Source: Acidaminococcus sp. (GTDB lineage: Bacteria; Bacillota; Negativicutes; Acidaminococcales; Acidaminococcaceae). From it: 64,000 nt of DNA. Below the pieces are notes generated by a model that did no database searches, was not told the DNA's origin, and was given only the letters and a program-made list of their open reading frames with translations. A program made the translations under genes and the position numbers. The stretch covers positions 2,624,946-2,688,945 of the forward strand of contig JAKVOM010000001.1 in NCBI GenBank assembly GCA_022482815.1, written 5' to 3'. Of the stretch, positions 1 through 64,000 are shown in pieces. Positions within the stretch are counted from its first letter, which is position 1, and each line of letters begins with the position of its first letter.

Positions 1-2
1 TG

Positions 3-203
3 AACCGCAGTATACAGGCAGAAGGAGCCTTTGCGGATCTCAAGGATTCATTAAATGTCAGAAGACTAGAAACCCGAGGCAAAGGAAATGCCCTGGTAAC
101 AGTGGGAATATGTGCCATGGCACGGAATGTCTTGAAGGTTCATCACAAAGTTCAAGACGGCAAAGAGGATTTGCACTTGTATCCGCTGAAAAAAGAGGCC
201 TAA
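3..203 (+). CDS. IS1182-type transposase, C-terminal fragment cut by window edge
   Basis: An open frame runs in from the left edge and stops at TAA 201-203. The 66 residues begin NRSIQAEGAFADLKDS and continue RRLETRGKGN, which resembles the C-terminal end of DDE transposases of the IS1182 group, where the last catalytic Glu lies in an xxEGxFxxLK context. Only this tail is present, so I cannot tell whether the element is intact to the left. Downstream at about 223-262 are short complementary stretches (AGCAAC/GTTGCT, then a T-rich run) that may be the element end or a terminator. The family call rests on motif memory, not on a search. Confidence 0.6.
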   Translation, partial: NRSIQAEGAFADLKDSLNVRRLETRGKGNALVTVGICAMARNVLKVHHKVQDGKEDLHLYPLKKEA

Positions 204-568
204 AAGATACAAAAAGAGCGCTCGAAAAAAGCAACTTAGGGTTGCTTAATTTCGTGCGCCCTTTTTTCATCTCAAAACATATTCAACTAAAAAATAAGGC
301 AAATTGGGGCCTTTAGCAAGTTATTTCAGGGATTAAAAATCGGTCACTTGCGACAGCCCCTTTACGCAGGTCGCCGGTCGCTGGCCGCGGGTCGCCCGTG
401 GAAGCAAAATGACCAAAGCATTTTGCTTTAAACTTATAAAAATAAACCCTGAAATTTAAGTTAACTTCTAAATTTCAGGGTTTATATCATATTTTACTTG
501 AGCCAAAAGCATCTTTTTATTTTTCACAGTCCCTTTTTCGCTGTCTACAGCTCCAAAAGCCGCGGGTG
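204..568. other. Intergenic region with R4 palindrome, no gene seen
   Basis: No convincing coding frame. It holds short fragments of GC-rich intergenic repeat (about 355-405) and one R4 palindrome at 430-502. The distance from the end of the transposase to the fic stop codon is 365 bases. Confidence 0.6.
430..502. repeat. R4 miniature palindromic repeat, copy 1
   Basis: A 17-base arm at 442-458 (ATAAACCCTGAAATTTA) pairs perfectly with 469-485. The same element recurs at about 24192-24262, 51372-51478 and 52833-52936 with small arm changes (ACCC/GGGT here, AACC/GGTT elsewhere) that keep pairing. Flanks such as GAACTTATAAAAATAAA and TTTTACTTGA are shared as well, so the repeat unit is nearer 100 bp. 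It has no coding capacity and could be a miniature inverted-repeat element or a bidirectional terminator. Confidence 0.7.
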
Positions 569-1183
569 CTATGCAAGTATCAGTTCTGACGTACGATACC
601 TGTCAAATCCTTCATACTGGTACGATGCGTCGATACCTTCCATATAAATCTTCCGGTCATTGATCCGGTCAGTCAGCGCCCCCTGCAGCAGTCTTTTGAG
701 TTCCATGTCGCTAACAGGACTTTGTTCCATGACCTTGAGGTATGCTGCCTTATCGACACGGCTCCAGTCGACCACCTGATGGATTTCTTTTTTCAATATA
801 GTATTCAGCCAGATGCGGCTGCTCCGTCCATTGCCTTCCCGAAAGGGATGGGCCACATTCATTTCCACATATTTCTCAATGATTTCGTTAAAAGTACTCT
901 GAGGCATTCTGTCAATCTGCTGCAGCGATTCTTCCAAATACCGGCACGAGGCAAAACGAAAATTTTCTTTGGACATGTTAACAGTCCTCAGTTTTCCGGC
1001 AAACTCATAAATGTCCTGAAAGAGATACTTGTGAATGGTCTGCAGTCCTTTGAATGTTCCTGCTTCAACAGTGTTCAGCAACTTTTTATCATATAACTCC
1101 AAAGCACGCAGCTTAGAAAGTCGTTCTTCTTCATCAGCCAGTTTCTGGTCATCTGTAATATGCAGCTTATTTTCCAGTGTCAT
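569..1183 (-). CDS. fic: Fic-domain AMP transferase, class III
   Basis: Fic enzymes transfer AMP (or another nucleotide moiety) to protein hydroxyl groups. The catalytic motif HPFREGNGRSSR is complete near residue 112. Near the C-terminus SYQYEG fits the (S/T)xxxE(G/N) inhibitory motif of class III Fic proteins, where the Glu of the last helix blocks ATP binding. Overall length (204 aa) and order resemble the Neisseria meningitidis Fic protein. I chose the ATG at 1183 because GAGG lies six bases before it; an ATG 12 bases upstream has its AGGG too close. No antitoxin-like partner is adjacent, as expected when inhibition is built in. Target proteins cannot be told from sequence. Confidence 0.88.
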   Translation of the reverse strand: MTLENKLHITDDQKLADEEERLSKLRALELYDKKLLNTVEAGTFKGLQTIHKYLFQDIYEFAGKLRTVNMSKENFRFASCRYLEESLQQIDRMPQSTFNEIIEKYVEMNVAHPFREGNGRSSRIWLNTILKKEIHQVVDWSRVDKAAYLKVMEQSPVSDMELKRLLQGALTDRINDRKIYMEGIDASYQYEGFDRYRTSELILA

Positions 1184-1227
1184 TTGAATCCTCATTTTCC
1201 CTGTGTGAATTTTAACCCTATATAACT

Positions 1228-1256
1228 ATTATAAGAAATAAAGCAATTTCCTACAA
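1228..1256 (-). promoter_or_regulatory. Candidate fic promoter
   Basis: On the minus strand TATAAT (1228-1233) lies 17 bases downstream of TTGTAG (1251-1256). The -10 box is perfect and the -35 box weak. The next gene on the plus strand starts divergently at 1316, with its own TATAAT at 1269-1274. Confidence 0.5.
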
Positions 1257-1315
1257 TTTATTATCTGATATAATAAACAAAGATAACAACATACACGGAA
1301 AGGATGGATGCCTCC

Positions 1316-1723
1316 ATGATTCTCATCACTTGTGTCGATGATTCAGGCGGGCTTATGTTTAATCATCGCCGCCAGAGTCAGGACCGGGTTCTGCGCAGTG
1401 AAATCCTTGCTCTGACGGGCGGTAAGAAGCTTTGGATGGATGCCTATTCGGCCGCACTCTTTGAAGGAACAGATGCTCCGATCCAGGTCGACGAAGATTT
1501 CCTGGAAAAAGCCGGCTCTGGAGAGTATGCGCTCCTGGAAGACCGGGAAGCAGCTCCCTACAAAGACCGGATTGAAAAGATTATTCTGTACCACTGGAAC
1601 CGGGCCTATCCGGGCGATTTATATTTTGACATCGACGTGACCAAGGGCTGGCACTGCACCTCTACGAGAGATTTTGCCGGTTCTTCCCACGACAAAATTA
1701 CGGAAGAGGTATATGAAAAATGA
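1316..1723 (+). CDS. Conserved protein of unknown function
   Basis: The 135-residue soluble protein starts MILITCVDDSGG, contains FNHRRQSQDRVLR, and ends in FAGSSHDKITEEVYEK. I recognise this layout from Firmicute genomes, where it is often labelled ribonuclease Z, but no metallo-beta-lactamase HxHxDH motif is present, so that label is doubtful. I chose ATG 1316 over ATG 1304 because the purine-rich AAAGG abuts the upstream ATG and is spaced properly for the second. Its stop overlaps the start of the nuclease gene as ATGA (1720-1723), so the two are translationally coupled and may work together. Function unknown. Confidence 0.75.
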   Translation: MILITCVDDSGGLMFNHRRQSQDRVLRSEILALTGGKKLWMDAYSAALFEGTDAPIQVDEDFLEKAGSGEYALLEDREAAPYKDRIEKIILYHWNRAYPGDLYFDIDVTKGWHCTSTRDFAGSSHDKITEEVYEK

Positions 1724-2469
1724 AAAAATTCACAAGCCTTGCGGCATCCCTCCTGCTGAGTATTTCCCTGCTCTTTACGGCCTGCGGCAGTTCCGCCCAG
1801 ACGAAAACACAAACGTCATCTGCCAAGAACAAAGCAGCGGTCACCCAGAAAGCACCTGCTGCCAAATCGCAGACGTCATTTGATCTTGCGAGCATCCCGG
1901 AATTTTCCGGGAAACCTTACGTTGTCATCAACAATAATGTGCCGTCCTTCTCTGACAAGGACAAGGCTTCGACAACTTCCTTCGAGCACTACAGCAAGCT
2001 CGATAGTCTGGGACGCTGCGGCGTGGCATACGCCAATGTCAGCCGTTCCACGATGCCGACGAAAAAACGCGGCGCTATCGGAAGCATCAAGCCGACAGGC
2101 TGGCACATTGCCAAATATGACGGCATCGACGGCAAGTACCTGTATAACCGCTGCCATCTGATTGGCTACCAGCTGACAGCAGAAAACGCCAATCGCCGCA
2201 ATCTGATCACGGGGACACGGTACCTGAACGTCACGGGCATGCTGCCTTTTGAAAACATGGTTGCCGACTATGTCAAAGAAACAAATCACCACGTACTTTA
2301 CCGGGTCACTCCGATTTTTAAAGGCAATGAGCTCGTAGCACGCGGCGTCCAGATGGAAGCCTACAGTGTGGAAGACAAAGGCGCCGGCGTGCAGTTTAAT
2401 GTGTACGCGTATAATAATCAACCGGGAATCGTCATTAATTATCAAACGGGTACTAGCAAAAGAGAATAG
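1720..2469 (+). CDS. Secreted DNA/RNA non-specific endonuclease lipoprotein
   Basis: The N-terminus is a lipoprotein signal (MKKFTSLAAS..., lipobox LFTAC, acylated Cys at about residue 22), followed by a low-complexity Ser/Gln/Lys/Ala linker. The rest is a His-Me-finger nuclease of the DNA/RNA non-specific endonuclease family: LGRCGVAYAN, then NRCHLIGYQLT carrying the general-base His where classic members have DRGH, then RNLITGTRYLN with the metal-binding Asn region. The 249-residue protein is probably anchored on the outside of a membrane and degrades extracellular nucleic acid, for nutrition, or possibly for DNA uptake as in EndA. The gene overlaps the upstream one by four bases and ends 14 bases before a strong terminator. 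Confidence 0.85.
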   Translation: MKKFTSLAASLLLSISLLFTACGSSAQTKTQTSSAKNKAAVTQKAPAAKSQTSFDLASIPEFSGKPYVVINNNVPSFSDKDKASTTSFEHYSKLDSLGRCGVAYANVSRSTMPTKKRGAIGSIKPTGWHIAKYDGIDGKYLYNRCHLIGYQLTAENANRRNLITGTRYLNVTGMLPFENMVADYVKETNHHVLYRVTPIFKGNELVARGVQMEAYSVEDKGAGVQFNVYAYNNQPGIVINYQTGTSKRE

Positions 2470-2483
2470 CAACATAGTTCAAG

Positions 2484-2523
2484 GGGCTGTGAAAAATGAA
2501 TTTATTTTTCACAGCCCTTTTTT
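2484..2523 (+). terminator. Rho-independent terminator after nuclease gene (R6)
   Basis: GGGCTGTGAAAAAT pairs with ATTTTTCACAGCCC (2504-2517) and is followed by six T. It belongs to the GCTGTGAA/TTCACAGC terminator family seen throughout the window. Confidence 0.9.
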
Positions 2524-2994
2524 CGCCTTCGGTAGCCCGCTGTCCGCCCGCGGAAGCAAAATTGCTGCGGCATTTTCGCTCTGAACTAATTTAAAACAAC
2601 TTGTGTAAATGATCTGTAGCTGCCCTCTTATTTTCTTTCAGAAAATAAGGAAGGGCAGGACCGCTTGCGGTGGGTATTCAGTACGATAACAGGGATTAGT
2701 GCGATAAAGCGCCTGCAAAATCCATACTAAATCTTTATTTGTAGCACTAGCCCCCATCGCGACCTCCTTTCAAGCCGCTTTGCGGCTTCGAAAGGAGGGG
2801 AAACCGCAGTCAGCACTGACGTTAGGAAGTGCTGACGATAGCGGTGGAGGATAGCGTTTTTATTCAAGCCGTTTTGCAGTGAGCGATGGACATCCCTGCC
2901 GCCGAAGGCGGCCACAGCTTCATAGCTTTCTTTCGCGCGATAGCGCCAAAGCGCTGTATTGTTCCCCTTTCTTGTCCTCCACTATAAAATAAGG
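2524..2994. repeat. Intergenic repeat block (R3 inverted, R1)
   Basis: 2614-2700 is the reverse complement of most of 8694-8775 (the AAAATAAGAGG hairpin, the CCGCTTGCGG box and GTATTCAGTACGATAAC), so it is an R3 copy in opposite orientation. An R1 palindrome (CAAGCCGCTTTGCGGCTTCG) lies at 2768-2792 and a second palindromic module (GTCAGCACTGAC...GTGCTGAC) at 2805-2840. No gene is seen. Confidence 0.65.
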
Positions 2995-3000
2995 TATAAT
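2972..3000 (+). promoter_or_regulatory. hydE promoter
   Basis: TTGTCC (2972-2977), a 17-base spacer and TATAAT (2995-3000), about 78 bases before the hydE start. Confidence 0.75.
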
Positions 3001-3077
3001 ATTTGTGCTGTCCCTGCATGGCTGAAGATGAAAGGACTGCCGATGCAGGTTGATGATTTGATAACGAGGGTAACAGA

Positions 3078-4148
3078 ATGGATATTGTGGAACAACTGAA
3101 AGAAAAGTCAACATTGTCTGAGGACGACTTTCTGGAACTCATCAAGACAAATGATCCGACTCTGCGGAATCGTCTTTTTGAGGCCGCCCAGGAAGCGGTC
3201 ACGTATTTGCTGAACCGCAAAATCTATCTGCAAGGTGTGCTGCCTTTTACGAACCACTGCCCAAGAAATTGCTTTTACTGCAATCTGCGTGCCGAAAACA
3301 AAGATTTAAGCCGCTATCGTATGAACTGGGAACAGATCCGGGCGGCCTGCCGGGAAGGCTACAACATGGGACTGCGTACCTTTGTCCTGGAATCCGGGGA
3401 AGATCCGTATTACACGGATATGATTATGTGCAACATCCTGATGAATCTGAAGGATGAATTTCCGGACTGCGCCATCACCCTGTCCATGGGAGAACGCAGC
3501 AAGGCTTCTTACACGCGGATGTTTAAAGCCGGTGCCGACCGCTATCTGCTGCGCTTTGAAACAGCAGATCCCCTGCATTTTTCCAGGCTGCATCCTCCTT
3601 CCTATTCTTTGTCGACAAAAATCAACTGTCTCAATGATTTAAAAGAAATCGGCTATGAGACAGATACAGGGTTCATTGTCGGTGCCCCTTACGAGATGCC
3701 GGATTATCTGGTTCGCGATTTGACACTGATGCAGGAACTTTCTCCGCACGCTATCAGTCTTTCGCCTTTTGTACCGAAAGAAGGAACTTCCTTCCGTAGG
3801 CATCTGCCGTGCGGCGTGGAGACGTATCTGCGCATGGTTGCTATTCTGCGCGTCATGTTCCCGAAAGCCAACATCGCGGCTCCCTATTCACTCCGTCATA
3901 TCCACCTGCAGGGTCAGATTATGGCCGTGCTTGCCGGCGCCAATGTACTGCGAATTCCGATTTTGCCGCCTAAAGATATGGGTGACCTGCCGCGGCTGCC
4001 GCGAGTATCGCTGCTGCGGACACTCCAGTCGCTCGATATGAGCCTGGAGCCACATGGTTTCCAGATGGTCGTGGATCGGGGCGATTCGAAACTAAAGAAA
4101 AAAGTAACTCTGAAATTATCTGAAATGCCGGAAGATCCGGAGATTTAA
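3078..4148 (+). CDS. hydE: [FeFe]-hydrogenase maturase HydE, radical SAM
   Basis: HydE, with HydF and HydG, builds the organometallic H-cluster of [FeFe]-hydrogenase. The 356-residue protein has the radical-SAM motif CPRNCFYC (Cys 61, 65, 68) that holds the [4Fe-4S] cluster, then the HydE-like stretches RYRMNWEQI, SGEDPYYTD and RYLLRFETADP, the last carrying Arg/Glu residues that line the SAM pocket in HydE. BioB and PylB are relatives, but SGEDPYY and LLRFETA point to HydE. It stands alone: hydF, hydG and hydrogenase genes are not in the window. A clear promoter precedes it and a terminator follows. Confidence 0.9.
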   Translation: MDIVEQLKEKSTLSEDDFLELIKTNDPTLRNRLFEAAQEAVTYLLNRKIYLQGVLPFTNHCPRNCFYCNLRAENKDLSRYRMNWEQIRAACREGYNMGLRTFVLESGEDPYYTDMIMCNILMNLKDEFPDCAITLSMGERSKASYTRMFKAGADRYLLRFETADPLHFSRLHPPSYSLSTKINCLNDLKEIGYETDTGFIVGAPYEMPDYLVRDLTLMQELSPHAISLSPFVPKEGTSFRRHLPCGVETYLRMVAILRVMFPKANIAAPYSLRHIHLQGQIMAVLAGANVLRIPILPPKDMGDLPRLPRVSLLRTLQSLDMSLEPHGFQMVVDRGDSKLKKKVTLKLSEMPEDPEI

Positions 4149-4188
4149 GGCGAGTAAGTTGTGAGTCTTGAGTTATGTTATGAGTTAT

Positions 4189-4235
4189 GAGCTGTGAAAT
4201 GGCGAGAGATCGCTGCTTCACAGCTCTTGTTGTTT
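4189..4235 (+). terminator. Terminator after hydE (R6)
   Basis: GAGCTGTGAA pairs with TTCACAGCTC (4217-4226), with an inner GGCGA/TCGC pairing, followed by TTGTTGTTT. Confidence 0.7.
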
Positions 4236-4365
4236 AGCATAGTTTTTAGGCAGAAAGGGACATTTTCTCACGCAACGCGAATCCTTTTCCTTCCTAAGCC
4301 ACAGAGTGGATTAGAAGAGGGTTAAGGGCTGGTGCGACTATTTTTGTTTACTTCTACGAGCGGCG

Positions 4366-4410
4366 AAAAAAAGACTGTGAAACAATGATTACTCACATTA
4401 TTTCACAGTC
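4366..4410 (-). terminator. Terminator after coaBC (R6, bidirectional)
   Basis: GACTGTGAAA (4373-4382) pairs with TTTCACAGTC (4401-4410). The minus strand reads into a T-run (complement of A's at 4366-4372), and the plus strand also has TCTTTTTT, so it can stop both directions. Confidence 0.85.
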
Positions 4411-4416
4411 TCTTTT

Positions 4417-5616
4417 TTATTTCTTTACATGATCCCTTACGATATCAAGGATCAGATTTCCGATGTCTTCTTTCGACATCATGCCGATATTCTGTACGGT
4501 ACCATCGGGGAAGAGGAACTTCACTACGTTGGTATCGGTACTGAAACCGGCACCGGCCATGGTCACGTCGTTAGCGACAATCATGTCCAGATTCTTCTTT
4601 TTCACTTTCTCGGCCGCGTTCTTCACCAGGTTCTGTGTTTCCGCGGCAAAACCGACGAGGAACTGATGCTTCTTTTCCTGTCCGAGACGCTTCAGGATAT
4701 CCGGCGTCTTATCCAGTTCGAGTGTCAGCTTCTCATCGTTCTTCTTAATCTTTTGTTCTGCCATATGATGCGGCTTATAGTCTGCCACAGCGGCAGCTTT
4801 GATGACGGCATCCACGGAAGGATACACCTCCAGGCACGCCTTCATCATTTCTTCGGTCGATTCGACTCTCTGCAGGCACACGTGATCCGGTACCTTGAGT
4901 GCCGTCGGACCGGAAATGAGCGTCACATCGGCACCGCGGCGCACAGCGTCACGGGCAATGGCGTAGCCCATTTTCCCACTGGAACGGTTGCCGATAAAAC
5001 GAACCGGGTCAATGGCTTCGCGCGTACCGCCAGCCGTCACCAGAATGCGGATTCCCTTGAGATCCCCATATCTTTGGGCCAGGTAGTGGTCGATAAAGCT
5101 CTTGATTTCTTCCGGTTCAGGCAGCCTTCCGTCGCCGCTGATTCCGCAGGCCAAATGCCCGCAGGCACTGTCCATGATGACGATACCGTCTTTTTTCAGT
5201 GTCTCCAGGTTTCTGACTACGGCCGGATTGTGCAGCATGTTAGAGTTCATAGCCGGGCAGATGATTTTCGGCTTATCGCAAGCAATAAGCGTTGTCGAAA
5301 GCAGGTCATCGGCAATGCCGCCGGCCATCTTCCCGATAATATTGGCAGTAGCCGGAGCAACGACTACAAGGTCTGCCCAACGGCCCAGTGCCACATGTTC
5401 GACGTTGAATTCGTCATTGCCGGCCCACATATCGTGAGCTACAGGATGACCACTGATTTCCTTAAACAGGAGCGGCGACACGAGTTTCGTAGCGGCTTCC
5501 GTCATGACGACGCGCACCTCAGCACCCGCCTGTACCAGGCGGCTTACGAGGGTTACAACTTTGTAGGCCGCAATACCGCCGGCCACACCTACGACAATCT
5601 TCTTGCCTTCTAGCAC
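4417..5616 (-). CDS. coaBC: Bifunctional phosphopantothenoylcysteine decarboxylase / phosphopantothenate-cysteine ligase
   Basis: CoaBC makes 4'-phosphopantetheine for coenzyme A. The N-terminal FMN flavoprotein half carries VGVAGGIAAYK, VEHVALGRWAD (catalytic His) and PAMNSNM, then the flap with ACGISGDGRLPEP. The C-terminal CoaB half begins at about residue 185 with ILVTAGGTREAIDPVRFIGNRSSGKMG and has KAAAVADYKP and DKTPDIL. Length 399 is normal. The start is GTG at 5614-5616, seven bases after GAGGAG. It is the last gene of the yicC-remA-gmk-rpoZ-coaBC operon, 12 bases after rpoZ. Confidence 0.95.
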   Translation of the reverse strand: MLEGKKIVVGVAGGIAAYKVVTLVSRLVQAGAEVRVVMTEAATKLVSPLLFKEISGHPVAHDMWAGNDEFNVEHVALGRWADLVVVAPATANIIGKMAGGIADDLLSTTLIACDKPKIICPAMNSNMLHNPAVVRNLETLKKDGIVIMDSACGHLACGISGDGRLPEPEEIKSFIDHYLAQRYGDLKGIRILVTAGGTREAIDPVRFIGNRSSGKMGYAIARDAVRRGADVTLISGPTALKVPDHVCLQRVESTEEMMKACLEVYPSVDAVIKAAAVADYKPHHMAEQKIKKNDEKLTLELDKTPDILKRLGQEKKHQFLVGFAAETQNLVKNAAEKVKKKNLDMIVANDVTMAGAGFSTDTNVVKFLFPDGTVQNIGMMSKEDIGNLILDIVRDHVKK

Positions 5617-5628
5617 GATATGCTCCTC

Positions 5629-5832
5629 TTACTTTTTAGCTGGTTCAGCAGTCACGAGACCTGCATCAATTTCATGCAGGGCAATGGAAACCGGCTTATT
5701 GGAATCGCATTCAACAAGAGCCGGAGCTTTATCCACGAGCTGACGGGCACGTTTAGCCGCCATAATCACAAGACCATACTTGGAACCTACTTTGTCATAC
5801 AATTTATCAATGCTTGGTTCAACTAACGACAT
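5629..5832 (-). CDS. rpoZ: RNA polymerase omega subunit
   Basis: The omega subunit helps assemble and stabilise RNA polymerase through beta'. The 67-residue protein has the family core KYGLVIMAAKRARQL after a short N-terminus (EPSIDKLYDKVGS). It sits 14 bases after gmk and 12 before coaBC, the standard Firmicute order. Confidence 0.93.
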   Translation of the reverse strand: MSLVEPSIDKLYDKVGSKYGLVIMAAKRARQLVDKAPALVECDSNKPVSIALHEIDAGLVTAEPAKK

Positions 5833-5846
5833 AATGACACACTCCT

Positions 5847-6491
5847 TTACTTACAACTGCAAGTGCCATCCCCATTGGGTTGGCAATGGCAGATCTCATC
5901 GACTATATAATAAGTGCGGCCCACCTTGAGGTGTTCCACATCGATGATCTTACTGACTTTGTCGGTAGCCTTTTCGACTTCGTCATTGACTACAATATAG
6001 TCATACTTGGAAGCATAGGCCAGTTCAGACGTAGCGGCGCTCAGGCGGCGTTTGATTACGTCCACGGCATCGGTACCGCGTTTATAGATGCGCTTTGAAA
6101 GTTCATCCAGGGAAGGCGGCACGATGAAGACGAATACGCCGTCAGGATAGTTTTTCTTGACCTGCAGGGCACCCTGAGGATCGATTTCCAAAATGACATC
6201 CTGACCTTCATCCAGACGGTCCAGTACGTACTGGCGCGGCGTACCGTAGTAGTTGCCATACACGGACGCATGTTCCAGCAGGCCGCCGCTGCGAATCATT
6301 TCTTCAAACTCATCACGGGTCTTGAAGAAGTAATTCTTGCCGTCTACTTCACCCCTGCGGGGAGCGCGGGTTGTGCAGGATACGGAATAGGCCATATCCT
6401 TTCTTTTTTCCAAAAGCCGGCTGCAGATTGTTCCTTTACCGGCACCGGAAGGCCCGGATAACACCAACAAAATACCTTGTGGTTTATTCAT
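5847..6491 (-). CDS. gmk: Guanylate kinase
   Basis: Phosphorylates GMP to GDP. It begins [21 protein letters not shown], with the P-loop GPSGAGKGT, then [15 protein letters not shown] for GMP binding. I place the start at ATG 6489-6491, where GGAGG lies nine bases upstream; a longer in-frame extension exists but has no better signal. The start overlaps the end of the remA-like gene by eight bases, so translation is coupled. The C-terminus ([14 protein letters not shown]) is unusually Cys-rich for a guanylate kinase and might bind metal. Confidence 0.94.
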
Positions 6492-6768
6492 CTTCGGTTT
6501 CCTCCTCATCCTCGTCTTCCCCGTTATCATCCTGATTGAACCGGTTTGCTATGGTCTCCGGCTGCAGGGCAGACAGCACGATATGACCACTGTCCATAAT
6601 AAGGACTGCACGGGTCCGGCGTCCATAAGTGGCGTCAATGACCACACCCTTGTCCCGTCCGTCCTGAATGATTCTTTTGATAGGAGCCGATTCCGGCCCG
6701 ATAATCGTAATCACACGCTGGGCAGAAACAATATTCCCAAACCCGATATTGATTAATTTGATATCCAT
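6484..6768 (-). CDS. RemA-like DUF370 regulator
   Basis: Small DUF370 protein of the RemA/extracellular-matrix-regulator family. [19 protein letters not shown] and [25 protein letters not shown] are the family signature, including the Arg-rich DNA-contact region. RemA of Bacillus subtilis is a DNA-binding activator of matrix genes; the role here is inferred. An acidic tail ([11 protein letters not shown]) follows the usual domain. I use ATG 6768 because AAGGAG is six bases upstream; ATG 6783 would overlap the yicC stop. Its position between yicC and gmk is the conserved one. Confidence 0.9.
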
Positions 6769-6782
6769 ACAATGCTCCTTCA

Positions 6783-7685
6783 TTATTGGATGTTCTGAAT
6801 CTGCTCCCGAACTTTTTCGATTTCGCCCTTCATGTCCACTACTGTCTGAGTAATGACGGAATCATTAGCCTTGGAAGCAATCGTATTTGCCTCACGATTG
6901 AATTCCTGTACTAAAAAATCCATCCGTCTGCCTACCGGATGAGCGGATGCAAGCATTTCACGGAACTGCTTGATATGGCTGTGCAGACGGACAATTTCTT
7001 CTGTAATATTCACGTGGTCGGAGTAAATGGCCACTTCCTGGATGAGCCGGCTCTGATCGATTTCACCGGCATTGTTCTTGTCGAGAAGTTCCTGGATGCG
7101 CTCTGTGAGTTTTGCTTCGTAATCTGCTACGGTCTGCGGGGCTTCCTTTTCGATTTCACCCAGTTTTTCTTCAATAAGATCGACCCGGTGTGCCACATCC
7201 CGGGAAATATTCGCACCTTCGGCTTCCCGCATGGCATCGCAGTGATCCAATGCTTCATTGATGGCAGGTTCCATCTTGAGCCACAGGGCTTCCGGATCAA
7301 TGGCTGCCTCTTCGAGCGTCAGTACATCCGGCTGGTTGGAAATAAAATACAATTCCCGTTCGCCGCCTACGTTATCCTTGCCGACACCCAAAAGGTCCGC
7401 CGTATCTTTCAAACTCTCATGATAAGCTTTTACCAGACCTTTGTCAATCTTTATGCGCCTTCCCTCCTCCGCTGTATAGGAAGCGGTAATGAAGACGTCT
7501 ACATGGCCCCGGGCAATTCTTTTCAGGACGGTCTGCCGAATGCGGCTTTCCAGAGGATTCAGAAACCGCGGCAGACGAATAGCGACTTCTGCATAGCGAT
7601 GATTGACTGTTTTTAGTTCAAAGATAAATGAGAAAGCATCATCCTGATACTCCCCCCGGCCGTAGCCGGTCATGCTTTTTACCAC
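6783..7685 (-). CDS. yicC: YicC-family endoribonuclease
   Basis: The 300-residue protein starts with [15 protein letters not shown] and has [19 protein letters not shown], the N-terminal YicC domain, and ends in the DUF1732 domain with [20 protein letters not shown]. YicC/YloC proteins are Mg-dependent endoribonucleases linked to RNA turnover. The likely start is GTG at 7683-7685, nine bases after AAGGAG; an internal ATG four codons later (MTGYG) is an alternative. First gene of the operon that runs through remA, gmk, rpoZ and coaBC. Confidence 0.9.
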
Positions 7686-7698
7686 GGGGACACACTCC

Positions 7699-8322
7699 TT
7701 AGTTTACTTTAGTCAGATTAATGACAAACTCCCGCGTTCCGCCGGCTTTATCAGTAACGGCAAAGACCATGGGACGCTGCGCGTTAAGTTTCGTCAAATC
7801 AAAATAGACGAAATACTGCAGATCCCAAACATTGACCTTCTGCAGAGCCTGTCCCTGGCCGGGGCTGACCTGCATGGAACGCTGTTTGGCAGAATTCAAA
7901 TTCGTGTAATAAGGGTCGATGACATTCGTTCCCTGATACATACGCACTCTCAGATTCTTGGGTTCCAGCTTCGACGTGGTGCTTACCGTCACGGCAAGAG
8001 CCAGCACGCCCTTGTAATCCTTGGCAACCTTCATTCCCCGTGCGAGACTAGCCGTTGTCCCGCCTTTGGCAGCAGACTGGGCATCCAGTGCCGCCATGAG
8101 GTAAGGAGTATAGACCACGGTCTTTTCTCCAAGGCCATACTTATTAAGAAGTTTCCGGTCGTAAATGGTCCAGGGAGCGACCAATTCAAGTGTCGAAGCA
8201 CCCTTCCTCTCTACGCCGTATTGCTGAGCACGCTCGATATTGTTTTCCGTTATAGGGAGCATAGCGTAGGCTGACTGCGTCAGACAAAGAAGAGCTGTAA
8301 CAATAAAACCAATTTTTTTCAT
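7699..8322 (-). CDS. Exported protein of unknown function
   Basis: A 207-residue protein with a clean Sec signal peptide (MKKIGFIVTALLCLTQSAYA, cleavage after AYA) and no further membrane segment, so it is probably periplasmic. The mature part has TIYDRKLLNKYGLGEKTVVYTPYLMAAL and ends DKAGGTREFVINLTKVN; it looks like a mainly beta domain but I recognise no family. CTAGGAGGAACTC precedes the ATG. It lies 13 bases before yicC on the same strand and may be co-transcribed with that operon. Confidence 0.75.
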   Translation of the reverse strand: MKKIGFIVTALLCLTQSAYAMLPITENNIERAQQYGVERKGASTLELVAPWTIYDRKLLNKYGLGEKTVVYTPYLMAALDAQSAAKGGTTASLARGMKVAKDYKGVLALAVTVSTTSKLEPKNLRVRMYQGTNVIDPYYTNLNSAKQRSMQVSPGQGQALQKVNVWDLQYFVYFDLTKLNAQRPMVFAVTDKAGGTREFVINLTKVN

Positions 8323-8891
8323 GAGTTCCTCCTAGCAGTTTGACCAACCCGTTCTCTTCCATTATACTGGAAAGCAGACAAACGAATTCTTGTATAACTT
8401 TATCTTAATATTATATATGATTATGAGGTTGGGTGCAAATTTGTGCCGCCTGCTTTGCAGGCGGACAAGTGATAAAGTGGTTAGTGAGTAGTGGTTAGCA
8501 CCATAGTGCGGATAGCTACTTAGACGGATTCTTGAGAAAGAATGCTGCTGGCAGAAAGTTATAGCCTTCGGCAGAGAGGGACATCTTCCACCGCAAGCGG
8601 TCCCCCTCGTTCAATTTCACTCCGTGACGTTGAAGGAGGTCACTATAAGGCTAGTGCCCCAATTAGAGGTATAGTTTGGATTTAATAGGCGCTTTTTCGT
8701 ACCCATTCCTGTTATCGTACTGAATACCCACCGCAAGCGGTCCCCCTCTTATTTTCTGAAAGAAAATAAGAGGCTGGTGCTTCTATTTTTGTATATTCTG
8801 CGCAAACCGCTGCGCGGTTTGCTTCCTACAGAGCGACCGGCGACCCGCGACCAACCTGCGGCCTGCGTTTTTTACAAAGGAGATTTTTATT
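8323..8891. repeat. Intergenic repeat block (R2, R1-like, R3)
   Basis: R2 at about 8471-8583 (GTGGTTAGTGAG ... CTTCGGCAGAGAGGGA), an imperfect CGTGACGTTGAAGG palindrome at 8608-8640, an R3 copy at 8694-8775 with the AAAATAAGAGG hairpin, and a GCAAACCGC/GCGGTTTGC hairpin at 8803-8824. The rqcH ribosome site (AAAGGAG) closes the region. No gene or clear promoter seen. Confidence 0.6.
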
Positions 8892-10625
8892 ATGAACCTG
8901 GAAGGTCTTACACTGCGTGTCCTTGTCCATGAACTTGCCAAAGCTCTGGTCAGCGGCCGTATCTATAAAATTTTCATGCCTGGTAAAAGTTCCCTTCTGA
9001 TCCAGGTCAATCAGATTTCCCATACAGTCAATTTTCTCATTGATATGAGCGGTGACACACCCCTCATTACGCTTCCCAAAAAGCTGCCGGAACGGCCGAA
9101 CATGCCGCCGTCTTTCTGTATGCTGCTGCGTAAGCACCTCGAAGAAGGCCGCATTACCCAGATCATGCAAAAGGACCTCGACCGTGTCATTATTATCGAT
9201 ATTGACCTCATCGGAGCCGAACGCAAGATTATCACCAAAAAGCTGATTCTCGAAATGACGGGCCGCAACAGCAATATCATCTTTGTGAATGAAGATGGCA
9301 TCATCCTCGACGCACTGCGCCATATCGGCAAAGCGCAGAGCCGGGTAAGACAGATTCTGCCGAATACGCCGTACGAATTTCCGCCGGCCCAGGAGGGGCT
9401 GAATCTTCTGGAGAGTACACCTCATGCCATCCGGGAAGCCTGCGCTGCCTCCAGTGCCGAAGACCTGACAGGAGCGCTCATTGCCGTAACCCAGGGCATC
9501 GGCAAACAGACGGCCATGGAAATTGCCGCCCGCAGCGGGTTCGGAGGCGCGCCTAAGCTTATGGACGTGACGGCTGCCGCCAGGATTGAAAAGGCCATTG
9601 CCTCCCTGCAGGAAGAAGTACAGGCCCGGCTGGAAGATAAGGACACGACGGTCTACGCCCAGATTGATAAGCGCAACCGCATGAAAAACCTTGTTCCTTA
9701 TAAACCTGTCATCCATCCGGAAATGAAGACGGAATCCTTCCCGGCACTGCTCGATGCCCTCGCCTACAGTGCTTCCCTCATTCCGGTACAGATTCCGGAA
9801 AAAGATACGCTGCAAAAAATTGTTCAGGCGCAGCAGGCCAAAACAGAAAAGAAAATCAAGGCACTCGCCCAGGATCTGGCCCGTGCGGAAAACGCCGACG
9901 CTCAGAAAATTAAAGCTGATACGCTCATGGCCTATCACTATCAGTTAAAAAAAGGCGATACCACATGTACTCTTAGCAATATCTACGACAATACGCCTCT
10001 TGTCATCGCCCTCGCCCCGCAGCTCACGCCGCTTGAAAACGCCCAGGCCTACTATAAAAAATACAATAAATATAAGCGGGCCATCGGCGAAATCAAGGAA
10101 CAGCAGCAGGAAGCGGAAGAATTGCTGCAGTATCTGGAATCTCTCGACGCGTCGCTCGATACGGCCATGACGCGCGGAGAAATTGAGGAAATCAAACAGG
10201 AGCTCATCAGCATCAAGGTCATTCCTGCTCCCAAAAAGAAAATGCCTGCAGCCGGTAAGTCAGAGCCGCTAAAAATCACCCTGTCGGAAGATACCTACCT
10301 TTATGTAGGCAAGAACAATAAGCAGAACGACTTTGTGACCTTTAAACTCGGCCGCGGCCACGATCTGTGGTTCCACGCCAAAAATATCCCCGGTTCCCAT
10401 GTCATTATGAAGACGACGCTCCCCGAACCGCGGGAAGAAGATATCCTCAAGGCAGCACAGATTGCTGCCACTTTCAGTAAAGGCAAGAACGCCGACCGCG
10501 TCCCTGTCGATTATACGGAAAAACGCTTCGTCAAAAAACCGAACGGGGCAAAGCCGGGGTTTGTAATTTTCACGAACCAAACTACATTATACGTGAAACC
10601 GGATAAGGACGCTGTGAAGGCATAA
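8892..10625 (+). CDS. rqcH: Rqc2/RqcH homologue (NFACT protein)
   Basis: RqcH binds stalled 50S subunits carrying peptidyl-tRNA and adds C-terminal alanine tails that mark the peptide for degradation. The 577-residue protein has the NFACT-N domain (NLEGLTLRVLVHELAKAL, then LPKKLPERPNMPPSFCMLLRKHL), a helix-hairpin-helix region, a long coiled coil at about 290-430, and the C-terminal NFACT-R domain (GRGHDLWFHAKNIPGSHV). Older annotation calls this family fibronectin-binding protein A; no secretion signal is present. AAAGGAG precedes the ATG. Single-gene unit ending before a terminator at 10789. Confidence 0.92.
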   Translation: MNLEGLTLRVLVHELAKALVSGRIYKIFMPGKSSLLIQVNQISHTVNFLIDMSGDTPLITLPKKLPERPNMPPSFCMLLRKHLEEGRITQIMQKDLDRVIIIDIDLIGAERKIITKKLILEMTGRNSNIIFVNEDGIILDALRHIGKAQSRVRQILPNTPYEFPPAQEGLNLLESTPHAIREACAASSAEDLTGALIAVTQGIGKQTAMEIAARSGFGGAPKLMDVTAAARIEKAIASLQEEVQARLEDKDTTVYAQIDKRNRMKNLVPYKPVIHPEMKTESFPALLDALAYSASLIPVQIPEKDTLQKIVQAQQAKTEKKIKALAQDLARAENADAQKIKADTLMAYHYQLKKGDTTCTLSNIYDNTPLVIALAPQLTPLENAQAYYKKYNKYKRAIGEIKEQQQEAEELLQYLESLDASLDTAMTRGEIEEIKQELISIKVIPAPKKKMPAAGKSEPLKITLSEDTYLYVGKNNKQNDFVTFKLGRGHDLWFHAKNIPGSHVIMKTTLPEPREEDILKAAQIAATFSKGKNADRVPVDYTEKRFVKKPNGAKPGFVIFTNQTTLYVKPDKDAVKA

Positions 10626-11053
10626 AAATTGTTCAAAAAAGCGCTTTTAGCTTTTGGCATTCAGCCTGGCAGCAGGGTGGATAGTGAATAGTATCTGCTG
10701 GTTAACACAGTCGAGCAAACAGCTGCTTTGGCGAATTCTTTAGATAGTTTGAGACAACAGTTAGTTTTGAATTTCGAAATACAAAAAAGAGACTGCGAAA
10801 TAATGAGCAATCATGTTTTACAGTCTCTTTTAGTTATATAAGGAATTGAATTTGTTTATCGTATCACCTTTCGAAAACTAAATCAAAGATTTAGATCAAT
10901 TAAACCTGGACCCCCTTTATCGAACTCATCTCTGCGTTCTTACTGAACACCCGCCACATAGTGCCCCCTCTTATTTTTCTGACGGAAAACAAGAGAGCCT
11001 GCTGCACCGTTTTTTTGTCTTTCTTTTGAAACGTGTGCTCGGCTACACAAATG
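10626..11053. repeat. Intergenic repeats between rqcH and aminopeptidase
   Basis: R2 copy at about 10635-10770 (AAAAAAGCGCTTTTAGC ... TTAGTTTTG), terminator at 10789-10832, then a diverged R3 copy at about 10905-10998. No gene seen. The R5 element follows. Confidence 0.6.
10789..10832 (+). terminator. Terminator after rqcH (R6, diverged)
   Basis: GAGACTG pairs with CAGTCTC (10821-10827), followed by TTTTAG; the inner pairing is imperfect. It lies 160 bases after the stop codon. Confidence 0.6.
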
Positions 11054-11281
11054 CTTTTTATTTTGTTTCTGATGGACTCTGCTGCAAGACAGCCGCAGGG
11101 ACGCGAAGGGCCAGGCTGAGGCCACGAAGTCGTACAAAAAAACGTACGTCGAGTGGTCGCAGGCTGGTCCGACAAAGTCCATGCCGCTGGATTCTGCAGA
11201 GGACAGCGGAAACGTCCTTAGAAAAAACTCTGCCTCACGATGCGTGCGAGACATGTCGAACACCATCGTGAGGCAGGTGCC
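11054..11281 (-). repeat. R5 two-hairpin element, copy A
   Basis: Reading with the upstream aminopeptidase gene (minus strand), the element starts six bases after the stop codon. Hairpin 1: TGCCTCACGAT pairs with ATCGTGAGGCA around a loop containing TCGACATGTCTCG, and a run of six T follows. Hairpin 2 (about 11074-11204) is a long imperfect stem with arms of about 60 bases and loop GTACGTTTTTTTGTAC. It ends in the A-rich box TCCATCAGAAACAAAATAAA. See copies at 41484, 42436, 44057 and 59777. Confidence 0.75.
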
Positions 11282-11286
11282 TTTAA

Positions 11287-12660
11287 TTATTTACTTTCGA
11301 AAAATACCTTATACGCCAAATAAGTCTCGTACGCATCCGCCTTGCTCAACAAATCATACGGTGAATGCATGCTCAGCATAGCCGTGCCGCAGTCCACGAC
11401 TTCGCAGCCCCAATCGGCCATCATGAAGGCGATGGTGCCACCGCCGCCCTGGTCGACTTTACCGAGTTCGCCGATCTGCCAGGCTACGCCGTTCTTATCA
11501 AAGAGCGTGCGGATTTTCTGCATGAATTCGCTGTTGGCGTCGTTGCTGCCTGCTTTACCGCGGATACCGGTAAATTTGGTCAGTGCAATGCCGTAGCCGC
11601 AGAGAGAAGAGTTATCCTTTTCCGTGACTTCCGGGAACATAGGATCGAGGCAGCTGTTGACGTCGCCGGAAAGCATCTCACTGTTTTCCATGGTTTCGTA
11701 GAAATCAAGCAGAGATGGTTTGCCCTGCAGGGACAGCATCTTCATGACAAATTTCACAAAGTAGGAAGACTGCATGCCCGTATTGCCGTAGGAACCAATC
11801 TCTTCTTTATCCGTAAAGAGCGCTACCTGCGTCTTTTCGCCGGGTGCGGCGTTCATAATGCCTTCCATGTTTGCGTAAGAGCAGACGCGGTCATCCTGGC
11901 CATAGGCAGCAATGAGGGAACGGTCAAAACCTACATCGCGGCTTTTCATGGCCGGTACAAGTTCCAGTTCAGCCGAAGTGAAGTCTTCTTCTTCAATGCC
12001 ATAGGTTTCCTTGAGAAGCTTCATGACAGCATCCTTGACTTTCTCATCCTTATCGGAATTGGAGCCGATGACAGCCTGCAGCTGTTCGCCAGTCACACCT
12101 TCGGCAAGGGTCTTTTTCATCTGGTCCTGTGCCATATGGATAAGCAAATCCGTAATATAGAAGACCGGGTCGTTTTCATCCATGCCGATGTTAATATTCA
12201 GTTTCTTTCCGTCCTTGGTATAGATCACACCAATGAGGGCCAGCGGAATGCAGGGCCACTGGTATTTCTTGATGCCGCCGTAATAGTGGGTACGGAAATA
12301 GACAAGTCCATCCTGCTCATGGACAGGATTACCTTTGAGATCGAGGCGCGGTGCATCAATGTGGGAGCCCACGATTTTCATGCCATCGTGAACCGGCGCT
12401 TTGCCGATGACAGCCAGGATAATGGACTTGCCTTTCTGGTTCCAGTATACTTTGTCCCCTGCCTTGAGTTCCTTATAATCATAGAGAGGACGGAAGCCGG
12501 CCTTTTCGGCACGCTCCTGGATGAGGCTGACGGCCAGCCGTTCCGTTCTTGCCGTATCAAGAAATGCTTTATATTTTTCACCGTATGCCATAACGGCATC
12601 GCGTTCTGCCTGATCCATTCTTGCCCAGGCAGATTCTTTTCTGCTATAAGGTTCTTTCAT
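11287..12660 (-). CDS. M18-family zinc aminopeptidase
   Basis: Cytoplasmic metallo-aminopeptidase of the M18 family (aspartyl aminopeptidase group), removing N-terminal, often acidic, residues from peptides. Metal-site motifs are visible: GSHIDAPRLDLK (His/Asp), DDRVCSYANMEG, TDKEEIGSYGN (catalytic and metal Glu), DVNSCLDPMF, and a C-terminal MHSPYDLLSK His. Length 457 is normal. TAGGAGG lies ahead of ATG 12658-12660. It is a single-gene unit whose 3' end runs straight into R5 copy A, whose first hairpin with its T-run is the only terminator candidate. Confidence 0.9.
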   Translation of the reverse strand: MKEPYSRKESAWARMDQAERDAVMAYGEKYKAFLDTARTERLAVSLIQERAEKAGFRPLYDYKELKAGDKVYWNQKGKSIILAVIGKAPVHDGMKIVGSHIDAPRLDLKGNPVHEQDGLVYFRTHYYGGIKKYQWPCIPLALIGVIYTKDGKKLNINIGMDENDPVFYITDLLIHMAQDQMKKTLAEGVTGEQLQAVIGSNSDKDEKVKDAVMKLLKETYGIEEEDFTSAELELVPAMKSRDVGFDRSLIAAYGQDDRVCSYANMEGIMNAAPGEKTQVALFTDKEEIGSYGNTGMQSSYFVKFVMKMLSLQGKPSLLDFYETMENSEMLSGDVNSCLDPMFPEVTEKDNSSLCGYGIALTKFTGIRGKAGSNDANSEFMQKIRTLFDKNGVAWQIGELGKVDQGGGGTIAFMMADWGCEVVDCGTAMLSMHSPYDLLSKADAYETYLAYKVFFESK

Positions 12661-12761
12661 GCTTACTTCCTCCTACATTTAAAAGTCAACTGCTGTACGC
12701 TAATCAGTATAACATAATGAGGCATCTGGATAAAAGACCAGTCCTCAGGCTCACGGATAAC

Positions 12762-12803
12762 AAAAAGGCTGTGAAGGAGCGATGACTCACTTCTTCACAG
12801 CCT
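12762..12803 (-). terminator. Terminator of butyrate operon (R6)
   Basis: AGGCTGTGAAG (12766-12776) pairs with CTTCACAGCCT (12793-12803); the minus strand continues into five T. TCTTTTC on the plus strand may let it act both ways. Confidence 0.85.
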
Positions 12804-12817
12804 CTTTTCGATTTGAC

Positions 12818-13606
12818 TTATTTACCCGTAAAGGTCGGTTTCCGCTTCTCAAGGAAAGCTTTCATGCCTTCCTTCTGATCAGCCGTAGCAAAGCAGATGC
12901 CGAAAGCCTGAGCCTCGTAATTGAGGCCGGATTCGAGGTCCATATTGAGACCCGTATTGATGGCATCCTTTGCCTGTGCGATAGCCAGAGGACCCTTCTT
13001 CAGGATCTTCTTCAGTACTTCTTCGCAGGCAGGAATCAATTCTTCCGGCTTTGTAACTTTGTTGACCAGACCGATGCGATAAGCTTCCTTAGCGTCAAAC
13101 ATAGAACCGGTATAGATTGCTTCTTTGGCAATCCCGGCACCTACCAGACGAGCCAATCTTTGCGTACCGCCGAAGCCGGGGATAATCCCATAGTTGACTT
13201 CAGGCTGACCAAATTTAGCTGTTTCGGAAGCATAACGGAAATCGCAGGACAATGCCAGTTCGCAGCCGCCGCCAAGGGCATAGCCGTTCACAGCTGCCAC
13301 TACCGGAACCGGCAGATGTTCGATCATGTCAAATACTTCGTGTCCCAGTGCAGAGAAAGCTTTGCCTTCGGCAGCACTCAGCTTGCTCATTTCAGCAAGG
13401 TCAGCACCGGCTACAAAGGATTTCGTGCCAGAACCGGTCACGATAACTGCCTTCGTAGCAGCATCAGATGCCAAACGCGTGAAACAATCTTTCATCTCGT
13501 TCAGCGTTGCAGAATCAAGGGCATTCAAAGCACTCGGACGATTGATCGTCACAGTGGTAATACCAGCGTCGGACGTCGTTACGAGCAAATTCTTGTAATC
13601 GACCAT
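12818..13606 (-). CDS. crt: Short-chain enoyl-CoA hydratase (crotonase)
   Basis: Interconverts 3-hydroxybutyryl-CoA and crotonyl-CoA. The 262-residue protein has the crotonase oxyanion motif SFVAGADLAEM, the GYALGGGCELALSCDFR segment with the first catalytic Glu, and GQPEVNYGIIPGFGGTQRL with the second. Last gene of the thiolase-bcd-hbd-crt operon, 15 bases after hbd. In glutamate or carbohydrate fermentation this step feeds crotonyl-CoA reduction to butyrate. The symbol follows clostridial usage. Confidence 0.92.
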   Translation of the reverse strand: MVDYKNLLVTTSDAGITTVTINRPSALNALDSATLNEMKDCFTRLASDAATKAVIVTGSGTKSFVAGADLAEMSKLSAAEGKAFSALGHEVFDMIEHLPVPVVAAVNGYALGGGCELALSCDFRYASETAKFGQPEVNYGIIPGFGGTQRLARLVGAGIAKEAIYTGSMFDAKEAYRIGLVNKVTKPEELIPACEEVLKKILKKGPLAIAQAKDAINTGLNMDLESGLNYEAQAFGICFATADQKEGMKAFLEKRKPTFTGK

Positions 13607-13621
13607 TCCTCACACCACCTA

Positions 13622-14482
13622 TTATTTCTTAGGATATTCGTAGAAGCCTTTGCCAGACTTACGGCCCAGATAGCCAGCTTCAACCATCTTGCGGAGCAGC
13701 GGGCACGGACGATACTTCTGATCGCCGAACTGATCATAGAGAACTTCCATGATAGCCAGAACCGTATCGTTACCAATCAGGTCGGACAGAGCCAGAGGCC
13801 CCATCGGATGGTTAAATCCGAGTTTAGCAACAGCATCGATATCTTCTTTGCTGGCTACGCCTTCCATCAGGGTGAAGATAGCTTCGTTGATCATCGGGAT
13901 CATGATTCTGTTGCCGACGAATCCGGCGGAGTCATGAACAGCAACCGGAGTCTTGCCGACAGCGGAAGCGAGGTCTCTGATGACGGTGAAGGTTTCATCG
14001 GAAGTAGCCAGGCCCTTAGTAACTTCAACGAGCTTCATAACAGGAGCCGGGTTGAAGAAGTGCATGCCGATGAATTTTTCAGGTCTGCCGGAATAGTTGC
14101 CCAGCAGGGTGATGGATACGGAAGAAGTGTTGCTGGCGATAATCGTGTCAGCCGGAGCCAGTCTTCCAACCGTGCCCAGGGTATCTTCCTTAATAGCCAG
14201 GTCTTCAGCAACGGATTCAATAATGAGGTCAACGTTGCAGGTTTCTTCGGTCAGTTCAACAACGCCATGCAGATGAGCCATGGTGTCTTTCTTTTGGTCT
14301 TCGGTGATGCGGCCTTTGGTCACATTGCGTTCCAGGCCCTTTTCGATTCTAGCCAGAGCTTTTTCTACAGAAGCTTGTTTTCTGGAACGTAAATAAGCTT
14401 CAATACCGTGGCTTGCAAATACCTGAGCGATACCACTGCCCATTTGGCCAGTACCCAGAACCATAACCTTCTTAATTTCCAT
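13622..14482 (-). CDS. hbd: 3-Hydroxybutyryl-CoA dehydrogenase
   Basis: NAD(P)-dependent reduction of acetoacetyl-CoA to 3-hydroxybutyryl-CoA. The Rossmann start is EIKKVMVLGTGQMGSGIAQVFA (GxGxMG), followed by IIESVAEDLAIKE, IASNTSSVSIT with the catalytic Ser/Asn, and GMHFFNPAPVMKLVEV with the catalytic His. The C-terminal helical dimer domain has DSAGFVGNRI and HPMGPLALSDLIG. 286 aa is the expected length. Between bcd and this gene lies a hairpin that may set relative expression. Confidence 0.94.
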   Translation of the reverse strand: MEIKKVMVLGTGQMGSGIAQVFASHGIEAYLRSRKQASVEKALARIEKGLERNVTKGRITEDQKKDTMAHLHGVVELTEETCNVDLIIESVAEDLAIKEDTLGTVGRLAPADTIIASNTSSVSITLLGNYSGRPEKFIGMHFFNPAPVMKLVEVTKGLATSDETFTVIRDLASAVGKTPVAVHDSAGFVGNRIMIPMINEAIFTLMEGVASKEDIDAVAKLGFNHPMGPLALSDLIGNDTVLAIMEVLYDQFGDQKYRPCPLLRKMVEAGYLGRKSGKGFYEYPKK

Positions 14483-14544
14483 AGCGATGATCTCCTTTTC
14501 AAATTTATTTTATTCGAAGAAAAATTTAGACAATTCGAGCCTAA

Positions 14545-14604
14545 AGAAATACTGATTAGCTCGGCAGCCCTTATGCAGGGCTACCGAACTGAATCAGCGT
14601 ATTT
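14545..14604 (-). promoter_or_regulatory. Hairpin between bcd and hbd
   Basis: A long imperfect stem: AAATACTGATT and CTCGG/AGCCCT on one side pair with AGGGCT/CCGA and AATCAGCGTATTT on the other, loop TATGC. No T-run follows on the minus strand, so an mRNA processing or stability structure is likelier than a terminator. It shares the CTGATT/AATCAG core with the hairpin at 15818. Confidence 0.55.
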
Positions 14605-14616
14605 CTCAGGACAGAA

Positions 14617-15774
14617 TTATTTCTTCTTGTCATCCTTCTTAAGCAGAGCTCTGGAGATAACCAGACGCTGTACTTCGTTGGTGCCTTCGTAGATTTGGGT
14701 AATCTTTGCGTTGCGCATGAAGCGTTCAACAGGGTAATCAACCGTGTAGCCATAGCCGCCGAATACTTGTACAGCATCGGTGGTAACCTGCATGCAGGTA
14801 TCGGAAGCGAAGCACTTAGCTTCAGCAGCCGGAGCGCTGTAGTCGCCGTGTTGATCCTTCAGATAAGCTGCGCGGTATACCAGATAACGAGCAGCATCAA
14901 TCTTCATCTTCATGTCAGCCAGTTTGAAGCTGATAGCCTGGAACTTGCTGATAGGACGACCGAACTGTTCACGTTCTTTGGAGTACTTCACAGCAGCATC
15001 CAGAGCGCCTTCAGCAATACCAAGAGCCTGAGCGCCTACGCCGATACGGCCGCCGTCCAGGGTTTCCATAGCGATCTTGAAGCCTTCGCCTTCCTGACCG
15101 AGCAGGTTTTCTTTAGGAACTTCGCAGTCTTCGAATACGAGTTCTGCAGTGATGGAGGTATGACCGCCCATCTTGTCTTCGATCTTACCGAACTTGAAGC
15201 CAGGCATGCCTTTTTCCAGAATGAAGGCGGAAATGCCATGTACGCCTTTGCTCTTATCGGTCATAGCAAATACTACATAAGTATCAGCTTCTTTACCGTT
15301 GGTGATGAAGATCTTGGAGCCGTTCAGGATGTATTTGTCACCCTTCAGAACAGCCGTGGTCTGCTGACCAGCAGCATCGGTACCAGCACCCGGTTCGGTC
15401 AGGCCGAAAGCGCCAAGCTTTTCGCCGCGGCAGATCGGAGCCAGATACTTCTTCTTCTGTTCTTCAGTACCGAACATATAGATAGGAGTTGCGCACAGGG
15501 ATACGCAGGCGGAAAGGGTGATACCGGCACCATCATCAACCTTGGAGAGTTCTTCTACAGCAATGATGTAGCTCAGAACATCCATTCCCAGTCCATCATA
15601 TTCTTCAGGGAAGCAGATACCGAAGAAACCATTTTCAGCCATTTGGTTCATCAGGTCACGATTGAATTCATGGTTCTTATCTCTTTCAGCAACGGTCGGA
15701 GCTAAGAATCTCTCAGCAAAATCATGAGCCTGTTGTTTAATCATTTCCTGATCTTCACTCAGTTTAAAATCCAC
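14617..15774 (-). CDS. bcd: Short-chain acyl-CoA dehydrogenase, probably butyryl-CoA dehydrogenase
   Basis: FAD enzyme that reduces crotonyl-CoA to butyryl-CoA, usually with electron-transfer flavoprotein (EtfAB). The 385-residue protein starts MDFKLSEDQEMIKQQAHDFAE, has AFGLTEPGAGTDAAGQQT for FAD binding and ends with YPVERFMRNAKITQIYEGTNEVQRLVI, in which the Glu of YEGT is the catalytic base. No etfAB genes lie in the operon, so partner flavoproteins must be elsewhere. Substrate length is inferred from the operon. Confidence 0.9.
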   Translation of the reverse strand: MDFKLSEDQEMIKQQAHDFAERFLAPTVAERDKNHEFNRDLMNQMAENGFFGICFPEEYDGLGMDVLSYIIAVEELSKVDDGAGITLSACVSLCATPIYMFGTEEQKKKYLAPICRGEKLGAFGLTEPGAGTDAAGQQTTAVLKGDKYILNGSKIFITNGKEADTYVVFAMTDKSKGVHGISAFILEKGMPGFKFGKIEDKMGGHTSITAELVFEDCEVPKENLLGQEGEGFKIAMETLDGGRIGVGAQALGIAEGALDAAVKYSKEREQFGRPISKFQAISFKLADMKMKIDAARYLVYRAAYLKDQHGDYSAPAAEAKCFASDTCMQVTTDAVQVFGGYGYTVDYPVERFMRNAKITQIYEGTNEVQRLVISRALLKKDDKKK

Positions 15775-15817
15775 GACAAATTACCCTCTTTCTTTAAATT
15801 CTCATTATCTCAATTAA

Positions 15818-15859
15818 GGGAACACTGATTAATCCACGAGGGATCAATCAGTGTTTTCC
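15818..15859 (-). promoter_or_regulatory. Hairpin between thiolase and bcd
   Basis: AACACTGATT (15821-15830) pairs with AATCAGTGTT (15846-15855), extended by GG/CC outside. No good T-run follows, so it probably acts on mRNA stability or partial termination within the operon. Confidence 0.6.
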
Positions 15860-15867
15860 GCTTGAAA

Positions 15868-17055
15868 TTAGAGCATTTCAATAACGGTAGCAGTGCCCAT
15901 GCCGCCGCCGATGCACAGCGTAGCAAGACCATACTTCTTGTTTCTGTGTTTCAGAGCATACAGCAGGGTTACGAGGATACGAGCACCGGAAGCACCAATC
16001 GGGTGACCCAGAGCAATAGCACCGCCGTTAACGTTAACTTTTTCAGGATCGAAGTTCAGTTCTCTGCCGACTTCTACGAACTGTGCAGCAAAAGCTTCGT
16101 TAGCTTCGATGAGGTCCATATCTTCAACCTTCATGTTGATCTTGCCCAGAGCTTTGCGGCTTGCAGGAACAGGGCCGATACCCATGATAGCAGGATCTAC
16201 ACCGGCGGAAGCATAGGACAGAATCTTAGCCATCGGTTTCAGACCCAGTTCCTTAGCCTTGTCAGCGGACATAACAACGAGGGCAGCAGCGCCGTCGTTC
16301 AGGCCGGAAGCGTTACCAGCAGTAACGGTACCGCCGTCTTTCTTGAAAGCAGGTTTCAGTTTAGCCAGAGCTTCCATGCTGGTGCTTTCTCTCGGGAATT
16401 CATCCGTATCGAAAGTAACTTCGCCCTTTTTCTTTACAGTATAGGTAACAGGAACAATTTCATCCTTGAATGCGCCGGATTTGATAGCGGCAACGGCTCT
16501 CTTCTGAGAACGCAGGGAAACTTCGTCCTGTTCTTCTCTCGTTACATGGAATCTTTCTGCAACGTTTTCAGAGGTGATGCCCATGTGGTAGTTATTGAAA
16601 GCATCCCACAGACCATCTTTAATCATGATATCAACGAGTTTTGCATCGCCCATGCGCAGGCCCCAGCGAGCTTTGCTGGTAGTTGCGAACGGAGCGTTCG
16701 TCATGCTTTCCATACCACCTGCTACAACGATGTCGTTGTCGCCGGCAATAATGGACTGTGCAGCCAGTTCAACACTCTTCAGACCGGAACCGCAGACCTT
16801 GTTGACGGTAAAGGACGGAACTTCTACAGGAAGGCCGGCTTTGATAGAAGCCTGTCTTGCAGGGTTCTGGCCCAGACCAGCTTGCAGAACGTTGCCCATG
16901 ATAACTTCGTCAACCATTTCAGGTTTAACGTTAGCTCTCTTCAGGGCTTCTTTGATCACGACAGCACCCATTTCCGGAGCAGACAGAGGAGCCAGAGAAC
17001 CACCGAATTTACCGATGGCCGTTCTAACAGCACTTACAATTACTACTTCGCGCAT
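15868..17055 (-). CDS. thl: Acetyl-CoA acetyltransferase (thiolase)
   Basis: Condenses two acetyl-CoA to acetoacetyl-CoA, the entry to the butyrate branch. 395 residues starting [19 protein letters not shown]; nucleophilic Cys 88 in [10 protein letters not shown], the [11 protein letters not shown] segment, the catalytic His in [16 protein letters not shown] and the second Cys in [10 protein letters not shown]. The frame is open 105 bases further upstream, but GGAAAGGTGATAGTGTT-ATG and homology fix the start at 17055. First gene of the operon thl-bcd-hbd-crt. Confidence 0.94.
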
Positions 17056-17192
17056 AACACTATCACCTTTCCATTTTGTATTTCGGTGCAGGACACCGAG
17101 AGAAGACACCCTCCATTCACCACGAACAGCGAGTTCTTCTTTCTGACAGGCAGAGCCCATCAGTTTTTACTTACATCACAAACTACGTTTCA

Positions 17193-17221
17193 ATTATACA
17201 CTATTTAACATTTAAATTAAA
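17193..17221 (-). promoter_or_regulatory. Candidate promoter of butyrate operon
   Basis: Minus-strand TATAAT (17193-17198) with TTTAAT 17 bases upstream (17216-17221), in a very AT-rich stretch. It would give a leader of about 130 bases before the thiolase start. Confidence 0.5.
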
Positions 17222-17248
17222 GAGATTTTTTGCGCAAGAATTCACTAT

Positions 17249-17626
17249 TTACTTACTTAACAAGAAATTCAGTCCAAATACAAGAATCCCGACAAATACA
17301 GCCAAGCCAAGCACCGGGAGCAGGAAGAACAAAGCGCCTATAATGACTAATGCAAAGAACACAGCCCGAAGAATCCAGCCGTAGTGCGAAAACAGGCTAC
17401 TGATGGTCTGAGACCATCTTCCGGCTCCTTCCGCGCCTTTTTGGTTTTCATTCTGTACCGTAAAACGGTCTGAATCGGGGCTGTCGGTATTGATGGTCAC
17501 ACCTTGGAAAGAGTCCCTTTCCGCGTCCGACATCACTTGTGCCTCGACTTCTTCATTTACAGTGTGACAATTCGGACATTCCGTCATATCGTCGGGATAT
17601 ACCGATCCACAGTGACTGCAAATCAT
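17249..17626 (-). CDS. Zinc-ribbon membrane protein of unknown function
   Basis: 125 residues. The N-terminus is a zinc ribbon (ICSHCGSVYPDDMTECPNCH, two CxxC pairs). A polar linker of about 55 residues follows, then a hydrophobic C-terminus from about residue 87 (WILRAVFFALVIIGALFFLL and VLGLAVFVGILVFGLNFLL), enough for one long or two closely spaced membrane helices. Similar zinc-ribbon plus membrane proteins are common and mostly uncharacterised. It is 18 bases after the 510-residue unknown gene and is probably co-transcribed with it. Confidence 0.7.
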   Translation of the reverse strand: MICSHCGSVYPDDMTECPNCHTVNEEVEAQVMSDAERDSFQGVTINTDSPDSDRFTVQNENQKGAEGAGRWSQTISSLFSHYGWILRAVFFALVIIGALFFLLPVLGLAVFVGILVFGLNFLLSK

Positions 17627-17644
17627 GCCTTACTCCTGCCTTCC

Positions 17645-19177
17645 TTACACATACGGTGAAAATAGCATCAAATACCCGCGTTCATTCAAATAGCGGGGAT
17701 CCGATGGTTTCAGTTCCAATTCCGTCCGCAGATCCATATAAGCGCCGGTGAGGTTATACCGGGAAAGTCCCATCGTCTCCAGGAGAAATGGCTGGAAACG
17801 CGCTGCCCGTTTCTCATTGATTTCAAGGAAATTCTCCATGAGTGCGGACGCCCAGACTTCGGACGGATATTCGCCGGTGCAGCCGCCTTCCTTCACAAAA
17901 TCATTCCACATCCGCCGCATCAGCATAAAGTCATACGTACTGAAACGCGTAACGGCAAGCAGCTCCTTGAGCAGTTTCTCTACCTCGGACAGATCCTTGC
18001 CGAGTTCAGGTGGACGATAGTTCTTCAGCCGCTCCGTCAGTTCATAGGGAAACACAACGGCTGCCGGATTGGCCTCCACCTTGCGGATGACCTTCTGGGG
18101 CACCAGGGGATGACGCGCCATAAAGTCACGCCAGATGGCACCCGGATGCTGCACCCTGTACCACGCAAGACATGCACTCAGCACTTCCCGCAGGCGCTTC
18201 TGGGCCATCGGTTTCAGTGCGTACTGCTGCAGATAGTTCATGCCGAGGCTGCGGTTATCAAAAAGATTCTCCATAAAGACAAGATGCCTGGGGTCATCCT
18301 CCGGGCGCACCGAGAAAACGAGCAGATAAGAATTATAATCCATAAAATCATGACAGAAATACCGATCGACATCCACTTCGTTCTCGATGGTAAAAAGACT
18401 CAGATGGGCGCCGCACATCTCTCGGAGAAGATTGGGATACCGGCTGATGTGGGAATCACGGAAACACTCGAGCGGCGTATAGTCCTCCAGACGCATCCGG
18501 TAGTCAAAGAGAAAATAATCCCAGAAACCGCGCCAGTACTCGTCTGCATTAGGGCCTTCCGGATCCACGCGGCCCGTCGCGTCGTTATAGAAATTGACGG
18601 CACGGTCCAGATCCAGGTTGAAGCGGCTGTTCTGGAAAAATTTATGAATTTCATTCATCAAGCCTTCCAGAGCTCTCCCTGCATTCAGGAAAATTCTCCC
18701 CATCGGCGGCGGTGCAGAGTTCTCCTCTCTGCCCTTTTCCCCGGGCAGAAAAGAACCGTCACTATCCACAATAGCGACGGTGCCATCATCGTTGAGCAGC
18801 ATCTGTTCAGCCAGATAAGGGGCAACACTGCTCTCCAGTTTGCCTGCATCCTTCATGAACACGAAGAACTGCCCGATCGTATCCAGAAATGCCTTTACTT
18901 CCCGATACGTAATTACAAAATCAACCACATAACGGGCGCACCAGGACACGGCGTCCACCAGCGTGTCAGCCGTGATTTCCTCGAGCACCACATCCGCATT
19001 TTCCATGTAGATGCAGAGCATCATCATATGCACCCAGTGCTTCTTTAGTTCCTGGTCGGTTTCACCCTGCCAGGCAAGTTTCCTGAGAAAAGCCTCCACG
19101 TCGCTGTGAGAGAGGATATAATCCCAACCTTCATCATTCTTATAAAATTCGTTGACTAAGTCATACACGTTTTCCAT
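17645..19177 (-). CDS. Large soluble protein of unknown function
   Basis: 510 residues, no signal peptide or membrane helix, acidic and rich in aromatic residues. It starts MENVYDLVNEFYKNDEGWDYIL and ends RYLNERGYLMLFSPYV. I recognise no domain or catalytic motif; the composition suggests a mostly helical intracellular protein. A spread of Trp and Tyr in short motifs (YWRGFWDYFLFDYRMRLEDYTP) is characteristic. Downstream nth lies on the same strand but 37 bases from this start in the other operon direction (nth is upstream), so it may be the distal part of the ACT-DUF711-nth transcript. Confidence 0.7.
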   Translation of the reverse strand: MENVYDLVNEFYKNDEGWDYILSHSDVEAFLRKLAWQGETDQELKKHWVHMMMLCIYMENADVVLEEITADTLVDAVSWCARYVVDFVITYREVKAFLDTIGQFFVFMKDAGKLESSVAPYLAEQMLLNDDGTVAIVDSDGSFLPGEKGREENSAPPPMGRIFLNAGRALEGLMNEIHKFFQNSRFNLDLDRAVNFYNDATGRVDPEGPNADEYWRGFWDYFLFDYRMRLEDYTPLECFRDSHISRYPNLLREMCGAHLSLFTIENEVDVDRYFCHDFMDYNSYLLVFSVRPEDDPRHLVFMENLFDNRSLGMNYLQQYALKPMAQKRLREVLSACLAWYRVQHPGAIWRDFMARHPLVPQKVIRKVEANPAAVVFPYELTERLKNYRPPELGKDLSEVEKLLKELLAVTRFSTYDFMLMRRMWNDFVKEGGCTGEYPSEVWASALMENFLEINEKRAARFQPFLLETMGLSRYNLTGAYMDLRTELELKPSDPRYLNERGYLMLFSPYV

Positions 19178-19213
19178 GGGATTCTCACTTCACCAATCAC
19201 ATCTGATTACACT

Positions 19214-19846
19214 TTATAAAGCCATTTGTGACGGGCAGAGATCTGCCAGCGGGCATTCCCCGCATTTTGGTTTCGGAGCCTTGCAGACTCTCCGTCCATG
19301 CCAGATCAGCCAATGATGGGCTTCTCCCCACTTGGCCTTCGGAATCTGTTTCTGCAGATCCTGTTCCACTGCAAGCGGCGTAGTCCCGTTTGACAGTCCC
19401 AGCCGGTGCGATACGCGGAACACATGCGTGTCGACAGCAATGGCCGGTTTCCCGAAGCCTACGCTCAGGACGACATCCGCTGTCTTGCGCCCCACACCGG
19501 GAAGGCTCAAAAGTTCCTCCATAGTCTGAGGAACTTCGGAGTGATATTCATCAATCAATTTGCGGCAAAGACCGAGCAGGTTCTTTGCCTTCGAACGGAA
19601 AAGACCACAGTCGTGAATCAGGACTTCCAGCTGTTCCTGTGTCAGCGTGCTCATCTTTTCCGGCGTATTGTACGCGGGGAATAAGCGGGCCGTTACTTTA
19701 TTGACCCGCTCATCCGTGCACTGGGCCGAAAGGACAACAGCAACAATAAGCTCAAAAGGGTTCGAAAAATGCAGTGCCGGTTTGGCGCCCTTGTACACTT
19801 TCTCCAGACGCGCTACAATCTGCTGGTTTCTTTCCTTTTTTCTCAT
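19214..19846 (-). CDS. nth: Endonuclease III
   Basis: DNA glycosylase/AP lyase of base-excision repair, removing oxidised pyrimidines. 210 residues: the helix-hairpin-helix LPGVGRKTADVVL with the catalytic Lys, VDTHVFRVSHRLGL with the catalytic Asp, and the C-terminal [4Fe-4S] loop CKAPKPKCGECPLADLC with its C-x6-C-x2-C-x5-C spacing. ATG overlaps the DUF711 stop by one base (TGATG), so translation is coupled. Confidence 0.95.
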   Translation of the reverse strand: MRKKERNQQIVARLEKVYKGAKPALHFSNPFELIVAVVLSAQCTDERVNKVTARLFPAYNTPEKMSTLTQEQLEVLIHDCGLFRSKAKNLLGLCRKLIDEYHSEVPQTMEELLSLPGVGRKTADVVLSVGFGKPAIAVDTHVFRVSHRLGLSNGTTPLAVEQDLQKQIPKAKWGEAHHWLIWHGRRVCKAPKPKCGECPLADLCPSQMAL

Positions 19847-21207
19847 CAGTTCGTCAGACTCCTTACCGGAGCCGGAATCCGGCCGCCTCTGTTAATAAAG
19901 ACATCCGGTTTAAACGTATTGACCGGCATAATCGGGGCATAACCCAGAAGCCCGCCAAATTCAACCTTGTCGCCTACGCCCTTGCCCGGTACCGGGATAA
20001 GACGCACGGCTGTCGTCTTATTATTGATCATACCGACAGCCGCTTCGTCGGCGATAACTGCGGAAATCGTGGCCGCCGTCGTATCGCCCGGTACGGCAAT
20101 CATATCAAGACCTACGGAGCAGACACAAGTCATAGCTTCCAATTTTTCAAGGCAGAGACTGCCCTTTTCCACGGCAGCAATCATGCCGGCATCTTCACTT
20201 ACCGGAATGAAGGCACCGCTCAGGCCGCCGACATAGCTGGAAGCCATGAGGCCGCCTTTCTTAACAGCATCGTTCAGCATAGCGAGAGCCGCCGTCGTGC
20301 CGGGGCCGCCGCAGGATTCCAGACCGATTTCTTCCAGAATATGAGCCACACTGTCACCGATAGCCGGTGTCGGAGCAAGCGACAAATCGATGATGCCAAA
20401 CTGCGTGTTGAGGCGCTTTGCTGCTTCCTGAGCAACCAGCTGCCCCACACGAGTAATCTTGAAGGCCGTTTTTTTGATGGTTTCCGCCACCTGGCCGATA
20501 TCCTTGCCGCGGACAGCTTCCAATGCATGCTTTACCACGCCCGGGCCGGAAACGCCCACGTTGATGACACTCTCCGGTTCCGTTACACCATGGAACGCGC
20601 CTGCCATAAAAGGATTGTCCTGGACAGGATTACAGAAAACAACGAGTTTCGCACAGCCGATAGCATCCTGGTCCGCCGTCAGGGCTGCCGTCTTTTTGAC
20701 GATTTCACCCATTTCCTTGACCGCATCCATATTGATGCCGGCTTTCGTCGAGCCGATGGCCACGGAGGAGCAGACCAGATCTGTTGTGGCAAGTGCTTCC
20801 GGAATGGAACGAATCAAAATATGATCGCCCTTGGTATAGCCCTTTTCTACGAGAGCGCTGAAGCCCCCGATGAAGTTGACGCCGACTTGTTTAGCCGCGT
20901 CATCAAGGGCCTTGGCAAGAGCCACGTAACTATCTGCCTCACAAGCTTCCCCGACAAGGGAAATCGGCGTGACAGAAATTCTCTTGTGGATAATAGGCAC
21001 GCCCAGTTCCGCTTCCAAATCTTCGCCGACCTTCACCAGATGCTCGGCTTTGTGAGTAATTTTATCGTAAATCTTACGGGCGCACTTCTTAATGTCCGGA
21101 TCGGCACAGTCGCGCAGGCTGATGCCCATTGTGATGGTCCGCACATCAAGATTGTTCTGCGTAATCATGCGGGTCGTTTCTAAAACGTCGTTGATATTGT
21201 ACAGCAT
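19846..21207 (-). CDS. DUF711/UPF0210 family protein
   Basis: 453-residue member of the DUF711 (UPF0210, often listed as PFL family) group: [15 protein letters not shown], the central TRISVTPIS-like [61 protein letters not shown] and the C-terminal GRIPAP. The function is not established. The gene is consistently found next to a small ACT-domain protein, as here, which suggests amino-acid-related regulation. 11 bases after the ACT gene and overlapping nth. Confidence 0.88.
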
Positions 21208-21218
21208 AGGGCAGCCTC

Positions 21219-21497
21219 CTAAATCCGGTGCATAGCCGTGAAGATTTCTTCACTCTGGACGCGGATCTGCAGACCGAGTTCATCCCCCAGTGCAGCGGCC
21301 TTCTTTTTCAGTTCTTCCAGGCTGATTGTCGCTTTTTCCATATCGCCGATCAATACCATGTTAAAGAAGGTATCCGTTATATTTTGATTGATGTTCAGGA
21401 TATTGACCTGATTTTCTGCCAAAAGTGCACTGGCTTTCGCAATAATTCCGACTTTGTCCAATCCGACAATTGTCATTACAATACGCATAGCTCCCAT
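21219..21497 (-). CDS. ACT-domain protein (UPF0237)
   Basis: Single ACT domain of about 90 residues, [36 protein letters not shown], a fold that usually binds amino acids. The start is either ATG 21497, four bases after GGAGGAAGG, or ATG 21488 three codons on (MRIVM); I list the longer. Conserved partner of DUF711. First gene of the ACT-DUF711-nth unit. Confidence 0.87.
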
Positions 21498-21713
21498 CCT
21501 TCCTCCAGTAAACTTCAACTTCACTATACGACATTATACGATATCCCTCGCATTCGTTCAATGGAAGGTGAACATTGTTCGAAATAACGTCAAACATTTT
21601 TCACCAGGGACACAATCATTATAACAGACATTGTAACGAAACTCTAACCCCCATTTAGGATTTTGTGTCTGCTTCATTTATTACAAACATTAATAGGTAA
21701 ACTCCGAATTTCA

Positions 21714-21743
21714 TTCGACAAAGGATAATGCTTGTGATATGAT
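21714..21743 (+). promoter_or_regulatory. Candidate purC promoter
   Basis: TTCGAC (21714-21719), an 18-base spacer and TATGAT (21738-21743), with AAGGAGG and the purC ATG about 37 bases downstream. No purine-riboswitch fold seen. Confidence 0.5.
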
Positions 21744-21779
21744 AAGGATACTAAATCAAGCATCTAAGGAGGATGTAAC

Positions 21780-22649
21780 ATGCAGGAGTATAAACCTTTC
21801 AAATCCGGTAAAGTCCGCGAAGTCTATGATATCGGTGACAGCCTGATTATGGTCGCTTCCGACAGAATCTCTGCCTTTGACCACATCCTGAAAAACACCA
21901 TTACCGATAAGGGTGCCGTCCTGACCAGACTTTCCAAATTCTGGTTTGACTATACCAAGGATGTCATCCCCAACCACATGATTTCCGTGGATCCGGCCGA
22001 CATGCCTGAATTCTTCCGTCAGCCTCAGTTCGTCGGCAAGAGCATGAAATGCCGCAAGCTGAACATGATTCCGGTAGAATGCATCGTCCGTGGTTATATC
22101 ACCGGCAGCGGCTGGGAATCCTACAAGAAGAATGGTACCGTGAACGGCATTCCGATGCCGGCCGGCCTCAAGCAATGCCAGAAGCTGCCTGAACCGCTCT
22201 TCACGCCGAGCACAAAGGCAGACCTGGGCGACCATGATGAAAACATCACGGAAGCTCAGTGTGTTGATTTCCTTGAGAAAAAATTCCCGGGCCACGGTGC
22301 TGAATATACCAAGGCCATTAAAGACGCTACCATCGCCCTCTACAACAAATGCGCAGATTACGCTTATAAGAGAGGCATCATCATCGCCGACACGAAGTTT
22401 GAATTCGGTCTGGATGACAAAGGCAACGTCGTTCTCGGCGACGAAATGCTGACGCCGGACAGCTCCCGCTTCTGGCCGCTTGATGGTTACAAAGTCGGTC
22501 AGGATCAACCCTCCTACGATAAACAATTCGTCCGCAACTGGCTGCTTGCCCATCCGGACAGCGATTATCTCCTGCCTCAGGATATCATTGATAAGACGAT
22601 CGAAAAGTACAAGGAAGCATACGAAAAGCTGACGGGAGAAAAGTTCTAA
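21780..22649 (+). CDS. purC: Phosphoribosylaminoimidazole-succinocarboxamide synthase
   Basis: SAICAR synthetase of de novo purine synthesis, ligating aspartate to CAIR with ATP. 289 residues: FKSGKVREVYDIGDSLIMVASDRISAFD, CIVRGYITGSGWESYKKNG, KFEFGLDDKGNVVLGDEMLTPDSSRFW. It is longer than the short bacterial form (about 240) and resembles the longer type. Stand-alone here, with its own promoter and terminator and no other pur gene. Confidence 0.94.
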   Translation: MQEYKPFKSGKVREVYDIGDSLIMVASDRISAFDHILKNTITDKGAVLTRLSKFWFDYTKDVIPNHMISVDPADMPEFFRQPQFVGKSMKCRKLNMIPVECIVRGYITGSGWESYKKNGTVNGIPMPAGLKQCQKLPEPLFTPSTKADLGDHDENITEAQCVDFLEKKFPGHGAEYTKAIKDATIALYNKCADYAYKRGIIIADTKFEFGLDDKGNVVLGDEMLTPDSSRFWPLDGYKVGQDQPSYDKQFVRNWLLAHPDSDYLLPQDIIDKTIEKYKEAYEKLTGEKF

Positions 22650-22669
22650 AACAATTAAATAAATGAAGC

Positions 22670-22710
22670 AGCGGTGAAGAAATGAATGATATTTCTTCAC
22701 CGCTATTTTT
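22670..22710 (+). terminator. Terminator after purC (R6)
   Basis: AGCGGTGAAGAAAT pairs with ATTTCTTCACCGCT (22691-22704), followed by ATTTTT. Confidence 0.9.
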
Positions 22711-22966
22711 GTGCGTTATATCGCCTTTCGCAATCCGCTGCCTGTCCGCCCATAGAGACAATCTATCAAGCACCGTGGGCGAGGCTTAATGCCATATGCC
22801 AAAAGCGCTTTCCGCTATCTGCAGCTACCTGCTATCTGCAAACTGCTAACTGCATTGTTCTTTGCCTAACATTTTGCCCGCACTACGGTACTAACCCCTA
22901 GACACTTTCCACTATCCCTCCTCCTATGCTTACAAAAAAGTAACTAACTGAGAAAAAAGTGCATTC
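22711..22966. other. Intergenic, degenerate repeat fragments
   Basis: Contains R2-like words (CCAAAAGCGCTTT, GCTATCTGCAAACTGCTAACTGC) in reduced form and nothing that looks like a gene. The pfpI-family promoter follows. Confidence 0.5.
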
Positions 22967-22995
22967 TTGCTTTACAGGGGACTATCGTCTACAAT
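22967..22995 (+). promoter_or_regulatory. Promoter of secreted DJ-1/PfpI gene
   Basis: TTGCTT (22967-22972), 17-base spacer, TACAAT (22990-22995), about 46 bases before the ATG at 23042. Confidence 0.75.
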
Positions 22996-23041
22996 GCAGT
23001 CAACATTGAGATGAATCCACTGTATGGGAGGAGAATGTAAC

Positions 23042-23890
23042 ATGAAATTACGTCATCTTTTTTTAGGTACCCTTGCTCTGTTAACGATTGCAGGAGGCGG
23101 CGGTGTAAGCAGCGCTGCTCCGTCCAAAGGAAAAATCCTCGTCATCGCGTCCCAGCAGGATAAAATGACCCTGAAAAATGGGAAAGAAATGAACGTTGGC
23201 TTTTTCCTGAATGAATTTGCCGTACCGTCCCTGTACCTGGCTGACCACGGCTACACGATCCAGCTGGCTACGCCGGAAGGCAAAAAGCCGCCTATGGACA
23301 AAGGTTCCAACGACGCCAAATTCTTTAAGGGCGGCGAAACAGAACGGGCCAGAGCCGAAAAGTTTGCCGCCGGCCTGAAGCCGATTTCCTTTGCACAAGC
23401 CATTTCCGATTTTGATTCCTACAAGGCAGTGTTTGTACCGGGCGGCCATGCTCCGATGACCGATCTGATGCAGAACAAAGAGCTTGGCACGATTCTGCAA
23501 AAAGCACACGCTGCACAAAAGCCGACCGCTTTCATCTGCCACGGTCCTGTCGCTTCTCTGGCAGCACTGCCGGAAGCAGCCGCATACCGTAAAGCTCTCG
23601 TCAATGATGATGTAGCCGGTGCTATGCAGTACAGCAAGAACTGGATCTACAACGGCTACCGCATGACCGTCCTTTCCGATGCGGAAGAATGGCCGAATGA
23701 AGTGGGGCTCGGCGGAGAAATGCCGTATCATGTAGAACAGGCTCTGCAGATTGCCGGCGCCAATATGGAAGTATCGGCACCGCTTTACGCCAGCCACGTC
23801 GTTCACGACCGCGAAGTCATTACAGGCCAGAACCCTGCATCTGATATCGCCCTCGCAGAAGAACTGATGAAGGCTATTGAAAACAAATAA
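23042..23890 (+). CDS. Exported DJ-1/PfpI-family protein
   Basis: 282 residues with a Sec signal peptide (MKLRHLFLGTLALLTIAGGGGVSSAAPSKG, cleavage after SAA or SSA). The mature domain is a class-I glutamine-amidotransferase-like fold: KAVFVPGGHAPM with the conserved Glu position replaced in context, and AFICHGPVASLAAL, where Cys-His of ICHG is the nucleophile elbow. The Hsp31-like subgroup has glyoxalase-III or chaperone activity inside cells; an exported version is less usual. ATG 23042 has GGAGGAG ahead; an upstream in-frame start at 23024 has no site. A terminator and a structured region follow. Confidence 0.85.
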   Translation: MKLRHLFLGTLALLTIAGGGGVSSAAPSKGKILVIASQQDKMTLKNGKEMNVGFFLNEFAVPSLYLADHGYTIQLATPEGKKPPMDKGSNDAKFFKGGETERARAEKFAAGLKPISFAQAISDFDSYKAVFVPGGHAPMTDLMQNKELGTILQKAHAAQKPTAFICHGPVASLAALPEAAAYRKALVNDDVAGAMQYSKNWIYNGYRMTVLSDAEEWPNEVGLGGEMPYHVEQALQIAGANMEVSAPLYASHVVHDREVITGQNPASDIALAEELMKAIENK

Positions 23891-23964
23891 CCCAGCCACT
23901 CAGGACATTTGCCTGGTGGCCCATACCCCCACCTTGGCATCCCTATTGGCAACTCGAGAAAATA

Positions 23965-24080
23965 ATCGCCGTTAGCAGGTGACAGCAGTTCGCAAAAATA
24001 CGCCATGTTCGCTTTCATCTCCCTTCAACATGGCTTGAGACTCCCTCTTCACGGGCGAACCGCTCACTGTTAGCGGCGAT
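23965..24080. other. Nested inverted repeat behind DJ-1 gene
   Basis: ATCGCCGTTAGCAG...GTTCGC (23965-23992) pairs imperfectly with GCGAAC...CTGTTAGCGGCGAT (24053-24080). Inside, CGCCATGTT pairs with AACATGGC. Two further short stems precede it (CAGG/CCTG and GGTGG/CCACC, 23902-23935). The layout recalls the R5 element but the loop words differ. Confidence 0.55.
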
Positions 24081-24094
24081 TTTAAATGTAATCA

Positions 24095-24143
24095 AAAAGT
24101 GGTTGTGAAATAAAGCGTGCGCTTTATTTCACAGCCACTTTTT
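24095..24143. terminator. Bidirectional terminator between DJ-1 and HxlR genes (R6)
   Basis: A 22-base arm beginning AAAAGTGGTTGTGAAATAAA pairs with 24121-24142 with one mismatch and a loop of four; A-run on the left and T-run on the right make it work for both converging genes. Confidence 0.9.
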
Positions 24144-24191
24144 CACCCTTTCCGCATCCCGCCATCCAAGAAAAATGACAAAAGCATTTTT

Positions 24192-24262
24192 TTGGAACTT
24201 ATAAAAATAAAACCTGAAATTCAGATTAACTGCTAAATTTCAGGTTTTATATCAAATTTTAC
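24192..24262. repeat. R4 miniature palindromic repeat, copy 2
   Basis: ATAAAACCTGAAATT (24207-24221) pairs with AATTTCAGGTTTTAT (24236-24250). Left flank GAACTTATAAAA and right flank TTTTACTTGAATC match the other copies. Confidence 0.7.
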
Positions 24263-24386
24263 TTGAATCAAAAGTTTTAACACACTGTCGCAGACAAGGC
24301 TAAAAACCATAGTCCAAAAGCCAAAAGCGCTTTTTATTTTTTCTCAGCTACTTTTTAGCATAGTCTGCAGTCAGCCGAGATACTCC

Positions 24387-24725
24387 TTAATCATCCTCCG
24401 AAGGCAGGATATATTGACTCATGTGCTTTTTTCCCCACTCACACATGGCCTCCATAATGGGTGACAATGTCTTTCCGAAATCAGTCAGGGAATATTCCGT
24501 CTTAGGCGGCACAACGGGATACACTTTGCGCTGGATGATACCGTCTTTTTCCAGATCATGCAGCTGCTGTGCCAGCATTTTGGCCGTAGCCTGCGGCATG
24601 AGGCGCTGCAGCTCACTGAACCGGAGTGTGCTCTGTCCCAGGTGGTACAGGATGATACATTTATATTTGCCCCCGATGCGGCTCAGCGTCGCCTCCACGG
24701 GGCAATGATACATGGTGTCTTTCAT
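24387..24725 (-). CDS. HxlR-family transcriptional regulator
   Basis: 112-residue winged-helix protein: YHCPVEATLSRIGGKYKCIILYHL, then LRFSELQRLMPQATAKMLAQQLHDLEKDGIIQRKVYPVVPPKTEYSLTDFG. The Cys near residue 8 sits where several HxlR proteins (for example HypR) have a redox-sensing Cys. TAGGAGGG precedes the ATG. Third gene of the SIMPL-nucleosidase-HxlR unit, 31 bases after the nucleosidase; the regulated genes are unknown. Confidence 0.9.
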   Translation of the reverse strand: MKDTMYHCPVEATLSRIGGKYKCIILYHLGQSTLRFSELQRLMPQATAKMLAQQLHDLEKDGIIQRKVYPVVPPKTEYSLTDFGKTLSPIMEAMCEWGKKHMSQYILPSEDD

Positions 24726-24756
24726 GGTTCCCTCCTATGCTAACAATCAGCATGGC

Positions 24757-25512
24757 TTAGGCAAGGCCCAAACTCTTTGACAGTGCTTCCGCCAGGGTTT
24801 CGCAGACAGACGAATCAAAGGGCAGGCCTGTTCTGTTATTGTTGGACAAAATGCGGATGAGTCCGCAGGGCACGTTAAAGCGTTTTGCCGTCATAAGTAC
24901 TGCTGCTGCTTCCATTTCTTCACAAAGTGCTCCCGTCGCTTCTACCCTCCGGGCAATCACCGCTGGATCGGCATTCCACTCGTCACTCGATGCAATCGTA
25001 CCGATGAGGACATTTCCTCCCAAATAATTGGAAAGACCCTTTTTTAGCCAGGAAGTCATTCCTGCGTCCGCATGCATGAGCGGCGGTTTTTCCGGGAAAA
25101 TGGAAGCTGCAACCGATTCATGTTCGATTCGTCCCAGATCCATATACCGCGTATGCCCGTCACCCGTATAAAGAGCATTGCCGTTATAAACGGTTTCGCC
25201 GATGACGATGTCTCCTACCCGGGCGTCAAGGCCATAACCGCCCGCTGTGCCCTGGTTCAGTACGGCCGTGGGATGAAATACCTGACAGCCCAGAGCGGTA
25301 GCGGCACCGGCGGCCGCTGTTCCGATTCCTGTTTGGGAAATGACGACAGGCACCCTGCCCAGTTTGCCCTGCCAGAAAAGGAAATCTCCCATGACACTTT
25401 TTTGAGGCTTTGTTAGCCTTGCCAGATAAGGAGCTACTTCCAGTTCCATGGCACCTTGAAGTAAAACCGGCCCTCCCGAAAGGAAGGCCGGCATATTAAT
25501 AAGTTTCTCCAT
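24757..25512 (-). CDS. Nucleoside phosphorylase superfamily protein, MTA/SAH nucleosidase-like
   Basis: 251 residues. LQGAMELEVAPYL matches the start of 5'-methylthioadenosine/S-adenosylhomocysteine nucleosidases; SQTGIGTAAAGAATALGCQVFHPTAVLNQGTAGGYG and ALCEEMEAAAVLMTAKR provide the base/ribose binding Glu-Met-Glu segment. The final SNNNRTGLPFD departs from the usual SD catalytic dipeptide, so substrate and activity are uncertain. Starts three bases after the SIMPL gene, using GGAG inside its end. Confidence 0.8.
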   Translation of the reverse strand: MEKLINMPAFLSGGPVLLQGAMELEVAPYLARLTKPQKSVMGDFLFWQGKLGRVPVVISQTGIGTAAAGAATALGCQVFHPTAVLNQGTAGGYGLDARVGDIVIGETVYNGNALYTGDGHTRYMDLGRIEHESVAASIFPEKPPLMHADAGMTSWLKKGLSNYLGGNVLIGTIASSDEWNADPAVIARRVEATGALCEEMEAAAVLMTAKRFNVPCGLIRILSNNNRTGLPFDSSVCETLAEALSKSLGLA

Positions 25513-25515
25513 TGC

Positions 25516-26229
25516 TTACTCCATGGCAAAGACGGTATTCACCGTCACACTGATGGTGTAAGGTTTCGGAACAAGTTCCGTAGGAGCGGAGCCTGCCGTA
25601 TCATTTGCTTTAGCGAGCATGATGCGCGGGGAAGCCTGCATTTCGAAGTTGGACTGCGTAACACTGGCCTGACGCAGCGCCCCAAGACCGCGGCCGCCGG
25701 CATTAGCAATAGCCTGCGCATTCAGTCTGGCATTAGCCACTGCTTCCGACATAAGCTGACGGCGGTACACATCAGCCTGCTGCACACCGTACGAAATGGA
25801 ATCGATGCGGTTCACGCCGATACCCAGCAGGCTATCGGTCACCGTACCGAGTTGTTTCAGGTCCTTTACTTTAGCTGTCCAGGTAGCGTACAGACGATAA
25901 CCGTTTAGTTTCTGACGGCCATTTCTCTCATACGTATAATACGGAGCTACATTGTAACGGGTCGTTGCCAGGTCTTCCATCGGAATTCCCATGGAAAGGA
26001 CTTTAGAAATGACGCGATTGGAAATCACAGCCCCTTCCTGGCGGACTGCTTCTACTGTATCGCCGGTTGTTTCATACGTAAAAGTGACCGTAGCCATATC
26101 AGGAGCTACAGTACGTGTCGCATAACCTGAAATGCTGACCGTATCCAGAGGCTGTTCCGCCATCACTTTCGGCGTAGAGAACCCGAATACGCATACAAAA
26201 AAGGCTAGGACAAGTGCTGCTTTTTTCAT
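25516..26229 (-). CDS. SIMPL-domain exported protein
   Basis: 237 residues from ATG 26229 (TGAGGTGATAAAT ahead). Signal peptide MKKAALVLAFFVCVFGFSTPKVMAEQ. The rest is a SIMPL/DUF541 domain: VSISGYATRTVAPDMATVTF, TTRYNVAPYYTYERNGRQKLNGYRLYATW, and a C-terminal NARLNAQAIANAGGRGLGALRQASV. Members such as YggE and BP26 are periplasmic or outer-membrane associated and linked to oxidative stress, but biochemical activity is not known. An upstream in-frame extension runs into repeat DNA and is not used. Confidence 0.88.
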   Translation of the reverse strand: MKKAALVLAFFVCVFGFSTPKVMAEQPLDTVSISGYATRTVAPDMATVTFTYETTGDTVEAVRQEGAVISNRVISKVLSMGIPMEDLATTRYNVAPYYTYERNGRQKLNGYRLYATWTAKVKDLKQLGTVTDSLLGIGVNRIDSISYGVQQADVYRRQLMSEAVANARLNAQAIANAGGRGLGALRQASVTQSNFEMQASPRIMLAKANDTAGSAPTELVPKPYTISVTVNTVFAME

Positions 26230-26850
26230 ATTTATCACCTCAAAAAAAATTTTCTTCATTATAACATAAAAGTAGTGAGTAGTGGATAGTGGGCTGGTGC
26301 GGGCAGCTGCTTTGACGGAGTCTAAACAAGCTAGCTGTGGCGCTTCGCGCAAAAAGAACGACGGAAAGCTGTGACCGCCGCTGACGGCGAAAAGAAACTA
26401 TCTTTCCCCGCAAAGCGATTCTCCTTCCGAAGCCGCAAAGCGGCTTGGAAGAAGACTTTCTCGTAGCCAATGCTTCGCATTACCTCAATAAATAAGTAAA
26501 AGAGATGCAAATATTTACTGTTGCCTTGCATTGTTTTGTTTCTACTGACTGTCACAAAAGAAAAAATTAAGGGACGTCACCCACCGCTTTCCGGAAGGCC
26601 CGATGACATCGGGCCTTCCTGCGGTTCCCCCTCTTCAATGTCGCGGAGCGACGTCGAAGAGGGTCTCTAGTGCCCCAATTGGGGTGTTAGTTTGGATTTT
26701 ACAGCGTTTCAGTCGGACCAATTCCTGTTGTTCGACTGAATATCCACCCCCTCTTATTTTTTTAACAAAAAACAAGAGGGCTGGTGCGATTATTTTTGTT
26801 TATTCTGAACGAACTGCTTGTCGGTTCGCCTCCTACAGAGCGACCTGCGT
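26230..26850. repeat. Intergenic repeat block (R2, R1, R3)
   Basis: Fragment of R2 at about 26270-26340, an R1 module (GAAGCCGCAAAGCGGCTTGG) at about 26413-26465 followed by CGTAGCCAATGCTTCGCATT, an ATGTCGCGGAGCGACGTCGAAG palindrome at about 26637-26662, and a R3 copy at 26700-26790. No gene seen. Confidence 0.6.
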
Positions 26851-26851
26851 A

Positions 26852-26891
26852 AAAAATGGGAATGTCGCCAAGTGCGGCATCCCCATTTTTT
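26852..26891 (-). terminator. Terminator after rrf2
   Basis: AAAAATGGG and inner ATG/CGC pair with GCG/CAT and CCCCATTTTTT; the minus strand ends in six T. Two bases from the rrf2 stop codon. Confidence 0.85.
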
Positions 26892-26893
26892 AA

Positions 26894-27397
26894 TTACCTT
26901 CCATATTTTTGATTAAATTTCTCCCAGGCCGGGCAGTCACAGTTAGTTTCACCGTGACAAGGATTCGTTCTGTTCCTTTCGTTCCGGACGATTTGGAGCG
27001 TGATTGCTTCCAGCGTAATATTCTTTAATTTTTCACGGCAGGCTTGATTCATCTCTTCATAGAGCTTGTCGAAAAATTTGCCCATGCCGCTGCTGATGAA
27101 ACAGTCCATATCTTCCGTCCCGCTGTGCCATTTCGTATCCACAAAGGAAATGCCCAGACAGTCGGCAATCTGCAGGAGGTTCGTCTTTTCGGCGCCAGGT
27201 TCCGTGCAGTATCCACCTACATGGCCTTCTTTGGTATTCACAAGTCCGCTCGCCTTGAGCTTTCCCATGATTTTACGGACACGGGCCGGGTTTGTGCATA
27301 TGTTCTTTGCCAGTTCGTCACTGGATACAAGGCAGTCCATATGGGTCAGATAGACCATGGCATGAACAGCCACAATAAAATCGCTCTTCACAATCAA
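26894..27397 (-). CDS. Rrf2-family transcriptional regulator
   Basis: 167 residues. N-terminal winged helix (VKSDFIVAVHAMVYLTHM, SSDELAKNICTNPARVRKIMGKLKASGLVNTKEGHVGGYC). The C-terminal part has Cys residues at FISSGMG-region MDCF and a tail CHGETNCDCP that could hold a metal or Fe-S cluster or act as a thiol switch; the classic IscR Cys triad spacing is not reproduced exactly. It is 27 bases after trxB in the same operon, so it very likely controls trxA-trxB-rrf2 through the palindrome at 28713. Confidence 0.88.
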   Translation of the reverse strand: MIVKSDFIVAVHAMVYLTHMDCLVSSDELAKNICTNPARVRKIMGKLKASGLVNTKEGHVGGYCTEPGAEKTNLLQIADCLGISFVDTKWHSGTEDMDCFISSGMGKFFDKLYEEMNQACREKLKNITLEAITLQIVRNERNRTNPCHGETNCDCPAWEKFNQKYGR

Positions 27398-27424
27398 AAC
27401 CTTCTTTGCTGCTGAATTGGTGAT

Positions 27425-28342
27425 TTATTGTTCGCTCAGATAAAGTTCCGCTGCATTAGCCGCGCAGGCTCCGTCAGATGCTGCCGTAACAATCTGCCGC
27501 AGCGCTTTTGTCCGGATATCTCCGGCTGCAAAAACACCGGGTACGGACGTCTTCGTGTCTTCGCCTGCCACGATATAGCCGGCCTTGTCAAGCTCCACCT
27601 TACCGGCGACAAGCTCTGTCTGAGGCTTACGTCCGACAGCAATGAACAGTGCATCACAGGGAAGAAGCTCTTCACTGCCGTCCTTGACGTTCTTCAGTCT
27701 GACACCAGTCACCTTCTTATCGCCCTCAATGCCGGAAACCACACGGTTCCAATGGATCTTAACGCCGGCATCCTCCAGGCGTTTCAAATAGATAGGTGTC
27801 GCTCTAAGTGTATCACGTCTATGGACCAAATGCACCTCTTTACCAATCCGGCTGAGGTAGATGGCATCGCCGACGGCACTATTGCCGCCGCCATTGACGA
27901 CAATCGTCTTGCCTTTAAAGAAGTTGCCGTCGCAGTGAGCACAGTACCCGATGCCGCGGCCGATCATCGCGTCTTCGCGGGGAATGCCGAGCTTACGGGG
28001 AGAAGCACCCATCGCAAGAATAATGGTACGTCCGAGATAATCGCCTTCTGAAGTATGGGCTACTTTGGGATTAGCTTCCAGGTCGAGGGATTCAACATCG
28101 ACAAAAAGCGTCTCGGCGCCAAATTTCTCCGCACCTTCCTGCATCTTCTCGCCCAGTTCAAACCCATCTACAGGATCAGGAAAACCAGGGTAATTTTCGA
28201 TTTCACTCGTCGTAGCCATCTGGCCGCCCGGAGAAAGTTTCTCCAGGATAGCCACGGAAAGACCACTGCGGGCACCGTAGAGGGCTGCCGTATAACCGGC
28301 AGGCCCTCCTCCGATGACCAGAATATCATAAACCTTTGTCAT
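27425..28342 (-). CDS. trxB: Thioredoxin reductase
   Basis: NADPH:thioredoxin oxidoreductase with FAD. 305 residues: FAD motif DILVIGGGPAGYTAALYGARSG, redox centre GYCAHCDGNFF (CxxC), NADPH motif IVVNGGGNSAVGDAIYLSRIGKEVHLVHRRD and the C-terminal FAD motif VPGVFAAGDIR. It overlaps trxA by four bases (ATGA). Confidence 0.95.
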   Translation of the reverse strand: MTKVYDILVIGGGPAGYTAALYGARSGLSVAILEKLSPGGQMATTSEIENYPGFPDPVDGFELGEKMQEGAEKFGAETLFVDVESLDLEANPKVAHTSEGDYLGRTIILAMGASPRKLGIPREDAMIGRGIGYCAHCDGNFFKGKTIVVNGGGNSAVGDAIYLSRIGKEVHLVHRRDTLRATPIYLKRLEDAGVKIHWNRVVSGIEGDKKVTGVRLKNVKDGSEELLPCDALFIAVGRKPQTELVAGKVELDKAGYIVAGEDTKTSVPGVFAAGDIRTKALRQIVTAASDGACAANAAELYLSEQ

Positions 28343-28665
28343 AATAATCCCTGCCCTTCAAGCCAGGTCTTTACAGCGGCCTTGGAGGGCGGATTCACGA
28401 GCAGTTCACTCGTCTTGCCGTCCTTGACGGCCATCAGACTAGGAATGGTTTCGACGCCGAAGCGTGCAGCCAGTTCGCGTTCATCATCAACGTTGACGGA
28501 GGCAAATTCAATCTTATCAGCTACTTCGGCAGCAAGCTGTCCCATTGCCGGCTTTAAGCGGCGGCAGTATCCACACCACGGGGCAGAAAATCCTACCACC
28601 ATCGGTTTCGTATTCTTCAGCACAACTTCATCAAAATTGGATGATGTAATCTTCTTGAATTCCAT
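28339..28665 (-). CDS. trxA: Thioredoxin
   Basis: 108 residues with the thioredoxin fold: VVGFSAPWCGYCRRLKPAMGQLA carries the active site CGYC instead of the common CGPC, and VETIPSLMAVKDG contains the cis-Pro. A Tyr in the active site should shift redox potential; its close coupling to trxB makes TrxB its natural reductant. First gene of the operon with rrf2 last. Confidence 0.93.
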   Translation of the reverse strand: MEFKKITSSNFDEVVLKNTKPMVVGFSAPWCGYCRRLKPAMGQLAAEVADKIEFASVNVDDERELAARFGVETIPSLMAVKDGKTSELLVNPPSKAAVKTWLEGQGLL

Positions 28666-28712
28666 GGTAAAACCTCCTTATATCTAGAGAAAAGCTATTA
28701 ATTAGTTTTGAT

Positions 28713-28747
28713 ACTGTAATTTTAGCAGTTACAGTTATTTTTGTCAA
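28713..28747 (-). promoter_or_regulatory. trxAB-rrf2 promoter with overlapping palindromic operator
   Basis: On the minus strand TTGACA (28742-28747), 17 bases, TAAAAT (28719-28724). The inverted repeat ACTGTAA-N9-TTACAGT (28713-28735) covers the -10 box and half the spacer. A repressor bound there would block polymerase; the Rrf2 protein encoded in the operon is the obvious candidate. Confidence 0.8.
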
Positions 28748-29098
28748 GGAGTAAGAGGAAAAAAGTTAGCCGCTAAGAGCGGCTGGCTGTGGTCGACTGC
28801 GTCGACAGATTAAAGCCGTAGCCGACTCCGTCGGCTAGCCTTCGGCAGAATAGGGACAGCACCCAACACAAGCGATTCCTCCTCTGGGGGAGTATGCTAA
28901 AGCAGCCGTTTTATCGAACCAATCCCTGTTGTCCGACTGACCACCCACCGCAAGCGTCAGCGCTTCCTGCCGTCAGTGCTGACTGCGTTTTCCCTCTTCT
29001 CTTCTTACCTTCCTCCACCACTTCGTGGTCCGCCCTCCTTCCTAAAGGACGGAGGTGGCAGCGGAATTCCAAACCTGACGGTTTGGCTTAATTAAACA
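28748..29098. repeat. Intergenic repeat block
   Basis: Contains a GTCGACTGCGTCGAC palindrome plus GCCGACTCCGTCGGC (28793-28840), also found at 29728-29790; an R3 remnant at 28905-28955; a TCAGCGCTTCCTGCCGTCAG module near 28958-28990; and CAAACCTGACGGTTTGG at 29070-29087. No gene seen. Confidence 0.55.
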
Positions 29099-29127
29099 AA
29101 AAACAGGCCGCATCTGCAGCCTGTTTT
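29099..29127 (-). terminator. Terminator after ompH
   Basis: AAAACAGGC pairs with GCCTGTTTT around GCA/TGC; the minus strand continues TTTTTTGTTT. Confidence 0.85.
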
Positions 29128-29140
29128 GAGTCCTTTTCAA

Positions 29141-29575
29141 TTAGCGTCCACCGACAGCTTTCAGTACGTCCTTCGTCAGGTCCGTACCGCCGTTAACGAC
29201 AGCGCTTGCCGTCAGAACCGTCGTAATGCCGCGTTCCTTGGCAACTTGGTTTACTGCCTTCAGGATTTTTTCACGAATCGGGTTGAAGAGTTCCTGTTCT
29301 CTCTTTGCAATCCGTTCAGTCAGGGTGTTATCCAAGGCACGCTTGCCGTTGTCATCCAGGCTTGGAGCCTTTTCACGGAATTCCTGCTGAGCCTTCTGCT
29401 GTTCCAGATTCAAAGCAGCTCTTGCGCTGGCAAAATCAGGATGGTGAGAGAAGACCGTATTCAAATCTACATACCCAATGGATTCAGCTGCAAAAGCCGT
29501 TGCCGGTACAACTGCGCCGCCAACACCAAAAGACATGGACAGTGCTAAAGCAGCAGCCACCAATTGTTTCTTCAA
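29141..29575 (-). CDS. OmpH/Skp-family periplasmic chaperone
   Basis: 144 residues: signal peptide (MKKQLVAAALALSMSFGVGG...AFA), then AESIGYVDLNTVFSHHPDFASARAALNLEQQKAQQEF, the N-terminal part of Skp/OmpH, and a helical, charged middle. Skp holds unfolded outer-membrane proteins in the periplasm, which fits the autotransporters in this window. The start codon appears to be TTG (29573-29575), nine bases after GAGG. Single gene with its own terminator. Confidence 0.87.
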   Translation of the reverse strand: MKKQLVAAALALSMSFGVGGAVVPATAFAAESIGYVDLNTVFSHHPDFASARAALNLEQQKAQQEFREKAPSLDDNGKRALDNTLTERIAKREQELFNPIREKILKAVNQVAKERGITTVLTASAVVNGGTDLTKDVLKAVGGR

Positions 29576-30000
29576 TGAGATCAGCCTCTTTTCTAAAATC
29601 TACTCAAGTGCTTTTTGCATTATAACATGCTAAAAATTGACGTGCAAGTCGAAAGATAAATAAAAGCTAAATAAATGAACTTAATTGAAAAAAGTTTTCT
29701 ATTTTGTCATAGCCGGCCGTCTTTGGCGGCCGGCTATGGTCGACTGCGTCGACGGATTGAAGCCGTAGCCGACTCCGTCGGCTGGCCTTCGGCAGAAAGG
29801 GATATTCTTCACCGCAAGGAATCCCGCTATCTTTCTTTCCTCCACAACCTCCTTCCGAACGGACGAAAAAGAAGCTATCCTCCACCGCTGTCGTCAGCGC
29901 TTCCTGCCGTCAGTGCTGACTGCGGTTTCCCTCCTTTCGAAGCCGTGAAGCGGCTTGAAAGGAGGTCCCAAAGGAATTCCAAACCTAACGGTTTGGCTAA
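29576..30000. repeat. Intergenic repeat block
   Basis: Second GTCGACTGCGTCGAC/GCCGACTCCGTCGGC block at 29728-29790, a GTCAGCGC/GTCAGTGCTGAC module at 29892-29922, an R1 palindrome (GAAGCCGTGAAGCGGCTTG) at 29932-29966 and CCAAACCTAACGGTTTGG at 29980-29997. No gene seen. Confidence 0.55.
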
Positions 30001-30049
30001 AAAAAGGCTGTGTAGCAATGATGGCCCATTGCTTCACAGCCCTTTTTTA
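30001..30049 (-). terminator. Terminator after copZ (R6)
   Basis: AAAAAGGCTGTG and AGCAATG pair with CATTGCT and CACAGCC; T-run on both strands. Confidence 0.85.
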
Positions 30050-30055
30050 CGTTCA

Positions 30056-30259
30056 TTATTTTACCAGTTCGTATCCGGCATCGGTGATTGCTTTATCAAA
30101 TTCAGCAACAGGAATGTCACGGCTGGCAGTTACTTTAGCAGTACCTTTTTCCAGGTTGACATCCACAGCAGATACACCGTCCAGAGCAGCCAGGGCATCG
30201 TGTACATGCTGCTGGCAATGTGCGCACATCATACCTTTTACATTTAACGTCTTTTCCAT
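30056..30259 (-). CDS. copZ: Heavy-metal-associated copper chaperone, CopZ-like
   Basis: 67-residue ferredoxin-like HMA domain: KTLNVKGMMCAHCQQHVHDAL with the metal-binding CxxC. Such proteins carry Cu(I) to a P-type ATPase. It lies 19 bases after a CsoR-like repressor gene, but no copA follows; the nearest P1B ATPase is 9.5 kb away and TetR-linked. Confidence 0.88.
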   Translation of the reverse strand: MEKTLNVKGMMCAHCQQHVHDALAALDGVSAVDVNLEKGTAKVTASRDIPVAEFDKAITDAGYELVK

Positions 30260-30278
30260 ATACGATTCATCCTTTCTG

Positions 30279-30569
30279 TCATTTCATCAATTTTTGAAGG
30301 GTTTCACACAGTTCATCAACGACCTGATCATCTCCGTTGCGGATGTCTTGCACCACGCAGGATTTGATGTGGTCAGCCAGTAATTTTTTGTTGAAGGCAT
30401 TCAGACCGCACGTAATGGCGCTGACCTGGGTCAGAATATCCACACAGTACCGGTCTTCTTCAAGCATCCTCTTGATTCCGCGAACCTGACCCTCAATCCG
30501 GTTCAATCTCTTGATAAGATCCTTGTACTCACTGCCCTCTTTGTTTCGTTTCGTCGTTTCATGCAGCAT
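30279..30569 (-). CDS. csoR: CsoR-type metal-sensing repressor
   Basis: 96-residue all-helical DUF156 protein: LIKRLNRIEGQVRGIKRMLEEDRYCVDILTQVSAI...LADHIKSCVVQDI. Cys-x-x...His-x3-Cys (YC, DHIKSC) matches the Cu(I) ligands of CsoR rather than the Ni/Co set of RcnR. Cu(I) binding should release DNA and switch on csoR-copZ. GGAGG lies ahead of the ATG. Confidence 0.88.
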   Translation of the reverse strand: MLHETTKRNKEGSEYKDLIKRLNRIEGQVRGIKRMLEEDRYCVDILTQVSAITCGLNAFNKKLLADHIKSCVVQDIRNGDDQVVDELCETLQKLMK

Positions 30570-30594
30570 TTTACTATACCTCCGTTATGTATAT

Positions 30595-30623
30595 ATAATA
30601 CTCGTTTTGTGGAAAGATGTCAA
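30595..30623 (-). promoter_or_regulatory. csoR-copZ promoter
   Basis: Minus-strand TTGACA (30618-30623), 17 bases, TATTAT (30595-30600). GTAT-N5-ATAC (30589-30601) overlaps the -10 box. A second candidate site with C-rich centre, ATAC...GTAT at 30682-30698, lies about 60 bases further upstream; it is more like a CsoR-family site in composition but oddly placed. Confidence 0.75.
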
Positions 30624-31107
30624 ACGCTTTCTTTGCTGTTACGAATAATTAATATTTGCTGGAGATTGATAAAAAGTTTTAATACCCCTACCCTGTATAA
30701 ATTCAAGAAGTAGTGAGAAGTAGAAAGTACGCTGGTGCGGCAGATTGTCAGGTAAATTCCAGACAAAAAAGCTGTGGCGCTTCGCGCAAAAAAAGCTGTG
30801 GCCGCCATTGGCGGCGGGGCTGCGACAGCAAAAAAGCACTTTTAACGTTTAGCATTCAGCTTTTAGCCCAGCCTGCGAAAGATTGGTTTGTGGATAGACG
30901 ACAGTGGTTAGTACTGTAGTGCAAGCAGATACTTTGGCTGATTTACGAAGACAATTGCAGCGAGCAGTTAATTGGCCTTCGGCAGAAAGGGAGTGTCCAA
31001 ACCGCTTGTCGGTTTGCTTCCGCGGATGGCCGGCAACCCGCGACCAGATACCAGCGCTGTTAAGGAAGGTTTTCGCAAAATTTTAAATGCTAACGGTTCG
31101 GCTTAAC
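30624..31107. repeat. Intergenic R2 copies
   Basis: An R2 fragment at about 30710-30780 and a fuller R2 copy at about 30825-30995 (AAAAAAGCACTTTTAACG ... CTTCGGCAGAAAGGGA), followed by AAACCGCTTGTCGGTTTGC. No gene seen. Confidence 0.55.
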
Positions 31108-31149
31108 GAAAAACCGGAAAGGTTCCCAAAACGGGAATCTTTCCGGTTT
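31108..31149 (-). terminator. Terminator after ileS
   Basis: AAACCGGAAA and GTTCCC pair with GGGAA and CTTTCCGGTTT; the minus strand continues TTTTTCG. 17 bases beyond the ileS stop. Confidence 0.9.
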
Positions 31150-31165
31150 GTAAATCTATAATCGC

Positions 31166-33973
31166 TTATTTAAGCACTTCTACGCAGCGATGGCACAGGG
31201 TCGGATGTTCTGCGTCCTGGCCAACCGTCTCGTCGTATCTCCAGCAGCGTTCACACTTATGGCCTTCGGCCGGGGAAACTTTGACCGTCAGATCCTGACG
31301 ATCCGTCTTTTCTCCGCCTTCCGTACCTTCATGCAGTGCTACCTGGGAAACAATGAGCAGCGTTGGCAGGTCTTTTTCTACGCGGCGCAGTACTTCCAGT
31401 GCTTCGCCGTCTGCATAGAGATCAACCTTAGCATCAAGGGAATTACCAATCTTCTTGTCGCGGCGGGCATTTTCCAGAATCTTCATGATTTCGCCGCGGA
31501 CTTTGATGAAGCTGTTCCACTTCTGCAGTTCATCTTTGTTGATGTATTCCTCATGCAGCTTCGGCCATTCGAGCAGCAGTACGCTGACAGGTGCATCGGC
31601 CGGCTTCTTGAGCTGCTGGTAAACTTCTTCCATCGTGAAGCTCAGGATTGGCGTCAGCATGACCATGAGGTCATACAGGATTTCATACATAGCCGTCTGA
31701 GCGCTGCGGCGCTTCGGATCATTCGGCTTGCTCGTATACAGACGGTCCTTGATGATATCCAGATAGAAGGAGCTCATGTCTACCGTGCAGAATTCGTGAA
31801 CAGCATGATACACCAGATGGAAATCATACTCTTCATACGCATTCTTTACGTACTTCTTCAGTTCCTGCAGGCGCATCAGTGCGTACTGATCCAGTTCTTC
31901 CATGTCGGCGAAAGCTACTTTGTCCTTTTCATAGTCAAAGTCATAGGTGTTGCCGAGGATGTAACGGATGGTGTTGCGAATCTTACGGTATACTTCGGCA
32001 ATCTGTTTCAGGATCAGCTTGGAGATTCTGACATCGCCCTTGTAGTCTACGGAAGATACCCACAGACGAACAATATCGGCACCGTAATCCTTGATAACAT
32101 CTTCCGGAGCGACCGTGTTGCCGACGGATTTACTCATCTTGCGGCCTTCACCGTCAAGAGTATAGCCGTGAGTCAGAACGGCACGGTACGGAGCCTTGCC
32201 CGTCGTAGCGACACTCGTGAGCAGCGAAGACTGGAACCAGCCTCTGTGCTGGTCACTGCCTTCGAGGTACATATCAGCCGGCCAGCCCAGTTCGGGGCGT
32301 CTTCTCAGTACGCCGCGGTGCGTTGAACCGGAGTCGAACCAGACGTCCATGATATCGCTTTCCTTGCGGAAATGCGTGCAGCCGCACTTCGGGCACTTCG
32401 TGCCTTCCGGCAGCAGTTCTTCGGCGGTATGCTTCCACCAGGCGTCGGTGCCCTCTTTTTCCACAATCTTAGCCAGATGTTCAATCGTTTCCGGCGTAAT
32501 CAGCGGTTCACCGCAGTCTTCGCAGTAATAAATAGGAATAGGCACGCCCCAGACACGCTGACGGGAAATACACCAGTCATGACGGTCAGCAACCATGTTG
32601 TAAATGCGCTGACGGCCCCAGCTCGGAATGAACTGAACGTCGTTGTTGATGACTTTCAAAGCCTGATCACGGAAGCCGTCTACGGAAGCAAACCACTGCT
32701 CGGAAGCACGGTAAATGATCGGGTTCTTGCAGCGCCAGCAGTGAGCATACTGGTGGTGAATGTTTTTCTTGCCCAGAAGAGCGCCATTTTCAGCCAGATG
32801 TTTAATAACAAGGCCATTGCAGTCAAAGACGAATTTGCCTTTGAAGAGTTCGCCGGCTTCGTCAGTGTAGCAGCCTTTTTCATCGACCGGGCAGAGAATG
32901 TCCAGTTTATATTTGAGGCCCGTCAGATAGTCGACATCGCCGTGGCCAGGAGCGGTATGGACAGCGCCGGTACCGGTTTCCAGGTCAACGTAGTCGGCCA
33001 GTACAACGAGGGACTTTCTATGGTTGTATTCAGGGAACGGATGCTCGCATTCGGCATATTCAAAGTCGCGGCCTTTCGTTACACCGAGAACCGGGCCGAA
33101 GGTAATGCCGCATTCACTGGCAACCTTGTCAATCAGTTCCTTTGCCATGATGAGAGCTTCACCCTGGTATTCGACCCAGGCATATTCAAAGTCGGGGTTC
33201 AGGGCAATAGCGACGTTGGCCGGAATGGTCCAGGGCGTCGTGGTCCATACGACAAAGTAAGCTTTCATGCCCTTGGCAGCTTCCGGAGTAAGGCCCTTAT
33301 CCTTGACGAGAGGCATCTTTACATAGATGGTCGGTGTCTTCTGATCCGCATATTCGATTTCGGCTTCGGCCAGAGCAGTTTCGCAGTGAGGGCACCAGTA
33401 AACGGTCTTTTTGCCCTTGTAGATGTAGCCCTTGTTGGCCATGTCGCCGAAAACGCGAAGCTGATCAGCTTCGGTAAGCGGATTAAGGGTCAGATAGGGA
33501 TTATCCCAGTCACCGATCACGCCCAGACGCTTGAAGCCTTCGCGCTGCTCGTTGATCCATTTGTGGGCATAATCATTGCACATCTTTCTGAGTTCCAGAG
33601 CGGAAATCTTATGACGGTCTACACCGGTAGCCTTCAGGCAGGCATGTTCAATCGGCATGCCGTGCGTATCCCAGCCGGGAACGTAAGGCGTGTCAAAGCC
33701 CTGTTGATACTTATATTTAATGATGATATCTTTCAGAATCTTATTCAGTGCGTGACCAATATGAATCTTGCCGTTCGCATACGGAGGGCCATCGTGCAGA
33801 ATGAACTTCTTATGGCCGGCATGCTGTTTCAGTTTCAGATGATACATGTCATGGTCCTGCCAGAACTTCAAAAAGTCCGGTTCACGTTTGGGCAGACCGG
33901 CACGCATCGGGAAATCGGTCTTCGGCAGATTCAGGGTAGCGCTGAACTTGTCGTTTTCTTTTTCTTTACTCAC
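31166..33973 (-). CDS. ileS: Isoleucyl-tRNA synthetase
   Basis: Class Ia synthetase, 935 residues. Motifs: GPPYANGKIHIGHALNKILKD (HIGH), the editing domain around residues 200-380 (VVWTTTPWTIPANVAIAL), GRKMSKSVGN (KMSKS), and a C-terminal zinc finger CERCWRYDETVG...CHRC. The start is GTG at 33971-33973: GGAGG lies eight bases upstream, directly behind the leader terminator. The frame is open through the whole leader but that part encodes the T-box, not protein. Confidence 0.95.
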   Translation of the reverse strand: MSKEKENDKFSATLNLPKTDFPMRAGLPKREPDFLKFWQDHDMYHLKLKQHAGHKKFILHDGPPYANGKIHIGHALNKILKDIIIKYKYQQGFDTPYVPGWDTHGMPIEHACLKATGVDRHKISALELRKMCNDYAHKWINEQREGFKRLGVIGDWDNPYLTLNPLTEADQLRVFGDMANKGYIYKGKKTVYWCPHCETALAEAEIEYADQKTPTIYVKMPLVKDKGLTPEAAKGMKAYFVVWTTTPWTIPANVAIALNPDFEYAWVEYQGEALIMAKELIDKVASECGITFGPVLGVTKGRDFEYAECEHPFPEYNHRKSLVVLADYVDLETGTGAVHTAPGHGDVDYLTGLKYKLDILCPVDEKGCYTDEAGELFKGKFVFDCNGLVIKHLAENGALLGKKNIHHQYAHCWRCKNPIIYRASEQWFASVDGFRDQALKVINNDVQFIPSWGRQRIYNMVADRHDWCISRQRVWGVPIPIYYCEDCGEPLITPETIEHLAKIVEKEGTDAWWKHTAEELLPEGTKCPKCGCTHFRKESDIMDVWFDSGSTHRGVLRRRPELGWPADMYLEGSDQHRGWFQSSLLTSVATTGKAPYRAVLTHGYTLDGEGRKMSKSVGNTVAPEDVIKDYGADIVRLWVSSVDYKGDVRISKLILKQIAEVYRKIRNTIRYILGNTYDFDYEKDKVAFADMEELDQYALMRLQELKKYVKNAYEEYDFHLVYHAVHEFCTVDMSSFYLDIIKDRLYTSKPNDPKRRSAQTAMYEILYDLMVMLTPILSFTMEEVYQQLKKPADAPVSVLLLEWPKLHEEYINKDELQKWNSFIKVRGEIMKILENARRDKKIGNSLDAKVDLYADGEALEVLRRVEKDLPTLLIVSQVALHEGTEGGEKTDRQDLTVKVSPAEGHKCERCWRYDETVGQDAEHPTLCHRCVEVLK

Positions 33974-33986
33974 CAGGAACACCTCC

Positions 33987-34022
33987 AAAAAAATAAGCCC
34001 CGTCCCCGCAAGGGACGAGACT
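33987..34022 (-). terminator. Leader terminator of ileS T-box
   Basis: Minus strand: AAGTC/CGTCCC pair with GGGACG/GGCTT followed by seven T. It competes with the antiterminator that includes the T-box sequence just upstream. Confidence 0.88.
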
Positions 34023-34234
34023 TTTACCCGTGGTACCACCCTCATGACAGGACGTTTCCTGCCACTTTCAAATGAAATAACGCTCATCAGACGGACCGTC
34101 CTACTGCTGGTTCGGCGGTCAGCTCGGGAGTGATTTTCCTTTCTGCATCCTCCTGCCCGGGCTCTCACTCTCCCCCGAGTCGCTGCACCGGCTGCATCAG
34201 TACTGTCTCCGTCATGGCTATTTTCAATTTTTAC
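33987..34234 (-). promoter_or_regulatory. T-box leader (tRNA-Ile sensing) of ileS
   Basis: The minus strand carries AGGGTGGTACCACGGGT (34026-34042), a canonical T-box sequence whose NCCA-binding bulge pairs with uncharged tRNA. A Stem I region of about 110 bases precedes it; the codon ATC followed by A (34132-34134) in GGAAAATCACTCC is the likely specifier for isoleucine. Uncharged tRNA-Ile should stabilise the antiterminator and allow ileS transcription. Confidence 0.92.
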
Positions 34235-34240
34235 CCGTCT

Positions 34241-34269
34241 ATTATACACTTATAGGATGCTACCGTCAA
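34241..34269 (-). promoter_or_regulatory. ileS promoter
   Basis: Minus-strand TTGACG (34264-34269), 17 bases, TATAAT (34241-34246), directly ahead of the T-box leader. Confidence 0.88.
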
Positions 34270-34640
34270 ATGGATAAAAAAAGAAAGCTGTGGCCGGCTA
34301 AGCCGGCGGAAAAGAAGCTGTGGCGCTTACGCGCGAAAAGGATTTAGTAAAGGAGCTAGTGGATAGTGTCTAGTGGTTAGTAGGCTAATGCATGCAGCCA
34401 CATTGGCGGATTCCTGAGAAAGATTGCAGTGAACAATGAGTTAGCCTTCGTCAGAATGGGCTATCCACTCATATCGGGGGCAGAGTTGTAAAGATACTAG
34501 TTCCCCCACTTTCTAAATTAAGAGCAAAAATATAACGGTGAGGGGATGACTCATTTCCTCACCGCTGGTTTTGATATTATCACTCTTTAGCCTTTGCAGC
34601 CGGCCAACACAGTCGAACACAACTTTATATTTAGGTACCT
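34270..34640. repeat. Intergenic R2 copy and terminator
   Basis: R2 at about 34340-34460 (GTGGATAGTGTCTAGTGG...TTAGCCTTCGTCAGAATGGG) and the terminator at 34524-34564. No gene seen. Confidence 0.55.
34524..34564 (-). terminator. Terminator after rRNA methyltransferase gene (R6)
   Basis: CGGTGAGG (34536-34543) pairs with CCTCACCG (34557-34564); the minus strand continues TTATATTTTT. It lies about 75 bases after the stop. Confidence 0.75.
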
Positions 34641-35420
34641 TTAATGCATTTTAACCGCGCAGTCGTACAATAATATGCCTGTCGCTACTGCCACATTTAA
34701 ACTTTCCGCTTCACCGTACATCGGGATTTTCACCCGCGTATCGGCCTGCTCCAAAATGGACGGCGACACGCCTTCGGCTTCGCTTCCCATGACGAGAAGT
34801 GTTTTCTCCGGCCAGGTAAGTTCCGGCAGGTTCACGGCACCGCGCAGATCCGTTACCACAAGCTGCCATCCTTCGCCGCGGGCCCAGTGCAGCAGTGCTT
34901 CCTCCTCGATACCCGTAAAGACGGGCAGATGAAAGAGGTTTCCCATCGCCGAGCGCACGACTTTCGGATTATACAGATCCACGGAATTCTTAAGCAGCAC
35001 CACGCCTTCCGCCCCGGCCGCGCAGGCCGTGCGGATCATGGTGCCGGCGTTTCCCGGATCATGGATTTCATCGAGGACGAGGATGACGCCCTTTCCCGGA
35101 TGGAAATTTGCGAGGTCATTGTCGCGCAGTTCTACGAGAGCAGCCACGGACTGCGGATCTTCCGTAGCCGCAATCTTTCCCATAATAGCTTCCGTTACCA
35201 CATAATACGGCACAGAAGACGTTTCTGCTTCTTCCTGCCATTCTTCCGGCAGCTTCGTGCAGAAATAAGCTGTCACTTTCCAGTCGGAACGGCGCACTTC
35301 CTCTACCGCTCTCGTTCCCTCGAGCAAGAAAAGCTGTTCCCGCTGCCGATATTTCTTTTGTTTTAATGAAGCCGCTTTCTTTACGACTTCATTTTTTAAG
35401 GACGTTATCGTCTGGATCAT
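34641..35420 (-). CDS. TrmH/SpoU-family RNA 2'-O-methyltransferase
   Basis: SPOUT (alpha/beta-knot) methyltransferase, 259 residues: the N-terminal substrate-binding domain (LKQKKYRQREQLFLLEGTRAVEEV), then the SPOUT motifs ILVLDEIHDPGNAGTMIRTACAAG (Asn-Arg), VMGSEAEGVSP and IPMYGEAESLNVAVATGILLYD. This layout is the RlmB/YsgA group acting on 23S rRNA guanosine or on tRNA; the exact target is not set by sequence. It overlaps ktrA by four bases (ATGA). Confidence 0.9.
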   Translation of the reverse strand: MIQTITSLKNEVVKKAASLKQKKYRQREQLFLLEGTRAVEEVRRSDWKVTAYFCTKLPEEWQEEAETSSVPYYVVTEAIMGKIAATEDPQSVAALVELRDNDLANFHPGKGVILVLDEIHDPGNAGTMIRTACAAGAEGVVLLKNSVDLYNPKVVRSAMGNLFHLPVFTGIEEEALLHWARGEGWQLVVTDLRGAVNLPELTWPEKTLLVMGSEAEGVSPSILEQADTRVKIPMYGEAESLNVAVATGILLYDCAVKMH

Positions 35421-36076
35421 AGGTTTTCCCTCAACTGCTTGATAGAATCCGAGTTACCAATGATCACAAGGACGTCTTTGTTCTGCAGCGGCTTCTTCGG
35501 ATCCATGCTGATTTCGATTTTCTTATCAGGGTGCTTAATCGCTACGATGTTCACGCCGAAACGGCGGCGCACATCCAGTTCAATCAGGTTCTTGCCCACG
35601 GCCGAAGTCGGCGTATCAATTTCCACAAGCGCAATGTCATCGGACAGTTCCACAAAGTCCAGGATGTTCGTATACCCCAGGCTGTGCCCTACGCGTCGCC
35701 CCATATCCCGCTCCGGATAGATGACGGATGTCGCACCGATTTTCTTCAGCATTTTCCCGTGAATGGGAGAAGACGCTTTAGCTACAATCTTGTGCAGACC
35801 GGCTTCCTTCAGCAGCATGCAGCAAAGCAGGCTGGGCTCCAAATCACCGATGGCAATGATGGCCGCGTCAAAATTGCGCAGGCCCAGGCTCTTGACTACG
35901 TTTTCGTCGATGGCATCACTCACAACGACGTGGGTCAGCTGGCTTGCCAAATTCTGCACGACTTCTTCATTATTATCGATACCGAGAACCTCGTGCCCCA
36001 TTTCGGCAAGGGTCAGCGCTACACTGCTGCCGAAACGGCCCAGTCCCCAGACTACAAATTGTTTGGTTTTTCCCAT
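35417..36076 (-). CDS. ktrA: Potassium uptake gating subunit KtrA
   Basis: Cytoplasmic RCK ring subunit, 219 residues: RCK-N Rossmann domain FVVWGLGRFGSSVALTLAEMGHEVLGIDNNEE (GxGxxG and acidic end for nucleotide binding) and a C-terminal RCK-C domain from about residue 140 (GKNLIELDVRRRFGVNIVAIKH). ATP/ADP binding gates the KtrB channel. 20 bases after ktrB. Confidence 0.92.
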   Translation of the reverse strand: MGKTKQFVVWGLGRFGSSVALTLAEMGHEVLGIDNNEEVVQNLASQLTHVVVSDAIDENVVKSLGLRNFDAAIIAIGDLEPSLLCCMLLKEAGLHKIVAKASSPIHGKMLKKIGATSVIYPERDMGRRVGHSLGYTNILDFVELSDDIALVEIDTPTSAVGKNLIELDVRRRFGVNIVAIKHPDKKIEISMDPKKPLQNKDVLVIIGNSDSIKQLRENL

Positions 36077-36096
36077 GAGATACCCCTTACTTCCTC

Positions 36097-37425
36097 TCAG
36101 CCTACAATGATTTTTTCTTCCGGATACCGGATGGGCGGTGTATTCCGCCGTGCCGTCAGCGACATGGCAAACGTCATGATGCCGACACGTCCGGCATACA
36201 TGGAGATAATGAGGATCAGCTTGCTGCCTGTCGTCAGATGCTGGCTGAGCCCTGTAGAGAGCCCCACCGTCGCATAAGCCGACGCCACTTCAAAGAGGGC
36301 ATACAGAAAATTCGTATCTTCCAGGTACGTAATCCCGATGACCTCAAAGAAGATCCACACCATGGACATGGTCGCAATGGCGAAGGCCCGGAAAATCGTT
36401 CCACTATCAATCCGGCGCCCGAAAATCGTGCACTCGCTCTTCTGCTGCACGACCTGACGGGCCGAAAGCACCAGGAGAGCAAAGGTTGTCGTCTTGATGC
36501 CGCCGCCCGTCGATGCCGGCGATGCCCCGATGACCATGAGGACGATCATCACAAGGAGCGTCGACGACCGCAGCTGCACGAGATCAATCGTGTTAAAGCC
36601 GGCCGTTCTGGTCGACATGGACTGGAAGAAACTGGCGAGCCAGGCATTTCCCGGCGTCAGTGCTGCCAGCGTCTTGGCATTATCAGCTTCGAGGAACTCG
36701 ATGAGGACAGTACCGGCAATCAACAGGAACGCCGTCGTCACAAGGACCAGCTTCGTGTGAAGCCGCAGCCTTGAAAACCCGCGGTGCTCGAGGACATCCG
36801 ACATTACGGGAAAACCGATACCGCCCAGGATGACGAGTGCGCTGATGATGAGGTTCACCGGCACATCCGTCGTAAATCCCGTCAGACTGCTGTAGTGGCC
36901 GAAAAGGTCAAATCCGGCGTTGCAAAAAGCAGAAATTGCGTGCCAGAAACCATAGTAAATTCCCTTGAGCCCAAAGCTCGGCACAAAGCAGATACTTAAG
37001 AGCGCACCGAAAACGAGCTCGACGGCCGCCGTATACTTTGCTACCTTGAGACTCATCCGAACCACCCCGGCCATATCGTCCTGGTTCAGGGAAGCCTGGA
37101 TATACATGCGGTCCTGCAGGTTGATTTTGCGCCCCGTTGCCACGGAAAAAAGCGTAGCAAACAGCATGAGGCCCAGACCACCGGCCTGGATCAGAGCAAT
37201 GAGCACAATCTGTCCGAACGTAGAAAAATACGTGCCCGTATCGACTACGACAAGACCGGTGACGCAGGAAGCGGATGTAGCTGTAAAAAGAGCATCTACA
37301 AAGGACAATCCCTCTCCCTGCTGACCGGCAAACGGCAGCATAAGGAGCAGCGCCCCTGTCAGGATGAGGACTGCAAACGTAAGTGCCACGACCTGATTGG
37401 GTGAGAAATGATGTCCTTTCAGCAA
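36097..37425 (-). CDS. ktrB: Potassium uptake membrane subunit KtrB
   Basis: 442-residue SKT-family K+ (with Na+) transporter with four M1-P-M2 repeats. The four selectivity-filter segments are visible: TSASCVTGLVV, AFCNAGFDLFG, STRTAGFNTID and AYATVGLSTGLS, each with the conserved Gly. The start is TTG at 37423-37425, seven bases after GGAGG, which itself lies inside the end of the upstream oxidase gene. Works with KtrA downstream. Confidence 0.93.
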   Translation of the reverse strand: MLKGHHFSPNQVVALTFAVLILTGALLLMLPFAGQQGEGLSFVDALFTATSASCVTGLVVVDTGTYFSTFGQIVLIALIQAGGLGLMLFATLFSVATGRKINLQDRMYIQASLNQDDMAGVVRMSLKVAKYTAAVELVFGALLSICFVPSFGLKGIYYGFWHAISAFCNAGFDLFGHYSSLTGFTTDVPVNLIISALVILGGIGFPVMSDVLEHRGFSRLRLHTKLVLVTTAFLLIAGTVLIEFLEADNAKTLAALTPGNAWLASFFQSMSTRTAGFNTIDLVQLRSSTLLVMIVLMVIGASPASTGGGIKTTTFALLVLSARQVVQQKSECTIFGRRIDSGTIFRAFAIATMSMVWIFFEVIGITYLEDTNFLYALFEVASAYATVGLSTGLSQHLTTGSKLILIISMYAGRVGIMTFAMSLTARRNTPPIRYPEEKIIVG

Positions 37426-37429
37426 GAGC

Positions 37430-38443
37430 TTACCTCCGAATCATATCGGGTGTAATATCTTTCAGCGTCGGAGCGCCGCACATTTCCATCGTGTCGGCAA
37501 GTTCGGAACCAAGCTTGTCAACGAGGCAGGCCACGCCTTCCTTACCGCCGCCATAGACAGCATTGACAAACGGTCTGGCAATCAGCACGGCATCGGCGCC
37601 CATGGCAAGAGCCTTGAAAACATCAACACCGGTACGGATACCGCCGTCGACAAAGATTTTGACCTTGCCGCCAACAGCTTCCACGATTTCCGGCAGGACT
37701 TCTGCCGTAGCAGGGCTCTGGTCGAGGACACGGCCGCCGTGGTTAGAAACGACGATGGCGGCAGCACCGGCCTCTACGGCCTTGAGAGCGCCCTTAACAC
37801 TCATGATACCTTTGACAATGAAAGGCTTGCCGGCAAGAGCAATGATTTCCTTCATTTCAGTGACGGACTTGCTGCCTGCAGGAGGAACGAAATTCTTCAG
37901 GAACGGCAGACCGGCGGCATCGACGTCCATAGCTACGGCAATAGCACCGGAAGCCTTGACGAGGGCCATCTTGTCTTCAATCATCTGCTTGTTCCAGGGT
38001 TTTACCGTCGGCACGCCGACACCCTTGCAGGCCTTGATGGCATCGGTAGCACCGATCATGACCTGAGCATCCATGCCGTCACCCGTAAAGGCCATAATGC
38101 CATTTTCGGCACAGCCCGGAACGAGTTCGGCATTGTAAGTAATATCATTATATTTATCGCTGTAATGCATAGCCACAGCGCCGACAGGGCCTGCGAAGAA
38201 CGGATATTTGAACGTATGACCGAACAGTTCGACAGACGTATCAACCGGTTTCTTTTCGCAGAGCGTATCCATGACGACACGCACATTCTGCCAGGCGTTA
38301 TAGTTGCGAATAGCCGTATCGCCGACACCCTTGGCACCAGGGCCGGGGATCATATTGCGGCAGGCAACACCGTTGCAAACAGGGCAGCTCTTGCACTTGC
38401 CCGTGCATTTACGTGCATTTTCAAGAAGTTCACTGTATTTCAT
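37430..38443 (-). CDS. FMN-dependent alpha-hydroxy-acid oxidase-like protein with N-terminal Cys cluster
   Basis: 337 residues. The TIM-barrel part is of the lactate/glycolate oxidase family: FAGPVGAVAMHY, VKGIMSVKGALKAVEAGAAAIVVSNHGGRVLDQSPATAEVLPEI (active His and Arg in SNHGGR), KIFVDGGIRTGVDVFKALAMGADAVLIARPF. Unusually, the N-terminus has five Cys (13, 17, 20, 23, 28) in CTGKCKSCPVCNGVAC, which could hold an iron-sulfur cluster and hand electrons to or from FMN. Substrate unknown. It is four bases before ktrB in one operon. Confidence 0.85.
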   Translation of the reverse strand: MKYSELLENARKCTGKCKSCPVCNGVACRNMIPGPGAKGVGDTAIRNYNAWQNVRVVMDTLCEKKPVDTSVELFGHTFKYPFFAGPVGAVAMHYSDKYNDITYNAELVPGCAENGIMAFTGDGMDAQVMIGATDAIKACKGVGVPTVKPWNKQMIEDKMALVKASGAIAVAMDVDAAGLPFLKNFVPPAGSKSVTEMKEIIALAGKPFIVKGIMSVKGALKAVEAGAAAIVVSNHGGRVLDQSPATAEVLPEIVEAVGGKVKIFVDGGIRTGVDVFKALAMGADAVLIARPFVNAVYGGGKEGVACLVDKLGSELADTMEMCGAPTLKDITPDMIRR

Positions 38444-38871
38444 TGCAAAAAACCTCCTCTAACCTAATATCAGTGTGGCTTCATTATAGCACAAAAAAAG
38501 GTCACAGGGGGTAGTCGATAGTGGGTAGTGATTCGTACAGTAGTATTGGAAAGATATTGGATGATTTTTGAGGCAGATAGCAGTTAGCCGATAGCAGATA
38601 GCGGCAGTTGGCAGAGAAAAGAAACCGCTTTTGGTCTATGGCATTTAGCAGGACAGCGGATTGTCTTCATCTTTTTTATTATGAGAGATAAATCAAAAGG
38701 CTGCCAATGGCGGCATGGGCTGGCGATATTGGGTAAAAGTTTGTCCTTGCATTGCTTTTTGTGTTTTTTAATCATAATAGTAGATTTACAGTACAGTATA
38801 ATCGGCAAAATAAATCGTGCACTGGTCTTGTCCTATTTTCATTGGCCTTCCCCGGGAGGCAACTTTTGCTC
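38444..38871. other. Intergenic between oxidase and TetR genes
   Basis: Minus-strand TATAAT at 38483-38488 may serve the oxidase operon, but no good -35 is seen. A degenerate R2 fragment spans about 38510-38610. No gene or clear tetR terminator seen. Confidence 0.45.
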
Positions 38872-39429
38872 TCATTTTTCTTTTTTTTCGGCGATGAGTG
38901 TAATGTAATACGCTGCGATGATTTCGGGTGTCTCCTTAAAGCCATTTTTGATCCACAGGGAGACAACCTGAGCAAAGGAAGCCACGTAAAAGCCCGCGGC
39001 GTAGTCCCTGGGGATATCTGGCGGAAAGAGTTCTTTTGTGCCTTCAAAGACTTTTTCCAGCTGTTTTTTAAAGTATTTCAAAAAGATATCTTCGCTTTCC
39101 CCCGAAAAGAGGTTCGTCAAGTCGTTTTTTCTTTCCTTGAGGTGATAGAGCAGATGGGTCATGCGGCTCGCCAGGGTCTCGGGCTGCGAAGAAAAATCGT
39201 GATGTGCTTCCCGCTCGAGCACGGAGGAAAAAACGTGTCCGAAGATGTCTTCGCACATTTGATTCAGCAGGTCGTCTTTCGTCTCGAAGTGGGCATAAAA
39301 GGTCGTCCGTCCCACATCGGCCTCGTCAATGATGTCCTGCACGGAAATATGATGATAATGCTTTTTGGCAAGGAGCGTGCTGAAGGCCCTGAATATGGCC
39401 TGCTTTGTTTTCCGTTGTCTCCGGTCCAT
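38872..39429 (-). CDS. TetR-family repressor
   Basis: 185 residues from ATG 39429 (AAGGGGG ahead): DRRQRKTKQAIFRAFSTLLAKKHYHHISVQDIIDEADVGRTTFYAHFETKDDLLNQM is the TetR helix-turn-helix, followed by a C-terminal ligand domain. An upstream open frame is not used. Divergent from the P1B ATPase; a palindrome at 39535-39547 in the shared spacer is its probable operator. Confidence 0.9.
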   Translation of the reverse strand: MDRRQRKTKQAIFRAFSTLLAKKHYHHISVQDIIDEADVGRTTFYAHFETKDDLLNQMCEDIFGHVFSSVLEREAHHDFSSQPETLASRMTHLLYHLKERKNDLTNLFSGESEDIFLKYFKKQLEKVFEGTKELFPPDIPRDYAAGFYVASFAQVVSLWIKNGFKETPEIIAAYYITLIAEKKEK

Positions 39430-39534
39430 CGGGATTCCCCCTTTTCCGAATAAAATCAGCTTTTTGTTCCGTAACGAATAGAAGGCGCAAACTGCTTCTT
39501 GTAAGCACCTTTGGAACTGGATACTATTTTTATA

Positions 39535-39562
39535 GAACAAGTTGTTCGTTATTAAATATAAT
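39535..39562 (+). promoter_or_regulatory. Operator and promoter of P1B ATPase
   Basis: The perfect palindrome GAACAA-G-TTGTTC (39535-39547) lies where the -35 box should be; TATAAT follows at 39557-39562, 38 bases before the ATPase start. Binding of the TetR product here would block the ATPase promoter. Confidence 0.7.
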
Positions 39563-39599
39563 GTATCTATTCCTGCATGGAAAAACAAGGAGAAAATCA

Positions 39600-41471
39600 A
39601 TGAAGCACCTCACCGATTATTTTACGGATGAAGCAAAATTCCGGCTGGTCCGGATTGGTTTTTCCGGGATTGCGCTCGTCATGAGCCTGTTGGAATGGAC
39701 TGTACTTCCCGGCGGACTGGATATGGCGTGGATAGCGATTTTTCTCTGCAGCGTGCCCATCGTTACGGGCGCCGCAAAGGCTCTCGTCACAAAGCACGAT
39801 ATCACGGCTGACGTCCTTGTTTCCCTCGCCCTCATCGGTTCACTCATAGCCAGAGAATTTTTTGCAGCCGGCGAAGTCGCTTTTATCATGGAAATCGGCT
39901 CTGCTCTGGAAGACTACACCTCCTCCAAGGCAAGGAAGGGCATTCAAGGGCTCATAAACCTCATGCCGAAGCTGGCCCGGGTCCGCCGTAACGGAGAAGA
40001 AAAGCGCATCCTCGTAGAAGACGTCCAAAAAGGCGATACGGTGATCGTGCTCGCCGGTGAAACCATACCGACCGACGGAAAGATTATCAAAGGAATTACC
40101 TCTCTCGACCAGTCCGCCATGACCGGCGAATCCCTTCCCGTGGATAAGACTGTCGGAGACGATGTGCTCAGCGGTTCCCTCAATAAAGAAAATGTATTTG
40201 AATACGTGGCCACGGCTGAAGCCGCCGATAGTGCCCTGCAGCGAATGATTGATCTTGCCGAAAAAGCGGATGAAAACAAGGCCCCTATCGTTTCCCTGGC
40301 TGACCGCTGGGCAGCGTGGCTTGTCATAGCGGCTTTTACCACGGCCATTCTGACTTTCCTGCTCAACTGGTTTATCCTGGGAAATACGTCGGGCGCTTTT
40401 CTTCGAGCCGTCACTGTCCTGATTGTAGTCTGTCCCTGCGCCTTTATCCTCGCAACGCCGACAGCCATCATCGCGGGCATCGGGAACGCTGCTAAGTACG
40501 GCATGATCATCAAGTCCGGTGAATCGCTGCAGCGGCTCAGTACCATTGATACAGTTGCTTTTGATAAAACGGGCACCCTCACTTACGGGAAGCTCAGCAT
40601 TGAGAAAGTGCAGCCGTTTGATTCCATCTATTCGGAGAAAGACATTCTGACTCTTGCCGCCATTGCAGAAGCCCGCTCCGAGCACCCTATCGGGAAGGCT
40701 ATCTGCGCGGCTGCGGATACGAACGGGCAAGCTTCCTCCTATACCATTTTTTCGGGCAAGGGCATCGCTGCTACTTATGAAGGAAAAAAACTTCTTGCGG
40801 GCAAAAAGGAATTTCTCGTGGAAAAAGGCATTTCCTTTAATACAGAATGGACGCGTGACGAAAAGGCCAGTGGTTCCACTATGGTCTATCTCGCCGTAGA
40901 CGGAAAAGCCGTTGGATCCATCTCCCTTACGGATACAATCCGCGAAAGTGCTGCCCCGACCATAAAGAAACTGCAGGCCATGCAAATTGAACCCATTTTA
41001 CTCACCGGAGATAATCCATCGGCCGCAATGAAAATTGCCGAGAACGTTCATATTGCCAATTACCGCAGCGGACTTCTTCCCGAAGATAAACAAAAAATAA
41101 TCCGTGAATATCAGGGCGCAGGTCACAAAGTCTGCATGATCGGCGACGGCATCAACGACGCCGTCGCACTCCGTACCGCCGACTCCGCCATTGCCATGGG
41201 AGGCATCGGCTCGGACATTACCATTGAATCTTCTGACGTGGTGCTCGTGCAGGACGATATCAGCCGGATTCCCTATTTGCTCCATCTCTCCCAAAAGGTT
41301 CTCCAGAAGATCCAGGCTAATATCGTCCTGTCCCTCATCATTAATCTGATTGCCACGATTCTTGCCGCGACCGGCGTGCTGAATCCCATTGTGGGGGCGC
41401 TGGTGCATAATGTGGGGTCTGTGTTTGTAATAGTGAACTCTTTGAAGCTTTTATCGTTGAAGGAAGAATAG
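39600..41471 (+). CDS. P1B-type heavy-metal-transporting ATPase
   Basis: 623 residues from ATG 39600 (AAGGAG eight bases ahead). No N-terminal metal-binding domain. Visible are the actuator TGES (DQSAMTGESLP), the transmembrane metal motif VCPCAFILATPTA (CPC), the phosphorylation site AFDKTGTLTYG, SEHPIGKAI (HP motif), GDGINDAVAL and a last helix pair containing HNVGSVFVIVNSLKLL. CPC occurs in both Cu and Zn/Cd/Pb exporters; the His-Asn-Val-Gly-Ser segment is not diagnostic to me, so the metal is open. TetR rather than CsoR or SmtB control is unusual. R5 copy B begins 12 bases after the stop. Confidence 0.9.
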   Translation: MKHLTDYFTDEAKFRLVRIGFSGIALVMSLLEWTVLPGGLDMAWIAIFLCSVPIVTGAAKALVTKHDITADVLVSLALIGSLIAREFFAAGEVAFIMEIGSALEDYTSSKARKGIQGLINLMPKLARVRRNGEEKRILVEDVQKGDTVIVLAGETIPTDGKIIKGITSLDQSAMTGESLPVDKTVGDDVLSGSLNKENVFEYVATAEAADSALQRMIDLAEKADENKAPIVSLADRWAAWLVIAAFTTAILTFLLNWFILGNTSGAFLRAVTVLIVVCPCAFILATPTAIIAGIGNAAKYGMIIKSGESLQRLSTIDTVAFDKTGTLTYGKLSIEKVQPFDSIYSEKDILTLAAIAEARSEHPIGKAICAAADTNGQASSYTIFSGKGIAATYEGKKLLAGKKEFLVEKGISFNTEWTRDEKASGSTMVYLAVDGKAVGSISLTDTIRESAAPTIKKLQAMQIEPILLTGDNPSAAMKIAENVHIANYRSGLLPEDKQKIIREYQGAGHKVCMIGDGINDAVALRTADSAIAMGGIGSDITIESSDVVLVQDDISRIPYLLHLSQKVLQKIQANIVLSLIINLIATILAATGVLNPIVGALVHNVGSVFVIVNSLKLLSLKEE

Positions 41472-41483
41472 GCGCAAATAAAA

Positions 41484-41710
41484 GCACCTCAGATAATCTG
41501 GTGCTCGGCTGGCCTCGCACGCATCTTATCTGAGAGCTTTTTTAAGGGAAACTTTTTACGTCCAGCGCAGAAATATGGGCGCATCTACTGTGTCAGGCAG
41601 ACTTAGGAACCACTCGATATACTATTTTTGTATTATCTCGGGTTCCTAAGTCTGCCTTCCTTGTATCTGCACCCATCTTCTGTGCTGTCCATAAAAAGAA
41701 AATAAAAAGA
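41484..41710 (+). repeat. R5 two-hairpin element, copy B
   Basis: Hairpin 1: CTCAGATAA (41488-41496) pairs with TTATCTGAG (41526-41534) around GTGCTCGGCTGGCCTCGCAC, followed by six T. Hairpin 2: CAGCGCAGAA...GGGCGCA pairs with TGCACCC...TTCTGTGCTG, and GGCAGACTTAGGAACC (41596-41611) pairs perfectly with 41641-41656 around CACTCGATATACTATTTTTG. It ends in the A-rich box GTCCATAAAAAGAAAATAAA. Most complete copy. Confidence 0.8.
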
Positions 41711-41993
41711 GGTGTGAGATTGGGGTATATGGCTTGTTTTATTTTTTGTTTTTGCCAAAGCAAATCCTTGGAGACTGCTTTCGGCCTTCTTTGAACACAG
41801 TGAAGAAGAAGGGGACGGGTGCTTCTATTTTTGTTCGTTCAATGCCAAATTGCTTTAGTAATTTGGCCTCCACGGGCAGATGTCGGGATGCGGAATGCAG
41901 GCGGAGGGCTTCTCCCCACTTGACAATGTTCTCTCTTTCCACTACACTGCAATTATAATTGTTGCTATTTCAACTAATTGGGGTGAAAGAGCC
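41711..41993. other. Intergenic upstream of marR remnant
   Basis: No gene. Partial repeat words (AAGAAGAAGGGG, GCCAAATTGCTTTAGTAATTTGGC) precede the marR promoter. Confidence 0.45.
41920..41979 (+). promoter_or_regulatory. marR promoter and operator
   Basis: TTGACA (41920-41925), 17 bases, TACACT (41943-41948). Just downstream, AATTGTTG-N6-CAAC-T-AATT (41957-41979) is an inverted repeat at the start of the transcript, as expected for an autoregulated MarR gene. GGGGTGAAAG lies before the ATG at 41994. Confidence 0.65.
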
Positions 41994-42434
41994 ATGGAAC
42001 TCGCTAGCGAATTACTTAGGAATATCGGGACACTCAGTCGTTCTGTTCAGTCCATGATGGACGTAAAATTTCGGTCGTACGGTCTGAAGCGCGGGTAGTT
42101 TGTCTTCCTCACGCGCATCTGCGAAGCGCCGGGTATCTGTCAGGCCGATCTGACGGACGCCTGCAATGTAGATAAGGGCACGACGGCCAAGGCGGTAAAA
42201 AAATTGGAAGACGCCGGGCTCATTTATAGGCATCGGGAAGACTCCGATAAAAGAATGTGGCACTTGTCCCCCACTGCAGAAGGCAGCAAACTTTATAAAG
42301 AACTCATTGAAGAAGAGAATCGGCAGATTGCAGCGGGCCTTCGAGGCTTCTCTCCGAAAGAAACGCGGGAACTACTGAAGCTTGTAAAGAAATTACAGGA
42401 AAATGTGCAGCTTGATTGGCTGGAAAATCACTGA
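41994..42434 (+). pseudogene. MarR-family regulator interrupted by an in-frame TAG
   Basis: One continuous frame of 147 codons encodes a MarR protein: MELASELLRNIGTLSRSVQSMM, SYGLKRG, then TAG at 42096-42098, then FVFLTRICEAPGICQADLTDACNVDKGTTAKAVKKLEDAGLIYR, HREDSDKRMWHLSPTAEGSKLY and a C-terminal dimer helix. The family usually has Gln at the stop position (RGQFVFL), so CAG to TAG would explain it by one change. Apart from this codon the gene, its promoter and operator look intact, so decay is recent, or the codon is read through, or it is a sequencing error. Confidence 0.85.
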
Positions 42435-42435
42435 A

Positions 42436-42580
42436 GGCACCTGCCTCTCCCTGGTGCTCGGCTGGCCTCGCACGCATTTCGAGGCAGAGCTCTTTATAAG
42501 GTAACTTTTTCTGTCCAGTGCAGAAATCTGGGCGCATCTACTGTGTCAGGCAAACTTAGGAACCACTCGATATACTATAA
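42436..42580 (+). repeat. R5 two-hairpin element, copy C, truncated
   Basis: Begins one base after the marR stop. Hairpin 1: TGCCTC (42441-42446) pairs with GAGGCA; loop GTGCTCGGCTGGCCTCGCAC is identical to copy B. Of hairpin 2 only the 5' arm remains (GTCAGGCAAACTTAGGAACCACTCGATATACTAT); the 3' arm is replaced by other repeat DNA. Confidence 0.75.
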
Positions 42581-42790
42581 CTTCTTTCATATTTTTATAT
42601 TCGCTGCAAACCGCTCTGTGGTTTACTTCCACAGGCGGGCGGCTGGCTGAAAAGCTGAACGGATGATAATGGAGAACAAGCGGTGAAGAAATGATTAGCT
42701 ATTTCTTCACCGCTTTCTGTCTTCTTCATGATAAAATGAGATTTAAAAGTACCACTCGAAAAATAGTTACGTCATGAATGGGAGACCAAC
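42581..42790. other. Short intergenic with R6 hairpin
   Basis: GCAAACCGC/GCGGTTT-like hairpin near 42605-42630 and an R6 hairpin at 42679-42714 (AGCGGTGAAGAAAT pairs with ATTTCTTCACCGCT) followed by TTCTGTC, a weak T-run. Confidence 0.55.
42679..42722 (+). terminator. R6 hairpin, weak terminator
   Basis: The stem is nearly identical to the purC terminator; the following TTTCTGTCTTCTT is a poor T-run. It would end transcripts from marR. Confidence 0.6.
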
Positions 42791-43315
42791 ATGCTTGAAA
42801 CAAAACGTTTGCTCATGCGCCCGCTGGAAGAGAGCGATTTGGAAAATATCAAAAGAACCTTGCAGGATGAAGCCGCAATGTATGCCTACGAAGGTGCTTT
42901 TTCTGACGAGGAAGCAGCCGAGTGGTTGAAGCGCCAGATGAAGCGCCAGGACGACTATGGTCTGGGCCTGTGGGCTGTCATTCTGAAAGAAACGAACACT
43001 TTCATCGGGCAGTGCGGCCTGACGTACCAGCCCTGGAAAGGAAATAAAGTTCTTGAAGTAGGATACCTCTTCGAACGAGCTTACTGGCACCACGGATATG
43101 CCACGGAAGCGGCCCGGGCCTGGATGGACTATGCTTTTACGGAAATGAAGGCACCTGATGTATGTTCCATTATCCGTGATACAAATTTGGCTTCCCGAAA
43201 CGTCGCTTTACGGAACGGTATGCACCTCGTCGATGAGGATATAAAAGTCTTTCGAGGCGTGACGATGCCCCATGTACGCTATATCAAGCGAAATAGTTTA
43301 CTGAGCTGTGAATAA
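42791..43315 (+). CDS. GNAT N-acetyltransferase, RimJ/RimL type
   Basis: 174 residues: ETKRLLMRPLEESDLENIKRTL start, ILKETNTFIGQCGLTY, VLEVGYLFERAYWHHGYATEAARAWMDYAF with the acetyl-CoA pyrophosphate loop (Q/RxxGxG/A variant HHGYAT), and RDTNLASRNVALRNGM. The group acetylates amino groups of ribosomal proteins, antibiotics or metabolites; the substrate is not predictable here. Single gene, GGGAG before the ATG. Confidence 0.88.
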   Translation: MLETKRLLMRPLEESDLENIKRTLQDEAAMYAYEGAFSDEEAAEWLKRQMKRQDDYGLGLWAVILKETNTFIGQCGLTYQPWKGNKVLEVGYLFERAYWHHGYATEAARAWMDYAFTEMKAPDVCSIIRDTNLASRNVALRNGMHLVDEDIKVFRGVTMPHVRYIKRNSLLSCE

Positions 43316-43396
43316 GAGCAAATCGTTTTTTCCTCTTGTGTTTCCGGAATCTGTTATAATTAGGGAAAATTACTCTGAACCTGTGGAGAGAACATC

Positions 43397-44053
43397 ATGG
43401 AACCTGTTTATTATATGCCCGGCTGCGCTTTTGAACTTTATAAAAAGGAAACGTCTGAAAAGTTTCTGACTTATTTGAGGAAGCATTTTCCCAATATCCA
43501 GCGGTATGATACATGCTGCCGCCACCCATCGACACTTCCTGAAGACTCTCGTGTTATTTATGTCTGCTCCAGCTGCGCCATGCGGCTGCGGGACCAGGAT
43601 GCGACACTGAAGCTTCAGTCCTTATGGAACGTGATTCATACGTTCGGAGACTATCCCCTGCCCGACTACCATGGCAGAAAAGTGAGCCTCCATGATTCCT
43701 GCACGGCCAAATCAACGCCCATTATCCATCAGGACGTCCGCCAGCTTCTCAAAGATCTGAACTTTGACCTCGTTGAGGTAAAGGCTCATGGAATGAATTC
43801 CCAGTGCTGCGGAGACAGCCTGTATCCCGACCATTCACCGGAGGAAGTGCTTGCGGCTATGAAAAACAGGGCCGCTTCCATGCCCTGTGAAGACGTCGTC
43901 GTGTACTGCATCTCCTGTATGAATGCCATCAAGCGCGGCGGCAGGAGGCCTCTTCTCTTGACGGATCTGGTGCTGGGAGAAGAGACGGTGCCGCCAAGTG
44001 AGAATATAGATGAGTGGTATGGGAAATTAGTTGAGTATATTGAAAAGCACTGA
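43397..44053 (+). CDS. CCG-domain iron-sulfur protein
   Basis: 218 residues with the Cys-rich (CCG) signature of heterodisulfide reductase subunit B and GlpC-type proteins: YYMPGCAFELY, YDTCCRHPS, YVCSSCAMRL, SLHDSCTAKS and GMNSQCCGDSL, then VVYCISCMNA. Two CX(n)CCGX(m)CxxC-like modules bind unusual [4Fe-4S] or noncubane clusters in HdrB. This lone copy may be a redox enzyme subunit whose partners are elsewhere. R5 copy D starts three bases after its stop codon. Confidence 0.8.
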   Translation: MEPVYYMPGCAFELYKKETSEKFLTYLRKHFPNIQRYDTCCRHPSTLPEDSRVIYVCSSCAMRLRDQDATLKLQSLWNVIHTFGDYPLPDYHGRKVSLHDSCTAKSTPIIHQDVRQLLKDLNFDLVEVKAHGMNSQCCGDSLYPDHSPEEVLAAMKNRAASMPCEDVVVYCISCMNAIKRGGRRPLLLTDLVLGEETVPPSENIDEWYGKLVEYIEKH

Positions 44054-44056
44054 AAA

Positions 44057-44170
44057 GGCACTTGCCTCATGCTGGCGTTCGGCATGTCTCGCGCTCATCA
44101 TGAGGCAGAGCTCTTTACAAGGAAGTTTTAGTTGTTCTCCGAAGAATCCATCAGAAACAAAATAAAAAGA
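44057..44170 (+). repeat. R5 two-hairpin element, copy D, hairpin 2 deleted
   Basis: Hairpin 1: TGCCTCATG (44063-44071) pairs with CATGAGGCA (44099-44107); loop GCGTTCGGCATGTCTCGCGC. A short link leads directly to the A-rich box TCCATCAGAAACAAAATAAA, identical to copy A, so the long second hairpin is missing. Confidence 0.75.
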
Positions 44171-44221
44171 AATGTAAAATTGGAGCATATATCACCAAAT
44201 GGGGTGTATGCCCTGTTTATG

Positions 44222-44294
44222 TTTATTAAAAGAAGCTATCCTCCATCGCAAGCGATTCTCCTCCTTTCGACGCCGCATTGCGGCTTGAAAGAAG
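44222..44294 (-). repeat. R1 palindromic repeat, disrupted by the IS110 element
   Basis: On the minus strand CTTCTTTCAAGCCGCAATGCGGCGTCGAAAGG, then GAGAATCGCTTGCGATGGAGGATAGCTTCTTTT, closely matches 59697-59762. The left partner of the repeat continues on the other side of the element. Confidence 0.75.
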
Positions 44295-44302
44295 ACTAAC
44301 TA

Positions 44303-45547
44303 TCATATGTCAAGTACAATGTCCTGTGAATCGGAGCTAGTATTTATCTGCTTTTGAAGCATTAATTGAGCAGATGTTTTGTATGTATTTCCTGTTGTCT
44401 GAAGTGCATAAATTAACCGTACCAACTTTTTGGCTGCATGAGAGATTGCTATGTAGTAATGCTTGCCTTCGTTTAGTTTCTTAGCTAAATATTCCCTGTA
44501 GGCTGGTTCGTACCGGCAGACGAATATCGCTGCGTTAAAGAGCGCAAATCGTAGATAACGTGACCCTCTTTTCTCCATGTGGGCGCTTCGACCTATCCCA
44601 CTTCGGCGTCCTGATTGGTTCCTGGACGGTGCAAGCCCGGCATAAGCTAGAACTTTGTCAGGAGAAGAGAACTTGGAAAAATCCCCGACTTCCGCTAAAA
44701 TTGCGGCTCCTGTGACGGCACCAATCCCAGGAATTGTAAGTAAAGGTTCCGGATGCTCGCTCAGCAGCTCCTTTTCCTCAGCCTCGATTTTGCGAATTTC
44801 TTCATCATAGTCCTCAAGAATCCGGATGTTCGCCCGCAATTCATGTTCATTGCCCAGATTGTTGTGTTTACCGATAGATTTTTTTGCTTCGTCACGAATT
44901 TGTTCAGCCAAATCCTCATTTAAGCTGCCTCTGGATGCCTTGTGAATAATGTTTTTCAAGTGTTTCAAATTGGCGTTTGCCAGCTCCTCGGGAGTAGGAT
45001 ATTCCATGAATATAGCGTGAGCAGTGGCAGAATTCAGGTTCATATATTTTCCTAGTTCAGGGAAGTTGAGGACCACAAGCCGATCCACGTCTTGTTTAAT
45101 CTTTGTTCTTGCCTGAACCATTCTGAACCGAGATCTGGTAAGTGACATGAGACGTTCATTGTGGTATTCTTTAGGAACGTAGGGTTTGAGATCCAAATCG
45201 GACATGAACATACAGGCTATAAAATGAGCATCAATGCGATCGGTTTTAGTTTTGCGAAGGCTATGACTCTTTTTGTATTGATCTGTCATCATGGGATTGA
45301 AGACATAAGTTGGTAGCCCGTTATTCAGCAGGAATCTGGTGATATTCTCGCTGTAAGGTCCGGTGGCTTCAAGCCCTACTTTTATGTTTTCTGCCGGCTG
45401 TTTGTAAGAGCATATCTGCTTCAGCAGAAAGTCAAAGCCTTCCCAGTCATTGGTAACGGTGAACTGCTTGTACCTGGATTTATGCTCTGGGTCAAGGATG
45501 CAGCAGTCATGTTTGTCTTTGGACACATCAATTCCAACATAGATCAT
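44303..45547 (-). CDS. IS110-family transposase
   Basis: 414 residues. The RuvC-like DEDD domain begins MIYVGIDVSKDKHD (first Asp), has VGLEATGPYSEN (Glu) and KTKTDRIDAHFIACM (two Asp). The C-terminal Transposase_20 domain has LLTIPGIGAVTGAAILAEVGDFSKFSSPDKVLAYAGLAPSRNQSG and AHMEKRGSRYLRFALFNAA. In this family the protein acts as a dimer/tetramer with a bridge RNA to join donor and target DNA. Frame intact, ATG 45545-45547 with AGGAGG ten bases ahead. The stop codon lies within the terminal inverted repeat. Confidence 0.92.
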   Translation of the reverse strand: MIYVGIDVSKDKHDCCILDPEHKSRYKQFTVTNDWEGFDFLLKQICSYKQPAENIKVGLEATGPYSENITRFLLNNGLPTYVFNPMMTDQYKKSHSLRKTKTDRIDAHFIACMFMSDLDLKPYVPKEYHNERLMSLTRSRFRMVQARTKIKQDVDRLVVLNFPELGKYMNLNSATAHAIFMEYPTPEELANANLKHLKNIIHKASRGSLNEDLAEQIRDEAKKSIGKHNNLGNEHELRANIRILEDYDEEIRKIEAEEKELLSEHPEPLLTIPGIGAVTGAAILAEVGDFSKFSSPDKVLAYAGLAPSRNQSGRRSGIGRSAHMEKRGSRYLRFALFNAAIFVCRYEPAYREYLAKKLNEGKHYYIAISHAAKKLVRLIYALQTTGNTYKTSAQLMLQKQINTSSDSQDIVLDI

Positions 45548-45570
45548 AATATAGACCTCCTAAAAAATAT

Positions 45571-45755
45571 GATGCTGAAACCACAGACTCTCTGCCATGT
45601 ATCCTTGTTCTATATAAACCGTCAGGCGGTATCTAACTAATTAACATCGCTGCAAAGAGCTGTGGTTGGAGTCTTCTTCAAACCGTTAATCGGTAGGTCC
45701 TAAAACCAATCCACAGCATCTTTTACAGTGTAGCACTTTCCCCCAAAAAGAGGGT
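45571..45755 (-). ncRNA. Candidate IS110 bridge RNA
   Basis: Minus strand. The RNA core is closed by GATGCTG (45714-45720) with CAGCATC (45571-45577). Loop 1: stem GCTGTGG-TTGG/CCAA-CCACAGC; its 5' side holds AGGACCT (45694-45700) and its 3' side GAAGAAGACT, around the tip ACCG-N5-CGGT. Loop 2: CTCT..ATGT/ACAT..AGAG; 5' side TAGTTAG (45633-45639), 3' side ACAAG (45604-45608), tip again ACCG-N5-CGGT. Loop 1 matches the genomic flanks and loop 2 the element ends, as expected for target- and donor-binding loops. Confidence 0.75.
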
Positions 45756-45779
45756 TAAAGTCCCAATACATATGATACA

Positions 45780-46060
45780 AGGTCCGGACGTAGCCAATGC
45801 TTCGCATTGCCAACTATATAAATTAAAAGAGGTAACAAAATTCTACAGCATCTCTTTTCACTTTCTCTAGAGCAAACCGACGGAGGAGGTTTGCTTCTTT
45901 GGGATCTTCTTTCAAGCCGCTCCGCTCGTCGCGGCTTCGAAAGAGGGGGGCCCGCCTTACGGGGGAAGATAGCTTCTTTTGCTTTTACTTATTCTTTGCA
46001 AACCGCTCCGCGGTTTGCCTCCTCCAGTAAGCGCCCCGCCACTTGCAACCTGCGTAACAA
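45780..46060. repeat. R1 remnant and further repeat after IS110
   Basis: CGTAGCCAATGCTTCGCATTGC (45788-45809) is the continuation of the R1 repeat interrupted by the IS. A second R1 module spans about 45850-45990 (GAGCAAACCGACGGAGGAGG, then ATCTTCTTTCAAGCCGC, then GATAGCTTCTTTTG), and a GCAAACCGC/GCGGTTTGC hairpin follows at 45996-46018. No gene. Confidence 0.6.
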
Positions 46061-46096
46061 AAAGAATCGGACCCCTCACGAGGTCCGATTCTTTTC
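46061..46096 (-). terminator. Terminator after YadA-type adhesin
   Basis: AAAAGAATCGGACC pairs perfectly with GGTCCGATTCTTTT (46083-46096); T-run on both strands. Confidence 0.9.
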
Positions 46097-46097
46097 G

Positions 46098-48536
46098 TTA
46101 TTTATTAATCAACTGAGACACAAGTTTTTCCAGTCTGGCAATTTGCTTATTCTGAGCTTCGATTTTTGCATCCTGACTTGCCACCAACGTCTGGAGATTC
46201 GTGATGGTCTTTTGCAGATTGCCTCTCGTTACCGGAGATTCCTTCCCCAGCTTGAAGCTGGCGCCGATACCGATCATGTTCTCCCCGTTTCCGAAGCTCC
46301 CGCTGACGTTCACCATGCTCTTTTCGTCGGGACGATAGAATGCGCCGACTGCCATGGCATTGGCACTGCGGTAGTTACCGAAGGCCGCGGAGAAGCTCCA
46401 CTTATCATCGGGATCAAAGTCGAGAGGATGCAGGTTGGCCAGTGCGGCAGCGCCGGCACCTACGCGGTCAATCTTCGTATCAAGACGGCTGATGCGGTTA
46501 CTCATGCCCTGCTGCACATCCCACAGCTGACCGCCGTTAACAGCGTCCTTAGAGCCCTGGGAGATATCGCCGTCCTGCACATTCGTGATCTTCGTATTGT
46601 TCATATCAATGCCGCCATTATAAACCGTCGGCCCGTTATTGATGGTCACGCTGTTGACTTCGATATCCTTACTCAAGGCGACTTTCACGTCGCTGCCGCT
46701 CACAGTCGTTGCAATATTCGTGCCGTCGCCCTTAATGCCGAGGCTGCTTCCGCTGCCAAGGCTCGTCGTATTGCCGTCGTCGGCCTTCAGCTTTGTTTCA
46801 ATGACCGCGGCATTGCCGCTCGTCGTACCGTCCGTTCCGCTCGACGCGGTACCTTCTTTGTAGGTCACTTCGTCGGAACCGGAATTCTCAAAGTTCGTGC
46901 TGATGGTCCAGGAACCGTCGTCGCCCTGGGAGAGTTTAATGCCGTCGCCGGCAATGAGGTTCGTTGATCCGCCGGCCGTACCGGCAACCAGTTTCAACTG
47001 AGCCACGTTAACCGCATCCGTATCATTCACGCCGGCGGCCACATTCGTAATGCGCCGCGTAGCCGTGCCATTCGCACCGATGGACACAGCCGCCAGGGTC
47101 GGTCTCCAGACAGACGTTGTACTCGTGGCATTCGTTCCCGTTGCCGGATCGTAGCCGGACATATCGAGGCCTGATTCCGAGTCATTCAGGATAGAACCGG
47201 CACCGAGAGCCACACCGCCGTCAGCCTGGACATTGGTGTTATACCCAAGAAGCGTTGCCTGAGAAGCCGTGAGACTCGTTTCGCTTTCGGCAGAACCGAG
47301 GATGACAGAATTTTGGACGTTCGACAAATTCCGATTGTCTCCGAAGAGCTGGATTCCTTTTGAGAATTCTACCGTATCAGCGGCGCCGATGACACTCACA
47401 TTGTCCACTTTCGTGGCCGTAACATTAAAACCATCTATCATATTGTATTCACTCGGATCATCGCTGGTACCTTTAATCGTATTATTGACGCCGATAATCT
47501 GCGAATGTTTTGCATAATCGGCCGTGTTCCCGCCACCGAAAGCAAGAATGCCTCCACCTGCACCACTCGCCTTAACAGTGTTCGTCAATTTATCCTGCAG
47601 TTCATCCACTGTATCGGCGCCATAATTACCGCTAAAGCTGATATTGCCATAAGCATTGGTAATTTTATTGCCTGCCCCATAGATAAGAGTCCCGTTAGCA
47701 TTTTCTGCTGTATTGGCAATGCCCACGATTGTATTGGCAATACCGCTGTAACCGCCATAACCTTTGGAACGGTTCTGGTTAAGGGAGCCTACGAGGACAG
47801 ATCCCATATTTTGTGAACCATACAATAAGCTATTCAGCCCGCCACCGCCGGTAAAATTACCTGTATTGATAGAATAAGCGCCGACGATGGTCGCCATCAT
47901 GCCTTTATTGTATGAGTTCGTGCCAATGGTCGTCATGTCGATAATATTAGCGGATGTATTTTCAACCGTAGTTCCGGCCATAGTTTTGCCCTGCATAGTA
48001 TGACTTCCGATTTCGACGGACCCCGTACGGGCATAGGAATTCGTTCCAATTGCAATGCCGCCCGGAAGACGGTTCAGCGCATCGTCAACATTCTTTAGAT
48101 TATCCTTTCCATTCCAGGATTCTTTATTAAAGCTGAATTCATATTCCTGCTGCCCGGTACCGCTCAGGACATAAGCACCTTTCCCTATAGCAATACCTGT
48201 AAATGCGTACATATTAGGCTGCACTTGTGCATTGTCACCAATTGCAATGGACGATTTTCCGGTGGAAACTGAGCCCCGTCCGACAGCGACCGAGCCTTCA
48301 TTGCTGGCTCTCGAACCGCTGCCCAGCGAAAGACTGCCGCCGCCTTTAGCCTGGGCATTTTTGCCCACAGCCGTATCCGTTGCATTAGAACTTACTGACC
48401 CGGATCCCTGGGCCACACCATTACCGATTCCCGTTGCTGTATCGGCAGCAAAAACTGTAAACGTCTGCCCTGCAAACAGCATGGCGAGAATCATTACGGC
48501 AAGTGTCCGTTGTTTTCTATTCATCTCTTTTTTCAT
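46098..48536 (-). CDS. YadA-type trimeric autotransporter adhesin
   Basis: 812 residues. Signal peptide (MNRKQRTLAVMILAMLFAGQTFTVFA), then head repeats of the Hep_Hag type (AVGKNAQAKGGGSLSLGSGSR, SVAVGRGSVSTGKSSIAIG), a neck (VAAGVNDTDAVNVAQL), a stalk (DAVNGGQLWDVQQGMSNRISRL) and the C-terminal membrane anchor with AALANLHPLDFDPDDKWSFSAAFGNYRSANAMAVGAFYRP...MIGIGASFKLG. Three chains form one 12-strand barrel and a surface lollipop. About 47 residues follow the usual C-terminal anchor and form a coiled coil (NLQTLVASQDAKIEAQNKQIARLEKLVSQLINK), which would lie on the periplasmic side. GAGGAG lies eight bases before the ATG. Confidence 0.92.
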   Translation of the reverse strand: MKKEMNRKQRTLAVMILAMLFAGQTFTVFAADTATGIGNGVAQGSGSVSSNATDTAVGKNAQAKGGGSLSLGSGSRASNEGSVAVGRGSVSTGKSSIAIGDNAQVQPNMYAFTGIAIGKGAYVLSGTGQQEYEFSFNKESWNGKDNLKNVDDALNRLPGGIAIGTNSYARTGSVEIGSHTMQGKTMAGTTVENTSANIIDMTTIGTNSYNKGMMATIVGAYSINTGNFTGGGGLNSLLYGSQNMGSVLVGSLNQNRSKGYGGYSGIANTIVGIANTAENANGTLIYGAGNKITNAYGNISFSGNYGADTVDELQDKLTNTVKASGAGGGILAFGGGNTADYAKHSQIIGVNNTIKGTSDDPSEYNMIDGFNVTATKVDNVSVIGAADTVEFSKGIQLFGDNRNLSNVQNSVILGSAESETSLTASQATLLGYNTNVQADGGVALGAGSILNDSESGLDMSGYDPATGTNATSTTSVWRPTLAAVSIGANGTATRRITNVAAGVNDTDAVNVAQLKLVAGTAGGSTNLIAGDGIKLSQGDDGSWTISTNFENSGSDEVTYKEGTASSGTDGTTSGNAAVIETKLKADDGNTTSLGSGSSLGIKGDGTNIATTVSGSDVKVALSKDIEVNSVTINNGPTVYNGGIDMNNTKITNVQDGDISQGSKDAVNGGQLWDVQQGMSNRISRLDTKIDRVGAGAAALANLHPLDFDPDDKWSFSAAFGNYRSANAMAVGAFYRPDEKSMVNVSGSFGNGENMIGIGASFKLGKESPVTRGNLQKTITNLQTLVASQDAKIEAQNKQIARLEKLVSQLINK

Positions 48537-48576
48537 CGTAATAGCTCCTCTCGTGTCGTAAAAACATTCCCCATTG

Positions 48577-48612
48577 AAACAAAAATAGGATCCCGTGAGG
48601 GGGTCCTATTCT
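48577..48612 (-). terminator. Hairpin with T-run 40 bases before the adhesin start
   Basis: Minus strand: AATAGGAC-CCC pairs with GGG-TCCTATT followed by TTTTTG. It lies in the leader, just before the ribosome site, so it could be an attenuator, or the terminator of an upstream transcript. Its loop and stem resemble the terminator at the other end of the gene. Confidence 0.65.
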
Positions 48613-49310
48613 TTGCTTCGAGCAGTCACTTTCTCCGGAACTGCCATCCTACTGCCTCTTCGCTTCCCCAGTACCTCTTTTCGGTTTTCTCCAAGCAACC
48701 GGAAACAGGCATCATTTCTATCCCTTCATAGAAGGCTCTCTCCACAGAGCCATAAAGAATCACAGTAATATAAGTGATTCCATAGTCCCTATACTACAGA
48801 CGCGACATTCTGCTCTTCCCACGTTTCGCTCCCTGCTAATCCACAAAAATTCATATCTGAACGGTGCGGCAAGAGCTGCCTTTTTCTCCCCCTTCGATAA
48901 ATATTTTTTCTCCAGGTAACACTGACAAGAAACACGCAGGTGATGCGGAGAAAATCTCCCATTTTCTTCACGCAAACTAAAAAGCCGTATGATGGTCTTA
49001 CTTAGGAAGGTTCCTGTTAAGCCATTCATACAGCTCTAAATCCATTATAGAACAACCGTCTTTCCCCAGGACTTCTACTTCGATGCTTACTTCATTCGGA
49101 TATTCCTTCACGAACGGTCCTCTCCACAGAACCATGAAGGAACAGTAACCACCTACGTATTTCGTTGTCACATGATACTTTGTTGATAGTCGTTTGTATT
49201 CTTTTTTTTTAACGATTATCGACTAGCATGGTATATCATATTTTATTATTAAAGTAAATAGAAATTGCGATTATTTTTTAGATAATTTCAGCTTTTTTAT
49301 TCCATTAGCT
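48613..49310 (-). promoter_or_regulatory. Long leader of the adhesin gene with a duplicated motif
   Basis: About 700 bases without a recognised gene. Two similar segments (minus strand, 49155-49098 and 48775-48722) share TATGG(T/C)TCTGTGGAGA followed by G(G)A(G/C)C and GAAGG. In both, five-base arms pair around the constant loop TGTGGAGA (GGCTC/GAGCC; GGTTC/GGACC). A 45-codon frame (48998-49135, minus) of protein-like composition overlaps the upstream segment; an 89-codon frame (48760-49029) overlaps the rest. Either may be a gene relic. Confidence 0.45.
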
Positions 49311-50024
49311 GATGTTGTACAACAGAGGGCAAAAACAGTGGCATTCTGACGCCAGGAGAAGGACACTTGCTTTGTGTTTAATCAGGGTGGTCCCTATTTG
49401 GTCTTGTGAAAAAAAGAGGACTGCATACAGTTTCCTTTATTGCTTCAAAGCGCTTTTGGCATTTAGCATTTGGCGTTTGGCCTGTTGTGCGCAAAGTGGT
49501 TAGTGGTAAGCGGCTAGTGGATAGTACCGCAGTGCGAGCAGTTTCTTTAGCGGATTTTCAATGTAGATAGCTAGGGGCAGTTAATTTTTTAATTCACTGC
49601 AAACCGCTTGTCGATTTGCTTAACCACTGGCGACCGGCGGCTTTCTGCCTTAAATAAAAAACATTTCTATCCTCCATCGCAAGCGATTCTCCTCCTTTCG
49701 ACGCCGCATAGCGGCGTGAAAGAAGATTTTGACGTAGCCAATGCTTTGCATTGCCTGAATGAATAAAAAGAGCTTCAGAAATTAACCATAGCAATGCTAT
49801 ATTTTTGCTATAACGTAATGATACAAATGGTTTAAAAGATAAATATTAAGGGCCATCACCCTCAGCCCTCTTATTCGCAAAAAACACGCGAATAAGAGGG
49901 CTGAGGGTGGAGGGCTGGTGCTTCTATTTTTTGTTTTCTCCAGCGGCGATTGACGACCAGCGTTTCTCTTCTTGTCCCTTTCTTTACAATTTTTTACCAT
50001 TGTTCCTCCTCTCCTCGCACAAAA
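49311..50024. repeat. Repeat-filled region between adhesin leader and lipoprotein gene
   Basis: R2 at about 49440-49590; R1 module at 49670-49727 followed by GACGTAGCCAATGCTTTGCATTGCC; and a 22-bp perfect hairpin at 49857-49909 (CACCCTCAGCCCTCTTATTC arm, loop AAAAAACAC). No gene seen. Confidence 0.6.
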
Positions 50025-50053
50025 TTGACGAATGATATTTTTTTGATTATGAT
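50025..50053 (+). promoter_or_regulatory. Candidate promoter of solute-binding lipoprotein gene
   Basis: TTGACG (50025-50030), 17 bases, TATGAT (50048-50053). The leader would be about 190 bases and holds the hairpin CGAAATTGCTTCAGCAATTTCG (50141-50162). Confidence 0.6.
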
Positions 50054-50248
50054 TTTAAGATAGTATTTGTAAATATCTAACCAAAAAAGATTTTAAAAGC
50101 ACATTCAGCATAAATGCAAAAACTGCTTTTATCATTCAAAACGAAATTGCTTCAGCAATTTCGTTTCCTACAGGGCGACCGGCGGCTTTTTTGGCTTTAT
50201 CGTCTCATAGCGATATGGGGCGCTTTTTTATTGTAAGGAGAAGTGACC

Positions 50249-51151
50249 ATGTTCAGCATAAAAAAATTATTGCCCTTATTCGTCATCGGAACCCTTCTCA
50301 TCTCCGGATGCGGCAGCAAGTCCTCATCTGACACCTCATCTTCACTGGCCCCTGTAAAAGAACAAAAAACCATTGTCGCAGCGACGGGAGGCACGAAAAT
50401 AGGGATTGCCTACTTCGACAAAAACAATGAACTCACAGGCTATGAAGTGGAAGTCCTCAAAGAAGCCGCGAAGAGAGCCGGCTACAAGATTCAGTTCCAA
50501 ACGGCCAAATCTGCTGATATTCTCGACGGCATCAGCGCCGGCCGCTATCAGATAAACTTTGATACTCTCTCGAAAACGCCGGCACAGGAGGAAAAATACA
50601 CGTTTACCAAAGTCCCCCACTACTACGAACCGGCTGCCTTCGCCTTTCCCAAAGGGTTCCTGAAGAAACATCCTGTCAAGAAAATTGACGATCTTGGCAA
50701 TCTGAGAACCTGCCTGACCTCGGGCAAAGAAAACAGCTGGCAGCGATTCGTAGAGGCCTTCCGCAAAAAGTTTCCTGAAAAAGCCATCCAGGTCACCTAT
50801 ACCAAAGAAGGATGGGCCGACTTCTACCGCAGGCTCAATGCAGGGGATGGCATCGATGTCCTGAAGACAAAAGAGTCGCGGATCCATTTGCTGGAACAGG
50901 AATACGGCTATCACTTCGACTTTGTCGTCCTTCCCCAGTCGGAAATGGATAAAGTCGGCAAGCTGACCAATCCGAATGCGTATTTTATGTTCCCCAAAAC
51001 GGAAGAAGGCGCCAAAATGGCGGCAGACTTTGACAAGGCTATTAATGCAATGCAGAAAGACGGAACCTTGAGCAAACTGTCCATCAAAGTTCTGGGCAGT
51101 GATTATTCCAGCAAGGCCAATTACGAAAAATCCCATCAAGTGAAGAAATAA
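50249..51151 (+). CDS. Orphan amino-acid-type solute-binding lipoprotein
   Basis: 300 residues, lipoprotein signal MFSIKKLLPLFVIGTLLISGC (lipobox LISGC), a Ser-rich linker, then a family-3 extracellular solute-binding domain: IGIAYFDKNNELTGYEVEVLKEAAKRAGYKIQF, ADILDGISAGRYQINFDTLSKTPAQEEKYTFT, GAKMAADFDKAINAMQKDGTLSKLSIKVLG. These capture polar amino acids for an ABC importer, but no permease or ATPase gene is adjacent. ATG 50249 has AAGGAG eight bases ahead. Confidence 0.88.
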   Translation: MFSIKKLLPLFVIGTLLISGCGSKSSSDTSSSLAPVKEQKTIVAATGGTKIGIAYFDKNNELTGYEVEVLKEAAKRAGYKIQFQTAKSADILDGISAGRYQINFDTLSKTPAQEEKYTFTKVPHYYEPAAFAFPKGFLKKHPVKKIDDLGNLRTCLTSGKENSWQRFVEAFRKKFPEKAIQVTYTKEGWADFYRRLNAGDGIDVLKTKESRIHLLEQEYGYHFDFVVLPQSEMDKVGKLTNPNAYFMFPKTEEGAKMAADFDKAINAMQKDGTLSKLSIKVLGSDYSSKANYEKSHQVKK

Positions 51152-51490
51152 AAAGCGCTTTTGGCATATGGCATTTAGCCTGATGTGCGGCAAAGTGGTT
51201 AGTGGTAAGTGGCTAGGGGTTAGTACAATCGTGCAGGCAGATACATTGGCGGATTCTTGATGAAGATAGCAGCGAGCAGTTAGTTGGCTTTCGGCAGAGG
51301 GAGAAATAAAAAAGCGCTTTTGGCTTTCAGCTTATGGCATTTAGCCTCGTCTGCAACAGTGTGGTGAGACTTTTTGATTCAAATAAAAAAATAAAACCTA
51401 AAATTTAGCAGATAACCTAAATTTCAGGTTTTATTTTTATAAGTTCGTAGAAAAATACCCTGGCAATTTTTCTTTCCTATGCGATTTCCT
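51152..51490. repeat. R2 and R4 copies behind lipoprotein gene
   Basis: R2 at 51152-51302 begins right at the stop codon (AAAAAGCGCTTTTGGC), a second R2 start at 51308-51362, then R4 copy 3 at 51372-51478, which abuts the LysR stop codon and may serve as its terminator. Confidence 0.65.
51372..51478. repeat. R4 miniature palindromic repeat, copy 3
   Basis: AATAAAACCTAAAATTTAG pairs, with mismatches, with CTAAATTTCAGGTTTTATT. Identical over most of its length to copy 4 (52833-52936), including ATAAGTTCGTAGAAAAATAC. Confidence 0.7.
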
Positions 51491-52375
51491 CTATGCCCTC
51501 AGGCCCCCGATTTCCTTACAAATGTCGCGGTAGCGATTCCCAAAGGCGCTGCCTTTTTCCCAGATAAACTTGAAATCATGCACCGCAAAAAAATCATCTA
51601 TCCGAATCCGCTGCAATTTTCCCTGGCTGATAGGGTCGGCCGCAGCTGTCTCATACAAAAACGAAATCCCTGCATCCTCTTCCAGTAATCTGGGAAGGGT
51701 GTGCATCCCTTTCACTTCAGTAATATTGGAAAAATCAGAAAGCTTACATCCCATGAGTGCCAGATGATTTTCGAAGACGCGGCGCGTTCCGTTTCCCGGT
51801 TCCCGTACAATCAGTCTTTCCTTAAAAAGATCAGACAAAAACTGCGGTTTTTTGGCAAACTGATGCGCCGTCGAGCAGACAGGAACAAAAGATACGGTCC
51901 GATACATCACGGAGTCGTACTTCGTGGGATCGAAGTATCCTTCCACCAGGGCAAACTGGATTTTTCCCTCTTCAATTTCCTGTGCCAGTTCCTCCGTGTC
52001 AGCTACGTGCATTGTGATGGAAATATCAGGATGCTCGCGGATAAAGCGGGCAAGGGACGGTGTGATGGCATATTCCCCGATGGTCTCTGTCACTCCGAAT
52101 TCGACCTTGATTTTGAGCGGACTATCCTGCATCTTGAGCCGTAATTCTGCCTCATTGTTCATCATGAGAGTTCCCGCCTTGCGAAGCAATTCCCCCTTAG
52201 GAGTCAAGCGGAGTTTTTTACTCTTGTAGCTGAATAATTTTACTTTGTAGTAGTCTTCCAGATAGTGGATTTGCTGAGAGACGGCAGGCTGCGTGATATT
52301 CAGTTTGCGGGCCGCCGCCGTGAAATTCATAGTGATACAGACCGTTAAAAAAGTCTGCATCCGTGAATCAATCAT
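51491..52375 (-). CDS. LysR-family regulator, first of a paralogous pair
   Basis: 294 residues: helix-turn-helix MQTFLTVCITMNFTAAARKLNITQPAVSQQIHYLEDYYKVKLF, linker helix, then a LysR substrate domain (VEFGVTETIGEYAITPSLARFIREHPDISITMHVADTEELAQEIEEGKIQFALVEG). It shares most residues with the protein at 53106. CysL/CysB-type LysR proteins are relatives in layout, but the effector is unknown. No divergent target gene is adjacent: the next gene upstream is the paralogue in the same direction. Confidence 0.9.
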   Translation of the reverse strand: MIDSRMQTFLTVCITMNFTAAARKLNITQPAVSQQIHYLEDYYKVKLFSYKSKKLRLTPKGELLRKAGTLMMNNEAELRLKMQDSPLKIKVEFGVTETIGEYAITPSLARFIREHPDISITMHVADTEELAQEIEEGKIQFALVEGYFDPTKYDSVMYRTVSFVPVCSTAHQFAKKPQFLSDLFKERLIVREPGNGTRRVFENHLALMGCKLSDFSNITEVKGMHTLPRLLEEDAGISFLYETAAADPISQGKLQRIRIDDFFAVHDFKFIWEKGSAFGNRYRDICKEIGGLRA

Positions 52376-52960
52376 ATTTTCTCCTCCTGTCTCTTTGGAA
52401 ATTTTAACCTGGGCCTCCTTTTCCCCATTTCAGATTTTTCCACCCAAAACCGCTTCCCAATTGGTGCCTTGTAAAAACTATTCAGAATATTACAAGACTT
52501 GCGGAATTATTCTAGCATAGTTCTCTGTTACTTTTTAGTAATTATATGTATAATTAATTTATTTTTAATTATTAAGTCGTATTTTGATTAAAATATTACA
52601 CTTCTGTAATAAGGTAAAGCAATAAAAAAATAAGGCCTCATAATTGTAAATTTTATTACATATTATAAGGGCTTTATGTAAGATTTTTCATTATGTGGGA
52701 GAAAGGCAGCTAACACGTCGTCGACGCCTGGCTGGAGAGCCAATGTGGAAATAATAAAGCAGCGGTGAAAAAATAAAAAAAGGCGCCTTTGGCTTATGGC
52801 ATTTACCCTGGTGTGCGGCAAAGTAGTAAGGCTTTTGATTCAAATAAAAAAATAAAACCTGAAATTTAGCAGATAACCTGAATTTCAGGTTTTATTTTTA
52901 TAAGTTCGTAGAAAAATACCCTGGCAATTTTTCTTCCATGGGCGGCCAGCGGCCTACATA
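52376..52960. other. AT-rich spacer between LysR genes with R4 copy
   Basis: 52500-52700 is strongly AT-rich and probably contains the promoter of the first LysR gene; I could not single out boxes. R2 fragment at 52783-52825 and R4 copy 4 at 52833-52936 follow. Confidence 0.5.
52833..52936. repeat. R4 miniature palindromic repeat, copy 4
   Basis: AATAAAACCTGAAATTTAG pairs with CTGAATTTCAGGTTTTATT; nearly identical to copy 3 over about 100 bases and in the same orientation relative to the LysR genes. Confidence 0.7.
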
Positions 52961-52962
52961 AA

Positions 52963-53006
52963 AGAGGCTGTGACATCATGCACACGCATGGTTTCACAGC
53001 CTCTTA
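52963..53006 (-). terminator. Terminator after second LysR gene (R6)
   Basis: GAGGCTGTGA pairs with TCACAGCCTC around CATG/CATG; AAAAGAGG on the left supplies TTTT on the minus strand. Confidence 0.8.
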
Positions 53007-53105
53007 AATTAAAAAGTCCTAACATGTTTGTTCCGGTCATTTCCTGCCATACGCTGGCAGCTTTTTTCTGACCTATTTCTTTTTCATCAATTGACTTCCT
53101 ATCCT

Positions 53106-53987
53106 TTAGCCCGCAAGTTCGGTACAGAGAGCGCGGTACTGATCTCCATATTTACTGCCTTTTTCCCAGATAAACCTGAAATCATGCACCACGGAAAAAT
53201 CACTCAGCCGAATCCGCTGTAATTTTCCATTACTAATCAGGTCATCTGCAGCTGCTTCGAACAAGAAGGAAATTCCTGCATCCTCTTCCAAAAGCCGAAG
53301 AATGGTATGCATTCCACTCACTTCAACGACGCTGTGAAAATCAGAAATCTTACATCCCATCAGTGCCAAATGGTTTTCCAGGAAGCGGCGCATTCCGCTT
53401 CCCGGTTCCCTCACAAGCAGTCTTTCTCCAAAAAGATCAGCCATGAGCCTTGGTCCTTTCCCTTTCTGAAACTGATGGTTCACTGAGCAAACAGGAATAA
53501 AGGGTACCGTCCGATACATCATAGAATCATATTCCGTAGGGTCAAAGTATCCTTCTGCCAGCGCAAATTGGATTTTACCTCCCTTGATTTCCTGTGCCAG
53601 TTCCTCTGAATTGGCAACGTGCATTTTAATGGAAGCATCAGGATGATTGCGGATAAACCGTGCAAGGGGAGATGCAATCACATATTCCCCGATAGTTTTC
53701 GTCACTCCAAATTCAATTCTTACTTTCCCCGGATATTCCTGCATTTGACGCCGTAGTTCTGCATCGTCATTCAGCATGGCAGTTGCAGCTTTGCGAAGCA
53801 ATTCTCCTTTAGGGGTTATATAGACTTTTTTCCCCTTGTAAGTAAATAGCTTAACTTTGTAGTAGTGTTCCAGAATACGCATGTGTTGGGATACGGCAGG
53901 CTGCGTGATATTCAGCTTGCGGGCGGCTGCCGTATAATTCATTGTCTCACAGACCGTCAGAAACGTCCTAATCCGTGGATCAATCAT
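53106..53987 (-). CDS. LysR-family regulator, second of a paralogous pair
   Basis: 293 residues, very similar to the neighbour over the full length: MIDPRIRTFLTVCETMNYTAAARKLNITQPAVSQHMRILEHYYKVKLF and VEVSGMHTILRLLEEDAGISFLFEAAADD. The DNA-recognition helix (TAAARKLNITQPAVSQ) is identical, so both may bind the same sites, while the ligand domain has diverged in loops. The region to the left contains the autotransporter gene on the same strand upstream, a possible target. Confidence 0.9.
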   Translation of the reverse strand: MIDPRIRTFLTVCETMNYTAAARKLNITQPAVSQHMRILEHYYKVKLFTYKGKKVYITPKGELLRKAATAMLNDDAELRRQMQEYPGKVRIEFGVTKTIGEYVIASPLARFIRNHPDASIKMHVANSEELAQEIKGGKIQFALAEGYFDPTEYDSMMYRTVPFIPVCSVNHQFQKGKGPRLMADLFGERLLVREPGSGMRRFLENHLALMGCKISDFHSVVEVSGMHTILRLLEEDAGISFLFEAAADDLISNGKLQRIRLSDFSVVHDFRFIWEKGSKYGDQYRALCTELAG

Positions 53988-54380
53988 ATTGCGTCCTCTC
54001 CTCTCAAACTAGGGATTTTTAATTCCGGCCCCCTTTCCCTTATTTAAGATTTCCCCGATAGAACCACTATCATTCAAAATTACGTAACGCTTTACTATTT
54101 TTTTAGAATCTTTTCAATATTATTCTATCATAATTTTACATTGCTTTACTTAAATTATAATAAAAATGTATATATTTAGCAAGTTTTTATCAATAGAATT
54201 GTATTTTTGACTAATATTTTACATTTTTCAATAAGCTGGATACTCAGAAATGCCCCGCACCTTCATCCCGGCTCCTGAAATTTCCTGAACCTCAAATTCA
54301 GAGTTATCCTCAGCCCCGGAAAAAGATACGGGGTCATATCTGTATTTATTTGTCTCTATTCGTCCGGTTGGCAGTCACAG
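53988..54380. other. Intergenic between LysR and autotransporter
   Basis: AT-rich (54060-54240), probably holding the second LysR promoter. CCCCG/CGGGG hairpin at about 54316-54336 lies after the autotransporter stop codon without a good T-run. No gene seen. Confidence 0.45.
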
Positions 54381-57300
54381 TCAGAGATCCCACTTGGCGC
54401 CCAGGCGGAAGCTGACGCCTTCCTGCTTGCCGCACCAGCCCGTCAGTGCGAAGTCCATCGTCATGTTCGAATCCTTCGATGGTTTCGCTTCGTACCCCAG
54501 CTCCAGCATTCCGCTCGAACCCTTCAGGCTCGGGCTCGGCGTTCCGTAGCCGTGGTAATACGCGTTTGCCTCGTTGTCGAATTCATACTGGTACGCCAAC
54601 CCGACATAATACTTGCTGTTCGCGTTTGCTTCCCGCGTGTAGCGCGCCCCTGTGCGGATCTTGCTGCTTGTAACGGCGTCGAAATGGTAATTTTCGCCCG
54701 TCGTCATGTCCGCGTTAAAGCCTTTCTGGTGGCTGTACAAGTACCGCAAATACGCATCCAGCGTGCTCTTATTATCCAGTGCAATCTGCTTGCCCACGCC
54801 TACGTGGAATGCGTAGTACGGCGTGCTGTAATCGTAATGTTCGTACGTCCTGCCGATACCCGTAATCTCCAGATCGTGCGACTTATAGTCTGCCGTTACG
54901 CGGCCCGCGCGCACGCTGCCTTCGTAGTACAGACCGCCTTTCTGCTTCTGCTGTACGAACACACCGCCGCCCGTGTAGTGAGCATTCCCCTCCGCGTGCT
55001 TCCCGTCCATCACGTAGGAATCGTAGTCAGCGTTCCCATATTCGAAGAACGGCCCCACCAGAAGTTCCCGGTGCTCGCTCGTAAAACGCTTCGCCAGCCC
55101 GGCGTTCACGCCCCAGCCGTCCGCATCGATGTGTGAACCTGTATTGTAACGCAGGTTATCCCGCTTGAACGTCACGTATGGCACCAACTCACTCTTCCCC
55201 TTCAGGGCCCGCTGCCGTTCGTCCTCCAGTACGGCGTCACGCGCTGCGCTCATGCCGCCGTCAATCAGCAGGTCCGCGCCGCTCGAGACCATGGCCGACG
55301 TCAGAAGCGCCGTCTCCGTAAATGACTTTGTCTGTTCCTTGACGGTACTCTCGGAGTGCTGCCCAGTTACGCCCGTCACCATGATATTAATATGGTCGCC
55401 GTCCGCATTGTTGCTTACCACGTCGTAGGCAATCGTGTAGTCCATCGAGACACCGTTCGCCAGCGTGGCAAACTCTGTGTTTCCCACCGTGAGAACACCG
55501 GAGGAAGTATCGATTTTGCCGTCCACCAGGGTCAGCACGTCTCCGACATTCAGTTCCACGGCGCCGTCGGCATAGGCGTTCACTGTCGTGCCGGCGGCCG
55601 GAACAACCAGGCCGTTACCCGATAACGTCAGAAGCGTGTCCCCTGCAGTAGTTCCCGCCGGCATATAGAAGTTGATTGATTCGAAATTATGCAGGGACTT
55701 TGCCCGCATATCCTTGCCATGCACATTCAATTTATTGCCCGTCACAAGGTCTCCCGTAGTGGGGGAAGGTAAATCAGAAGGGTAAGGCGGGGTGACCACA
55801 TCGGTAATCGTGGCACCGCCGTAAATGTCAGCCGCGGAATAACTCGTGCGAAGATTGATGGTGCCATTCGTCGCACTGCCGCTGCCCGTCGTGACAATGC
55901 CGGCAGCAACGAGCTCACAGGTATCGTTTGTGTTTCCTGACAGTTCCAGCACCGAATCGGACACATCACCCGTATAGCTCCATCCACCGACAATGCGTTC
56001 GCCGGCAGTACCGGCCACGGTCACCCTGGTCCCCGTAATGGATCCGGCATCGGAAAGTGCACCGTATACCCTGTTTGCAGAGCCGGTTTCCGTCACCGTC
56101 ACACTGTTACCGTCGGCAGTCCCGTCCCCGGAATCTACCGACCCGCCGTAAGCAGTGTTCTGGACCGCGCCGCTCACCGTCAGCTGGTTCCCATCGGCCT
56201 GCCCGGTACGGATTCGGCCACCAACTGCATATCCGACGTGAGCCGTATCCGTAATGACGGCTGTATTGTTGCTGGCGCTTCCGTCTGCGCTGTCGCTTTG
56301 GCCGCTGTAGCCGCCGTAAACAGTGTTCGTGACCGTACCGCTTACGGTCACCCGATTCCCATCAGCCCGGCCGGACGTGCTCAAAGCGCCGAATGCATTT
56401 CGATCAATCTGGGCGCTGGCCTGCACGACCAAGGTGTTGTTTTCAGCCGCGCCGCCGCCATTCATACCCCCGTAAGCACTTGCCGTCACGTGTCCGCCTA
56501 CAGTCAGCGCATTGTCTCTGGCATCGCCTGTCGGACTCGAAGGATTGATACCACCGCCATACGCCGCGCGGACAGTTGCGCCGCTCTCCACTAAAGCCGT
56601 GTTGTGAGTGACATCCGCAACCTGGCTGAACCCGCCGAGGAACGAGCTTTCACAGACACCGCCGGTTTTGATAGTAGCACTGTTATATTCCGCCTTACCG
56701 GAGATGCTCATGCCGCCATAGGAGGCATAATTGTTGTCAGGGCCTGCCAATGCGGTATGGCCAGTCCCCTCGATGACAAGCGCGTTATGGCTCGCATTGC
56801 CGCCGCCATCGTTGACAAAGCCGCCGGTAACTCTCTCCCTCACGGAACCGGCTACGGTCACCGCATTGTATTCCGCGCTGCCGCTGCCGTGGTAGACATT
56901 GCCGCCGAAAATTTTGCCCCCGACACTAATGTTGCTCCCCACATTAACCGTATTATAAGAGGCATCACCGCTGCTGCCGCTGCTTTTGTAGATAAATCCG
57001 CCGCCCACTGAGCCGTTTACGAGATTCGAGCCGGAGCCGGATTCAATTGATACCTTGTTGGAGTTGGTACCGCCGGTTCCGGTGGCTTCAACGTACCCGC
57101 CGTACACATTTCCTGAAGTGCCGCCACGGATGGTCACTGTGTTTGAATCCGCACTTCCATTACCGGCACCCCCAACAAAAGCTCCATAGTAGTTGCCGCC
57201 GGCTGCACCTTCCATAATGACGGTATTGTTAACAGCACTGCCGACAGCATTAGAGGTGATATAGCCTCCCATCACATTAGAAGAATTGGAAAAGTTCACA

Positions 57301-57632
57301 TTGTTCATCACACGGATAAGGGAGCCCGTAACAGTCCCCGTTCCGGAAACAGCCCGGCCGCCCATGGCACTCGACTGCATCTGCATCGCGGTTGATCCGC
57401 CGTCCCCGATTTGGACATGGTCGCCGGGGCTGCCGGCGGCATCCCAATTCTGTGAATCATGCTGGTACACGTATAGCGGCGTGGTTCCGTCCGCTTCCGT
57501 AGTCGTGTCGTAACCTGATGTCTGCGGTAAGGCAAAAGCCGGACAGCTGCCATAGAATGCTACAACACCGGCACATAGAAGACCGGTCAAGACTTTCTTT
57601 GTCAACAGCGTGCCTGTCCTTTTCTGTTTCAT
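54381..57632 (-). CDS. Classical autotransporter with beta-helix passenger, paralogue 1
   Basis: 1083 residues. Signal peptide MKQKRTGTLLTKKVLTGLLCAGVVAFYGSCPAFA; the start is ATG 57632, six bases after GGGGAG. The passenger (to about residue 740) is a chain of imperfect repeats of about 25-30 residues, each with N-x-V-T-V and Y/A-GG-Y/F words (DGNRVTVSGTVTNTVYGGYSG), typical of a right-handed beta helix. The last 270 residues form the autotransporter barrel (VPYVTFKRDNLRYNTGSHIDADGWG ... GVSFRLGAKWDL), ending in an aromatic/hydrophobic C-terminus. Same family as 60101. Confidence 0.9.
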   Translation of the reverse strand: MKQKRTGTLLTKKVLTGLLCAGVVAFYGSCPAFALPQTSGYDTTTEADGTTPLYVYQHDSQNWDAAGSPGDHVQIGDGGSTAMQMQSSAMGGRAVSGTGTVTGSLIRVMNNVNFSNSSNVMGGYITSNAVGSAVNNTVIMEGAAGGNYYGAFVGGAGNGSADSNTVTIRGGTSGNVYGGYVEATGTGGTNSNKVSIESGSGSNLVNGSVGGGFIYKSSGSSGDASYNTVNVGSNISVGGKIFGGNVYHGSGSAEYNAVTVAGSVRERVTGGFVNDGGGNASHNALVIEGTGHTALAGPDNNYASYGGMSISGKAEYNSATIKTGGVCESSFLGGFSQVADVTHNTALVESGATVRAAYGGGINPSSPTGDARDNALTVGGHVTASAYGGMNGGGAAENNTLVVQASAQIDRNAFGALSTSGRADGNRVTVSGTVTNTVYGGYSGQSDSADGSASNNTAVITDTAHVGYAVGGRIRTGQADGNQLTVSGAVQNTAYGGSVDSGDGTADGNSVTVTETGSANRVYGALSDAGSITGTRVTVAGTAGERIVGGWSYTGDVSDSVLELSGNTNDTCELVAAGIVTTGSGSATNGTINLRTSYSAADIYGGATITDVVTPPYPSDLPSPTTGDLVTGNKLNVHGKDMRAKSLHNFESINFYMPAGTTAGDTLLTLSGNGLVVPAAGTTVNAYADGAVELNVGDVLTLVDGKIDTSSGVLTVGNTEFATLANGVSMDYTIAYDVVSNNADGDHINIMVTGVTGQHSESTVKEQTKSFTETALLTSAMVSSGADLLIDGGMSAARDAVLEDERQRALKGKSELVPYVTFKRDNLRYNTGSHIDADGWGVNAGLAKRFTSEHRELLVGPFFEYGNADYDSYVMDGKHAEGNAHYTGGGVFVQQKQKGGLYYEGSVRAGRVTADYKSHDLEITGIGRTYEHYDYSTPYYAFHVGVGKQIALDNKSTLDAYLRYLYSHQKGFNADMTTGENYHFDAVTSSKIRTGARYTREANANSKYYVGLAYQYEFDNEANAYYHGYGTPSPSLKGSSGMLELGYEAKPSKDSNMTMDFALTGWCGKQEGVSFRLGAKWDL

Positions 57633-58591
57633 TTTTTTCTCCCCTTTGCTCAATTGTTACTGCGAACCGGAGTAGCTTTGAGTTCCAGTTCAAATTTCCC
57701 CTTTTCAGCTCAACTACCACTTTCTCAGTTAAACTATCTTGCTTCCAGTTCACTCCTTTCCAAGTGTCTCTATTTTGTGAAAACAATTAATATTTCTCAA
57801 AATCTTCCCGGTTCATTCTATCATGACTTCATTATTTTTTATTAATTCCTAATAAAAATCCATATATTTTACATATCTTTATCAATAGAATTATATTTTT
57901 GATTGTTTTTTTACATTTCATTGATAAGCCAAATATTCAGCATTCAATGCTTTATAATCGTCATAAAAAACATAAATTATAACTTTTTTTGAGGCCAAAA
58001 ATTTGTGGTGTGATTATCCCTTAAGCAATATTGCGGCCAGTATCGATGTATAATATTTCGAAAAATAATAAAGCAGCGGCAAAGAAATAATTGGTTACTT
58101 CTTCACAGCTGCTTTGGTTTGTTACATTTTAACTTCCACTGCGAGGCAATTAATAGGCCTTCGGTGGTCTGAAAAACTTAGATCAGTATGGCTGTGCAGA
58201 TGGTCTCTGCTTGGTCATTTCAGTTAGGCTGTTTTTGACGATTTCACCTGGTCCCTGACAATCAAAGAACAAAACCTTATGGATGCAAATTTTATTACGA
58301 ATATATAAGGCTTATAAGGGTGATATTTTTCGCTATGTACTGTGGTGCTTCGCGCAAAAAGAAAGCTATGACGCTTTGGACGCCAGAAGCGGCCGGTCTT
58401 CGGCAGAGAGAAAGAATAAAAGAAAATTAAAAGGGAGCTTTTGGCGTTTGGCATATGGCATTTAGCCTGGTGTGCGGCAAAGTGATGACGTCGTAAAACT
58501 TTGAAGATAGCTTCTTTTCTCCTTTTTCCATCCTTCTCGTGCTACAATGGAACCGATAAAATCTCGCACAAGGAAAGGGGATTTCATAACC
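57633..58591. other. Intergenic between autotransporter 1 and zinc-ribbon gene
   Basis: Left part: leader with repeated CAGTT/CAGCTCAACT words (57660-57760) and very AT-rich DNA (57780-58050), presumably the autotransporter promoter. An R6-type hairpin lies at 58069-58116 (AAAGCAGC...GCTGCTTT). R2 fragments at 58437-58487. A TACAAT box at 58543-58548 may serve the downstream gene. No further gene seen. Confidence 0.5.
58069..58116. terminator. R6-type hairpin between autotransporter 1 and zinc-ribbon gene
   Basis: AAAGCAGCGGCAAAGAA pairs imperfectly with TTCTTCACAGCTGCTTT. No gene ends nearby, so it is a dispersed copy rather than an obvious terminator. Confidence 0.5.
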
Positions 58592-59446
58592 ATGGCTAAT
58601 CTTGACAGTGCTGTCAGTTTTAAAATAGGCGAATCTTTTCCGCTCGCGCTGCACGAGGGGGATACGGTCATGCTGGAGCTCATGGACGGAACGTTCTCGC
58701 TCGTCGCTTACCAGACGGCGCCGACACAGGAAGAAGTCGCCGCCATTAGCCGCGGAGGTATGGAGCTGAGTCTTACGCTTCTGCCCGTCGATCCGCATCT
58801 TTTTCTGGACGCGGAACTTGACTCGGGGGAAACGCTGCAGTGCGCTTTCTATATCAAGTCCTGTTCCCCGGAAATGCAGGAGCTCATTATGTCCCAGGGT
58901 GCGCCCCAGACTCTCCGAATCTTTCTCGTCGATACACCGTCCAATAAACTTATGGCAATGCGGACGATTCTTTTTGATGAAGACTTTTCCGAGTCTTTTT
59001 ACATGGCGCTCAAAGGGCAGACGCTCTCCTCTTACGAGCCGGTGCACGCGGAAGGTGCGATCATGGATACGGAAATGAAGTATACGCCGGCAGATGGCTA
59101 TGAATACGTGGAATCTCATCTCGACGTGGCGCCGCTCGACGACACGGAAACAGCGCAGCCGGATGAGGAAGAACCGGCTGAAGAAGATACTGACGAAGAG
59201 GCTCCTACAGAAGAAGAGCCCAGCGAAGAAAGTCTCTTGGAAGAAGCTGCCGCAGAAAATGCGGCAGAAACTCCTGTTGAAACAAATCCCGACTTTGCAG
59301 AAGATATGGACGCCGCCATCAAGGATGTCCTCTCCCGTTACCCTGCGCCGAAGCTCAGCGGGTATTTCTGCTATTACTGCGGCACGCCTCTGATTGAGGG
59401 TGCGAACTTTTGCTATAAGTGCGGGAAGAGGCAGCCAAAGGTGTAA
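58592..59446 (+). CDS. Acidic protein with C-terminal zinc ribbon, unknown function
   Basis: 284 residues from ATG 58592 (AAAGGGGA ten bases ahead). The N-terminal 180 residues (SAVSFKIGESFPLALHEGDTVMLELMDG, FLDAELDSGETLQCAFYIKSC) look like a beta-rich domain I do not recognise. Then comes a Glu-rich linker of about 65 residues (EEEPAEEDTDEEAPTEEEPS), and at the end a zinc ribbon CYYCGTPLIEGANFCYKCGKR. No signal peptide or membrane helix. Single gene followed by a strong hairpin. Confidence 0.75.
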   Translation: MANLDSAVSFKIGESFPLALHEGDTVMLELMDGTFSLVAYQTAPTQEEVAAISRGGMELSLTLLPVDPHLFLDAELDSGETLQCAFYIKSCSPEMQELIMSQGAPQTLRIFLVDTPSNKLMAMRTILFDEDFSESFYMALKGQTLSSYEPVHAEGAIMDTEMKYTPADGYEYVESHLDVAPLDDTETAQPDEEEPAEEDTDEEAPTEEEPSEESLLEEAAAENAAETPVETNPDFAEDMDAAIKDVLSRYPAPKLSGYFCYYCGTPLIEGANFCYKCGKRQPKV

Positions 59447-59776
59447 GGCACTTGGTTAAGACGCTAAAAGAAGCTATTTTCCACCATGGATGATGAAAAA
59501 TAGCTTCTTTTTGTTTGAGTGGGTGCATGCGTATGAAATAAAAAGATTAAAAGATATAAGGGGCATCATCCCCCGCAAGCGGGCCCCCTTCTTCAATGTC
59601 GCGCAGCGACGTCGAAGAAGGTCTCTTTAATTTACAGCCGCTGTTTTTATTTTCATTAGAGCAAACCGACGCAGGAGGTTTGCTGCGTTGAGACCTTCTT
59701 TCAAGCCGCTCTGCGGCTTCGAAAGAAGGAGAATCGCTTGCGATGGATGATAGCTTCTTTTATCTTTTTCCATTTG
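59447..59776. repeat. Terminator and R1 repeat block, copy flanking autotransporter 2 on the left
   Basis: AAAAGAAGCTATTTT (59466-59480) pairs with AAAATAGCTTCTTTT (59499-59513) and is the terminator of the zinc-ribbon gene. 59597-59776 is an R1 block whose outer parts recur at 63748-63965. Confidence 0.7.
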
Positions 59777-59985
59777 CTTTTTTTAATTATGTTTCAGACG
59801 TGGTCAGATGCAAGGAAGGCGGGTGTGGGGCCTGGAAGATGTACACAAATAGTACCTCGACAGGTCACGCACCCGCCTGACACAGCAGATGGCCGCAAAT
59901 GAGGCATAGGCTAAAAAGCTTCTTTAATGTGAACTGGGGCTTGAGACGACGAGACTTGTCGAGGAGCGAAAGCCCCCAGGCGACT
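59777..59985 (-). repeat. R5 two-hairpin element, copy E
   Basis: Minus strand. Hairpin 1: CTGGGGGCTT (59970-59979) pairs with AAGCCCCAG (59934-59942), loop containing CTCGACAAGTCTCG. Hairpin 2: GGCGGGTG pairs with CACCCGCC and CCTG with CAGG, around TCGAGGTACTATTTGTGTAC. The constant words GTGTCAGGC and GCCTTCCTTGCATCTG flank the second stem as in copy B. Ends in CTGAAACATAATTAAAAAAA. It follows the terminator of autotransporter 2. Confidence 0.7.
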
Positions 59986-60013
59986 CCGATGCCCCAACGT
60001 GATACGGGCTCTT

Positions 60014-60058
60014 ATGCGAAAAAACGACCCCATTGCTTTTCCCAAGCAATGGGGTCGT
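60014..60058 (-). terminator. Terminator after autotransporter 2
   Basis: CGACCCCATTGCTT (60026-60039) pairs perfectly with AAGCAATGGGGTCG, loop of five; the minus strand ends in TTTTTTCG. Confidence 0.92.
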
Positions 60059-60100
60059 CGCATTTCATCAAATCAGCGCAATTTGTGCGCTGACTTTCCA

Positions 60101-63100
60101 TCAGAACGTCCACTTCACCAGCGCTCTCACGCTGGCACCTTCCTCTTTACCTATCCAACCGCGTAACGACAGGTCATAAATCATATTCTTTCCGCCTTTG
60201 CCTTCCCAGCCGAGTTCCATCATGCCGCTGCTGCCCTGGACGGACGGGCTCGGTGTATCTCCGCCGCCAAAGTGAGCAGTGCTTTCGTTATCGAATTCGT
60301 ACTGGTAAGCGGCCCCCACGTACCAGGATCCGAGATCCTTTTCATCGTGGATGTAGCGCGTGCCGATGCGAATCTTACTGCTGTCGACATCGTCGAATTC
60401 GTAGTTTTCGCCCGTAGCCAGTTTCGCGTCGAAGCTGTCTTGATGAGCGTAGAGATAACGGAGGTAGGTATCGAGACGGACGTTGTCACCGTAGTTATGA
60501 ACCTTACCGAAGCCCAGATGGAATCCGTAATACGGCGTACGATAATCGTAGTCTTCATGAACTCTTGTAGTGCCAATCAAGAGGTCATTGGAATTGTAGT
60601 CGGCGCTGACGCGGCCGCCGCGGACACTGCCATCGATATACCAGCCGCTGTTGAAGTTCTTCTGTGCGAAGATACCGCCGCCGATGTAGTGGGCATTACC
60701 GTTAGCATGGATACCGCCGTCAATATAACTGTCATAATCGCCGTTGCCGTATTCCACGAACGGCCCAACGAGGAACGAACCCGACTTGTCTTCATACCGT
60801 CTCGCAATGCCGAGAACAGTGTTCCAGCCGTCGCTCTCGACGTGGGAACCGGTATTGTAGCGCATATTCTTGTAGGCTGCGGCCACAAACGGTGTCCACG
60901 TCCAGTCGGAATTGAGTTTCACTGCCTTTGCAGCATTCCAGAGGGCGCTGTCCACAAGGAAGTCACCGCCGCTGGCAACGAGAGCTGCCGTGTAAGTCGG
61001 CGTCTCCACAAGGGATTTCGTCTGCTCGTTTAATGTCGTGTCTTCCGATTCCGGAACAATCAATTTAATATAGTCACCGGAATCATTTTCGGTGCGGGTC
61101 TCAATAGCCGCCGTAGACGTTGTGGAAACGCCCTGATATACGGTGCCGGAAACGGCTGTGGATAAGGTGCCCGTCGTATCGATGGCACCGGAAAGCAGCG
61201 TAATTTCTTCGCCCGGGTTCAGTACGACGGAACCGTTTACATAAGCCGTTGCTGTAAGGCCCGTAGACGGAATGGTCGTCGTTCCCGACACAGTGAGCAT
61301 CGTGTCGCCGTTCGAAGTTCCCGCGGGAACATAGAAGTTGATACTATCAAAATTCTGGATGGAGTCAGCCGTACTGTTCAGGCCTGTCACATTCAGCGTG
61401 TTGCCGGTCACGACATCGCCGGATCCGGTCGTATAGCCGCCAAAGAGGTCGCCTACATCTACGGTTCCGTCGAGGGTCACCGTGTTGTCTGTGGCATCAC
61501 CGGATACCGTATAACCGCCGTAAATGTCATCCGTGGTAGAAGCGCTGATCGTGACTGTGTTGTCAGAGGCATCACCTGTTCCCGAATAACCGCCATACAC
61601 ATCATTCAGTGTGGAATCTGTGACTGTAACCGTATTATCCGTGGCGTCACCCGAATCTCTTACATAACCTCCATAAACCATTCCATATTCACTCGCCACA
61701 GTCGAAGAAGTGAGTTCGACGGTATTCCCCGAAGCATTCCCGGACATTGCAGCGCCGCCATACACCATTACTGCAGTCGTATTCGTGGCAATCAGCGTGT
61801 TATTCGTGGCATTTCCATCAACCGCCCAACCGCCACCATATTCTCCGGAATCAGAGAAAGTACTGACAACATTGTCGAGGATAACCGTGTTTTCCGCAGC
61901 ATCCCCATTGCTGTATGATTCACCGCCTATAACTCCTGTCATGTCAGTAGAGGAAACTGACACTGTATTTCCTGTTGCGTTTCCAGAATACGTATAACCG
62001 CCAATGGCAAATCCATCATACCCATCCATCGTTGCAGAATCGCTAATAGTGACCGTGTTACCCGAAACGTCACCGGAACTTGACACATAACCGCCATAGA
62101 CGTTAGCTGATTCCGATTCGCTGATGCTTACCGTGTTATTCTCTGCATTCCCAGTAACAGCACGGCCTCCATAAACATAAACAGCGTCAGAGTTACTGCT
62201 GAGGCTGACGACATTGTCTGAAGCATCACCTGATGACGCCGTGTAGCCGCCGTAAATGCCTTCCGATACGGAGGAGGATGTCAGCGTTACCGTGTTACCC
62301 GTGGCATCCCCTTCTGTTTTGACGTATCCGCCATAGGCATTTGCCGATACAGTAGACGATGTCAGAGTTACGCTGTTATCTGATGCGTCACCTGTTCTCG
62401 ACCAACCGCCATAGACACTTTCACCAATGCTGGAATCGTTGATAACTACACTGTTACTTGTGGCGTCCCCAGTCCCCGATACGTAGCCACCATAGACGCT
62501 GCCGTCTACCGTGGAACTATCCACCACGGAAACCGTATTGTCAGATGCATTCCCGCTGTCCCCCCAACCGATTGCCCAAGCGCCATAGACGTCTTCTGTT
62601 GCATTGGAATTCGTAAGGGTGACACTGTTTTCTAAAGCATCGCCATTATTACCGCCAAAGCCGCCGACCACTAACATGGTCAAGGTGGAATTTGTGGCGG
62701 TTACATTGTTTCCTGTTGCGGTCCCTTGTACCACTTTATAACCGCCGTAAACAGGGATATTCACCGTGGAATCGGTGATGATGACAGTATTATTTTCAGC
62801 ACTTCCGTACATAGCTCTCCCACCATAGACACCCGAATCAATATTAGAGGCTCTGCGGGCAGAAATAGTGGAATTATTTATAATAATACTGTTATTTGCT
62901 GCGACTCCCTCAACCGTATAACCGCCAATGATGTTGTAATTTCCTGACACATTGGAATTTGTAAGACTAATACTGTTATTCGTCGCGTTGCCGACACCAG
63001 AACCGTTCGTGACGGATTCGTATACATAGCCGCAGATTACTCTGCCGAACAGGGTGGAATTCGTAGCGGTAATACTGTTTCCTATCGCGCTGCCGCCTAC

Positions 63101-63388
63101 AATCGAATCCGCATAGCTGCCAAACATGTTGCCTCTAGTGGTAACGTTGTCCAGGGTGATAGAACTATTCAGGACATTAGGATAATCGGTAGTCGAAGGC
63201 TCAATAGCAATGGAAGTCCACATTCCATCCGTAGCATAAATTGTTGTATTCGAATAAGACAATTGGTCGCCCGAATAACCTATGACTGTGGTTGCGTAGC
63301 CTGTCGAAGCACAAAGAGGAATTGTCCCCATACAAATCACACCCACCAAAATCGCCTTTTGGGCTGCATGACTCACCCAACGTTTCAT
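60101..63388 (-). CDS. Classical autotransporter with beta-helix passenger, paralogue 2
   Basis: 1095 residues from ATG 63388 (GGGAGG just ahead; the open frame further upstream is leader). Signal peptide MKRWVSHAAQKAILVGVICMGTIPLCASTGYA. The passenger has about 20 imperfect repeats of 24-28 residues of the form GDASDNTVTLTSSTV...VYGGY, rich in Ser, Thr, Asn and Gly with almost no Lys or Cys. The C-terminal barrel (WTPFVAAAYKNMRYNTGSHVESDGWN ... GASVRALVKWTF) ends in Phe, the usual BAM recognition signal, and shares FVEYGNGDYDSYI, GSVRGGRVSADY and YDYRTPYYGFH with paralogue 1. Probably a surface adhesin. Confidence 0.92.
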   Translation of the reverse strand: MKRWVSHAAQKAILVGVICMGTIPLCASTGYATTVIGYSGDQLSYSNTTIYATDGMWTSIAIEPSTTDYPNVLNSSITLDNVTTRGNMFGSYADSIVGGSAIGNSITATNSTLFGRVICGYVYESVTNGSGVGNATNNSISLTNSNVSGNYNIIGGYTVEGVAANNSIIINNSTISARRASNIDSGVYGGRAMYGSAENNTVIITDSTVNIPVYGGYKVVQGTATGNNVTATNSTLTMLVVGGFGGNNGDALENSVTLTNSNATEDVYGAWAIGWGDSGNASDNTVSVVDSSTVDGSVYGGYVSGTGDATSNSVVINDSSIGESVYGGWSRTGDASDNSVTLTSSTVSANAYGGYVKTEGDATGNTVTLTSSSVSEGIYGGYTASSGDASDNVVSLSSNSDAVYVYGGRAVTGNAENNTVSISESESANVYGGYVSSSGDVSGNTVTISDSATMDGYDGFAIGGYTYSGNATGNTVSVSSTDMTGVIGGESYSNGDAAENTVILDNVVSTFSDSGEYGGGWAVDGNATNNTLIATNTTAVMVYGGAAMSGNASGNTVELTSSTVASEYGMVYGGYVRDSGDATDNTVTVTDSTLNDVYGGYSGTGDASDNTVTISASTTDDIYGGYTVSGDATDNTVTLDGTVDVGDLFGGYTTGSGDVVTGNTLNVTGLNSTADSIQNFDSINFYVPAGTSNGDTMLTVSGTTTIPSTGLTATAYVNGSVVLNPGEEITLLSGAIDTTGTLSTAVSGTVYQGVSTTSTAAIETRTENDSGDYIKLIVPESEDTTLNEQTKSLVETPTYTAALVASGGDFLVDSALWNAAKAVKLNSDWTWTPFVAAAYKNMRYNTGSHVESDGWNTVLGIARRYEDKSGSFLVGPFVEYGNGDYDSYIDGGIHANGNAHYIGGGIFAQKNFNSGWYIDGSVRGGRVSADYNSNDLLIGTTRVHEDYDYRTPYYGFHLGFGKVHNYGDNVRLDTYLRYLYAHQDSFDAKLATGENYEFDDVDSSKIRIGTRYIHDEKDLGSWYVGAAYQYEFDNESTAHFGGGDTPSPSVQGSSGMMELGWEGKGGKNMIYDLSLRGWIGKEEGASVRALVKWTF

Positions 63389-63620
63389 AAAGCCTCCCTT
63401 CAACTCCAGAAAAACCTGCACAGATCGGCGTTCACGTCGCTTCGGCAGCATCTTCTTTGCGCCGGACGTGGGTGCCCACTCCTCTTCATTTGCCGTTAAT
63501 CTATGCTTAGATTTGTATTTTATTCCCCGTAAATTTTTTCTTGTATTTATTATAACACTCATTATTAATTTATAGTATGAAAATAATGATAATTTATATT
63601 GAAAAGTATTTCACGGAATA
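63389..63620. other. Leader and promoter region of autotransporter 2
   Basis: The minus strand has an extended -10 box TGTTATAAT (63549-63557). The leader of about 150 bases contains GGCACCCACGTCCGG...GACGTGAACGCC (63428-63477) as a possible hairpin. No gene; upstream DNA is AT-rich. Confidence 0.55.
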
Positions 63621-64000
63621 TTAGATTAACGATAAGAAGAATAGATGGCGAGAAAAAAAGCTATCCTCCGCCACTTCGTGGCCCCTCCTCCTTCCTACGG
63701 ACGGAGGTGGCAGAGGAATTCCAAACCTTACGGTTTGGCTTAACTTGAGCGACGTCGAAGAAGGTCTCTTTAATTTACAGCCGCTGTTTTTATTTTCATT
63801 AGAGCAAACCGACACAGGATGTTTGCTGCGTTGGATCCTTCTTCCAAGCCGCCCCACTCATGGCGGCTTCGGAAGGAGAACCGCAGTCAGCGCTGATGAT
63901 AGGAAGGGCTGACGAGTGCGGTGGAGGGATAGCTTCTTTTATCTTTTTCCATTTGCTTTTTTGGTTCTTCACGGAAATTTGTGGACTAGAAGACATTTGA
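63621..64000. repeat. R1 repeat block flanking autotransporter 2 on the right
   Basis: 63748-63810 matches 59607-59669 nearly base for base (GCGACGTCGAAGAAGGTCTC...GAGCAAACCGAC), and 63928-63962 matches 59747-59780 (ATAGCTTCTTTTATC...). Between them the palindromic module differs, and a GTCAGCGCTGA...GGGCTGAC module is present only here. No gene seen to the window end. Confidence 0.65.

Follow-up and report, generated by a model that had tools for sequence, protein, structure and literature searches.

Dispersed two-hairpin repeats with exchanged arms and constant loops behind genes of an Acidaminococcus genome

The DNA analysed here, called the window below, is a stretch of 64,000 nucleotides that corresponds to bases 2624946-2688945 of one contig of 3,057,042 bases (3.06 Mb) from a genome of Acidaminococcus, a genus of gut bacteria. 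Among its genes there is an aminopeptidase gene (11287-12660), whose protein has its best named match in A. provencensis with 87% identity, and an ileS frame (31166-34249) that starts with a T-box leader (34008-34224, minus strand). An initial annotation of the window had listed five copies of a two-hairpin element, and related sequence is present in all five places. The complete copies are those at 11066-11284 (minus strand) and 41480-41698 (plus strand). The parts of the five copies are the following:

11223..11284, minus strand: hairpin 1, arms class GCCTCAY, 2 nt past the aminopeptidase stop codon (gene at 11287-12660)
11066..11212, minus strand: outer stem of class TTTCCGCTGTCCTCTGCAG and hairpin 2 of class ACGTAC
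41480..41541, plus strand: hairpin 1, arms class CAGATAA, 8 nt past the stop codon of frame 39405-41471
41552..41698, plus strand: outer stem of class CTTTTTCTGTCCGGCGCAG and hairpin 2 of class CTTAGGAACCACTCGATATAC
42433..42494, plus strand: hairpin 1, arms class GCCTCTC, overlapping the stop codon of a MarR-like frame (named by eye)
42505..42575, plus strand: outer stem and hairpin 2, of which only the 5' half is present
44054..44115, plus strand: hairpin 1, arms class GCCTCAY, directly behind the stop codon of frame 43397-44053
44116..44170, plus strand: shortened outer stem without hairpin 2, with the closing A-rich box (by eye)
60071..60094, minus strand: second type, first hairpin GTCAGCGC..GCGCTGA, six bases past the stop codon of frame 60101-63562
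60015..60064, minus strand: second type, terminator-like hairpin ACGACCCCATTGCTT..AAGCAATGGGGTCGTTTTTT
59933..59981, minus strand: second type, hairpin 1' with loop CTCCTCGACAAGTCTCGTCGTC, a loop pattern common to the congener G005
59795..59900, minus strand: second type, hairpin 2 of the GAGGTAC loop class

The copy at 42433-42575 has kept hairpin 1, and a palindrome of another family, D15, starts where the 3' half of hairpin 2 is lost. This other dispersed family (D15/D18) is found at window positions 42584-42635 and also at 8780, 26787 and 45976. The MarR-like frame (by eye, 41994-42436) contains an in-frame stop codon, and the element copy stands directly behind it. The copy that had been placed at 59777-59985 represents a second element type, whose true start is at 60094 as judged by eye; an element is indeed present there, but its two upstream hairpins had been overlooked.

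Starting from the stop codon, the order of the parts is hairpin 1, a short linker, and a long stem with internal loops that bears hairpin 2 on top. The two hairpins that had been proposed are there, but the second one is a small hairpin atop a long outer stem with arm classes of its own. Hairpin 1 is 62 bases long, with nearly constant ends (AAAGGCACC and GAGCTTTTT), a constant inner loop (TCGAC..GTCTCG or TCGGC..GCCTCG) and variable arms between the ends and the loop; the alignment of 47 copies has no internal gaps except in one copy. At least four clearly different classes of hairpin 1 arms can be distinguished, besides three main classes of the outer stem and three of hairpin 2, and these classes combine between copies. 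They were assigned by regular expressions, which left some copies as 'other', and in a few copies the hairpin 2 class may stem from the neighbouring unit. Hairpin 1 is at least 97% alike while the remainder is less than 70% alike in 20 pairs of copies (2 with a nested copy), and the reverse case, an unlike hairpin 1 with a like remainder, is given by 9 pairs (6 with nested copies). Moreover, a further palindrome lies inside the fixed 5' bulge of the outer stem in 10 of the 60 classed units (one of these was folded and measures 164 bases), and an extra palindrome on the 3' side is present in three of the 60. A lone hairpin 1 without hairpin 2, with perfectly paired ends AAAGGCACC..GGTGCCTTT, was also observed, at locus L023 1464-1526 (genome position 2711863).

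The element forms a repeat family of about 60 copies in this genome. A covariance model of hairpin 1 (R1) gave 63 matches, of which the three weak ones (1337115, 1506528 and 2741555, 36-38 bits) may be due to chance. With blastn, hairpin 1 of the 11054 copy gave 39 matches and hairpin 2 of the 41484 copy gave 29, some of these being the same palindrome in backward reading. The copies at 2368469 and 2374716 are 98-99% alike and have different genes in front; their upstream 60 nt share 51% identity, the mean of all pairs being 46%. Near-identity over the whole length occurs in only one pair of copies, which counts against recent movement. The copies are partly clustered, with 20 of 64 within 0.23 Mb (genome 1.68-1.91 Mb) near a sign change of the GC skew, a region that is probably the replication terminus.

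The position of the copies relative to genes was studied with 64 copies, that is, the 63 model matches plus the 59777 copy, judging coding frames by a simple codon-usage score. A co-oriented coding frame stands in front of 58 of the 64, and the median distance from its stop codon to the element is 5 nt among these 58. The distance is between -2 and +9 nt in 41 of the 64 copies and between -2 and +34 in 55. With the three weak matches removed, 55 of 61 copies remain behind a co-oriented frame and 39 of 61 at -2 to +9 nt; a first and cruder gene call had given 50 of 64 at -2 to +29 nt. The location at the 3' ends of genes, as the initial annotation had it, is borne out by these counts. Regarding the nine copies outside -2 to +34, that at 59777 has more hairpins in front, those at 288796 and 2995972 have a truncated element unit in front, and those at 1481533 and 1824038 lie 3 and 12 nt past a frame that failed the codon-usage score. 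The remaining four (1826157, 1839680, 1840988 and 2246379) have their best stop codon at a distance of 52 to 98 nt and count against the reading as mobile palindromes that is proposed below. The eight host genes that were checked are all different: amidohydrolase, dicarboxylate symporter, autotransporter, SbcC-like, PTS EIIC, glycosyl hydrolase, aromatic lyase and pyruvate kinase. The SbcC-like gene (L024 3088-4347, minus strand) has an element copy behind its own stop codon; relatives of such proteins cut DNA hairpins. Autotransporter-like C-terminal ends are repeatedly accompanied by the element (L021, L037, L035, L018, L096 and window 60101-63562), where the assignment was made by Pfam for L021 and by the last residues for the others, L096 being a weak match. 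L021 and L037 have the gene end and flank in common.

Outside this genome, the distribution of the element is patchy. The search of relatives by covariance model, which had been suggested as a check, found no further copies: R1 has no match in 60 relatives, 8 of them from the same genus. This absence by R1 alone is weak evidence, since the model misses the second type (0 matches in G005, with stricter filters). The loop pattern CTCGACNNGTCTCG occurs 16 times in the own genome and 12 times in G005, and among the 380 genomes of the class that were searched no other has more than two occurrences. A DNA query of the second type gave 54 matches in G005 (mostly partial), 2 in the own genome and none in the other seven of the eight Acidaminococcus genomes, in which more diverged element types may be present. 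G005 has the same loops with other arms, and its elements start shortly past stop codons in most of the starts inspected by eye. It seems to correspond to the rumen genome RUG14209, since locus L098, from that record, has a stretch in common with the end of G005 contig 37. Two of the 11 loci that the motif gave in G005 belong to genes with an element in the own genome as well, namely the aminopeptidase and an autotransporter-like gene, and these two could be old common insertions rather than recent movement. The symporter is a third gene with the element in both, found by searching from the own genome. In G005, a c-di-AMP riboswitch (L129 2408-2531, minus strand) was noticed upstream of a gene that bears an element and seems, by eye, to be NlpC-like.

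The same genes were also compared by eye in other species, which was done for three genes in several congeners, leaving out amidohydrolase loci L168-L171 and symporter loci L180-L182. Within six Acidaminococcus loci of the aminopeptidase, the 3' side has ordinary terminators in A. provencensis, A. intestini and A. fermentans, a hairpin next to an apparent insertion sequence in A. massiliensis, no close terminator in L101, and the element in L098. An ordinary terminator also follows the amidohydrolase in G003 and the SDF (dicarboxylate) symporter in G003, G001, G006 and G008.

Two alignments served for studying the pairing. A1 comprises hairpin 1 in 47 copies; 48 had been found by pattern in the loci gathered by then, one truncated copy was dropped, and the further R1 matches of the 63 are not part of it. 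A2 comprises hairpin 2 and the outer stem in 33 copies, that is, 32 of the 48 and the 59777 copy, and leaves out nested, truncated or long copies. Paired cells amount to 91.6% in A1, compared to 72.8% in shuffles and 32-61% with the partner slid, and to 95.2% in A2, compared to 76.1% and 31-51%. Two-sided changes occur at 16 of 25 pairs of A1 (202 such cells, 61.6 in shuffles) and at 30 of 40 pairs of A2 (273 cells, 85.9 in shuffles), where pairs and cells are counted over sequences, not events, and the copies are related. Two of five measures in each alignment are weaker: further pair types were equalled by 32 of 500 shuffles in A1 and 37 of 500 in A2, and the number of A1 pairs with a two-sided change by 19 of 500. 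The structure of the element is far above chance, and the covariation test that the initial annotation had called for upholds the matched arm changes in both alignments. Counted along a nearest-neighbour tree, A2 has 119 two-sided Watson-Crick changes and one-sided changes to 42 A·C, 18 G·U and 16 other mismatches, and A1 has 44 two-sided and 83 one-sided changes (23 A·C, 42 G·U and 18 other). The arms alone give 49 two-sided, 12 A·C, 8 G·U and 6 other changes for hairpin 2, and 27, 7, 5 and 3, respectively, for hairpin 1, with sense G·U and A·C about equal (8 to 12 and 5 to 7). The excess of A·C over G·U on the sense strand is significant only in A2 as a whole (p 0.003).

The two strands of the element do not fold equally well. 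With RNA energies, the strand opposite to the gene's sense strand has the more stable fold in 32 of 33 A2 copies, the mean difference being 16.9 kcal/mol; for hairpin 1 this holds in 37 of 47 copies, with a mean of 2.9 kcal/mol. DNA energies, tried on five sequences, give the same direction by 1 to 12 kcal/mol. The difference arises because the constant loops become tandem G·A on the opposite strand. When flanked by C-G, tandem G·A pairs are known to be stable in both RNA and DNA. In hairpin 1, the constant TC/TC loop turns into tandem G·A on the opposite strand in 46 of 47 copies, and GA faces GA in the apical loop of hairpin 2 in 31 of 33. As a control, unpaired letters were shuffled among unpaired columns. 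The strand difference then drops to 2.7 kcal/mol, and in each of the 32 copies used it was larger than in the control of that copy. The asymmetry is repeated in G005, with different arms: all 20 distinct segments of hairpin 1 and all 4 segments of hairpin 2 show it. This strand asymmetry via tandem G·A is a new observation that goes beyond the initial annotation. It fits folded RNA and folded DNA alike and does not discriminate between them.

Known families and candidate partner enzymes were also considered. Within the window and 60 loci, no Rfam family is found inside the copies at gathering score, in agreement with the earlier remark that no named RNA family is recognisable; at a loose threshold, weak matches well below their gathering scores overlap the copies. 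A retron-like template, which had been put forward as a possibility, is unsupported: a PF00078 search of the own genome gave two reverse transcriptase genes, neither of them of a retron, and both adjoin group II intron RNA domains. A partnership with group II introns was rejected too, since introns are near only 2 of 54 element loci scanned (L012 and L020), which makes no rule, and no match to the catalytic domain V was found within the copies scanned. At L020 (1-1265) there are two tandem group II intron copies, seemingly too short for an enzyme gene, which end close to an element copy on the opposite strand. The own genome also has six PF01797 genes, of IS200 type by length and one sequence read. 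An IS200 transposase as partner was discarded: such genes are also present in 6 of 8 congeners, including ones without elements, and no R1 match lies within the loci of the six own genes. An origin from phages or plasmids was dropped after empty searches of IMG/VR with three exact patterns, of plasmids by blastn with one copy and of phages by blastn with another copy. The exact first-type pattern had no match in the GTDB 220 contigs either, where records near the window may be missing.

We think that these repeats are non-autonomous mobile palindromic elements settling at the transcription terminators of genes, a proposal to which we give an even chance of being right. A mobile palindromic element was one of three guesses of the initial annotation, and the data on dispersal, modules and nesting favour it. 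Mobility is suggested because copies stand at different genes, are nested, exchange modules and are present in some species only. The position and orientation of the copies point to the terminator as a target or as a place that tolerates insertion, and arms that change in compensation around constant loops suggest that a folded single strand is recognised, the asymmetry indicating which one. In such a process, a putative enzyme acting in trans would recognise the loops and the lengths of the stems in the folded bottom strand, leaving the arm sequence free to vary provided that pairing holds. Insertion would take away or displace the native terminator, and hairpin 1 would then terminate the transcript and make the insertion harmless to the host. 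On the sense strand, hairpin 1 comprises an A-tract, a stem and a T-run and can therefore act as a terminator.

An unlikely alternative, in our opinion, is that the element works in the 3'-UTR of the sense strand, as a strong terminator or by stabilising the RNA, and is selected on host genes and spread by gene conversion. The copies are nearly always directly behind genes and co-oriented with them, and the A-tract, stem and T-run of hairpin 1 suit this role, although a terminator scan marks hairpin 1 of the 11054 copy and not that of the 41484 copy. The selection for RNA structure that had been read from the compensated changes is disfavoured as sense RNA in A2, where the opposite strand folds better and G·U are fewer than A·C (18 to 42), but the counts are reversed in hairpin 1 as a whole (42 G·U to 23 A·C), which fits sense RNA there and counts against mobile palindromes. 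Against this alternative, the sense strand has the less stable fold in 32 of 33 A2 copies and in 37 of 47 of hairpin 1, the searches of 7 of the 8 congeners gave no element, with plain terminators behind the compared genes in several of these, and the role needs neither nested palindromes nor module swaps.

Unlikely as well, and placed after it, is a structured non-coding RNA transcribed from the strand opposite to the host gene, whose G·A loops would be protein or ligand sites. The better fold of that strand by about 17 kcal/mol with RNA energies, its dependence on the positions of the loop letters and its repetition in the second species argue for it, as do the 42 sense A·C changes of A2 (G·U on that strand) compared to 18 sense G·U. 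However, no promoter-like site was found on either strand in the two window copies scanned, the 3' flanks vary between copies as judged by eye, the gene on the far (3') side has no constant orientation, and Rfam recognises no family at gathering score.

It is still more doubtful that template switching in replication (quasi-palindrome correction) keeps the arms paired without any selection on structure. The 119 two-sided Watson-Crick changes of A2 do outnumber its one-sided ones, but in A1 one-sided changes are not rarer (83 to 44). Moreover, template switching would erase internal mismatches too, and these are constant in nearly all copies, with the same loops recurring in the second species. 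Clustered DNA-uptake or other dsDNA protein sites, palindromic by coincidence, are hardly credible: the placement behind genes resembles that of the uptake signals within terminators described in PMC2267715, but the arms are wholly different between copies and a duplex site would keep its sequence.

The proposal of mobile elements at terminators could be taken further, to a shape-addressed mobile DNA in which the putative enzyme would read only the tandem G·A loops and the fixed stem lengths of the bottom strand, with arms freely exchanged. It would then be a third system of ssDNA hairpins besides IS200/IS605-REP and integron attC, moving from terminator to terminator. We offer this extension tentatively, as a somewhat unlikely one.

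Concerning known systems, that which works most like this element would be EFAR of Enterococcus, and we do not claim membership in EFAR or SPRITE. EFAR, reportedly the subject of work by De Gregorio and others in 2009, is said to be about 170 bp long, with two stem-loops and a variable assembly of sequence types, and to insert into stem-loop targets, most of the target being lost. Compared by features, not by sequence, both are dispersed and palindromic with two independent stem-loops, and a variable assembly of modules is seen here too. The empty sites of EFAR are said to be stem-loops that persist in part at the ends of the element; the candidate counterparts here are terminators in several congeners at three genes, seen in other species only. 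We know of no description of stop-codon adjacency, strand asymmetry or tandem G·A loops for EFAR. Integron attC sites lie directly behind stop codons, have paired variable arms and are active as bottom strand. The likeness comprises the stop-codon position and the paired variable arms, and the bottom strand is favoured by folding here; the present element, however, is dispersed behind chromosomal genes and far longer, and R boxes are not seen by eye. The bcr1 repeat of Bacillus cereus is likewise a clade-restricted structured repeat thought to be mobile. It is not known to have stop-codon adjacency or arm classes. REP/RAYT systems have a ssDNA hairpin as substrate. Like the element here, REP/BIME with RAYT transposases are dispersed extragenic palindromes, but REP are 20-40 bp long according to PMC3733652, where EFAR of Enterococcus is listed as a MITE, and the present element is much longer and without an identified RAYT gene. 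In Streptococcus pneumoniae, according to PMC3049150, SPRITE is terminator-like and enriched near gene 3' ends, and BOX is modular; insertion of the pneumococcal SPRITE, BOX and RUP repeats into one another is mentioned in PMC10969869. SPRITE forms one duplex of 18 bp that has a T-rich tract (PMC3049150), whereas here there are two or more hairpins with exchanged arms. No paper on the present element was found in searches limited to an open-access library.

Bacterial palindromic repeats are usually described by their sequence, whereas in the element of Acidaminococcus the sequence is exchanged and the shape is kept. The shape is kept in about 60 copies and in a second species with a clear preference for one strand, which makes recognition of a folded single strand directly testable. 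Besides, the finding suggests that mobile DNA can replace a genome's terminators at dozens of genes.
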